Source of the DNA: Flavobacteriales bacterium
Lineage (GTDB): Bacteria > Bacteroidota > Bacteroidia > Flavobacteriales_D > Crocinitomicaceae
Direction: 5' to 3'
Assembly (NCBI GenBank): GCA_947476955.1
Contig: CANJSS010000013.1
Coordinates: 1 to 35,845, forward strand
DNA: 35,845 nt
Shown: positions 1 to 35,845 of the stretch, piece after piece
Layout of the letters: every line of letters begins with the position of its first letter
How positions within the stretch are numbered: the first letter of the stretch is position 1
Program-made: the position numbers and the translations under genes
Notes under the pieces: model-generated
Database searches by the model: none
Seen by the model: only the letters and a program-made list of their open reading frames with translations
Told to the model about the DNA's origin: nothing

Positions 1-859
1 CAATATATTTAGTTGTTCCAAGAAAGTAGACTGCTCCTGCAATAAAAACACCTCCAATCATTGGTCGGAACGGCGCAAAACGTATTGCCTTTTGAAAGGA
101 ATTTGTCCAAAACTGGGTCGATTTTGTAAAGGCAAGTGCGGTTATTCCAAAAATAATTCCGCAGCATACTACCCAGAGAATTGTTTCTAGTGTCAATGGA
201 GGTACTACTGGGATTTTAAAGGATGCGTGCGAGATATTCCAAGCTAAACAGGTGAAATGTGCACAAAATGCTGCTAAAAAACTTGGAACAATAATGGTAT
301 AGTACTTTTTACGGAGAACGACTATTTCCAGAGCGAAAAGCGCACCTGCCAATGGTGTTCCAAAAACGGAGGCGAATCCACCACTAATTCCAATTATCAA
401 CAGTATTTTTCGATCGATTGGATGGCGTTTAAAAAAAGCTGAAAACTGGTCTGCAATTGCTCCGCCCATTTGCAGCGCTGTTCCTTCGCGACCGGCTGAC
501 CCGCCAAATAAATGCGTTAGAATTGTCCCCACAAATACCAATGGCGCCATTTTAAATGGAATTATCTTTTTGGGATGGTGAAATTCTTCCAGCAGCAAGT
601 TGTTTCCTTTCAGAACAGAATTGCCATAGTAATAATATAAAAGTCCAATTAGTAAGCCACTAAGCGGAAGCAACGCGAGTAGCCAAATATTATTTTCCCG
701 ATAGGCAGTTGCAACGTCCAAAGTGAATAGGAATAGGGCAGAAGCAGAGCCAACAAGCGCGCCTATAGTTAGTGGAAGAAGTATCCAACTCAATAATAAA
801 TGCAGCAAATTAGCAGCTTTAATCTTAAAAATGAAAGCTTGTTTAACTCGTTTACTCAT
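1..859 (-). CDS. ClC-family chloride channel/transporter (3' end outside window)
   Basis: I translated the minus strand from the ATG at 859; it stays open to base 1, so the C-terminus is missing. The protein is hydrophobic with many membrane segments. It carries the ClC selectivity motif GSAGREGTALQMG, whose glutamate is the gating/proton glutamate of the family; the usual GREGP is GREGT here. Further on are FGTPLAGALFALE and, near the cut, GGVFIAGAVYFLG, matching the later family glycine motif. ClC proteins move chloride, fluoride or other anions across the inner membrane, either passively or in exchange for protons. The sequence cannot tell channel from exchanger because the later part is missing. 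Upstream codons are also open, but this is the first ATG. No partner gene is evident. Confidence 0.9.
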   Translation of the reverse strand, partial: MSKRVKQAFIFKIKAANLLHLLLSWILLPLTIGALVGSASALFLFTLDVATAYRENNIWLLALLPLSGLLIGLLYYYYGNSVLKGNNLLLEEFHHPKKIIPFKMAPLVFVGTILTHLFGGSAGREGTALQMGGAIADQFSAFFKRHPIDRKILLIIGISGGFASVFGTPLAGALFALEIVVLRKKYYTIIVPSFLAAFCAHFTCLAWNISHASFKIPVVPPLTLETILWVVCCGIIFGITALAFTKSTQFWTNSFQKAIRFAPFRPMIGGVFIAGAVYFLGTTKYI

Positions 860-918
860 TTTTGTTTTAAAGGTTTTAACGGGAAATAAATTACAGATGT
901 ATGCGTGAAGTGGTTCGA

Positions 919-2226
919 TTATTCTTTGTGTAATTTTAGTGTTTCTTGCCCATTTTCACTTGTAATTTTCAATAAATAAAACCCGGAGGAAAGATGTGTG
1001 AAATCGATTTGATCAATTGCTTTTCCCGACCAAACTAGTTGACCGATAGAATTCAGCAGTAAGCAGCTTTTTAGCTCGCTTTTGGAATGAACAGTTATTT
1101 TATTTGAAAAAGGATTGGGTGAAACTTGAAATTCAGATGAAATTAAACTATTGTGGGCTATTTCCATTGGTTCACAGTTCAATTGATGGATATATTCCCA
1201 AATATCGTTATTCAGTATAAACGGAACATCGCTATTATCTGGCGATTCTCCCATTCTGATCCAAACGAGATTTTCGCTTTGAGAAACGTTGATAAATTGG
1301 CCATCTTTTCCTAAAGCCATGAGTGCATCTTCCGGCGCATTTGGCATTATAGAATTAGGAAAAACAGTTTGCAAACTGGGTATCATAAAACTTGGCTTGC
1401 CATTTAACCACCAAAGATAGCCATACGATTGGTTCAAGTTTTGAGATGTGTTGAGCATATCGTTAAAATACGTTGCATCCGTCATGATTTGGTTTCCATT
1501 CCAGTTTCCATTGTTTTTTATCAGTAATCCGAATCGCGCCATACTTCTTGCCGTACTGAAAAAAACGGAATTGTAATCTACCTGAAAAAAGGAACCGGTC
1601 ATACCTGTAGGATTTTTTAATTTTTGCGTTGCGTATTGATTTAAAGTCATTCCAACCGCTGATTCTATTACATTATCCAAAAGCGTGTATGGACCATTGT
1701 GATACGCCCAGCGCGTTCCGGGATTTGCTAAAAAATTTAAACACGTATCCAACGTGCAGTAATGATCTGGAACACCATCGTCCAAGCCACTCGTCATGGT
1801 TAATTGATTCCAAATAGTGATTTTTTCTTCTTGTTCCGGTGTACAATTTGTCCAGCCCGTTCCTAAATACGCAGAAGTTGTATCTGTAATTGAAAGGTAA
1901 TTCTCCTGCTGCGCAATACCAACTAGACAGGAAGTAATGGTTTTACCCGCAGATGCCCAATACCAAGAGGAAGTTGCAGAATGTCCGTTGAAGTATTGCT
2001 CCAAAACGATTTTTCCATCTTTTAGGAGAATAAATCCTTTGCTATTTTGTTCGGCTAGAAAAGTATACAGACTATCGATACGTTCATCGCACCAATTAAG
2101 GGAAGCAGGAGATATTGTATCCCATGTGTCGCCTGTGTTTGGAGGAAAATAACTTGTTTGACTTTTTGCTGTAAATACAAATAGAAAGCAAATAGAGAGC
2201 AGGGATTTTGAAATTGTGTTGTTCAT
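919..2226 (-). CDS. Secreted beta-lactamase-fold serine hydrolase with T9SS sorting domain
   Basis: 435 residues. An N-terminal signal peptide (about residues 1-22, ending near KSQ) is followed by a class C beta-lactamase/esterase-like domain (COG1680 type). The nucleophile motif is S92-A-G-K95 within WYWASAGKT, and Y175-H-N177 matches the family Y-x-N. SYGYLWWLNG around 267-276 is typical of the family. Residues from about 367 to the end form a C-terminal type IX secretion sorting domain (VSPNPFSNKI, then LSSGFYLLKI), so the product probably crosses the outer membrane through T9SS and is released or attached to the surface. The substrate is unknown: the family includes esterases, D-aminopeptidases and penicillin-binding-like enzymes. 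The next gene upstream (2235-2726) ends 8 bases before this start, so the two could be co-transcribed. Confidence 0.88.
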   Translation of the reverse strand: MNNTISKSLLSICFLFVFTAKSQTSYFPPNTGDTWDTISPASLNWCDERIDSLYTFLAEQNSKGFILLKDGKIVLEQYFNGHSATSSWYWASAGKTITSCLVGIAQQENYLSITDTTSAYLGTGWTNCTPEQEEKITIWNQLTMTSGLDDGVPDHYCTLDTCLNFLANPGTRWAYHNGPYTLLDNVIESAVGMTLNQYATQKLKNPTGMTGSFFQVDYNSVFFSTARSMARFGLLIKNNGNWNGNQIMTDATYFNDMLNTSQNLNQSYGYLWWLNGKPSFMIPSLQTVFPNSIMPNAPEDALMALGKDGQFINVSQSENLVWIRMGESPDNSDVPFILNNDIWEYIHQLNCEPMEIAHNSLISSEFQVSPNPFSNKITVHSKSELKSCLLLNSIGQLVWSGKAIDQIDFTHLSSGFYLLKITSENGQETLKLHKE

Positions 2227-2234
2227 ATTTTAAT

Positions 2235-2726
2235 TTAAAATAAACTAAATCGAGAAAGAATCACGACCATTTCCGCTAAACTTGCGCCACCTTCCAGGCT
2301 TCCAATTTGTTTTTTATTGGATCCAAATTCATTGGTTGTATATAATTTTCCGGATTCGAAAAACGCAATTTGCTTTTTGTTTGAGCCAAATTCATTGGTC
2401 GTAAAAACTTTACCACTTTCTACAAGAAGTATTTGTTTTTTATTCGAACCAAACTCATTCGTAGTGAACACTTTTCCGCCTTCAATAAGCATAAATTGCT
2501 GTTTATTGGAGCCGAATTCATTGGTGGTAAAAACCTTACCACTTTCTATTAGTAGGAATTGTTTTTTATTTGAGCCAAACTCATTGGTAATAAAAACCTT
2601 TCCATTTTCGATAAGCATAAATTGCTTTTTATTGGAACCGAATTCATTCGTTGTATATACTTTGGACTGCGCTTTAATACTACCGATTAAAACGAATAGC
2701 GATAGAAAAAGTATTAATTTTTGCAT
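2235..2726 (-). CDS. Small secreted protein of six 21-residue tandem repeats
   Basis: 163 residues. A signal peptide (about 1-20) is followed by six near-identical 21-residue repeats (residues 23-148) with core TNEFGSNKKQ and a variable hydrophobic-then-ESGKV part. A short hydrophobic tail, LAEMVVILSRFSLF, ends the protein. The pattern suggests stacked short beta hairpins (a beta-solenoid or similar), which is an inference. I recognise no named domain. The antisense strand is also open over this region (2317-2760) because of the repeats, but it has no signal peptide and is taken as a shadow. The gene has the same plan as the one at 7241-7651: signal peptide, tandem repeats, aromatic/hydrophobic tail. 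Function unknown; the product is probably exported to the periplasm or cell surface. Confidence 0.75.
   Translation of the reverse strand: MQKLILFLSLFVLIGSIKAQSKVYTTNEFGSNKKQFMLIENGKVFITNEFGSNKKQFLLIESGKVFTTNEFGSNKQQFMLIEGGKVFTTNEFGSNKKQILLVESGKVFTTNEFGSNKKQIAFFESGKLYTTNEFGSNKKQIGSLEGGASLAEMVVILSRFSLF
2283..2660 (-). repeat. Tandem 63-bp coding repeats (six copies)
   Basis: Six in-frame 63-base units inside the small secreted repeat protein. Neighbouring copies are highly alike in DNA, for example the recurring aaattcattggt and ttgttttttatt blocks on the plus strand. This suggests recent duplication or homogenisation, and copy number may vary between strains. Confidence 0.85.
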
Positions 2727-2806
2727 TTTGACTCTATTTCATTTAATTCAACAACCATAAATTTAAAAAAAATAATAGAAATCCGCAATTGCAAATTTAA
2801 TGTAGA

Positions 2807-3121
2807 TCAAGGCCCCCAATAGTTAAAGTGAAAAGTAGTCCCTTTTTTAATGGTAATTGTTAAGCCATCAACAGAATGTTCGCCCGGTAGAATTTTTCCT
2901 TTTTCACTAATTTTGAAATTCCATTTTTCACCGTCCACAAAAATTTCACCCCAAACTTCATCGAAAACCAAATAGGTTTCCTTATCGGAAGATTTCCTAA
3001 CTATTCCGCGCAATTCCCTTTGAAAGCAACTGCTTATCAGCAGGGTAAGTGAAAAAAGTAAAACCCACAACCACCATTTCTTAAATTTTTGAGTTTCACT
3101 AAATAGTATTTCAGATTCCAT
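2807..3121 (-). CDS. Hypothetical membrane-anchored or lipoprotein-like small protein
   Basis: 104 residues. A short charged N-terminus (MESEILFSETQKFKK) is followed by one hydrophobic segment, about residues 16-31 (WWLWVLLFSLTLLISS), ending at a cysteine. The remaining 70 residues are soluble and beta-rich-looking (ETYLVFDEVWGEIFVDGEKW). The LISSC sequence resembles a lipobox, but the 15-residue charged lead is long for a lipoprotein signal, so it may be a simple signal anchor. The start of the protein resembles small Bacteroidota membrane proteins that begin ILF.ETQ.F..WWLW; this is from memory and not a firm family assignment. Function unknown. Confidence 0.6.
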   Translation of the reverse strand: MESEILFSETQKFKKWWLWVLLFSLTLLISSCFQRELRGIVRKSSDKETYLVFDEVWGEIFVDGEKWNFKISEKGKILPGEHSVDGLTITIKKGTTFHFNYWGP

Positions 3122-3154
3122 GGGTTCCTATTTTTGTCTTAATTTTCACTACAA

Positions 3155-4336
3155 TTACAGTTCTTCCATCAATCGATAGCTTTTCTTGTGTTCATCTATA
3201 TAGATACACGGTTGTGTTTGTGTCGTTGTTGTTTTTATAAATACACCATTCTTATTGTAGATATAGTCTATAACTACGCCAAGCGTTCCATCTTGTGAAT
3301 AATATATTTCCTGGTGTTTAGTTCCTGTAGGTTGGTTGTAACTAACGGTATAGAATCTATGATCTGGCAGTTTTGTTGCAAAGTAGGTTTGTTGCTGGAA
3401 ATCGTTGAAGCGTAAAGCGTATAGTTCTTCCGGACATTCATCCCTGTATTTTCGGTATTCTTGTATTTCTCCATTATCGAAGCGCTTAACATACTCTGCG
3501 TATATATCGGTGAAATGGCTGTAAAAATATTCTCCTTTCTGAACTGTAAAACTATCGATTGGCAAGCTTGTGATATGCACTAAGTTTATTGCACTGCCGC
3601 CAACTCCAATACTATCTTTATAATACCAGCACCAATTTCGGTCTTTGTCCCATTGGGTAACATATTTTACCCGTTCGATGGAAAGCACACTTTCTGCAGA
3701 TTTACGAATTTTGAGCGCACAAAAATCACTGGTTAATCCATTAGATGGCATAGGCATTTTTGAGTTATCCAATTCCATTTCTGTATGGTTATAGAAACTG
3801 TAAATACTATCCCCAAGTGCATTTCCGCCTGGATTATAGGTTACGCGCATGTCGTACAATCCTGCAAAAATTGGAACACCAAAACTATGGTGCGAATTAT
3901 ACTGCGTGTGGTAATTGTAGAAGTTTTCAAAATCGTTCCAATAAATAGGAATACTTAATTCTTCCAACGGTTTCAGGTATTGGATTTTAACCGAACCCGT
4001 ATCGTGGACTAGCATCTGGAGCATTGGATTTTCAGAAGCTCGAATAAACCGTGTTTTTTTTGCTCGGTCGTATAGATCTAAGGTGAATAATTTTCGCCCT
4101 GTATTTTGGGTATGTGGCACAAGAATTGGGTGCGAATTTTCTTTATCGTTGTTGGTTAGCACCACGAAGAAAGTAACTTTTTCTCCTTCGTAATAACTTT
4201 CTTTTTCGGTTTTAAGTTGAATGCTAATTGGTGTATATTTCAAATCTGAAAAAGCATAATTTGAAAGGGTCAAAGCGAACAACAACGTGGGAATTTGCAT
4301 TTTCATTTGGAGATGTTTTATTCTGTAAATATCCAT
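3155..4336 (-). CDS. Hypothetical exported protein
   Basis: Up to 393 residues. The first ATG (4336) gives a 14-residue lead before the hydrophobic stretch IPTLLFALTLSNYAFS; starts at M11 (4306) or M13 (4300) would give a normal-length signal peptide and are more likely. After the signal, residues 35-190 look like an immunoglobulin-like beta domain (PISIQLKTEKESYYEGEKVTF is the type seen in bacterial surface proteins with lead-in Ig-like strands). The rest has MORN/toxin-repeat-like phrases such as RFDNGEIQEYRKY and YYSQDGTLGVVIDYIYNKNG. I do not recognise a family. It stands alone, just downstream of a strong bidirectional terminator. Confidence 0.65.
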   Translation of the reverse strand: MDIYRIKHLQMKMQIPTLLFALTLSNYAFSDLKYTPISIQLKTEKESYYEGEKVTFFVVLTNNDKENSHPILVPHTQNTGRKLFTLDLYDRAKKTRFIRASENPMLQMLVHDTGSVKIQYLKPLEELSIPIYWNDFENFYNYHTQYNSHHSFGVPIFAGLYDMRVTYNPGGNALGDSIYSFYNHTEMELDNSKMPMPSNGLTSDFCALKIRKSAESVLSIERVKYVTQWDKDRNWCWYYKDSIGVGGSAINLVHITSLPIDSFTVQKGEYFYSHFTDIYAEYVKRFDNGEIQEYRKYRDECPEELYALRFNDFQQQTYFATKLPDHRFYTVSYNQPTGTKHQEIYYSQDGTLGVVIDYIYNKNGVFIKTTTTQTQPCIYIDEHKKSYRLMEEL

Positions 4337-4412
4337 TTATTTTTCTAAATTAAGTGTGTTTTTATTTGATTTAACAAATGAATCAAGAATTAAATCTAGA
4401 AAATAAACCGCC

Positions 4413-4453
4413 AAAAAAAGCGGGAGTTGCCAACGCAACTCCCGCTTTTTTTT
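4413..4453. terminator. Strong bidirectional Rho-independent terminator
   Basis: A perfect 11-bp stem GCGGGAGTTGC (4420-4430) pairs with GCAACTCCCGC (4435-4445) around a CAAC loop. A run of seven A lies on the left and eight T on the right, so it can work on both strands. It would end the minus-strand unit coming from the copper-binding gene. Confidence 0.92.
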
Positions 4454-4481
4454 ATAGGATAATCTTCTCTTTAAAGTAGCA

Positions 4482-4727
4482 TTAATCTGCTCTCCTTCTT
4501 AAAGCATAAATAGCTAAACCAAATCCAATTTTGTTAATTGCATCGGCAACGTTTTATAGGATATCCATAGCGTGCATTGCAACTTTTGGATCTGAAACCA
4601 ACTGAATTCCAAAAAATAATCCGATAGCAACTGAACTATGGTTGGCAATTTGCATAAAGACAGCAGACAGTGCTTAGGTAAGAATCCAGTCCACATATCT
4701 GAAGTATATTGGTGAATCTCCATTTCC
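4482..4727 (-). pseudogene. Remnant of a microbial (proteo)rhodopsin gene
   Basis: Read in one minus-strand frame, 82 codons begin GNGDSPIYFRYVDWILT and end NVADAINKIGFGLAIYAL, then RRRAD and a stop. The first block matches the proteorhodopsin helix C signature (GDSPTVFRYIDWLLTVPL), including the Asp of the proton acceptor position (FRYVDW). The last block matches helix G (YNLADFVNKILFGLIIW), including the retinal-binding Lys. Two in-frame TAA codons interrupt it: codon 18, just after WILT, and codon 58, where family members have Tyr (IL-stop-NVADAINK). Only about 53 residues separate the helix C Asp from the Lys, against roughly 130 in intact proteins, so helices D-E and much of F are deleted. 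Helices A-B are absent. The remnant overlaps, in another frame, the 3' end of the copper-binding gene. The region between the two blocks is less clearly rhodopsin-like. Confidence 0.85.
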
Positions 4728-5052
4728 AAGAATATGCTTTTTCAAGTTCTTCGAAAAGCGTCACACATTTTTTACAAGCAATGGCGCATTCTTTGCAGGA
4801 AACAGAGTGAGAAGCGTGCATAGCGCATTCTACAGAACATTCTTTGCAAACTTCCGCACATAAACTAAATAATTCTTGACTAAAATCTGATCCTCTTGCT
4901 TCAAAACGCCCAGTCAGAGCGCACAAATCCGCGCAATCGCGACACAATAAAATACAATCCTTATTACCTGCTGCGACACAATCCGTTATGCACCGTTCGC
5001 ATGTTACCAAGCATTCCAAACAAGCATCTATAAATTTTTGGTAATTTTTCAT
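4636..5052 (-). CDS. Four-helix copper-binding protein (Csp/DUF326-like) with foreign C-terminal tail
   Basis: 138 residues, no signal peptide, so probably cytosolic. Residues 1-96 contain 17 cysteines in Cx2C/Cx3C spacings (CLECLVTCERCITDC, CRDCADLC, CKECSVEC, CKECAIACKKC), the pattern of the Csp copper-storage four-helix bundle in which cysteines line the core and bind Cu(I). The family normally stops soon after the fourth helix (around ELEKA, residue 106). Here the frame runs on for about 30 residues (WKWRFTN to ANCQP) that are an out-of-frame reading of a rhodopsin gene remnant. The natural stop therefore seems to have been lost by a deletion or fusion. The core may still fold and bind copper. 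Confidence 0.85.
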   Translation of the reverse strand: MKNYQKFIDACLECLVTCERCITDCVAAGNKDCILLCRDCADLCALTGRFEARGSDFSQELFSLCAEVCKECSVECAMHASHSVSCKECAIACKKCVTLFEELEKAYSWKWRFTNILQICGLDSYLSTVCCLYANCQP

Positions 5053-5190
5053 GGCCTAACTTTTTAAGTGTAAATATTTATAATTATCTGTAAATCAATT
5101 AAATAAATATAAATTTCTTTCCTTTTTATTCCGATGATTAGTGTCAATTAGTAGATTGATTTTAATCAAATTAAGTTCTGTGAAAAGGCT

Positions 5191-5231
5191 AAAAAACAAA
5201 AGGACTAACGCTCAATGAAGTTCGTCAGTCC
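5191..5231 (-). terminator. Possible Rho-independent terminator
   Basis: GGACTAACG (5202-5210) pairs with CGTCAGTCC (5223-5231) with one mismatch. On the minus strand it is followed by a T-rich stretch (complement of 5191-5200). It lies just downstream of the small gene at 5279-5545. Weaker than the other hairpins in the window. Confidence 0.5.
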
Positions 5232-5278
5232 CATTATTAAAAAAAATATAGTTTTAAATTCTAGGTTTTTCTCTAAAA

Positions 5279-5545
5279 TTAAAACTGCATTATCAGGTTC
5301 AGGTATTCTATGCTTTTACTCAATTTATAAAATGGAAGTTGCTGCATCAATTCTTTCACCTGCGCAACGTCTACATCTTTAAAGATTAAAACTGCACCGT
5401 TCCGTTCCTCTCTCAAGTATAGATGTTCTATGCATCCGTCAGTTTTCCACTTTGCTACTATTTCTTGTTCTTCCTTTAGAATTTCTGGAAAATTATCTGG
5501 TAGGTTTTCCATATCAAGCGTTAATATTACTTCAATTCTGTTCAT
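5279..5545 (-). CDS. Muconolactone isomerase-like / YCII-like small ferredoxin-fold protein
   Basis: 88 residues. The sequence pattern (an opening strand RIEVILTLD, a KEEQEIVAKWKTDGCIEHLYLRE helix-strand, then GAVLIFKDVDVAQVKELMQQLPF) fits the small alpha+beta barrel family of muconolactone delta-isomerase-like proteins. Fold-level similarity is all I can claim; the catalytic role is not shown. It lies 61 bases downstream of an old-yellow-enzyme gene on the same strand, so it may be co-transcribed with it and share its control by the HxlR regulator. Confidence 0.65.
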   Translation of the reverse strand: MNRIEVILTLDMENLPDNFPEILKEEQEIVAKWKTDGCIEHLYLREERNGAVLIFKDVDVAQVKELMQQLPFYKLSKSIEYLNLIMQF

Positions 5546-5606
5546 TTGGGTTAATTATTTGTTTTGGTTTTTACTTTTTAATCGTGCGATTTCGATCTGA
5601 TCGTAA

Positions 5607-6683
5607 TTAGTCTAAAAACGGATAATCAATATACCCTTTGTCTTGTCCTCCATACATGGTGGCTCTATCTGCTTCGTTTAATTCTGCGTGCAATTCAAAG
5701 CGTTTTGGTAAATCTGGATTCGCCAAAAATAAGGTTCCGTAAGAAATAAGCTTCGCAATTCCTATCTCCAATTCTGCTTCACCCGTTTCTCTCGTATAGC
5801 CGCAATTTGCAATAACGGTGTGCTGCGATAGTTTTCCGAATGTATCCACTGCGCTAGCAGGATAGTTTGGGAATTTGTCCGCTGGAAATGGAACATTCAT
5901 CAAGTGTATGTAAGACAAAGGCATTTTGTTCAGTTCATTGACAAGCATTGTAAATTGCTCTATCGGATTTTCGTGTATTATAGTGTTATACGTGCTTGTC
6001 GGAGAAAGGCGAATTGCAACTTTATCGCTTCCTATTGCTTCCGTCATTTCGTGCATTATTTCTAAAACAAAACGATTTCGATTTTCGTTTGAACCGCCGT
6101 ATATGTCGTTTCTTTTATTTGCACTTTCCGCTAAAAATTGATTTGGCAAATACCCAAAAGCAGCGTGTAATTCTACCCCATCAAAACCGGCTTCCATAGC
6201 ATGTATTGCAGCTTTTTTGTAATCTTGAACAATTTGATCAATCTCTGAAATTGTCAATTCTCTCGGCGTTTCATACTCTTTTGGACCTTCGGCTGTAAAA
6301 TGCTGTTGTCCTTCGATTCCAATTGCAGAAGGCGCAACTGGTATTTCGCCATTTTTCACTAAACTGTGTCCAACGCGCCCTGTGTGCCAAAGTTGTGCGT
6401 AAATTACACCGCCTTTTTCATGGACTGCTTGCGTTACTTTTGTCCAAGCTTCTAATTGCTCTGTTGTATAAATTCCTGGCGTAAAAGGACTCCCAATCGC
6501 TTGTTCAGATATATTTATTGCTTCGGAAATGATTAAACCTGCACTTGCGCGCTGCGTGTAATACAAAATGGTAGATTCTCCCACCACTCCATTTAGACCA
6601 GCACGAGATCGCGTCATTGGTGCCATTGCCATACTGTTTTTAAGTGTCTTATTTCCTAATTTTACTGTTTCTAAAAGTTTCAT
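5607..6683 (-). CDS. Alkene reductase, old yellow enzyme family (NemA-like)
   Basis: 358 residues, the normal length for an FMN-dependent OYE TIM barrel. It would reduce activated C=C bonds (enones, maleimides, nitro-compounds) with NAD(P)H in the cytosol. Visible family marks are MAPMTRSRA near the N-terminus, YAQLWHTGRVGH (95-106), the active-site block H173-A-A-F176-G-Y178-LPNQFLAE, and YGGSNENRNRF (195-205). The position after the catalytic His that is Asn or His in most OYEs (together binding the substrate carbonyl) is Phe176 here, while the proton-donor Tyr178 is kept. It is divergent to an HxlR-type regulator, a common arrangement for electrophile-induced reductases. Confidence 0.9.
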   Translation of the reverse strand: MKLLETVKLGNKTLKNSMAMAPMTRSRAGLNGVVGESTILYYTQRASAGLIISEAINISEQAIGSPFTPGIYTTEQLEAWTKVTQAVHEKGGVIYAQLWHTGRVGHSLVKNGEIPVAPSAIGIEGQQHFTAEGPKEYETPRELTISEIDQIVQDYKKAAIHAMEAGFDGVELHAAFGYLPNQFLAESANKRNDIYGGSNENRNRFVLEIMHEMTEAIGSDKVAIRLSPTSTYNTIIHENPIEQFTMLVNELNKMPLSYIHLMNVPFPADKFPNYPASAVDTFGKLSQHTVIANCGYTRETGEAELEIGIAKLISYGTLFLANPDLPKRFELHAELNEADRATMYGGQDKGYIDYPFLD

Positions 6684-6729
6684 TTTGTATTTTTTTTTAA
6701 TTTAAGTTGTAAATATATATTCAATACTT

Positions 6730-6743
6730 TACTTTTGAAAGTA
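6730..6743. promoter_or_regulatory. Palindromic candidate operator between the OYE gene and hxlR
   Basis: TACTTT-TG-AAAGTA is a perfect 6+6 inverted repeat with a two-base centre, in the 117-nt divergent intergenic region. TACTTTTG (6730-6737) also fits the Bacteroidota -7 element TAnnTTTG on the plus strand, so a bound regulator would block transcription of its own gene. GTTAC/GTAAC arms (6744-6748 and 6763-6767) form a second, looser inverted pair nearby. Binding is inferred from position and symmetry only. Confidence 0.45.
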
Positions 6744-6800
6744 GTTACACATTTGTATAGTAGTAACCTAATGTAAAGCAATTAATAAAATCAATGTTCA

Positions 6801-7127
6801 ATGTCTGAAAAAAAAACAATCATTTCTGAAAATTCCTGTTCATTAAAAGAGGTTTTAGATATAATAGGCGGAAAATGGGCAATGCCAATCATTTATATTT
6901 TGTCTAAAGGTAAAATGCGTTTTAAAGAAATCGAAAGAAGTATCGATGGAATCAACACCAGAATGTTGGTCAAGGAATTGAAAAATATGGAATCAAATGG
7001 AATCCTGACAAGAGAAGTTTTTGCAACTGTTCCGCCAACGGTCGAATACACGCTAACAGCCAAAGGTCAAAAATTATTACCTAGTATAATTTCTTTACAC
7101 AGCTGGGGGCAGGAGTTTTCTGTTTGA
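6801..7127 (+). CDS. HxlR-family winged-helix transcriptional regulator
   Basis: 108 residues, typical of the HxlR family. It has the N-terminal Cys (C13) of redox/electrophile-sensing members, then LKEVLDIIGGKWAMPIIYIL, the family's first helix, and RFKEIERSIDGINTRMLVKELKNMESNGIL, the recognition helix-turn-helix and wing start. The end, TVEYTLTAKGQKLLPSI, is the standard wing/dimer helix. Members such as HypR and YodB sense quinones or disulfide stress through the conserved Cys and control reductases next door. It is divergent to the OYE gene with a palindrome between, so it probably regulates that gene and itself. Confidence 0.92.
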   Translation: MSEKKTIISENSCSLKEVLDIIGGKWAMPIIYILSKGKMRFKEIERSIDGINTRMLVKELKNMESNGILTREVFATVPPTVEYTLTAKGQKLLPSIISLHSWGQEFSV

Positions 7128-7240
7128 AATTCTTTTTGTGCAAAAAGTAACAGGTAACTAGTTTTTGCAAATTTGCCTTCATTTTTTTTGTTCAAAATTT
7201 CAATAAGCCTCTTCCGATACTTACTTGAATTTAACGGAAC

Positions 7241-7651
7241 TTAATTAAATTTAAAAAAGAAAAATGCTACAGCTGCCCATTCTTTATTAATTCCTTTTGC
7301 ATATCCAATTGTTGCATAGCTACTATTTTGAACCGTTCCGTCGCTTTTTATGTGCCCAATTGTTGCATAGCTGCTGTTTTGAACCGTTCCATCACTTTTC
7401 ACATGGCCAACAGTTGCATAACTGCTGTTTTGAATCGTCCCATCACTTTTTATGTGTCCAATTGTTGCATAGCTGCTATTCTGAATCGTTCCATCACTTT
7501 TGATATGTCCAACAGTTGCATAGCTGCTATTCTGAATCGTCCCGTCGGGTTTTATGTATCCAGTCGTTCCATAGTTGCTGGATTGAATAGTTTGTGTATA
7601 CGCAATGCTAAACGTGAATAGCAGTGTAATTAAAAGAATTGCATTTTTCAT
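7241..7651 (-). CDS. Small secreted protein of 17-residue tandem repeats
   Basis: 136 residues from the ATG at 7651. An upstream in-frame ATG (7681) would add MREIHPKLDK before the signal peptide and is less likely. After a signal peptide (about 1-20, SIAYTQ) come five full 17-residue repeats (residues 25-109) with core SSYATIGHIKSDGTVQN, then a decayed sixth and a hydrophobic tail EWAAVAFFFFKFN. Each unit has two short strands joined by SDGT turns, which suggests a repetitive beta structure. The plan matches the protein at 2235-2726, although the repeat sequence differs. I do not recognise a named function. Confidence 0.75.
   Translation of the reverse strand: MKNAILLITLLFTFSIAYTQTIQSSNYGTTGYIKPDGTIQNSSYATVGHIKSDGTIQNSSYATIGHIKSDGTIQNSSYATVGHVKSDGTVQNSSYATIGHIKSDGTVQNSSYATIGYAKGINKEWAAVAFFFFKFN
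7274..7579 (-). repeat. Tandem 51-bp coding repeats (five full copies plus one decayed)
   Basis: In-frame 51-base units in the secreted repeat protein. On the plus strand the block ttgcatagctgct and the turn codons for SDGT recur nearly unchanged, indicating recent expansion or homogenisation. Confidence 0.85.
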
Positions 7652-7742
7652 TTTATCTAATTTTGGATGGATTTCTCTCAAACAACCTATTTCTAAATAT
7701 AGTTAATACTATTTAAAACCAAACGAATAGCGCGCTAGTTTA

Positions 7743-8285
7743 TTATTTAATATTAAATGAATTCAATATTTTTTTAGCTGTTTCTGAATAGGCAGCAAAT
7801 TTCTCTTTTTCGCATGTGAAAGTCAGAACGTATGCTTTAGAATCAATTACCCAATAGTATTGTTCAAATTTCAATTGAAAAATTCCTTGGTCTCCAGTAT
7901 AACTAATTTTATGAAATTCATACTTGCTATTTTTAAATCTTTTGCTTTCAATTAAATCAGCATTTGTAACCATAGACTTGATTTGTTCTTCCGAAATTTC
8001 AGTGTATGTATTAAGATCAATATTTTCATTTCCTAAATCTTGAACTATTAGATTAACATTTTCCTTAAATGTATCCTTTTCAGAATCTAATGGCGAAAAG
8101 AGGATAAAACGTGTACCCATTTGTCCACTTTTATTCAGTTCCCAAGTGGAAGGATATTCAATAGAATAGTTAGACTCAATAAGCGCTTTCCATTCGCTAA
8201 TAGTGTCTATATTCTTTTGTTTGTTTGTTTCTAGTCCGCAAGGTAGGGTTGAAAAATAAAAAATTGCTGTTAAAATTTGTATCAT
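7743..8285 (-). CDS. PsbP/DUF1795-like exported protein
   Basis: 180 residues. A hydrophobic N-terminus (ILTAIFYFSTLPCG) could be a signal peptide or a weak lipobox with Cys16. The mature part begins NYSIEYPSTWELN, the typical opening of PsbP/DcrB-like domains, and continues with FILFSPLDSEKDTFKENVNLIVQDL and a closing YSETAKKILNSFNIK helix. This small alpha/beta fold is common in exported Bacteroidota proteins of unknown role. It stands alone on the minus strand. I am fairly sure of the fold family and have no evidence for function. Confidence 0.65.
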   Translation of the reverse strand: MIQILTAIFYFSTLPCGLETNKQKNIDTISEWKALIESNYSIEYPSTWELNKSGQMGTRFILFSPLDSEKDTFKENVNLIVQDLGNENIDLNTYTEISEEQIKSMVTNADLIESKRFKNSKYEFHKISYTGDQGIFQLKFEQYYWVIDSKAYVLTFTCEKEKFAAYSETAKKILNSFNIK

Positions 8286-8411
8286 TTGGTTTATATAAAA
8301 TTTCGTTTAAAAGTTTATGAATTTCACAAAGCGCTATTTTTTTCTCCGCTTCGCCACTAAGCGAAGAAACTACTTGCTATCGACAATTTAGATTTCAGCT
8401 ACTTTCCAAAA

Positions 8412-8819
8412 TTATTTAAATTTCCTCGGTGTTATCGTCCAAATTAATTGAAAAATAAACGCACCAATAATTGTCCAAAGCATATCATTCCAGTCAAATC
8501 TACCTCCTTTTGTCGTTATTTGAATCAATTCCCATGATAATAAACCGATTAGTGAAATAAAGTTTGCTAAAAAGTGTCTTTTTTCACTAAACCATTTATT
8601 ATAATTTCTTTTTTTGCTAAAAACTGGCAGCAGGATGACCAACAAAGCAGGAATCCCAACAGCTGGGAAAAAATTCGGTGCAACTCCTAATACGTATATA
8701 ATTAGGTGGTTGCCATTGCCATAATTCGGCCTAATGTTATCCTGTATTTGTTGGTATGCAACAAAGCAAAATGCAAACAATGCAAACCAATAATATGTTT
8801 GCCGATTAGATTCCGCCAA
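8412..8819 (-). CDS. VanZ-like small integral membrane protein
   Basis: 135 residues with four predicted membrane segments (about 10-25, 40-67, 85-100 and 110-130). The end, RFDWNDMLWTIIGAFIFQLIWTI, resembles the VanZ signature in which an Asp-rich loop precedes an N/T-x-x-G-A helix. The family's role is mostly unknown outside VanZ's contribution to teicoplanin resistance. It starts 14 bases after the next upstream gene (8834-9148) ends, so the two may be co-transcribed. Confidence 0.6.
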   Translation of the reverse strand: MAESNRQTYYWFALFAFCFVAYQQIQDNIRPNYGNGNHLIIYVLGVAPNFFPAVGIPALLVILLPVFSKKRNYNKWFSEKRHFLANFISLIGLLSWELIQITTKGGRFDWNDMLWTIIGAFIFQLIWTITPRKFK

Positions 8820-8833
8820 CTTCTGTATTTTTC

Positions 8834-9148
8834 TTAATGTTCATTTAATTTTCCAAGTGCAGAATCCAATGATGCTTTTGCCTTTATAATTGCTCCTTTT
8901 ACCGCTTGATCCATAGAATCTTCTCGCTCAGTAACAGCAATTGGGTTTAAATTTTTCACACGAACTTCCAGTACACATTTTTTATCTTTCGGACCTGTTT
9001 TGCCGCCATTTTCATCCGACAAATGCACTTCAATACTCGTTATGTAAGAATTGAACCGTGTGAATGCATCCGAAATGGTAGTGCTGTAAAGCTTTGCAAG
9101 TCGCTCATTTCCTGCAATGTTTTTGTCTGTGTTGAATTGAATGTTCAT
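8834..9148 (-). CDS. HPF/RaiA-like ribosome-associated protein
   Basis: 104 residues, near the size of the short hibernation factors. The layout MNIQFNTDKN, a helix (ERLAKLYSTTISDAFTRF), a strand (ITSIEVHLSDENG), a strand (KKCVLEVRVKNLNPIAV) and a final helix (SMDQAVKGAIIKAKASLDSALGKL) matches the beta-alpha-beta-beta-beta-alpha S30EA/HPF fold. Family members bind the 30S subunit at the mRNA/tRNA channel and silence ribosomes. The usual strongly basic patch is only moderate here, so it could be a divergent HPF-fold protein with another target. Confidence 0.65.
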   Translation of the reverse strand: MNIQFNTDKNIAGNERLAKLYSTTISDAFTRFNSYITSIEVHLSDENGGKTGPKDKKCVLEVRVKNLNPIAVTEREDSMDQAVKGAIIKAKASLDSALGKLNEH

Positions 9149-9401
9149 CTCGCTTTTTTTTAGAATTGTTTCTACTAATCGGAAATTACCACTTTTCCAT
9201 ATTCGCTTGACTGAAAAGTTGTTTTTATCTATATTAGAATAAAGATATTTTCAACTTCTTTCCAATTTCTGCCATTTAAATTTAGGAAAATTTATTGCCA
9301 ATTGCAAAAAAAATAAAACAATTTTAAACATGCTCCGAAAAGTCAAAATGCACAAAAAAAGCACACCTATTTCGTGAAAATTTTACGGCAAAATAAATTC
9401 G

Positions 9402-12389
9402 CTATTCACCAATACCTAGCTTCAAACCTTTATTTACCACATTCAATTTTAACGTCAGACGAATTTTTTCGCCATACTTTGAATTTCCAAAGGAAGCATC
9501 CAATTCTTTGCTCATCCAAATAGGGAAATACATTCCGAAAACAGAACTAATTCGAATGGCAGCACCGGTATTAATTGCTGAATTTATGCTCGTTCCATTG
9601 TAAAATGTTCCGAAATCTGCAAAAACACCAAAAATGCTCAACTTTGGAATCGGAAGTTGCACATATAGATTTCCAGCGCCCATCCATTTACTGGTTGTTC
9701 CGTAATAACTGGTACTTTTGAATCCTCCCATATTTTCATCCCGCTGCTGCGACCAAAGTCCGTCAACCGTTCCGCGACCAAAATAGTAGTTCTCGAAAAA
9801 TAAATCTTGTGTACCATCATTTCCACTCAACGACATCGAATAGGCGTATGTATTTGCATTGTCTTTTGCTTTGAAATAGTAATTATTACCAATAAATGCG
9901 CGCAGCTCTATCCAACGTTTCATACTGTTTTTGATATATCTGAATCGGTACGTGGATTCTATGGTAACGCGGCCCATTTCAATTGCTTTCCCGCTAATAA
10001 CATCGGTTCGAATTTTTAAATTCACAACATGATCCGGTTTTTTGTAATCAGCGGTATATCGGGCAAAACCGCCAACATAATCCGATTTTAAACCGCCATA
10101 ATTGGTGTAACGCAGAATTCCCTGTGCAAGGAAATTATGGGAAATAGGGGAGTTGCGCTCGTTCTTGAACTTAGCTTGCCAGTATGGAGAAATTGCGAGA
10201 TATGCTCCTTCATTTTTGCGAATGGTGGAACTGGAATCTACTTTGAATGATTTCACCGATAAGCCAAATTTCGATACTTTAAGTATGTTTTGTGGTGAAA
10301 AAGTGTAGGAAAATTCTCCGATTCCGGAAACCATTTGTCGTCCGAAGGAATACATTGGGGCAACCAAGTACTGAAATTTATTGAACGGAACACCCATATT
10401 GTGAATTGCAGCGCCAACCATAAATTTATCATACACATTTCCAGCAATTATTGGCGTCCAGAAAATGTTGGACTTATTCGCTTCATTGTCGCCAATTAAA
10501 AACTCAAGTTTCAACGGTTCTACTTTTTTGAATAATCCAGTGGATTTCCAGGAATTATTGTTGCGGTACAATTCTGGAATTTCCTTTGAAACGTCTATGC
10601 GAACTTCATCCACCGAGGCAGATTTTAACTGAACACGGGTTTTTTGTGTTCCAGGTTCCACCCAAACCGTTTCCACAATAACGGAATCTTTTAGTGCGTT
10701 AATCTCAATCGGACCCGCCACTTGTCCAACATTTTTAACGGTTACGCTTGTTCCAGATGCATCTGTTTTAACCCGTGCAATTTTATAGTCGATATACTTG
10801 GTAGTTTGAATCAAATCGGTAAATAACCAAGAAAGATCCTTACCGGAAACACGCTCCAATGTTGCGCGCATATCTTCTGGCTGTGGGTGTTTGAATTTCC
10901 ATTCCTCGAAATATGCTTGCATGCTTTTATCGAATAATTCATCGCCTAGATAATCTTTTAAATAGGTAAAAACCAAGCCGGTTTTCATATACATTACAGT
11001 ACCGTAATTCGTGGAAGTAAACACTTCTGAAGGCGTTTCAATCGGTTGGTCAGCGCCTAAAATTGCGGTCATTCGGAATGAAATATCATTCAAATCGTGG
11101 TGGTCTAAATCGTCAAAATGAAACCTGCCATTCAAAACCATATCCGACATTCTAGTATTATTCGGGTATTTTGTCTGCACGTAACGCACTTCGTTCAAGG
11201 TATTCATTCCTTCGTCCATCCAGCCATGCGTTCGTTCGTTTGAACCTAAAATGCCATAAAACCAGTTGTGCCCAACTTCGTGCACAATTACAACTTCCAA
11301 TTCTTCTTTGCTGCTACTATTCCCAATTACGGTAATCGTAGGATATTCCATTCCGCCACCAGCGCTGATTGTACCGTCAACTGCAGTAACATTATTGTAT
11401 GGGTAATCGCCGTTCCACAACGAATAGTAATATGTACCATCGTTTATATATTCTATTGCATGTTGCCAATTGGCGGCGTTTTGAGGAACAAATAATGCCC
11501 AAGACGTAACTTTTCGTTTGGAAACCGGCAAGGTAACTTCTCCTTTTAATACAGCATAACGCTTGTCGGCGAACCAAGCAAAATCATGCACTTTTTCTTG
11601 CGTATAGCGAATCGTTTTGTAGACAGAAGAGGATGGAGGGAAGACAGTAGTTTCTTTTTTTGTTTTGGTAAGCATGGTCGGAATTTCTTTGCTCGTTTTT
11701 TCTGCCAATGCAGTAAGAAAATTTATTTCAGTTGCGGTTTGTAAATCACCTGTTGCGCCTACAACATAATTTTCGGGTAGGGTAATCGTAACATCGAAGG
11801 AACCGAATTCGGAATAAAATTCTCCTTGGTTTAAATATGGAATTGGATGCCAGCCATTTTTATCGTAAACCGCTGGTTTTGGATACCACTGGGTAATTTG
11901 ATAGGATTGATCAATATGTCCCAAACGGGAAATTTCTCCCGAAGGAATTTTCACCTTAAACGGCGTTGAAATGGAAATTCGTTCTCCCGATTTAAGTGGT
12001 ACAGACAAATAAATGACACAAATATCGATGTGTTTCTTATCGTATTTCCAAGTTACGGTTTTTCCGTTTACTTTAAAATCTAGGGAATCAATTCCGCCTT
12101 TATTCTCTTCTTCTCCAAAGGTAAGGTCCATTTTACCCGATGAATACTGCTGTTTTCCCAAGGCAGTTTTTCCATTTCTATACGCATTTGGCCACAAATG
12201 AATACAAATACTATCTAACGAATTTGGGGAATTGTTACTGTATTCAAATTCTTCGAAAGCGCTCAGTGTATGGTTTTCATCGTTTAATTTTACAGCAATG
12301 GTGTAATTCACTTCTTGTTGCCAGTAATTTTGGGCAAACGTATGGATGGATAAGACTGCCATTAGGGCGAATAAAGAAAAATGTTTCAT
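9402..12389 (-). CDS. M1-family zinc metallopeptidase with C-terminal barrel-like domain
   Basis: 995 residues after a signal peptide (about 1-19, HTFAQ). Residues 25-210 form the N-terminal beta domain of M1 peptidases. The catalytic centre is HEVGHNW (H370, E371, H374) with the third ligand E393 eighteen residues after H374 (MDEGMN), and GGGMEYP (344-350) is the variant of the GxMEN exopeptidase motif. The rest of the gluzincin domain follows to about 540. The last 370 residues (from about 620) are rich in alternating aromatic/polar strands (QYLVAPMYSFG, GEFSYTFSPQN) and look like an outer-membrane beta-barrel ending in LKLGIGE. This architecture would hold the peptidase at the outer membrane. 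No operon partner; about 250 non-coding bases lie downstream. Confidence 0.88.
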   Translation of the reverse strand: MKHFSLFALMAVLSIHTFAQNYWQQEVNYTIAVKLNDENHTLSAFEEFEYSNNSPNSLDSICIHLWPNAYRNGKTALGKQQYSSGKMDLTFGEEENKGGIDSLDFKVNGKTVTWKYDKKHIDICVIYLSVPLKSGERISISTPFKVKIPSGEISRLGHIDQSYQITQWYPKPAVYDKNGWHPIPYLNQGEFYSEFGSFDVTITLPENYVVGATGDLQTATEINFLTALAEKTSKEIPTMLTKTKKETTVFPPSSSVYKTIRYTQEKVHDFAWFADKRYAVLKGEVTLPVSKRKVTSWALFVPQNAANWQHAIEYINDGTYYYSLWNGDYPYNNVTAVDGTISAGGGMEYPTITVIGNSSSKEELEVVIVHEVGHNWFYGILGSNERTHGWMDEGMNTLNEVRYVQTKYPNNTRMSDMVLNGRFHFDDLDHHDLNDISFRMTAILGADQPIETPSEVFTSTNYGTVMYMKTGLVFTYLKDYLGDELFDKSMQAYFEEWKFKHPQPEDMRATLERVSGKDLSWLFTDLIQTTKYIDYKIARVKTDASGTSVTVKNVGQVAGPIEINALKDSVIVETVWVEPGTQKTRVQLKSASVDEVRIDVSKEIPELYRNNNSWKSTGLFKKVEPLKLEFLIGDNEANKSNIFWTPIIAGNVYDKFMVGAAIHNMGVPFNKFQYLVAPMYSFGRQMVSGIGEFSYTFSPQNILKVSKFGLSVKSFKVDSSSTIRKNEGAYLAISPYWQAKFKNERNSPISHNFLAQGILRYTNYGGLKSDYVGGFARYTADYKKPDHVVNLKIRTDVISGKAIEMGRVTIESTYRFRYIKNSMKRWIELRAFIGNNYYFKAKDNANTYAYSMSLSGNDGTQDLFFENYYFGRGTVDGLWSQQRDENMGGFKSTSYYGTTSKWMGAGNLYVQLPIPKLSIFGVFADFGTFYNGTSINSAINTGAAIRISSVFGMYFPIWMSKELDASFGNSKYGEKIRLTLKLNVVNKGLKLGIGE

Positions 12390-12545
12390 AGCGATTTCTT
12401 AAAAAAATTCTGTAAGCAAAGCGAAGTTACACAATAGACAGAGAAATTAAAAAAAAGTTACAGGTATTATCTTCTTTATTTTGATTTCATTTTTAGAAAA
12501 TAAATAAATGCATAAGATTTTCAATCCGGAAATAGCATTGCACAC

Positions 12546-12575
12546 AAAAAAAAGGCTACCCAATGGATAGCCTTT
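12546..12575 (-). terminator. Rho-independent terminator after the MopE-repeat gene
   Basis: AAAGGCTA (12551-12558) pairs with TAGCCTTT (12568-12575), and the A run from 12546 gives a U tract on the minus-strand transcript. It lies 23 bases past the stop of the gene at 12598-15087. Confidence 0.85.
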
Positions 12576-12597
12576 CTCATAAGATTAGATTTTGCTA

Positions 12598-15087
12598 TTA
12601 TTTTTGAATCGCAATTCTTTGTTGGCTAACCCCTAAATCTGTTGTGATTTTCAGTATGTAATTCCCGTTGGATAAATTGGATAAATCCATTAATGTAATT
12701 AGTTTATTTAAATTTAATGTACTCAGTACTTTTCCACAAAGATCTATACATTCAATATTTCCCATTTTCAATGTAGATAATTCAACTTTAATTGATCCAT
12801 TGGTTGGGTTAGGAGAAACTACAAATGTAAATGGAGTGAGATTTTCAATTCCCCAATAATTATCTATTTGGTCGCAATTTTCATCAATTCCATTGTCTAT
12901 AATTTCAATGGCACCAGGATAAATAGAATTATTTGAATCATCACAATCGCCTTCTTGCGAAACATAGTTGGCTCCTGGGGAAGAACAAGCTGAAACTGCA
13001 GTTCCTGCTCCAAATGTATCATTATCCAAGTCTAAGAAATAGTTTGTAAAGATTAAACCATCGTCAATACCATTTGCACAATCGTTATCAATACCATCGC
13101 ACAATTCAGTAGCGCCAGGATAGCTAGTTGGGGAATTATCATCACAATCATCCGAAGAAAGAACATAACCATTCGGTTGAAGGCAAGCAATTATAGAAAC
13201 ACTGTTATTTCCATGCTGATCGTTATCAGCATCTTCAAACCAAACTGTCAAGGGATTAATAGAAGCATCTGCGTCATTACAATCCGTATTATCTGTAACA
13301 TAACCAAATGGAATCTGGCAAGCACTAATTGTAGATGTTGCATCACCAAAATTATCACTATCTGCATCTGCAAAGAATGTTTGAGGTGTTGCTGTTCCAA
13401 AATTTGCAATAACTGTAACGTTATCGTTTCTCCAAGTAGACCCTGCTCCTCCAATATTTGTAATGTAGAATCTAAATGAAACCAAATTTACAGCGTCAAA
13501 TTCGGCAGGAAGAATAATGGTATCGATATTTTCAAAGGTACTGGACTGGCCAGACCCAAGATCTGCAGTAAAGTTGTCCAAACTAGATCGTAAAGTCCAA
13601 GTTGGGGTTCCTCCAGAGGTACTGTTTTTATGTGTAAAAATTATTTTATTGATATCAATTGTGTTGCAACCAGTGGTACTTACACCAAATTCATTATATT
13701 CCGTCAGGTCAATTGTTGCACCCATATTCCAACCACTATTACTAAAAACATTATTTGTAGGTGAACAGGTTGTACCTGTGCTAGTGTAATTCGTAAAAGT
13801 TGCATTTGCCGGCTGCGTTGTAACGGTATCTGCAGTAACTGGGCAAACATTTGGCGAAGTAAATTCATACAATGCAACAACTGATCCTGCTGCAGATGCA
13901 TCAGAACCTGAACAATCTTCATCAATTCCATTATCGAAAATATCCAAAGCACCCGGATAAATTGTATTATCGGAATCATTACAATCTGTATTATTTGTTA
14001 CATAACCAATAGGCGCAGAACATGCAATAATAGTTGCAGTGGGCGAGCCATAACTATCCCCATCCACATCGGCATAATAAGTATTTATTGCAAGACCAAT
14101 TGTGTTATCATTATCATTACAATCGTTACTGTTTGTAACATAACCTGCAGGTAAAACACAACCTAGAGTGGTATTATTTAAATTCCCAAAACCATCATTA
14201 TCTGTATCTGCATAATATGTTATAGATCCGTTGGTAATTGTTAAATTAATAGCAATTATACTATCACACAAAGCAGCATTTGGAATTGTATCAAAATAAG
14301 TACCAGATGCAGTAATTGTAGGGCTTCCACTAGGTAAGGTGTAACTTCCGCATGCAATGGGAGAAATACTAGCAAATGTATTACAACTTAGCACCCAACT
14401 AATGGAAATATCGTCTATTGCTAAACCATGATCTGTTCCAGAATGATCGGGATCATCCCATTTTATTACTAAATATTGCCCTTGGTTCAACGTAATATCT
14501 GGAATAGCAATATTGGTTAATAAGGATTGATTTGCGGGTAAGTTCCCGTCAAGTGCAGCAGCAGTTGCAGTATTAATAGGACTAGTAGAAGTCAAAGCAG
14601 TTACTTGTGTCCAAGTTACGTTTGCATTTGGGTTTAAAGCAGTTATTTGTGTGTTACTAATCTTATACCAAACGGTTACAGATTGCCCAGTTGTGCCGCC
14701 ACCTTTTCTCCATTGTTCAAGTGTATAGGATGCTGAGAAACCATTAACTATGCCACTTGAATTATTCTGGAATTGAATACCATGTGAAAAACTTCCCGCT
14801 GCAGCATTCGCTGAGCCGATTGCGCCAAGTGCTCTTTCCGCTGCAGCAGTTGATCCGTAACTATATAAATTACCTCCAGTACTTGTGCCAGCGTCCGCGG
14901 CATAATTCGTCCCGGTCCCGGTCCTTTGAGAATAACAATTTGGAATGGTACTATTATCAATCCATGGATTGGTTGTCCCGGCGCTAACAAGCGAATTAAA
15001 GTTTTGGGTGAACGTTCCGGATCCTGTTATTGAGACTTGGGAAAATCCCAATAATGGAACTGCACAAATGAGTAATATTTTTTTCAT
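12598..15087 (-). CDS. T9SS-exported protein with five MopE-type metal-binding repeats
   Basis: 829 residues. A signal peptide (about 1-17, LLGFSQ) is followed by an N-terminal domain (about 18-235) typical of secreted T9SS proteins (GSGTFTQNFNSLVSAGTTNPW), then five MopE-type repeats. Each repeat has an acidic loop such as DTDNDGFG, DVDGDSYG, DADSDNFG, DADNDQHG or DLDNDTFG, followed by a DCND/DCDD box and often GIDEDC or GIDNDC. These match the putative Ca/metal-binding motif of MopE proteins. A beta-sandwich-like stretch (about 395-570) separates repeats 2 and 3. The last 75 residues are a type IX sorting domain (VVSPNPTNGSIKVE to NLSNGNYILKITT). Probably an exported surface protein stabilised by calcium; no enzyme motif seen. 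Confidence 0.9.
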   Translation of the reverse strand: MKKILLICAVPLLGFSQVSITGSGTFTQNFNSLVSAGTTNPWIDNSTIPNCYSQRTGTGTNYAADAGTSTGGNLYSYGSTAAAERALGAIGSANAAAGSFSHGIQFQNNSSGIVNGFSASYTLEQWRKGGGTTGQSVTVWYKISNTQITALNPNANVTWTQVTALTSTSPINTATAAALDGNLPANQSLLTNIAIPDITLNQGQYLVIKWDDPDHSGTDHGLAIDDISISWVLSCNTFASISPIACGSYTLPSGSPTITASGTYFDTIPNAALCDSIIAINLTITNGSITYYADTDNDGFGNLNNTTLGCVLPAGYVTNSNDCNDNDNTIGLAINTYYADVDGDSYGSPTATIIACSAPIGYVTNNTDCNDSDNTIYPGALDIFDNGIDEDCSGSDASAAGSVVALYEFTSPNVCPVTADTVTTQPANATFTNYTSTGTTCSPTNNVFSNSGWNMGATIDLTEYNEFGVSTTGCNTIDINKIIFTHKNSTSGGTPTWTLRSSLDNFTADLGSGQSSTFENIDTIILPAEFDAVNLVSFRFYITNIGGAGSTWRNDNVTVIANFGTATPQTFFADADSDNFGDATSTISACQIPFGYVTDNTDCNDADASINPLTVWFEDADNDQHGNNSVSIIACLQPNGYVLSSDDCDDNSPTSYPGATELCDGIDNDCANGIDDGLIFTNYFLDLDNDTFGAGTAVSACSSPGANYVSQEGDCDDSNNSIYPGAIEIIDNGIDENCDQIDNYWGIENLTPFTFVVSPNPTNGSIKVELSTLKMGNIECIDLCGKVLSTLNLNKLITLMDLSNLSNGNYILKITTDLGVSQQRIAIQK

Positions 15088-15162
15088 AATTCATCTATTT
15101 ACGATGCAAAAATACAAAACCATTCCGTTCAAATAATAATAACTTATTAAACAATTATGAAC

Positions 15163-15189
15163 AAAAAAAGGCTCCATTTCTGAAGCCTT
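15163..15189 (-). terminator. Rho-independent terminator after the TlpA-like gene
   Basis: AAGGCT (15168-15173) pairs with AGCCTT (15184-15189); the A run at 15163-15169 makes a U tract on the minus strand. It lies 24 bases past the stop of the gene at 15213-16736. Confidence 0.75.
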
Positions 15190-15212
15190 AAATTTATATG
15201 ATAAATAGTTAA

Positions 15213-16736
15213 TTAATGCATTTGCTCATCTTCCTCGGGATCTGGAGGGAATATTTTTGGTGAATCTTGCTTTCCTTGTAGTCTGTCCATTAAATCTTCC
15301 AATTGTGAGATAGATATACTTTTCGCTATGATTTTCTTGTCTTTATCCAATACAAAAACGCGTGGTGTGGAGAAAATATCATACGTTGTCTGGTAATTCA
15401 GGGATTCAATGGTTGTGTATTTTGGTACAAACTGTCGCGCATCTTCCATTGCTGCCTTAAATAATGGATCTGTTACTGCGACATTAATATAGGTTAAATT
15501 ATTATCCCGAATGAATTTTTTCCATTTTCCAAAATCTTCCCCAACCGCTTTTCCAACAGAGAAAATTTCAATATTACGCGCTTTAAATTTCTCTTTATAC
15601 AAACGTTCTAATTTTGGCGTTGTTTTTTTACAATGGCCACATTCTGGATCCCAGAAATATAGAATAGTGTATTCAGATGTCAAACTATAGAAGTCTTGCC
15701 ATTTAACATCGGAACTATCACGTAAAATCAAATTTGGCGGTTTTGCACCAATGACCAACGTTTTTTGAACTGGAATTTTTTCACATAAATCTGCTAATTT
15801 ATCTTCCTTCATCCAAAATGCTGGTGATTTCCCTGCTGCATTTTTACTGCAATAATAGCGATCTGCCATCATAGTGTACACCTTGTCCATTCCCATAATC
15901 TTGCTTTTCCCAAAATTGGATGTAATCCAAGAAACGCTGTATTCAAAAGTCTTGGAAGTTGGATTCAAACGGTCACAAAACGAGTAAGCCTGGGATAAGA
16001 TAGAATCCCAGTGCTGAATAAGCATGGTTTTACCAAAATAAAATTCTAGTTTGGAATGAAATACTGGCGTATTTACTAATCTATCATCCGACAAGTCAAT
16101 ATTATCCCAAAAATGAGCTCGGAAATAATTGAAACGGAAATTGGAATCTGTGATAATTCCTTTGTCGTTTTTCGGTGCCTCCGGAATAAAAATATCCATT
16201 GACATTTTAACAATTTTTGACACCAATAGGTTTTTATTGACTTCTACTAGATTATTTTGATAGGCAATTACTTCCTTGTTAATTGCCTCAATTTGATTAC
16301 CTAATTCTATGAACTGAGCATCTGTTGACGCTATTTTTGAACGCTCTTCGGATAATTTGTTTGCTGCAATCTTTTTAGGACCAATGAATTGAATATACTC
16401 CATGAAAACTCTATTTTCCTCTGATTTTTTAACTTTTATCGTTCCAACAAAATCAGGGTATATGGTTTCCATCTGCACTTCTTCTTTATTGTAGATGAAT
16501 TCAAAATATTTTTGATCGGGAAAGAATACCGCAAAAATTCCAGGTTGTTGCTTAGCTCCGTCAAATTCAACAAAACCATTCTTTATTTCTGCAGTATCTG
16601 CATAAAATAGGTTTTTCCCAAAATATTTTACCAAATGTATAGTGGTATCTTTGTACCCATTTATTTTAAATTTCAACTTTTGACCGAAACTTATGCTGCT
16701 GATCAAAGCAAAGGCTAAAATGATTACTATTTTCAT
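15213..16736 (-). CDS. TlpA-like thioredoxin-fold lipid/periplasmic protein with DUF4369-like N-terminus
   Basis: 507 residues with a signal peptide (about 1-18, SISFGQ). Residues 20-120 match the beta-rich N-terminal domain found before TlpA folds in Bacteroidota (KFKINGYKDTTIHLVKYFGKNL). A charged helical region (about 125-320) follows. The C-terminal AhpC/TSA thioredoxin domain starts near 330 (IGAKPPNLILRD) with the redox pair C366-G-H-C369 in WDPECGHCKK and the cis-Pro loop near STPRVFVLD. It would carry out thiol-disulfide exchange in the periplasm. The substrate is not shown by the context; the neighbouring genes are unrelated. Confidence 0.85.
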   Translation of the reverse strand: MKIVIILAFALISSISFGQKLKFKINGYKDTTIHLVKYFGKNLFYADTAEIKNGFVEFDGAKQQPGIFAVFFPDQKYFEFIYNKEEVQMETIYPDFVGTIKVKKSEENRVFMEYIQFIGPKKIAANKLSEERSKIASTDAQFIELGNQIEAINKEVIAYQNNLVEVNKNLLVSKIVKMSMDIFIPEAPKNDKGIITDSNFRFNYFRAHFWDNIDLSDDRLVNTPVFHSKLEFYFGKTMLIQHWDSILSQAYSFCDRLNPTSKTFEYSVSWITSNFGKSKIMGMDKVYTMMADRYYCSKNAAGKSPAFWMKEDKLADLCEKIPVQKTLVIGAKPPNLILRDSSDVKWQDFYSLTSEYTILYFWDPECGHCKKTTPKLERLYKEKFKARNIEIFSVGKAVGEDFGKWKKFIRDNNLTYINVAVTDPLFKAAMEDARQFVPKYTTIESLNYQTTYDIFSTPRVFVLDKDKKIIAKSISISQLEDLMDRLQGKQDSPKIFPPDPEEDEQMH

Positions 16737-16857
16737 AAATTAGATATTTGTCTATTCTTAATTTGTTAATTTCTTTTGAAGTTATTGCAAAGACGCTTCA
16801 AAAGTATAAAAGTCTATTGAATTAACATTTCTTTAACCTTTGAAATTTTTAAAATTT

Positions 16858-18033
16858 TCATAGTTGCTTGTAAATGCCTTTTTTAGCAGTAATATAACTG
16901 GAGAAACTAAATAATACGTACGTGAAAATTAAGGCGAAAAGCGCCGTTAAAGAGGGTTGTTTATCCAGGAAAAGTCCGCCAGTTTCGAACATTTTATCTA
17001 GAAAATACTTGAAAATAAAGAAAATACTAAGTCCTAAAAAGCCTACAATTCCAAAAATTTTCACGAAATAGTAAAAGAAACTGTTGCTAACCACTTTTGG
17101 ATCAAAACCAATTCGAAGCAGAGTACGCACTTCGTATGCATTATGCGACATGAGCAGTTGCATGTATTGAATAAACACCAAACCAGATACGAAAACTGCA
17201 ATAACGGAAATTCCGAGAACCACTAGAAACAAGGTTCCAATTACACTTTTTAATCTTCCAACGACCATTTGCGCATTTTTGGATTCGAGGCCTTTTGCTT
17301 TTAGCAGTTCTTCTACCAAACCAAATTCACTTTCTTTTCCAGAGATCATGAGTTGGGTGATTTTCATTTCTGCTCCAGTGGTGAATTTTTTATTTCCATA
17401 TTCCATGAAACTCTCAGGAACCAATATCGAAGAAACTTCGTTTGTAAATCCAATAATACGCGCATTTACGTATTCCTTTTTCACGGTGTCTTTCAAGGCG
17501 AATTTAAACTGAATATCTTTCGCTAAATCATCTGAAATCTGAGGAATATTGCTCGCACTCATAAATGTATTTAGCATAACTAAAAATTCTCTCGGTAAAA
17601 TGATTGGTACAAAATCATCGCCTTCTTTCCATTTCCAATTGGTTGGGGTGACATCCAGAAATTTTGAATCAACGGTTTGGATAAAAACATCGGTTCGGAA
17701 TCTCGGAACCATTGGATCTGCCGTTTCAAATGAAATATCAAAATTGTTACTGATAACAGGTTTCACATCTTTTATAAAGGCTTCACGTTTGATTTTTTCT
17801 ATTTCACTTTCTGTGAAATCTGTTTTTGTAAGATGGAGAGAACTGGAATTGGAAACCTTTTTCTGCACAATTACCGTGTTAGGACCTAAAATATCAGATC
17901 CTTTTCCAAACTCGTTTAATTTAATCAAGTAGTGGATAGAAGTAATCAAAAATGTAATTCCCATAAATGCGCCGATAATTGCAATTACCAATTGCTTTTT
18001 ATCTTGATTCTTAAATAAGAGCTTGTTTAACAT
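16858..18033 (-). CDS. FtsX-like ABC transporter permease
   Basis: 391 residues. One membrane segment lies near the N-terminus (about 16-36), then a large periplasmic part (about 40-265), then three membrane segments at the C-terminus (about 268-290, 318-340 and 362-382). This is the MacB/LolE/FtsX permease topology with a single FtsX domain. It starts 4 bases after its ATPase partner (18038-18679) ends. Such pairs move lipoproteins, drive extracytoplasmic signalling or act in cell division; FtsX itself would be shorter with less periplasmic domain. No substrate can be named. Confidence 0.85.
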   Translation of the reverse strand: MLNKLLFKNQDKKQLVIAIIGAFMGITFLITSIHYLIKLNEFGKGSDILGPNTVIVQKKVSNSSSLHLTKTDFTESEIEKIKREAFIKDVKPVISNNFDISFETADPMVPRFRTDVFIQTVDSKFLDVTPTNWKWKEGDDFVPIILPREFLVMLNTFMSASNIPQISDDLAKDIQFKFALKDTVKKEYVNARIIGFTNEVSSILVPESFMEYGNKKFTTGAEMKITQLMISGKESEFGLVEELLKAKGLESKNAQMVVGRLKSVIGTLFLVVLGISVIAVFVSGLVFIQYMQLLMSHNAYEVRTLLRIGFDPKVVSNSFFYYFVKIFGIVGFLGLSIFFIFKYFLDKMFETGGLFLDKQPSLTALFALIFTYVLFSFSSYITAKKGIYKQL

Positions 18034-18037
18034 GGCT

Positions 18038-18679
18038 TTACAGTTTTAATTCTTTGTCAAAAGTGAAATTATAGGTTTCTCCAAGTGTAGTGAGCACAAA
18101 ACCGGCTCCTTGTTCGTTGCAACGATCCTGAATTAAGGCAAGAGCAAGTTTTGCATTTTCTGTATCCAAATGAGAAAATGGCTCGTCTAGAATTGCCAAT
18201 TCAAATGGCTGACACATGGCGCGGATTATTGCAACGCGCTGCTGCTGACCCATAGACAAAAGTGAGCACTGCTGATCCCATTTCGAATCGATATCTAATC
18301 GTTCCAGTAGTTTCCGAATTTCAACTTCCGAGTATACCGGAAGTAAATTATTTTTTAATAGGAGGTTTTCACCAACGGTAAGATTTGGAAATAGCTGAAG
18401 ATCTTGAAATACAACGGTAATTTTTTCTCTACGAATCATTGCCCAATCGTTAGGTGTGAATTCTCGAATTGATTTTTCATTGTATCTAATTTCTCCTGTG
18501 TAATCGTTTCGGAGTCCAACAGTTGTTAGCGTGAAAGTCGATTTTCCTTTTCCGCTGGAAGCATTCAAAAGGATTTTTTCTCCTGGTTTAATTTCTACGA
18601 AACTTCCCCAGATACTTTCTGAATTGTGTTGCACAGCTGCCAAAGGAATTGGCATAATGTGGTCTAGAATAATTTTCAT
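18038..18679 (-). CDS. ABC transporter ATP-binding protein with unusual motifs
   Basis: 213 residues, LolD/FtsE size. The Walker A is N-A-S-S-G-K-G-K-S-T (39-48), with the first Gly of GxxGxGKST replaced. The Q-loop is VVFQDLQLF (Q92), the signature is LSMGQQQR (141-148; usual LSGGQ) and Walker B is LAILDEP (161-167) with catalytic E166. The H-loop His of other family members is T197 in VLTTLGE, so the switch histidine seems missing. It is followed after 4 bases by its permease, so the two form one transcription unit. The changes suggest slow or altered ATP hydrolysis, but they may be tolerated in this subfamily. Confidence 0.85.
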   Translation of the reverse strand: MKIILDHIMPIPLAAVQHNSESIWGSFVEIKPGEKILLNASSGKGKSTFTLTTVGLRNDYTGEIRYNEKSIREFTPNDWAMIRREKITVVFQDLQLFPNLTVGENLLLKNNLLPVYSEVEIRKLLERLDIDSKWDQQCSLLSMGQQQRVAIIRAMCQPFELAILDEPFSHLDTENAKLALALIQDRCNEQGAGFVLTTLGETYNFTFDKELKL

Positions 18680-18796
18680 AGATACAATTTTACGTTTTTT
18701 TCTTACTTCTCACCGGCTTTTCGACGGATCGTGTTTCGTGTTTTCAAGAATCGTTCCAAAAGATTCAAATTGCACGCTACTTTTTCAGCAAAATAA

Positions 18797-19699
18797 CTAA
18801 AAGGATAATTCTTCAAGTATTCGAGCGGACATTAGCTCTTTTGTATCCTGCGGAATCCAAACTGCATCCGTATGTTTTCTGAACCAGGTTAATTGACGTT
18901 TTGCATAGCGCCGAGAATTTTGTTTAATCAATTCTACAGCATCGGGATAAGTAGACTTCCCTTCCAAAAAAACAAATAATTCGCTGTAGCCAACCGTTCT
19001 TAGTGCGGAAAGATCTTTGAATTTTTCTAATTTTTTAACTTCTTCTAGCAAACCATTTTCCAGCATTTGATCCACGCGCAAGTTGATGCGTTCATAGAGT
19101 TTTTCTCTTGGATGGTCTATTACAAATCGCTTAATGGAAAATGCTCTTTCTTTTGGGATTGCTTTGCGCAGTGAACTGTACGATTTTCCGGTAAGCCGAA
19201 TTACTTCTATTGCTCGAATTACGCGCATAGCGTTTTTTTTATCTACTTGAGAAAAATAATCAGGATCTTTTTCTTCTAATTCTGGTAAAAGGGAACGCAA
19301 TCCAAATTTATTTACTTGAATGGTAAGTTCATCTCGAAGCGTTTTAGAAGCTGGAATTGCATCTAGACCAAAGCAGAGTGCGTCGATAAACATTCCAGAT
19401 CCACCAACTAAAATAATGTTATCGTGGAATTTAAACTCATTCTCAAGAACTTCTAGGGCTTGTTTCTCATAGTTGGCAGCTGTAATTTCCTCCGTTATGG
19501 AATGCGAATCAATGAAATAATGTTTTACTCCGGCTTGATCTGTTTCAGTTGGCTTTGCTGTTCCGATTTCTAATTCGGTATAAAATTGGCGGGAGTCGGC
19601 TGAAAGTATGACGGTTGAAAAATGCTTTGCCAAAACAACACTTAAATCGGTTTTTCCACTTGCCGTCGGGCCTTCTATGACAATTAATCGTTTGATAAT
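18797..19699 (-). CDS. miaA: tRNA dimethylallyltransferase MiaA
   Basis: MiaA attaches dimethylallyl to A37 of UNN-decoding tRNAs. The P-loop is GPTASGKT at about residues 9-16 when translation starts near 19699; DSRQFY, GTAKPT and GGSGMFIDALCFG follow, and the tail with RYAKRQLTWFRK is typical. Length is about 300 residues, as usual. Odd point: between the in-frame stop (19712-19714) and the P-loop the codons are ATT TGT AAG AAA ATT ATC AAA CGA TTA ATT GTC ATA GAA, with no ATG, GTG or TTG. The first conventional start is a TTG at 19633, which would remove the whole P-loop. I place the start at the ATT (19699) that gives the normal N-terminus IIKRLIVIEGPTASGKT; ATC (19696) is equally possible. 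The mltF-like gene ends 9 bases upstream of the open frame. Confidence 0.85.
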   Translation of the reverse strand: MIKRLIVIEGPTASGKTDLSVVLAKHFSTVILSADSRQFYTELEIGTAKPTETDQAGVKHYFIDSHSITEEITAANYEKQALEVLENEFKFHDNIILVGGSGMFIDALCFGLDAIPASKTLRDELTIQVNKFGLRSLLPELEEKDPDYFSQVDKKNAMRVIRAIEVIRLTGKSYSSLRKAIPKERAFSIKRFVIDHPREKLYERINLRVDQMLENGLLEEVKKLEKFKDLSALRTVGYSELFVFLEGKSTYPDAVELIKQNSRRYAKRQLTWFRKHTDAVWIPQDTKELMSARILEELSF

Positions 19700-19720
19700 T
19701 TTCTTACAAATCTAGTCAAA

Positions 19721-21166
19721 TCATTTGTAAACGGACTTCCATTCCAAGTAGCGTGCATAGATTGTTCTAACATATTTATACGTATGTGCACCGCGCATTG
19801 CGCCGTTTCGAACAACTTCGTCTCGGTAAAATTCACTTTTTGAAAGATTTAAAAGCATTTTTTCTACGTTTTCATCCCAAACAAATGGATTCAGACCATA
19901 TTTTTTTGCGAGTCGCTGCGCATCTTCAATATGTCCTTTGCCAGCATTATAAGTTGCCAAAGTGAATTTTGCGCGTTGTTCCTTATCGGGAATATTGTTC
20001 CAGTTATTGAAATCGGAATTCATTTTTTTCATGGCACCATAAATTTGTACTTCCGGCGTAGAATTCGGATAAACCCCATATTTAGGTCCTGTATTAGGCA
20101 TAAATTGCATCATACCATATGCTCCACCAAAGCCAACAACATTTGGATTGAATTTGGATTCTTGGTACGCTACAGAAGCAATAAATTGCCAGTCTAATCC
20201 GCCATACACAGCAGCTGCTTTCTTGAAAATAACATCGAATTTAGAAAGTTGTCCACCCTTTAAAATTGCCAAATAATCTGCTGTTTTAACGGGTGATTTT
20301 TTCCAGTCAAAATACTTACTTTTCAAGTATTTGAATGTTCTTTTAACCTTGAAATTTGTAAGCCATTTATCCAACCGTTCATTCAGCAATGGGCTTGATT
20401 TTCGCATCCCGAAAGCAATTTTTTGTCGAACCGAAATTTCAGTTGATATATCTAAGTTTTCAAAAAATCGTTGGTTTATTTTTGCAATATTAGCTTCTGT
20501 AACGGTATAATCAATTAATCCCTCAGAAACCATTTCAATCAGCTCTTCGCCCCCAATATTGCCGTCTTCTTCTACAATAAAAATCGTATCACCAATTTCT
20601 TCTTGTAAGTGCATCAGACGTCTGTAATAGCTAGAGTTTTTCCAGACGTGCACTTTTTTATGCATAAGTTGAGCTGGATCACGAAGCAGTTCTTTTTCTA
20701 TTTTCACTTTTTCCATTTCCTCCCAACCTTCTGGTTTTCGTTGAATTAGAACTTGTGGTGTGCGTAAAATCGGAACAGAAAAATCGATTAATTTACTCCT
20801 TTCTCTTGTGACAGTGTAGTTGCATGCAATGAGATCTCCATCACCATTATTGAGCATTTCAGTAAGATCATCGAGATTATTTACAATTTTTATTTCGAGT
20901 TCCACGCCAAGTTCGTTCGCAAATTCCTTTAGGATTTCGTATTCAAAGCCCATTTTTTTTCCGCGATAAATAAAAAAGGAAGTGGAACTATTTTCTGCAA
21001 GCACAGTTAATTTTCCGCGTTTCAGAATTTCTGCCAGATCGATTGATATGGAAGGGTGTTCAAATTTTTCGACCTGTGATTCGGCTTCTTCACTACAATT
21101 CGAGAGAATCAGGAGCGAAATAAAACTGAGTAGTGTAGGAATAAAAAACCTCATTTTTAAGTTCAT
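19721..21166 (-). CDS. mltF: Membrane-bound lytic murein transglycosylase MltF-like lipoprotein
   Basis: 481 residues. A lipoprotein signal (lipobox LSN-C24) is followed by a periplasmic solute-binding (SBP_bac_3) domain, about 45-290 (GKLTVLAENSSTSFFIYRG, CNYTVTRERSKLIDFS). A C-terminal lysozyme-like SLT domain (about 315-475) has catalytic Glu336 in AYQESKFNP and the GAYGMMQFMPNTG motif. This is the MltF architecture: a regulatory sensor domain fused to an enzyme that cleaves peptidoglycan glycan strands to anhydromuropeptides. It would sit in the periplasm on a lipid anchor. It is followed by miaA on the same strand with a very short gap. Confidence 0.9.
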   Translation of the reverse strand: MNLKMRFFIPTLLSFISLLILSNCSEEAESQVEKFEHPSISIDLAEILKRGKLTVLAENSSTSFFIYRGKKMGFEYEILKEFANELGVELEIKIVNNLDDLTEMLNNGDGDLIACNYTVTRERSKLIDFSVPILRTPQVLIQRKPEGWEEMEKVKIEKELLRDPAQLMHKKVHVWKNSSYYRRLMHLQEEIGDTIFIVEEDGNIGGEELIEMVSEGLIDYTVTEANIAKINQRFFENLDISTEISVRQKIAFGMRKSSPLLNERLDKWLTNFKVKRTFKYLKSKYFDWKKSPVKTADYLAILKGGQLSKFDVIFKKAAAVYGGLDWQFIASVAYQESKFNPNVVGFGGAYGMMQFMPNTGPKYGVYPNSTPEVQIYGAMKKMNSDFNNWNNIPDKEQRAKFTLATYNAGKGHIEDAQRLAKKYGLNPFVWDENVEKMLLNLSKSEFYRDEVVRNGAMRGAHTYKYVRTIYARYLEWKSVYK

Positions 21167-21241
21167 TTACCAGTACAATTGGTGTGCAAAATACAATAAA
21201 ATATGTATTTGCGTCACATTTGCTACTATTTTTAGCATTTT

Positions 21242-21832
21242 TCAAAATTGCAGCGTGCTATTTTTTTGTTTAAAATATGGAATTGCGAGTTCCATGTATT
21301 CCTGAAAATTGCGTTGAATTAATGCTTTGTTTTCCAGAAATATAGCTGGTGCATCCTTTAAATTAGTATCAAATGAAATGCGTTGAGACACCCCTTCGCA
21401 GGCTTTTTGTAAGCCATAAAAAGTAGGGTAGTGATTCATCCATCGCTTATTTCGCATTGTATCTATAAATAGATGAAATTCTGCTGAATATTCTTCCCAT
21501 TTTTTAGGCTGGTATGCATAGAATTCTTCTAGAAAATCTTCGTAGGGTTTTGTGCTGTAAGTTATCCAGTTTTTCGCAAGGCAATGGTCAAAATACAAAT
21601 CAATGGCAATTCCAGTAACTTTCGGTAGGGCAGGATAAAGAATATGCATGAGTTTTCGCACTTCCGTATGCTGGTCGATGTAGAAGTCGATGGAGCGGTG
21701 CAAAATAATTCCGGATTGAACAACTGGGGAAAAAGCACTCAAATCTTTCCCTTTCACAAAGTCGCCGAACAGATTGGCATACATTAATTCCAAATTATTA
21801 TCCGAGAAGTATAGGTGTCCCAAAAAATTCAT
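21242..21832 (-). CDS. acpH: Acyl carrier protein phosphodiesterase (AcpH-like)
   Basis: 196 residues. MNFLGHLYFSDNNLELMYANLFGDFVKG is the standard opening of the family. The HD-like metal residues are visible in GIILHRSIDFYIDQHTEV and DLYFDHCLAKNW. AcpH removes the 4'-phosphopantetheine group from holo-ACP in the cytosol. It stands on the minus strand upstream of mltF. Confidence 0.88.
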   Translation of the reverse strand: MNFLGHLYFSDNNLELMYANLFGDFVKGKDLSAFSPVVQSGIILHRSIDFYIDQHTEVRKLMHILYPALPKVTGIAIDLYFDHCLAKNWITYSTKPYEDFLEEFYAYQPKKWEEYSAEFHLFIDTMRNKRWMNHYPTFYGLQKACEGVSQRISFDTNLKDAPAIFLENKALIQRNFQEYMELAIPYFKQKNSTLQF

Positions 21833-21857
21833 GGAGGTAAGGTACGGATTTTAGGTC

Positions 21858-21885
21858 AAAAAAAAATCCCACATTGCTGTGGAAT
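21858..21885 (-). terminator. Rho-independent terminator with GCAA tetraloop
   Basis: On the minus strand an 8-bp stem (21866-21873 with 21878-21885, one G-U) closes a GCAA loop, which is of the GNRA type. It is followed by a U tract from the A run at 21858-21866. It ends the DUF2795-like gene at 21890-22111 five bases after its stop. Confidence 0.85.
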
Positions 21886-21889
21886 TATT

Positions 21890-22111
21890 TTAATATTCGT
21901 CCTCGTTGAAGAGAAAATCTTCTCGCGAAGGATAATCTGGCCATATTTCTTCAATACTCTCGTAAACATCTCCTTCGTCTTCAAGATCTTGTAAATTCTC
22001 AACTACTTCAAGAGGGGCTCCTGTTCTAATCGCAAAATCGATTAATTCGTCTTTTGCCGCAGGCCACGGTGCGTCTTCCAGATAGGATGCCAATTCTAAT
22101 GTCCAATACAT
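21890..22111 (-). CDS. DUF2795-family small acidic protein
   Basis: 73 residues, very acidic. MYWTLELASYLEDAPWPAAKDELIDFAIRTGAP and VVENLQDLEDEGDVYESIEEIWPDYPS match the DUF2795 pattern common in Bacteroidota, a small helical domain in which helices read ELIDFAI and VVENLQDL. Function unknown. It is followed directly by its own terminator; a 109-base gap separates it from the next gene upstream. Confidence 0.85.
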   Translation of the reverse strand: MYWTLELASYLEDAPWPAAKDELIDFAIRTGAPLEVVENLQDLEDEGDVYESIEEIWPDYPSREDFLFNEDEY

Positions 22112-22220
22112 TTTTCCTCCTTTTTTAAATTAATTATTTTCGCAAAAGTAAATTTATTTTCAAACATTCCAAATTCAAGTTACAAAAGAATGCAGTGATT
22201 TATCAACAAAATTCAATTTT

Positions 22221-22769
22221 TTACATTCTAGGTTTCCACGGATGTTCCGGTGCGCCTAGATCAAGCGTGATTTTTCTACTCAAAACAAACAAATAGTCAC
22301 TTAAGCGATTTGTATACATAATTACGAGATCTGCTACAAATTCATGCTGATGAAGGTCAATAATAATTCGTTCTGCCCTTCTGCAAACGCAGCGTGCAAT
22401 GTGACAAAAAGAGACGGTTGTATGACCTCCTGGAAGCACAAAACTTTTCATTTCAGGCAGAAGCTCGTCCATTTCATCCATCCATTTTTCGAGCAGTTCG
22501 ATATCGGCAGCGTGCAAATCGGGAATTTTCATGCTGGATTTCTCGGGATCAGAAGCCAAACTCGACCCTATTGTAAAAAGTCTATCTTGAATTTCCAATA
22601 ATTGTTCAGAATATTTATCTCCAACCTTTTGGTCTCTAATTAAACCGATGTAGGAGTTTAATTCATCAATAGTTCCGTATGCTTCAATGCGCAGCGAACT
22701 TTTTAGCACGCGGGTTCCACCAATCAAACCTGTTGTTCCCGTATCGCCTTTTTTTGTGTAGATTTTCAT
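22221..22769 (-). CDS. ATP:cob(I)alamin adenosyltransferase, PduO type
   Basis: 182 residues. It begins MKIYTKKGDTGTTGLIGGTRVLKSSLRIEAYGTIDELN, the ATP-binding N-terminus of PduO/MMAB enzymes, and carries RCVCRRAERIIIDL and NRLSDYLFVLSR, the later active-site helices. It would transfer adenosyl from ATP to cob(I)alamin to make coenzyme B12 in the cytosol. No other cobalamin genes are in the window, so the cofactor is presumably salvaged. It starts 25 bases after the upstream cyclase gene ends (same strand) and may be co-transcribed with it. Confidence 0.92.
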   Translation of the reverse strand: MKIYTKKGDTGTTGLIGGTRVLKSSLRIEAYGTIDELNSYIGLIRDQKVGDKYSEQLLEIQDRLFTIGSSLASDPEKSSMKIPDLHAADIELLEKWMDEMDELLPEMKSFVLPGGHTTVSFCHIARCVCRRAERIIIDLHQHEFVADLVIMYTNRLSDYLFVLSRKITLDLGAPEHPWKPRM

Positions 22770-22794
22770 GTACTATTTTTTGTTGATTACCACA

Positions 22795-24477
22795 TTATTT
22801 AAATGTGGATAATTGCGTTTTAAGTTCTTCAATGCGCGCTTTTTTTCCATGTAAGCGAATATTTTTTGCTGTTTCTGTGAAAAACAAGTGTTTTTTCTCC
22901 AAGTAATGTAACTGGAAATTAATCCATGTTTCATCGTTCATGATTTCCCCAAAATTTTCCATTTCTGCACGTAATTTGGATACTACGGTGAAATAATCTG
23001 CTCTACCAAGGTAATCGTGATCTGCATCACACATTATTTTTTCTAACAACGTTTTTGGAGAATTGTTCGCTGCTGTCGAAGCAATAATATTTACAATCAC
23101 TTCAATTTGTTCATTTGAATAGCCATATTTCGGAAGTGTTTTTTGTGCAATTTGTACAGCAAACTTTTCATTATCCTTGTATTGTATAATGAATCCAGCG
23201 TCGTGGTAAAGCACGGCAGTTTGCAATAATAGGATAGATTCTTGGTCAATTCCTTCCAGTTTTGCAAAACGCACTGCCGCTTTTTCAACATTGTATGTGT
23301 GCGACAAATCGTGGTATAGAATACCTTCTGGTAATAGTGATTTTAATAGATTGATGCAGGCTTTTCGCATATTAGAAAAATCAATGGAGGAGAGACCGCA
23401 TTTTAATCGAAGCGCTGTTCCAGCAATTTTTCCTTCGCCGTAAAGGGAATGTTCCAACTTTAATTCTATCAAATAGAACATTTCAATACTTCCACCGCGT
23501 TTATGAATGTTCACTAAACCACGCTGCTCTAAAAGCATGTATTCTTGCACTGCGTTCGCAATATTTTTTGTGATTGTAATGTATCCTGGTTTCGATACAG
23601 CTTCTGCGCGCGCGGCAATATTTACAGTGTCGCCCCAAACATCAAAACTTATTTTGCTCGTTCCAATGATTCCTGCAACCAGCGGCCCCATGTGCAATCC
23701 AATTCTTACTTCCCAGTAATCGCGATTCAGTGCCAGAGCAATTTCCTTTTCGTTGCGCATGAAATCGCGCATTTCAATTGCCGCCAAACAGGCTCTTACT
23801 TCAGGTTCTTGATGGTTTTCCGTTACGCCGCCCAATACCATATAGGCATCTCCAATTGTTTTGATTTTTTCGAGTTTGTAGCGTTCAACAATTTCATCAA
23901 ATTTCGTGAAATAATATTCTAATTTTTTCAGTAAGCGAAGGGGTTTAATGTCCCGCGCCTTCAAGGAAAAATCAACAAAATCGGTAAAAAGTATTATTCC
24001 ATTTTCAATCCGTTTAGGATTAAATTTTGAGTTTGCATTTAAGTCTTCCAATACAGCAGCGGGAAAAATATTTTCTAATAATTCAGTGATGCGTTGGTCT
24101 TTGTAAAAAAGCGCTTTGAAAACTTCAATTTTTGCTTGTATTAAATTTGGATTGAAAGGAATAGTTATAAAGTCAACTGCTCCTTCATTTATACCTTTGA
24201 CCATCTTGGATCCACTGACTGAATCCGCAGTCATAACAATTTTATAAATATTCTTGGATTGGTGATTCTTCAACTTCAATAATTCTGTTGCTTTCTGGGA
24301 AGAATTATCACTATTCACAAGTAAAATTCCTATTTCTTTTTGGTGTAATATGGTTATAGCTTCCTCTACACTATTCGCCAGTAAAACATTATTCCCTCCA
24401 CCGGATAAAATTTCTTTCAGTCCTTTTTGATTTGTTTTATTTTCATCAACGATCAATATATTTATAAAGCGTTCCAT
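22795..24477 (-). CDS. Degenerate receiver / adenylate cyclase / HD-hydrolase fusion
   Basis: 560 residues in three domains. (1) A receiver-like domain (1-125): acidic D11-E12, but the phospho-acceptor Asp is N55 (ILLVNSD) and the switch Lys before the Pro is I106 (DFITIPFNP), so phosphorylation is unlikely. (2) A class III nucleotide cyclase (about 155-340): metal Asps D166 (LFTDFVDF) and D210 (TIGDAYM), adenine-selecting K206 and D279 (FDVWGDTVN), and N286/R290 of the transition state. All are present, so adenylate cyclase is predicted. (3) A C-terminal HD domain (about 365-550): H389-D390, H393, H425-D426, then D484/D486. The chain may make cAMP and carry a phosphohydrolase on another nucleotide. 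Soluble and cytosolic, with no membrane segment. Confidence 0.9.
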   Translation of the reverse strand: MERFINILIVDENKTNQKGLKEILSGGGNNVLLANSVEEAITILHQKEIGILLVNSDNSSQKATELLKLKNHQSKNIYKIVMTADSVSGSKMVKGINEGAVDFITIPFNPNLIQAKIEVFKALFYKDQRITELLENIFPAAVLEDLNANSKFNPKRIENGIILFTDFVDFSLKARDIKPLRLLKKLEYYFTKFDEIVERYKLEKIKTIGDAYMVLGGVTENHQEPEVRACLAAIEMRDFMRNEKEIALALNRDYWEVRIGLHMGPLVAGIIGTSKISFDVWGDTVNIAARAEAVSKPGYITITKNIANAVQEYMLLEQRGLVNIHKRGGSIEMFYLIELKLEHSLYGEGKIAGTALRLKCGLSSIDFSNMRKACINLLKSLLPEGILYHDLSHTYNVEKAAVRFAKLEGIDQESILLLQTAVLYHDAGFIIQYKDNEKFAVQIAQKTLPKYGYSNEQIEVIVNIIASTAANNSPKTLLEKIMCDADHDYLGRADYFTVVSKLRAEMENFGEIMNDETWINFQLHYLEKKHLFFTETAKNIRLHGKKARIEELKTQLSTFK

Positions 24478-24558
24478 CTTATTTTTACGTTATGCAAATA
24501 AAAATAGAGCAAGCTGAAATAAGCTTTTCTCGTCTCGTAGTTCTTGCTTTATACGCAT

Positions 24559-25782
24559 CTATCTGAGGAAATTATGAAGTGCCTTTTCAGCGGATAAACT
24601 AGGTTTTACCAAATCTAAAATGCGCTGAATTACGCCATCTACGATTGAATCTGGACAAGATGCTCCCGAGGTAAGAATAATTGAGATAGGTCGATTGGAA
24701 GGAAGGAAATCAGTAAGTCCAACGATTTTCTCAGCATGAATATCAAAGGAATTGATTTCCTTTTCGGAATGGATTTCATTGGCCGAAGTTATAAAAAACG
24801 TTTTAAATTTCTTTTCAAGTAATTCCACCAAATGTGTCGTGTTGGAGCTGTTGTATCCTCCAATAACAATGGCGAGATCTGCTTCTTTTTCCAATAAACC
24901 CAAAGTCGCAGTTTGGTTATCATTGGTTGCATAGCAAAGCGTATCGCGTGTATCGGCTAGATGGTTTTTGATAGCTTCATCACCGAATTTCTGTACCATT
25001 ATTCCACGCAAATAATCGGAAATTTCTTCCGTTTCATGCGCCAGCATAGTTGTTTGGTTCACCACTCCAATTTTAATTAAATCCCGTTCCGGCTGAAAAT
25101 TATGGGAATATTTCCCTTCAAAAACAGCAGGGAAATCACTAATTTTTCTTTTTCCAAGAATAAATTCGCCTAAAATTTCTGCTTCTTGAATATCTTTTAA
25201 AATAATTGTAGGAGCATTTTGTAGGCTGCGGGAAAAGGTGGCACGTGTTTCTTCGTGGTTGCGTTTTCCATGAATAATAACGGTATGATCATCTTTTCCT
25301 AGTCTTTCAGAACGGTTCCAAACTTTTTCCACAAATGGACACGTCGTATTGTATTTAGAAACATTCACACCAATTTCACGGAGAATATTCTCTATTTCAA
25401 CTGTTGTGCCGAAAGCGGGAATAATTACGATATCGTCGGAATCGAGTTCTTCCCAAGAAATGAGTTGACTTCCATCTGTATCTTGGATAAATCGAATTCC
25501 ATGACTCATCAAATCCTCGTTAACATCTGGATTATGAATCATCTGACTCAATAGAAATATTCTTTTTTCAGGATTTTCTGCTATTGCTTTATAGGAAATT
25601 TCTATTGCATTTTCTACACCATAGCAAAATCCAAAATGGCGAGCGATAAAAAAACGCACGGTTCCAAAATCCAACACGCTCGGTGAAAAATCTTTTTTGC
25701 GTGGATCTTCCAACTTTCGTTTAGCCTTAACCTTGCTTATTATCGGTGAACGGTAGAAATCTGGAATCTCGAAATTTTTCAT
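24559..25782 (-). CDS. ispH: 4-hydroxy-3-methylbut-2-enyl diphosphate reductase IspH
   Basis: 407 residues, a longer form with about 40 extra N-terminal residues and an insert, as usual in Bacteroidota. It is a [4Fe-4S] enzyme that makes IPP and DMAPP from HMBPP, the last step of the MEP pathway. The cluster cysteines are C53 (FGFCYGVE), C147 (NTTCPFVEKVW) and C285 (DTLCYATNDNQ). NQTTMLAHE (241-249) and GGYNSSNTTHL (307-317) hold the substrate Thr and Asn. SGASCPDSIV has a Cys where the usual Ser/Ala stands; it is not a cluster ligand in known enzymes. Stands alone; the gap upstream contains a terminator. Confidence 0.93.
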   Translation of the reverse strand: MKNFEIPDFYRSPIISKVKAKRKLEDPRKKDFSPSVLDFGTVRFFIARHFGFCYGVENAIEISYKAIAENPEKRIFLLSQMIHNPDVNEDLMSHGIRFIQDTDGSQLISWEELDSDDIVIIPAFGTTVEIENILREIGVNVSKYNTTCPFVEKVWNRSERLGKDDHTVIIHGKRNHEETRATFSRSLQNAPTIILKDIQEAEILGEFILGKRKISDFPAVFEGKYSHNFQPERDLIKIGVVNQTTMLAHETEEISDYLRGIMVQKFGDEAIKNHLADTRDTLCYATNDNQTATLGLLEKEADLAIVIGGYNSSNTTHLVELLEKKFKTFFITSANEIHSEKEINSFDIHAEKIVGLTDFLPSNRPISIILTSGASCPDSIVDGVIQRILDLVKPSLSAEKALHNFLR

Positions 25783-25938
25783 TTTTGTTTTAATTATAAT
25801 AACGCAATTTCGTAATTTTTGTTTGAACGTGTCCTAATTATAAGATTGGTATAAAATTAAGAAAACCTTTTTAATTAAAATGACACTCTTTTTAACAGAA
25901 AAAAGGATTATTTCCACCATAAAATTAGAGACTAGGCA

Positions 25939-25971
25939 AAAAAAATAGCCATCTTTTCAGATAGCTATTTT
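25939..25971 (-). terminator. Rho-independent terminator after the DUF4139 gene
   Basis: AAAATAGC (25942-25949) pairs with GCTATTTT (25964-25971), with a further ATCT/AGAT inner stem. A runs from 25939 give a U tract on the minus strand. It lies just past the stop of the gene at 25990-27663. Confidence 0.85.
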
Positions 25972-25989
25972 CAATGCGATTTGTGCTAA

Positions 25990-27663
25990 TTATAGACTAA
26001 CGTTCATTTCTTTTTTATGCGTTACTTTATAGCTGAAATTCATGAGTTTTCCTTCTTTCGGTTTAAGTGTGAATTTCCATTCCATAATTCCCGTTAATGC
26101 ATCTAATTCTCCCTTTCCAAGCTCCAGTGTTTCAATGCTGATTTCGGCATTCTGTGTTATTGGAATTTGATCTTGCACTACAATTTCAATTGGCGTGGCT
26201 TTCATATTTTTCACTTCAATGGAATAGGAAAGTGTCCGCTCTTTTTTATCGCCAACAATTTTCTCTTTGGTGTCTTTTTTAACCAATAATCGCTTCACCA
26301 TTATGTTCGGATCTTTTCCTAGACTCAAATTCAAGGTATCTTCCATAGAAGTAGGATCAATGTATGTTTCGCCGACATAGCTGCCATCAAAGAAAATATT
26401 TGCTTGTGCTGGAACTAATCCAAGCTCATCCAGTTTAGAAAGTTGTGCTATCAAATAAACGGAATTATCTAATTTTGGAACAGTGTAATATTTATAGTTT
26501 GCTTCAAGATCTGCAACTTTGATTAACACCATGTGCTGTTCGTTATTTGATTTTATGGTATATGGTAAATCAATACGAAATTCTGCAGAAGTAAGTTGGC
26601 GCACAACCTCTACAAATTGAGCTGAGGTTTGGCTAACCACTTCATCTAGCTCGCTAATACTGTTGGAATACGCAATGCTTTTATCCGATTCTTTTTTCAT
26701 CATCGATTGTGGAGCCATGTTTCCGTTATTCCCATAGTTTCGATACACGTAATAATCCACATACCAAGGATGAAGTGTTGGTTTCGTCTTGTTTTGGAAC
26801 GGATTATTTGTAGAAATATTCAATTTTACATTTTCCCAATCCAAACCTGAATTCTGAAAGACTTGGGCTTTATACGTTAAATTTATTTTGGATGTTAATC
26901 CGTCGCTTCGCAAATCGTATAAAGGAATCCATCCTGCATTTTCAATTAAATAGGAGATATTTATTTTTCCAGTAACGATTTCTTTCGTAGAGAATGTAAC
27001 CGTAATACGGTGAATTGGACCTTGATCTTGCGGAAGAAGACCACTGCTCGTTTGGTATTTCTTTAAGCGCGATAAGCGGTCGTCCATTCCTCTTTTTTTA
27101 TCTTGTTTATCCGCTTTTTTTCGGTTCAACACTTGCAATTTCTTGTTGATTTCCGACATTTTAAGCGTGTAATAATCCATTGCTTGTTTGAGTAAATTTA
27201 TCGAATCGTTCACTTTTCCTTGTCCGCGAATAGCGCCATTATTGGATAAAATGGTTTTTGTAGCCAGCATTACATCGATATCGTCTTGAATATCTTGGAT
27301 GTCGTAGCCAATAAATTTTATGGAATCTTCCAATAATTGTATGTCGCGTCGAATTTTTAGCGGGAGACCTTCCAAGCTCGATTCAACTTGTTTTGGATAA
27401 AAAACGGAGTATTTAGAATCTAAAATAATGGAATTTCCAGTTGCTTTTACTTGTAAACTCTTGGCGTCGATGAAAGGACTTATTCCTTCGATGATTATTT
27501 CTGTAATTCCGGGCTTCAGCGAATAATTTGCCTTTTGAAAAATCTGCGCTCCCTGCGCATAAACGGTTACTTCTGAAATGGTCGATTTTACAATTTCCTT
27601 ATCCAGTGCTCTAGCCGGAAACATACACGCCATTACTACTCCAATTCCAATTATCTTTTTCAT
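25990..27663 (-). CDS. DUF4139/DUF4140 (mucoidy inhibitor MuiA-like) exported protein
   Basis: 557 residues with a signal peptide (about 1-19, ends FPARALD). The first domain (about 25-120) is DUF4140-like (STISEVTVYAQGAQIFQKANYSLKPGITEIIIEG). A long helical region (about 125-205, KKLQVLNRKKADKQDKKRGMDDRLSRL) is a coiled coil, followed by the DUF4139 domain (about 210-557) with GWIPLYDLRSDG and NPFQNKTKPTL. Related genes are found in phage- or envelope-stress settings, but no clear activity is known. Predicted periplasmic or outer-membrane associated. Confidence 0.88.
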   Translation of the reverse strand: MKKIIGIGVVMACMFPARALDKEIVKSTISEVTVYAQGAQIFQKANYSLKPGITEIIIEGISPFIDAKSLQVKATGNSIILDSKYSVFYPKQVESSLEGLPLKIRRDIQLLEDSIKFIGYDIQDIQDDIDVMLATKTILSNNGAIRGQGKVNDSINLLKQAMDYYTLKMSEINKKLQVLNRKKADKQDKKRGMDDRLSRLKKYQTSSGLLPQDQGPIHRITVTFSTKEIVTGKINISYLIENAGWIPLYDLRSDGLTSKINLTYKAQVFQNSGLDWENVKLNISTNNPFQNKTKPTLHPWYVDYYVYRNYGNNGNMAPQSMMKKESDKSIAYSNSISELDEVVSQTSAQFVEVVRQLTSAEFRIDLPYTIKSNNEQHMVLIKVADLEANYKYYTVPKLDNSVYLIAQLSKLDELGLVPAQANIFFDGSYVGETYIDPTSMEDTLNLSLGKDPNIMVKRLLVKKDTKEKIVGDKKERTLSYSIEVKNMKATPIEIVVQDQIPITQNAEISIETLELGKGELDALTGIMEWKFTLKPKEGKLMNFSYKVTHKKEMNVSL

Positions 27664-27841
27664 ACGTCTATTTTTTTTCGCTGTACAAGAATCTTATTGA
27701 TAGGTTCAATTTTTTGTTGAAATAATTAGAGTAAGTTGTTAAACCACTGTATTTCAACTACATAAAATATACAACAAATAGATTTCTCTTTTAATAATCC
27801 AATTCAATTCCTTCAGATTACCAACTCGGGAAACACTTTAA

Positions 27842-29227
27842 TTAGATCAATGCTTTGATTTCCAAAATAATTCGTTTCGCTAAATCTTCTGCCATTTGTT
27901 CATTTTGACTTTCAGAATAAATTCGAATGATAGGTTCTGTATTGCTTTTTCTCAAATGCACCCATTCTTTTCCAATGTAGATTTTAACACCATCTGTTGT
28001 GTCAACTTCCACGTGCGCATAATTTAGCGTCATGTGCATCAGTAATTGATCTACATCAATATCCGGGGTTAATTCAATTTTGTTTTTTGAAATCGTGTAT
28101 TTGGGATAGCTATCTCTTAGTTGAGAAACGGTCATTTTCTTATGTGCCAAGTGGCTTAAAAACAACGCAATTCCAACCAATGAATCGCGGCCATAATGCA
28201 AATCAGGATATATAATTCCGCCATTTCCTTCGCCGCCAATTACAGCATTTGTTTCCTTCATTTTTGCAACAACGTTCACTTCGCCAACAGCTGCAGCGCT
28301 GTAAATCAATCCTCTTTCTTCTGTAATATCGCGCAGCGCTCGTGTAGACGAAAGATTCGATACGGTTGCACCTGGTGTATGTGTTAAAACAAAATCAGCA
28401 ACTGCAACAAGCGTATATTCTTCGCCAAACATAGACCCATCTTCGCAAACCAAAGCAAGGCGGTCCACATCTGGATCAACTGTAATTCCTAAATCGGCAC
28501 CAACCTCTTTTATTTTATCCGCTAAATCGGTCAAATGTTCTGGAAGTGGTTCTGGATTATGCGGAAATTCGCCAGTTGGCTCGCAATAAAGTTTGGTGAT
28601 TTTTTTAACGCCCAATGCTTCTAAAAGCGCTGGAACAAAAATTCCACCGGATGAATTTACCGCATCTACAACAACGGAAAAATCTGCTGCTTCAATTGCT
28701 GCTTTGTCCACCAACGGCAACGCTAAAATTGCATCGATGTGCTTGTGCATGTAGGAATCGTCTGTAATAACTTTTCCCAAATCGTCGACTTCTGCAAAGT
28801 CAAAACCTTCATTTGCAGCAATCGCCAAAACTTCTTCGCCATCTTTTCCAGAAATAAATTCCCCTTTCTCGTTCAATAATTTTAAAGCGTTCCATTGTTT
28901 TGGATTGTGACTAGCTGTTAAAATTATTCCACCGTGTGCGCTTTCCAAAGGAACCGCAATTTCAACAGTTGGAGTGGTGGAAAGTCCAAGATTTACAACA
29001 TCGATTCCTAACCCAATGAGTGTTGCAACAACAAGATCTGAGATCATTTGTCCGGAAATTCGAGCGTCGCGGCCAATTACAACCTTTATTTTTTGTTGTG
29101 TATTTCTATTTTTCAGCCAAGAACCATAAGCCGCAGCAAATTTTACGGTATCCACAGGGGTTAAACCTTGGTCTACTTTTCCTCCGATTGTTCCGCGGAT
29201 TCCTGAAATGGATTTTATAAGTGTCAT
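27842..29227 (-). CDS. glmM: Phosphoglucosamine mutase GlmM
   Basis: 461 residues. It is an alpha-D-phosphohexomutase: active-site Ser106 in TASHNPKQWNALKL, metal-binding loop DPDVDRLALV, sugar-binding GGEGNGGIIYP, and phosphate-binding loop RKSNTEPIIRIYSE near the end. It converts glucosamine-6-P to glucosamine-1-P on the way to UDP-GlcNAc. GlmM fits the sequence better than phosphoglucomutase, as Bacteroidota copies of this form are annotated as GlmM, but some also act on mannose/glucose phosphates. It stands alone. Confidence 0.85.
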   Translation of the reverse strand: MTLIKSISGIRGTIGGKVDQGLTPVDTVKFAAAYGSWLKNRNTQQKIKVVIGRDARISGQMISDLVVATLIGLGIDVVNLGLSTTPTVEIAVPLESAHGGIILTASHNPKQWNALKLLNEKGEFISGKDGEEVLAIAANEGFDFAEVDDLGKVITDDSYMHKHIDAILALPLVDKAAIEAADFSVVVDAVNSSGGIFVPALLEALGVKKITKLYCEPTGEFPHNPEPLPEHLTDLADKIKEVGADLGITVDPDVDRLALVCEDGSMFGEEYTLVAVADFVLTHTPGATVSNLSSTRALRDITEERGLIYSAAAVGEVNVVAKMKETNAVIGGEGNGGIIYPDLHYGRDSLVGIALFLSHLAHKKMTVSQLRDSYPKYTISKNKIELTPDIDVDQLLMHMTLNYAHVEVDTTDGVKIYIGKEWVHLRKSNTEPIIRIYSESQNEQMAEDLAKRIILEIKALI

Positions 29228-29355
29228 ACGAGTTGGATTTTGAGTTTACTGAAAATGCATTTCGCTGATTTCAGTCTAGTGGTTTTCTAATCGAGATTTT
29301 AAGGATATTTTAGTACTACTTATGGAATTGAATTTGTATGGATATATCGAAGGTA

Positions 29356-29862
29356 TTATTCCGCTTCGTTTTGCATAAAATCTTTTTTCATTGCTATCAT
29401 CTTCATGCAGGCGATAGCACATTCTATTCCTTTGTTTCCATGCTTTCCGCCAGATCTATCTATAGATTGCTGCATGTTGTTGTCGGTTAACAAGCAAAAT
29501 GCAACAGGTGTATTGAATTCCAGGTTTACGTCCTTAATTCCTTGTGTCGCTGCAGCGCAAACAAAATCAAAATGCTTGGTTTCCCCTTGAATAACGGCAC
29601 CAATTGCAATTACGCCATCTACATCTGTATATTCGCACATGAATTGCGCACCAAGCGGTAATTCAAATGCGCCAGGAACAAATCGAATTAGAATATTTTT
29701 TTCGTTTACGCCATTTACAAGAAGCGCATCTTTTGCTCCTTTCAACAGATTCATGGTAATCGAATCATTCCATTCAGAAACAACAATGCCGACTTTAAAA
29801 TCGGCACCATTAGGAACAAAGTCCTTATCGTATTCTGACAAATTGCGTAAAGCAGTAGCCAT
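29356..29862 (-). CDS. ribH: 6,7-dimethyl-8-ribityllumazine synthase
   Basis: 168 residues. It has FKVGIVVSEWNDSITMNLLKGAKDAL near the start, FVPGAFELPLGAQF, the catalytic-His motif GAVIQGETKHFDFV and AFCLLTDNN. It makes lumazine, the riboflavin precursor, in the cytosol as a 60-mer or pentamer. It begins 11 bases after the TPR gene ends, so the two are likely one unit, an order seen in many Bacteroidota. Confidence 0.93.
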   Translation of the reverse strand: MATALRNLSEYDKDFVPNGADFKVGIVVSEWNDSITMNLLKGAKDALLVNGVNEKNILIRFVPGAFELPLGAQFMCEYTDVDGVIAIGAVIQGETKHFDFVCAAATQGIKDVNLEFNTPVAFCLLTDNNMQQSIDRSGGKHGNKGIECAIACMKMIAMKKDFMQNEAE

Positions 29863-29873
29863 TTTAGTACGTT

Positions 29874-30518
29874 TTATTTCGTTGTTTTTTTACTTGCTGC
29901 TCGGGCAATATATTTTTCAATTGATTTTTGAGATCCATAAGCAGTGTAATCGTCCTTGATTTTAGTGAAGCATTCAACTGCTTTTTCAAAATCTTTTAAT
30001 TTTTCCGCAACCAAACCAGCTTTGAAAAGATACATTGGCGTAGTCATTTCATTTTCATTCAATCCCGCAGCTTCAAGGTATTTAGCACCAGCTTTTTCGA
30101 AATTTTTCATTTCACTGTGGCAATCTCCTTGCAATCCTAAAGCCATTGCAGAAAGGTACGTATCCTCTAAATCTACACCTTCCAATTGTGTTAGTGCTTT
30201 TTTAAATTCACCTTTCGCCATGTATTGTCGGCCTAGAACAAATTGTGCATTTTCGCCACCAATTTTACCGTCAAACTTTTTTACAGCAGGTTCTAATTCG
30301 TCAATCGCAAGATCTGTTGAATCTTTCGCTGCATAATTTAAGCCTAACCAATAAGAATCTTTCGATTTATCGTTCGCAGGATTAAAAATAAACTGACGAT
30401 ACACCAGAAAACCGATTACTAAAATAAGGACACCACCAATGGCGTAAGTGATCAAACGCGCTTTTTTGTTTGATTCAATTTTCTTCTTTAATTCTTGTAC
30501 TGAGAAATTTTCTAACAT
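29874..30518 (-). CDS. Membrane-anchored TPR protein (YfgM-like)
   Basis: About 214 residues from the ATG at 30518; an in-frame ATG at 30560 would add 14 residues. There is one membrane segment near the N-terminus (ARLITYAIGGVLILVIGFLVYRQF, about 20-43). After it, tetratricopeptide-like helices run to the end (ENAQFVLGRQYMAKGEFKKALTQL, AMALGLQGDCHSEMKNFEKAGAKYL, YLFKAGLVAEKLKDFEKAVECF). Anchored YfgM-type TPR proteins act near the Sec machinery, but the role here is inferred from layout only. It is divergent to recF. Confidence 0.82.
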   Translation of the reverse strand: MLENFSVQELKKKIESNKKARLITYAIGGVLILVIGFLVYRQFIFNPANDKSKDSYWLGLNYAAKDSTDLAIDELEPAVKKFDGKIGGENAQFVLGRQYMAKGEFKKALTQLEGVDLEDTYLSAMALGLQGDCHSEMKNFEKAGAKYLEAAGLNENEMTTPMYLFKAGLVAEKLKDFEKAVECFTKIKDDYTAYGSQKSIEKYIARAASKKTTK

Positions 30519-30755
30519 TTTATGCAATTTTAGCCATGCAAAAATAGTTTTTTTTTTCATTTACAAAACCTAATTTAGGAATAAGAGTTTCTTACAGAAA
30601 TAAATTTGGAACTTTTTTATGAAAATCACACACTTAAAGTTGCCAGAAAGCGGTATTTAGGGTCTATTTTTACGTTCATTTTGGGCATACTGTTCTCAAA
30701 TTCGTGTTTCACTCAAACAATTTGAATAAATCTTTTTTTCTGGTGAAAAATGAAT

Positions 30756-30763
30756 TAAATTTG
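30756..30763 (+). promoter_or_regulatory. Candidate -7 element of the recF promoter
   Basis: TAAATTTG fits the Bacteroidota sigma-A -7 box TAnnTTTG and ends 5 bases before the recF ATG, which would give a leaderless or near-leaderless transcript. A TTTG lies at 30721, but its spacing (31 bases) is longer than the usual 17-23, so this is only suggestive. Confidence 0.3.
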
Positions 30764-30768
30764 TTGCA

Positions 30769-31896
30769 ATGCATTTAAAATCCATCCATCTTATCAATTT
30801 TAAAAATTACGAGGAAGCAGAAATTACGCTTACTTCGAATATAAATTGTTTTGTTGGAAGCAATGGTTCTGGTAAAACGAACATTTTAGATGCCGTTCAT
30901 TACCTTAGTCTCTGCAGATCCTATATGAATGTTTTGGACCGCCAGAATATTCGATTCGACCAACAATTTTTTGCGATTCAAGGAACGTGGGAAAAAGATG
31001 CACAGGAAATTGCTATTCATTGCGCTGTAAAAAGTGGTTCAAAAAAAGTATTTAAACGCAATAAAAAAGAATACGAGCGTCTCGCTGATCACATTGGTCA
31101 ATTTCCGGCTGTTATGATTTCACCGTACGATCGGGATTTAATTTCTGAAGGAAGTGAATTGCGCAGAAAATGGATGGATGGCATAATCTCGCAGTTTGAT
31201 CGACAGTATTTAGAAAGTATTCAAAAATATGGCAAGATTCTAGACCAGCGAAATGCCTTGTTGAAAAACATGCAGGAACACCGATTATTCGACCGGGATG
31301 CCATTGACGTGTGGAATGAGCAAATGTCGGCTATTGGAACCGAAATCCACCAGAAACGCCAGGATTTTTTAAAAGATTTCATTCCGATTTTTCAGGAACG
31401 CTATAATTTCATTGGATTGGTTGCTGAGGAAGTTCAGTTGGAATACCGTTCCCAGCTGAATGACGCTACTTTTGATGCGTTGCTGCTTGCTTACGAACGA
31501 AAAGATGCTTTTACGCATTATTCCAATGCTGGAACACACAAAGACGATTTGATTTTTACTATAAAAGGCCACCCAATAAAGAAATTTGGCTCCCAAGGTC
31601 AGCAGAAATCATTTATTATTGCACTGCGCTTGGCACAATACGATTGGTTGAAAAAGCAGTTGAATGTACAACCTGTTTTGCTTTTAGACGATATTTTTGA
31701 TAAATTGGATCAGGAACGCGTAAAAAAATTGCTGCAACTTGTATCTAATAATTACTTTGGACAAGTGCTTGTAACGGATACGGACGAACCCAGGCTGCGT
31801 GCGATCTTCCAAACTGGAGATTTTGACAGCAAACTTTTTCGAGTTGAAAATGGCGTAATCCAAGAATTACCCAAAATTTCCGCAAAAAAAAACTAA
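30769..31896 (+). CDS. recF: DNA replication and repair protein RecF
   Basis: 375 residues. Walker A is GSNGSGKTNILDAV (30-43), a RecF/SMC-like ATPase. Later it has SQGQQKSFIIALRLAQ (the signature helix), and PVLLLDDIFDKLDQERVKKL is Walker B/D-loop. It loads RecA at gapped single-stranded DNA. It is followed by a DUF721 gene with 1 base between, the recF-DUF721 pair typical of Bacteroidota. Confidence 0.95.
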   Translation: MHLKSIHLINFKNYEEAEITLTSNINCFVGSNGSGKTNILDAVHYLSLCRSYMNVLDRQNIRFDQQFFAIQGTWEKDAQEIAIHCAVKSGSKKVFKRNKKEYERLADHIGQFPAVMISPYDRDLISEGSELRRKWMDGIISQFDRQYLESIQKYGKILDQRNALLKNMQEHRLFDRDAIDVWNEQMSAIGTEIHQKRQDFLKDFIPIFQERYNFIGLVAEEVQLEYRSQLNDATFDALLLAYERKDAFTHYSNAGTHKDDLIFTIKGHPIKKFGSQGQQKSFIIALRLAQYDWLKKQLNVQPVLLLDDIFDKLDQERVKKLLQLVSNNYFGQVLVTDTDEPRLRAIFQTGDFDSKLFRVENGVIQELPKISAKKN

Positions 31897-31897
31897 G

Positions 31898-32200
31898 ATG
31901 GACGATCGAAAACGGAATTCTAATGAAACACCTTTAAGCGAAGTAATCGAAAAGCTATTGCGCGCTTACCGTTTGGATGGTAAAATGAAAGAATTGGATA
32001 TTCTTGCTGCGTGGCCAGAAATGATGGGTTTAGCAGTTTCCAACCGAACAAAAAATATTACCATCAAAAATAAAATTTTGTACCTAACGATGGACTCATC
32101 CGTGATGCGCGATGAATTGTTGCACGGTAAACAGATTATCATTCACCGAATCAATGAAAAAGCGGGGTGTGAATTAATCAAAGATGTTTGGTTTGGCTAA
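31898..32200 (+). CDS. DUF721 (DciA-like) protein
   Basis: 100 residues. PLSEVIEKLLRAYRLDGKMKELDILAAWPEMMG and VSNRTKNITIKNKILYLTMDSSVMRDELLHGKQII fit DUF721/DciA, the ancestral helicase-loading factor in bacteria without DnaC. It is probably co-translated with recF, one base upstream. Its role as helicase operator in Bacteroidota is inferred from the family. Confidence 0.85.
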   Translation: MDDRKRNSNETPLSEVIEKLLRAYRLDGKMKELDILAAWPEMMGLAVSNRTKNITIKNKILYLTMDSSVMRDELLHGKQIIIHRINEKAGCELIKDVWFG

Positions 32201-32296
32201 GGCAAAATCTACTTTTTAGCTATGCAAATAGAATTTCAAATGCATTATAAAAAATTAACATTCTATTTTCCAAGTTCTTAGTATCTTTACTGCCCT

Positions 32297-33013
32297 ATGA
32301 AAAAAAGTCTTTTTTTAGTATTCGTTTCGATTTCCATTTGTCTTTCAGCGGTATCTCAGTTGCAAGCCGTCAGAGGAAAAGCAGCCTATAATTTTTGGTT
32401 ATCGCTTCCGGCAGACAGTATTCTGCAAAATAATCCTCCGATTTTAATCTTTCTTCATGGAAAAAGTCTTTCTGGTTCGGATTTGAATTTGGTGAAAAAA
32501 TATGGTATTATTCACGAAATGGAAAATGGAAGAACTATTCCCGCAATTGTAATTGGTCCGCAGGTTCCAGCAGGTAAATCCTGGGAGCCGAAGAAAATAC
32601 TGGAAGTTCTAGAGTACGTTCAACAGCAGTATACAACGGATACAAATCGCGTTTATGTTGCAGGAATGAGTTTAGGTGGCTACGGAACCTTACATTTTGC
32701 TGGTGCGTATCCAGAAATTGTTACCGCAGCGGTAGCTTTGTGTGGTGGAGGAAATGTTAACGATGGCTGCGAGCTTGCAACCGTGCCATTATGGATACAA
32801 CATGGAAATAGGGATAGCGCTGTTCCAATTTCTGAATCGGAGAAAATTGTGAAGGCGATAAAGGCGTGTAATGGCGGAGAGAATTTAACCTATACAGTTG
32901 TAAATGGTGGAACCCACGGCGATTTAGAGCGCGTTTTCCGAACAGATGAAATGTACAATTGGTTGTTTCAATATACAAACGCAGTAGAAAGTATTACAGA
33001 AGAAAAGAAGTGA
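32297..33013 (+). CDS. Secreted alpha/beta hydrolase (PHB-depolymerase-like esterase/peptidase)
   Basis: 238 residues after a signal peptide (about 1-20, SAVSQL). The nucleophile is S125 in GMSLGGYG, with D173 in HGNRDSAVP and H207 in GGTHGDL, a complete catalytic triad. HG near LIFLHGKSL forms the oxyanion hole. The family covers feruloyl esterases, PHB depolymerases and oligopeptidases, so the substrate is open. It is the last ordinary gene before the cassette array. Confidence 0.88.
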   Translation: MKKSLFLVFVSISICLSAVSQLQAVRGKAAYNFWLSLPADSILQNNPPILIFLHGKSLSGSDLNLVKKYGIIHEMENGRTIPAIVIGPQVPAGKSWEPKKILEVLEYVQQQYTTDTNRVYVAGMSLGGYGTLHFAGAYPEIVTAAVALCGGGNVNDGCELATVPLWIQHGNRDSAVPISESEKIVKAIKACNGGENLTYTVVNGGTHGDLERVFRTDEMYNWLFQYTNAVESITEEKK

Positions 33014-33127
33014 TACTTTTCTGAATTCTAGCACAATTTTATAACTTCGTTGAGACTAAAAAATCACACTTCTATGTGGTGCAAAAATCAAATAGCGATC
33101 GAGAGTAGTATCAAGTGGCATTTATTG

Positions 33128-33169
33128 TTAATGACGAAAAAACGTTTAAACGAGAAGTTTCGTCATTAA
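33128..33169. repeat. Long perfect inverted repeat
   Basis: TTAATGACGAAA (33128-33139) and TTTCGTCATTAA (33158-33169) are perfect 12-bp arms. The loop contains the 10-bp palindrome CGTTTAAACG (33143-33152), so the element folds as a nested double hairpin. No U tract follows, so it is not a standard terminator. Confidence 0.8.
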
Positions 33170-33341
33170 GAAGCATTCGCGATAATTACCCCAAGTCGCA
33201 TTGTATAATTAGCTTGGGACCCATGTGCTGAAATTCAGAAGAAATTTGGAACTGTTTGAGGAGGCACGACGAGTTTTTCAAATTTCCTGAATGAGGCACT
33301 AATGGGTAAGCGAATTATGCACAGCGCTAGGGCTCTTTTTG

Positions 33342-33369
33342 TTACTTTTTTAGCTCTTGAAAAAAGTAA
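33342..33369. repeat. A/T-rich hairpin, possible weak terminator
   Basis: TTACTTTTTT (33342-33351) pairs with AAAAAAGTAA (33360-33369) over an 8-base loop, preceded by CTTTTTG. A-T content is high, and no clear U tract follows on either strand. Confidence 0.5.
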
Positions 33370-33411
33370 AAGAAATATTATTTATTAGATAAGCTGAAAT
33401 GGAGGGCAGAC

Positions 33412-33547
33412 AGATAACACAGGCTTAAGCTCCATTCCGAGATTCTTGCTTCGAAGTAAAGATTTAGTATATTTAAAATAAATTAAACTTCGGGTTGGCG
33501 TTTATGGATGAAAGTTCGGAACGGCGCCTAGCCTGAAACCGTTATGC
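33412..33547 (+). repeat. attC-like recombination site A
   Basis: An R''-like box AGATAAC (33412-33418) and an R'-like box GTTATGC (33541-33547) flank a 136-nt imperfect palindrome. Inner arms 33421-33440 and 33516-33534 match at AGGCT, GC, CC and TTCCGA, with one extra base on the left arm. Two of the three mismatches are A-C on top, that is T-G wobble on the bottom strand, the strand folded in integron recombination. It differs in sequence from sites B and C while keeping the same layout. R''/R' fit the classical RYYYAAC/GTTRRRY only loosely. Confidence 0.75.
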
Positions 33548-35167
33548 GTAATTTATGAGACGACCCCCTGGATATTGGAATGACTGGAAAAATTTAGAAC
33601 TAACATTACTACCAATTTGTCAGAAACTGAATCGTTTTCCATCTGCGACAGAACTTTCTTCAATGGGACTTTCTTCTGTTGTTAAATATGCCTTGCCAAA
33701 TTTTGGTGGATACGGAACCGTTGCAACACGACTTGGTTTTAAAACATATGATGAATCTATAAACAGACACCCTCCAGACTTTTGGACAAAGGAGAAAACA
33801 ATTGAAGAATATATTAAGTTTATAAAACAATACGATTTTAAATACTTCCCAAGTCATAGAGAAATTACCACAAAGGGAAGGGACGATTTAAAAAATGCTA
33901 TTTATAAATTTTTTGGCTTCAGAGAATTTAAGAAAATTATAAAGGAAAAAGGAATTATACTTGAACCAACTAGAAGCAATTCCAACAAATGGAATGAAAC
34001 AAATATTATTACTGAATTAAAAAGTATAATAACACACTTGGGATATTTCCCCTCTATAAAAGATTTTGAAACCCTAAATAGACACGACTTAAGAGGTGCA
34101 ATTGACAAATTTGGAGGTGCCAAAAAATTTATTTCACTGCTTAATTCACAATCCAAAGCAGAATATCGGAACATCAAACCCTCTGGACATTGGATGAAGT
34201 GGGAAAACGTCGAACCCACTCTTAAAAACATTTGTAAAACAATTGGACGTTTCCCTTCTAAGACAGATTTTATTGGACTTGGACACAAAGACCTTTATCA
34301 CGGATTAAAGTATCACGGAAATTTAAAAGACTTAGCAAATAAGTTAGGATATGAATACAAAACACATAATCAGTTCATAACTCTGGACGGTGATTATGTA
34401 TTAAGTATTTATGAAATTCTATTCGATAATTTTTTGTTCTTAAATAAAATTTCGCATAAAGTAAATGGCGTTGTTGATGATAAATCAGGGAAAACGTTTC
34501 GTTATGATTTTTTAATTCAAAACAAGGAAGACTTCTACATTGAAATTTGGGGACTGAGCAATTCCAATACAAATAAGTCAAAAAATTATGACATCAAAAG
34601 AGCAACAAAGGAAGTTTTTTATAAGAGTAAAAATTTAAACCTATTAAGTATCGAGCCCGACTTATTTAACGGTGACTTTTATAGAATATACGAGAATCTT
34701 AAAGCATTTTGTAAAGCCTCCGGAATAAAAAAAGAGAATTTTTATGAAAGTGAGAACTATATCGACCTTTTTATCGCTAAAGCATATTCTTATGAAACTT
34801 TGCAAAATGAATTAGCGCCATTCATTAAACGGTTTGATGGCTATATGCCAACTGCCTCGTTTTTAACTTCACATGGCGCAGGTCGACTTGTTAGCAGGGT
34901 TAGACAATTTGGTGGTTTTAAGAAAGTAAAAAGCAAATTGGGACTTTTATCAAACCCGAAAACAATTAGATACATTAAAAAATAAACAACGCATAACAGC
35001 ACCTAAGCAAGATGCGGAAGATCGTGCAAGTTGCAAATGCATTTTTTAAAGGTGCGCTACGCGCAACATTTTTTGCATTTGCGATTAAGTTCAGTACATT
35101 TAATGAAATTTATCGGTTAAGACAGTTTGGTGCTTTTAATTTCCGCACCTCGCTTAGCTGCCAACCG
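33542..35167 (+). mobile_element. Integron-like gene cassette 1
   Basis: Bounded by the G/TT positions of sites A and B (1626 bp), with one plus-strand gene. Its left end GTTATGCGT (33541-33549) is the exact 9-nt reverse complement of ACGCATAAC (34989-34997) at the start of its own right-end palindrome. This is what a circular cassette would need to rebuild a full attC. Site B's right box, belonging to the next cassette, pairs over only 5 nt. Confidence 0.75.
33555..34985 (+). CDS. Cassette-borne five-repeat DNA-binding protein with probable PD-(D/E)XK nuclease core
   Basis: 476 residues. There are five copies of a roughly 55-residue helical repeat (about 6-62, 73-131, 146-197, 210-266 and 411-464), each with a (R/Y)(F/M)P(S/T) turn, a short helix and a G-(G/F/N)-x-x-(K/E)-(F/L/V) end. 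It resembles the homing-endonuclease-associated repeat family. Between repeats 4 and 5 lies a region (about 280-370) fitting a Vsr/PD-(D/E)XK-type core: E287 (SIYEILFDNFLF), D318 (TFRYDFLI), E330 (FYIEIWG), then KRATKEVFYK (K348/K352). The catalytic Lys is displaced, as in some family members. The start lies 8 bases after the left boundary box. A self-contained nuclease with its own DNA-recognition repeats fits homing or anti-phage roles; neither is shown. Confidence 0.8.
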   Translation: MRRPPGYWNDWKNLELTLLPICQKLNRFPSATELSSMGLSSVVKYALPNFGGYGTVATRLGFKTYDESINRHPPDFWTKEKTIEEYIKFIKQYDFKYFPSHREITTKGRDDLKNAIYKFFGFREFKKIIKEKGIILEPTRSNSNKWNETNIITELKSIITHLGYFPSIKDFETLNRHDLRGAIDKFGGAKKFISLLNSQSKAEYRNIKPSGHWMKWENVEPTLKNICKTIGRFPSKTDFIGLGHKDLYHGLKYHGNLKDLANKLGYEYKTHNQFITLDGDYVLSIYEILFDNFLFLNKISHKVNGVVDDKSGKTFRYDFLIQNKEDFYIEIWGLSNSNTNKSKNYDIKRATKEVFYKSKNLNLLSIEPDLFNGDFYRIYENLKAFCKASGIKKENFYESENYIDLFIAKAYSYETLQNELAPFIKRFDGYMPTASFLTSHGAGRLVSRVRQFGGFKKVKSKLGLLSNPKTIRYIKK

Positions 35168-35173
35168 TTATAA
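34991..35173 (+). repeat. attC-like recombination site B
   Basis: R''-like GCATAAC (34991-34997) and R'-like GTTATAA (35167-35173) frame inner arms CTAAGCAAGATGCGGAA (35003-35019) and TTCCGCACCTCGCTTAG (35141-35157). Of 17 positions, 15 pair and the other two are T-G on the bottom strand. The apical part has further nested stems (GCAAATGCA/TGCATTTGC at 35033-35041 and 35074-35082, and a GCGC/GCGC hairpin), like the long variable terminal structure of large attC sites such as VCRs. Length 183 nt. Confidence 0.85.
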
Positions 35174-35702
35174 GCAAATTAAAAACCAGATTATGAAATG
35201 CGAAAATTTTAAAAAAATTCTTCAAGAGAATTTAGATGGAAAAATCACCATAAATTCAAACAAAGTTTGGGGTTGGAAATTGTCAATAAAGAAAGACATT
35301 GAATTAGGTGTTGAAATTGAAAAAAATGCTAATCATGTGATTTTGACAATTTCTCGAGAAGAGCCAGGTTTATTAGATGATAAATATCCTTGCATAAAAA
35401 AGTTTATAATAAAACGTTTAGAACAAATTGCAGGTGCAAAAAAAACAATACGATGGCTTGACTATTTTGATATTGAAAAGGACTCAGAAACATTTATAGA
35501 AAATAGAAATGAAAAATTTTATCCAAAACCGAAATTTCACAAAAAATATTTTTATGATGATGCAGAAGTAGTAAAATTTTTGAAGGAGTTGATTAGCAAA
35601 TGATTGTAAATCTTCTTATAACAGCACCTACTTGTAATTTTTGCGTGTTAATGCTCAAATACGTAACTTGGACTTGCAAAAACTACAAGTAGCTGCAAAC
35701 CG
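35168..35702 (+). mobile_element. Integron-like gene cassette 2
   Basis: 535 bp between the G/TT points of sites B and C, carrying one small plus-strand gene. Its left end GTTATAAG (35167-35174) is the exact 8-nt reverse complement of CTTATAAC (35615-35622) at its own right end, the same self-matching rule as cassette 1. Site C's right box pairs in place over only 4 nt. Confidence 0.78.
35193..35603 (+). CDS. Unrecognised 136-residue cassette protein
   Basis: The ATG at 35193 (MKCENFKKILQEN) is chosen. The frame is also open upstream from 35127, but that part lies inside site B's right arm and is artefactual. The protein is charged, with alternating strand and helix stretches: WGWKLSIKKDIELGVEIEK, HVILTISREEPG, a YPCIKKFIIKRLEQI helix, and a KKTIRWLDYFDIEKD segment near the middle. 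No signal peptide or membrane segment; cytosolic. I do not recognise a family. Being in a cassette suggests a stand-alone function such as defence, a toxin-antitoxin part or an accessory enzyme, but the sequence shows none of these. Confidence 0.7.
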   Translation: MKCENFKKILQENLDGKITINSNKVWGWKLSIKKDIELGVEIEKNANHVILTISREEPGLLDDKYPCIKKFIIKRLEQIAGAKKTIRWLDYFDIEKDSETFIENRNEKFYPKPKFHKKYFYDDAEVVKFLKELISK

Positions 35703-35708
35703 TTAAAG
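35616..35708 (+). repeat. attC-like recombination site C
   Basis: R''-like TTATAAC (35616-35622) and R'-like GTTAAAG (35702-35708) flank arms CTACTTGTAATTTTTGC (35628-35644) and GCAAAAACTACAAGTAG (35676-35692). Sixteen of 17 positions pair, and the other is T-G on the bottom strand. The outer spacers are unequal (AGCAC on the left, CTGCAAACC on the right), as in attC sites. At 93 nt it is the shortest of the three. Confidence 0.85.
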
Positions 35709-35736
35709 GCAAGCTCGAAGACCACAAAAAATCAAT

Positions 35737-35845
35737 ATGAAACAATTAGTAATTATTCTTTTCCTAACATTGAATGCCTCAGCCCAAGAAGTGTGCAGTA
35801 ATGGATTGGATGATGATAACGATGGATTGATTGATCTTAACGACA
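35737..35845 (+). CDS. Start of a secreted acidic-repeat protein (runs off window)
   Basis: The ATG at 35737 opens MKQLVIILFLTLNASAQ, a signal peptide, then EVCSNGLDDDNDGLIDLND to the window edge. The CxNGxDDDxDGLxD pattern is the calcium-binding-like start seen in large T9SS-exported Bacteroidota proteins. It begins 29 bases after site C's R' box, so it is either the next cassette gene or the chromosomal gene beyond the array. Only 36 codons are visible. Confidence 0.75.
   Translation, partial: MKQLVIILFLTLNASAQEVCSNGLDDDNDGLIDLND

What the first reader, a model, noticed from the sequence alone, without database searches (positions are those of the whole stretch)
33412..35708. Integron-like cassette array in a Bacteroidota genome, with self-matching cassette ends
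Three palindromes share outer TAAC...GTTA boxes and unequal spacers (AGCAC on one side, GCAAACC-like on the other), but their arms differ in sequence and each is self-complementary. The left end of cassette 1 (GTTATGCGT) is the reverse complement of its own right-end box over 9 nt, and that of cassette 2 (GTTATAAG) over 8 nt. In-place pairing of neighbouring boxes reaches only 4-5 nt. This is what integration of circular cassettes by cutting in G/TTRRRY produces, and it is unlikely by chance twice. No integrase lies in the window, so it may be a CALIN-type array or the tail of a larger array. The R' boxes (GTTATGC, GTTATAA, GTTAAAG) depart from the classical consensus, so a divergent recombinase is possible.
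Basis: partly seen in the sequence, partly recalled or inferred. Interest (0 to 1): 0.9.

Follow-up and report, generated by a model that had tools for sequence, protein, structure and literature searches.

The report
Gene-cassette array of an unusual integron
The three palindromes are recombination sites of a gene-cassette array, and in related bacteria such arrays sit next to a recombinase that lacks the piece thought to define integron integrases, with sites that lack the flipped-out bases that piece grips, so bacteria seem to have a second way of running the gene-shuffling machine best known for spreading antibiotic resistance.

Summary
A covariance model built only from sites of other genomes finds exactly the three sites in the window (33412-33547, 34991-35173, 35616-35708; E 3e-13 to 6e-9; nothing else at E up to 5). 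Cassette ends match their own right-hand boxes over 9 and 8 nt. The contig ends at 35845 and the draft genome shows no integron-type integrase: a CALIN-type fragment. In relatives and named Bacteroidota the same sites follow a tyrosine recombinase gene and an attI-like site (end rule met in 27 of 27 loci that had a site); 40 of 57 neighbouring pairs obey the cassette-end rule (2.5 by permutation). The surprise: these recombinases lack the I2 insert of integron integrases (58-59 residues between two active-site motifs, 63 in one, against 100-105 in IntI), and their attC sites lack the paired extrahelical bases of classical sites (0-1 bulge in 127 of 139; 2 or more in 67 of 78 classical sites). 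A/C mismatches in bulge-free sites run in one orientation only, T.G wobbles on the bottom strand. Best reading: an integron variant without I2 and without extrahelical bases. No recombination was tested.

The parts
33412..33547 (+). attC-like site 1 (R'' AGATAAC, R' GTTATGC); left-most site, no complete cassette before it
   Evidence: R2 hit E 3.1e-13; spacers 1/5, one bulged base
33542..35167 (+). cassette 1 as the unit that would circularise if the cut is G/TT
   Evidence: ends self-complementary over 9 nt; cut point inferred from where near-identical sites stop matching
33555..34985 (+). ORF of cassette 1, 476 aa, weak HNH_repeat match and PADLOC candidate PDC-S69
   Evidence: HNH_repeat E 4.7e-4, below its cut-off; PDC-S69 E 1.4e-9
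34991..35173 (+). attC-like site 2 (R'' GCATAAC, R' GTTATAA)
   Evidence: R2 hit E 5.2e-10
35168..35702 (+). cassette 2
   Evidence: ends self-complementary over 8 nt
35193..35603 (+). ORF of cassette 2, 136 aa, no Pfam (E up to 1) or PADLOC (E up to 0.1) match
35616..35708 (+). attC-like site 3 (R'' TTATAAC, R' GTTAAAG)
   Evidence: R2 hit E 6.3e-9 and R1 hit E 5e-8
35703..35845 (+). start of cassette 3, cut by the contig end; open frame from ATG at 35738
   Evidence: contig length 35845
33192..33375 (.). repeat, 95% identical to C145 2186-2004 of the same genome; its start coincides with the left edge of the DNA absent from relative G018 (likeness stops at 33196)
32297..33013 (+). flanking chromosomal esterase gene (not part of the array), found in 18 of 40 genomes, own included

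Best explanation
Shown by sequence: attC-like sites of fixed geometry, cassette-end self-complementarity, an attI-like site downstream of a tyrosine recombinase gene in relatives, and that this recombinase lacks the I2 insert while its attC sites mostly lack extrahelical bases. Inferred: the recombinase cuts after G of GTT in the folded bottom strand of attC, excises cassettes as circles and inserts them at attI; strand choice rests on the 1/5-nt unpaired spacer and on one-sided A/C mismatches (T.G wobbles on the bottom strand) rather than on extrahelical bases; an N-terminal HARP-like domain may help to grip the hairpin in Bacteroidota members. In this genome the array is a CALIN: the integrase is lost or missing from the draft.
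For: R2 hits exactly the three sites, and makes 105 hits in 27 of 28 loci free of training sites (loci chosen because my script had found sites there; 3 of the 105 are the other strand of a palindrome already counted). Around the recombinase in 38 named loci: 49 hits in 18 loci, 46 on the + strand downstream of it (7 of the 49 are training sites); in 41 further loci, mostly other lineages, 1 hit, in a Pontibacter, also Bacteroidota. Cassette-end rule: 40 of 57 pairs, permuted mean 2.5, maximum 12 in 2000 shuffles. attI rule: 27 of 27 loci that had a site (28 tested), 25 of them 9-10 of 10 nt. Near-identical sites match up to GTT and then diverge (36 of 37 pairs used). No I2. Bulges. Bottom strand of the stem more stable in 85 of 94 sites. 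No classical integrase over cut-off in 99 genomes, own included, or in 12 named genomes with arrays. Longest ORF in array direction in 49 of 57 cassettes.
Against: No recombination, circle or synapse was observed. The window has no integrase, and 10 of 26 genomes of the genus, own and the relative with the most similar esterase (G018) included, show no such recombinase at E up to 1e-60, though several are incomplete. Sites are scattered over many contigs. Model and script do not fully agree: R2 finds nothing in L075, L081 and L086, where the script finds sites, and of the own sites on C66, C83 and C105 the script finds none. 12 of 139 sites have two or more bulges; window site 1 has one. The recombinase of L093 has 63 residues in the segment, as in some Xer-like rows. 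I2-bearing integrases form one clade, so the match of I2 with extrahelical bases rests on few independent changes. The bulge counts come from my own alignment script.
Confidence: 0.85

Rival explanations
1. Ordinary CALIN: cassettes of classical integrons, inserted by an I2-bearing IntI from elsewhere and since decayed.
For: No integron-type integrase in the draft genome. Classical integrases are common elsewhere in the phylum (105 of 395 genomes over cut-off).
Against: Of 106 genomes with a match at E up to 1e-70, 105 lie outside the window's class and 1 inside (how many of the 395 are of that class is not shown in full). Classical attC sites have 2 or more bulges in 67 of 78, these sites 0-1 in 127 of 139. 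R2 gives 0 hits at E up to 1 in 14 classical loci and 1 hit at E up to 0.01 in 18 more. The same sites stand beside the I2-less recombinase and its attI-like site.
Confidence: 0.08
2. The I2-less recombinase is a mere neighbour, and XerC/XerD or another enzyme moves the cassettes.
For: No biochemical link. Ten of 26 genus genomes show no such recombinase, yet nine of these ten were searched with R2 and have sites (G000, G001, G004, G007, G010, G013, G016, G018, G019).
Against: Sites fall downstream of this recombinase in several families, and the attI-like site lies within 152 nt of its end in 17 of 27 loci. Genomes without it may hold CALINs or be incomplete.
Confidence: 0.05
3. Intergenic repeats, terminators or a transposon's ends, not a recombination system.
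For: Palindromes in intergenic DNA; a 184-bp repeat lies next to site 1.
Against: Cassette-end and attI rules; sharp divergence after GTT.
Confidence: 0.02

Closest known systems
Classical integron (IntI1 of R388; IntI4 of PDB 2A3V)
   Same: integrase gene, attI, cassettes with attC, RYYYAAC/GTTRRRY-like boxes, asymmetric unpaired spacer, bottom strand folds better, cassette ends complementary; 2A3V is the top Foldseek hit of the recombinase model
   Different: no I2 insert, mostly no extrahelical bases, extra N-terminal domain in the Bacteroidota members
CALIN (cluster of attC sites lacking an integrase)
   Same: three attC-like sites and no integrase in the window
   Different: the contig ends inside the array, and the sites belong to a different structural class
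XerA/XerC/XerD recombinases
   Same: no I2 insert; NCBIfam NF040815, recomb_XerA_Arch, 'site-specific tyrosine recombinase/integron integrase', matches L056 and L054 over its cut-off and L058 just below; XerA 5HXY is the top VIA-align row
   Different: in a quick tree they lie with IntI in a group (95, SH-aLRT) that leaves out 11 of the 14 rows labelled Xer-like by spacing; SP-D tail as in IntI; beside cassette arrays
HARP domain of SMARCAL1 / XPB damage-recognition domain
   Same: N-terminal ~70 residues: Pfam HARP in 3 of 18 members, best E 2.6e-8; Foldseek ranks XPB 6P4F and HARP 4O66 first
   Different: 15 of 18 members have no HARP match; fold matches are weak (E 0.035-0.067); fused to a recombinase

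Membership tests
Classical integron | attC sites: R''/R' boxes, inverted arms, asymmetric unpaired spacer | tested here: met
Classical integron | cassette ends complementary across the cassette, not within one site | tested here: met
   window 9 and 8 nt against 4-5; 40 of 57 pairs against 5 of 57 within a site
Classical integron | attI beside the integrase gene | tested here: met
   in relatives and named genomes, 27 of 27 loci with a site, 4 of them perhaps a missed attC instead; none seen in the window
Classical integron | integrase with the I2 / additional domain (criterion used in PMC2426708, passages seen) | tested here: not met
   58-59 residues (63 in L093) against 100-105; gap at model positions about 180-238 and none over cut-off in 99 genomes. 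Tested on relatives; the window's genome shows no such gene
[quoted passage not shown]
   86 of 139 sites have none, 41 one, 12 more; 78 classical sites: none without a bulge (137 and 77 after removing copies). Window: 1, 0, 0
Classical integron | bottom strand folds into the more stable hairpin | tested here: met
   85 of 94 stems; all three window sites
Classical integron | integrase-catalysed recombination of single-stranded attC | not testable with these tools
   needs an assay
Classical integron | cassette promoter Pc and SOS control | not tested
   -
CALIN | at least two attC sites without a neighbouring integrase | tested here: inconclusive
   three sites, no such integrase in window or draft, but the contig ends inside the array
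XerC/XerD | array-bearing recombinases group with the XerC/XerD block in a tree | tested here: not met
   quick tree
HARP domain (N-terminal part of the recombinase) | match to the HARP profile and fold | tested here: inconclusive
   3 of 18 members match at E up to 1, best 2.6e-8; L004 below cut-off, L079, L080, L021, L074 none; profile against PDB: 4O66 E 0.006, behind 9D01 E 0.001; weak fold match

The most novel reading that the evidence does not exclude
A second lineage of integrons, in Bacteroidota and on some virus-classed contigs, recombines folded single-stranded attC hairpins with a recombinase that never acquired (or lost) the I2 helix, reading strand identity from one-sided T.G wobbles and the lopsided spacer instead of from flipped-out bases, in Bacteroidota members with a HARP-like hairpin-gripping domain added. 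I2 would then not be what made integrons possible.
Probability: 0.6. Interest if true: 0.95.

Novelty: new variant of a known kind. Interest (0 to 1): 0.87.

Why it matters
The I2 helix is held to be the innovation that let integron integrases recombine single-stranded attC sites, and a lack of intermediates is noted (PMC7790495, passages seen). Arrays that obey the cassette rules but stand beside I2-less recombinases, and whose sites lack the extrahelical bases, give natural test material for that question. They may also explain why complete integrons were hardly seen in Bacteroidetes: PMC9024848 (passages seen) names one, in Salinibacter; that its integrase profile needs the I2 part is recalled, not checked. 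And they open a cassette pool that may hardly have been sampled.

Tried and rejected
Rfam scan of the window: nothing at gathering threshold. First model R1 from joined arms found only site 3, probably because its hits are kept short; replaced by R2 from natural ~125-nt sites. An alignment of 18 short sites (A2) was misaligned and not used. IntI of L139 found no relative in viral contigs. IntI1 in plasmids: the 5000-record limit was filled by copies at 99% or more, so classical controls came from viral contigs, R388 and other classes of the phylum; 4 of 18 of the last, among them the one from the window's own class, gave no site with a cassette-end partner. In the first control set I2-bearing loci met the cassette-end rule in 5 of 12 pairs, with a permuted maximum of 5. 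The predicted next site of the window array was not found. IntI check in named genomes: 12 genomes, out of 80 named loci. In one search some single pairs (L105, L121, L130, L134, L188, L215) look like chance matches; they stayed in its counts. Tree: 99 of 152 rows, quick method; which rows count as array-bearing was set by hand. In one search four virus-classed loci (L191, L199, L204, L208) stood in the I2-less set before their spacing had been measured; three prove I2-less, L208 stayed unmeasured by motif (its match length shows no insert). Without these four and without copies: 116 sites, 110 with 0-1 bulge. In one search one pair of 37 was dropped for alike flanks. VIA-align barely tests residues 1-98 of the whole model, hence the separate prediction. 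Absence from print: ten searches, listings and abstract starts seen, named no integron with an I2-less integrase; most subscription papers and all bioRxiv preprints are outside that library. Passages of PMC9668308, PMC8352920 and PMC8618304 were also seen. NCBIfam already uses 'integron integrase' in the name of a family that two of the proteins match, so the link in name is not new.
Full report
What is in the window. The window is one whole contig, 35845 bases, of a draft genome of 2.70 Mb in 179 contigs. At its right end, behind a chromosomal esterase gene, lie three inverted repeats with TAAC...GTTA boxes. Each has 1 unpaired base after TAAC and 5 before GTTA. The stated box matches are right: 9 and 8 nt across each cassette, 4-5 nt within a site. 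Between sites lie a 476-aa ORF (HNH_repeat match below cut-off; PADLOC candidate PDC-S69, E 1.4e-9) and a 136-aa ORF without a match in Pfam or PADLOC; a third cassette is cut by the contig end.

The sites are a family. Model R2, built from 15 natural sites of other genomes, finds the three window sites at E 3.1e-13, 5.2e-10 and 6.3e-9 and nothing else at E up to 5. In the draft genome it finds six sites at E up to 0.01 (C13 twice, C145, C66, C83, C105); with the third window site that is seven on five contigs. My script confirms only those on C13 and C145. Of 40 genomes searched, own included, 33 have a site at E up to 0.001.

Insertion, not a fixed neighbourhood. The esterase is found in 18 of 40 genomes, own included. 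None of the 17 relatives' loci has a site within the 1.5 kb or less held on each side. In G018, whose esterase is the most similar, the DNA is alike through the esterase and up to window 33196 and then stops matching.

The enzyme. Own genome: two phage-integrase-family recombinases over the cut-off of PF00589, of Xer size and spacing. The integron-integrase model TIGR02249 gave no match over its cut-off in 99 genomes, own included, but strong split matches to positions about 2-180 and 238-315, with the middle missing. R'-end patterns lay on the same contigs in four genomes (G005, G008, G015, G061). Fetched loci showed sites downstream of these recombinases. A profile of 12 of them finds the gene in 16 of 26 genomes of the genus, not in the window's own. 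A scan of named genomes gave the best 80 loci of at least 590; by script, sites lie downstream in, among others, Algoriphagus ornithinivorans, Flavobacterium aciduliphilum, Rufibacter, Winogradskyella ursingii, Algibacter onchidii and Seonamhaeicola aphaedonensis. With R2, 18 of the first 38 loci have hits, 46 of 49 hits on the + strand downstream of the recombinase, 7 of the 49 being training sites; L075, L081 and L086 (Rufibacter), with sites by script, have no R2 hit. Of 41 further loci one has a hit, a Pontibacter. R2 makes 105 hits in 27 of 28 loci that hold no training site, chosen for having sites by script, among them virus-classed contigs, where arrays lie upstream on the other strand, as in classical integrons (recalled).

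attI. In 27 of 28 loci tested the script found a first site, and in all 27 a GTT downstream of the recombinase is followed by the complement of the first site's R'' box over 7-10 of 10 nt (25 of them 9 or 10), out of 5 to 62 GTTs per stretch. In 17 of 27 it lies 34-152 nt from the end of the recombinase gene or of its match, often after a TATA-containing stretch. In four loci (L084, L088, L092, L097) the place, 924-1667 nt away, may instead be a site the script missed. Two close pairs of loci match up to or just past this GTT and then diverge.

Cassette rule. Of 57 neighbouring pairs (the window's two included), 40 match over 7 or more nt, against a permuted mean of 2.5 and maximum of 12 in 2000 shuffles; within one site 5 of 57 do. 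A wider set of I2-less loci gives 47 of 73. In 36 pairs of near-identical sites from different places, identity is complete at CGTT and falls to 0.58, 0.44 and 0.19 at the next three bases (the pairs are not independent, one of 37 was dropped). The cut after G is an inference from this.

What is missing. Between the KxDR-type motif and HxxR, array-bearing Bacteroidota recombinases have 58-59 residues, 63 in L093; array-bearing ones on virus-classed contigs 53-58 where measured; Xer-like rows mostly 62-67; IntI1 of R388 100 and a Planctomycetes IntI 105. The alignment to IntI4 (2A3V) breaks at the same place. None of 12 named genomes with arrays has a classical integrase over cut-off. In the phylum at large, 105 of 395 genomes have one over cut-off; of 106 with any match at E up to 1e-70, one is of the window's class. 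So these searches show no hidden classical enzyme for the I2-less arrays.

The sites match the enzyme. With one criterion for both (neighbours obeying the cassette rule over 6 or more nt), 78 classical sites from 14 of 18 loci have 1 (11), 2 (32), 3 (28) or more (7) unpaired bulge bases; 139 sites of I2-less arrays have 0 (86), 1 (41), 2 (10) or 3 (2). Without copies: 77 and 137, the same picture; the loci other than virus-classed ones alone 79 sites, 73 with 0-1. R2 gives no hit in 14 and one in 18 classical loci. In the 67 bulge-free sites, A on the left against C on the right occurs at several stem positions and the reverse at none; at position 15 after TAAC, in sites of one register, it is 36 of 41. 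On the bottom strand these are T.G wobbles, and the bottom strand of the stem is the more stable in 85 of 94 sites.

Structure and descent. The recombinase model (pLDDT 81.9, pTM 0.47) matches IntI4 first by Foldseek and XerA first by VIA-align, Z 23.1 with rmsd 12.3 over 250 residues, IntI4 Z 19.8, rmsd 7.0 over 261. The catalytic R, K, H, R, H and Y are in the invariant columns (assignment recalled). Its N-terminal ~70 residues form a separate domain that Pfam calls HARP in 3 of 18 members, with XPB and SMARCAL1 HARP as weak first fold matches; the ~270-aa recombinases of virus-classed contigs are too short to have it. A quick tree of 99 rows puts the 17 I2-bearing integrases in one clade (100), the 28 array-bearing I2-less rows in a 49-row group (94) with 21 rows without a seen array, and both inside a group (95) that leaves out 11 of 14 Xer-like rows. 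Whether lack of I2 is ancestral is open.

How it most likely works. Shown by sequence: array, attI-like site, cassette rule, enzyme neighbour, missing insert, missing bulges. Inferred: bottom-strand attC hairpins are bound by the recombinase, cut after G of GTT, and joined to attI; strand choice comes from the 1/5 spacer and the wobbles. PMC2727003 (passages) suggests that in a classical site stripped of extrahelical bases the spacer can still impose polarity, which makes this plausible. In the window's genome the array has no known enzyme and is best called a CALIN of this variant.

Verdict.

Noticed in passing
33192-33375 and own contig C145 (L060) 2004-2186: A 184-bp repeat, 95% identical, stands at the left edge of the window array and, reversed, between another site-bearing stretch and a chromosomal-looking gene on C145; parts of it recur nearby.
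   Followed up: partly
L056 4485-5312 and the same start in L055, L064, L068, L069, L070, L073: In some genomes of the genus a 275-aa gene (it looks like a BRO/antirepressor protein, recalled, not tested) follows the integrase; in L055, L056, L068 and L069 the attI-like site lies behind it.
   Followed up: partly
L175, L177, L181, L184, L196: Contigs classed as viral carry arrays of the same site class beside 267-289-aa I2-less recombinases, divergent from the array; the contig of L196 is over 200 kb. Whether they are truly viral was not checked.
   Followed up: partly
L112, L119, L120, L122, L123, L135: Recombinases of Patescibacteria-type and archaeal contigs, mostly measured as I2-less, sit within 700 bases of a contig end, on the side where an array would be expected by analogy with the viral contigs.
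   Followed up: no
L064, L066, L067, L070, L071, L072, L073: In several relatives the contig ends within about 0.1-4 kb downstream of the integrase, as if arrays break assemblies.
   Followed up: partly
2235-2726 and 7241-7681: Two short proteins made of near-identical tandem repeats (TNEFGSNKKQF and SSYATIGHIKSDGTIQN types).
   Followed up: no
attC-like sites: Site lengths cluster at about 61-74, 123-130 and 184-193 nt.
   Followed up: no
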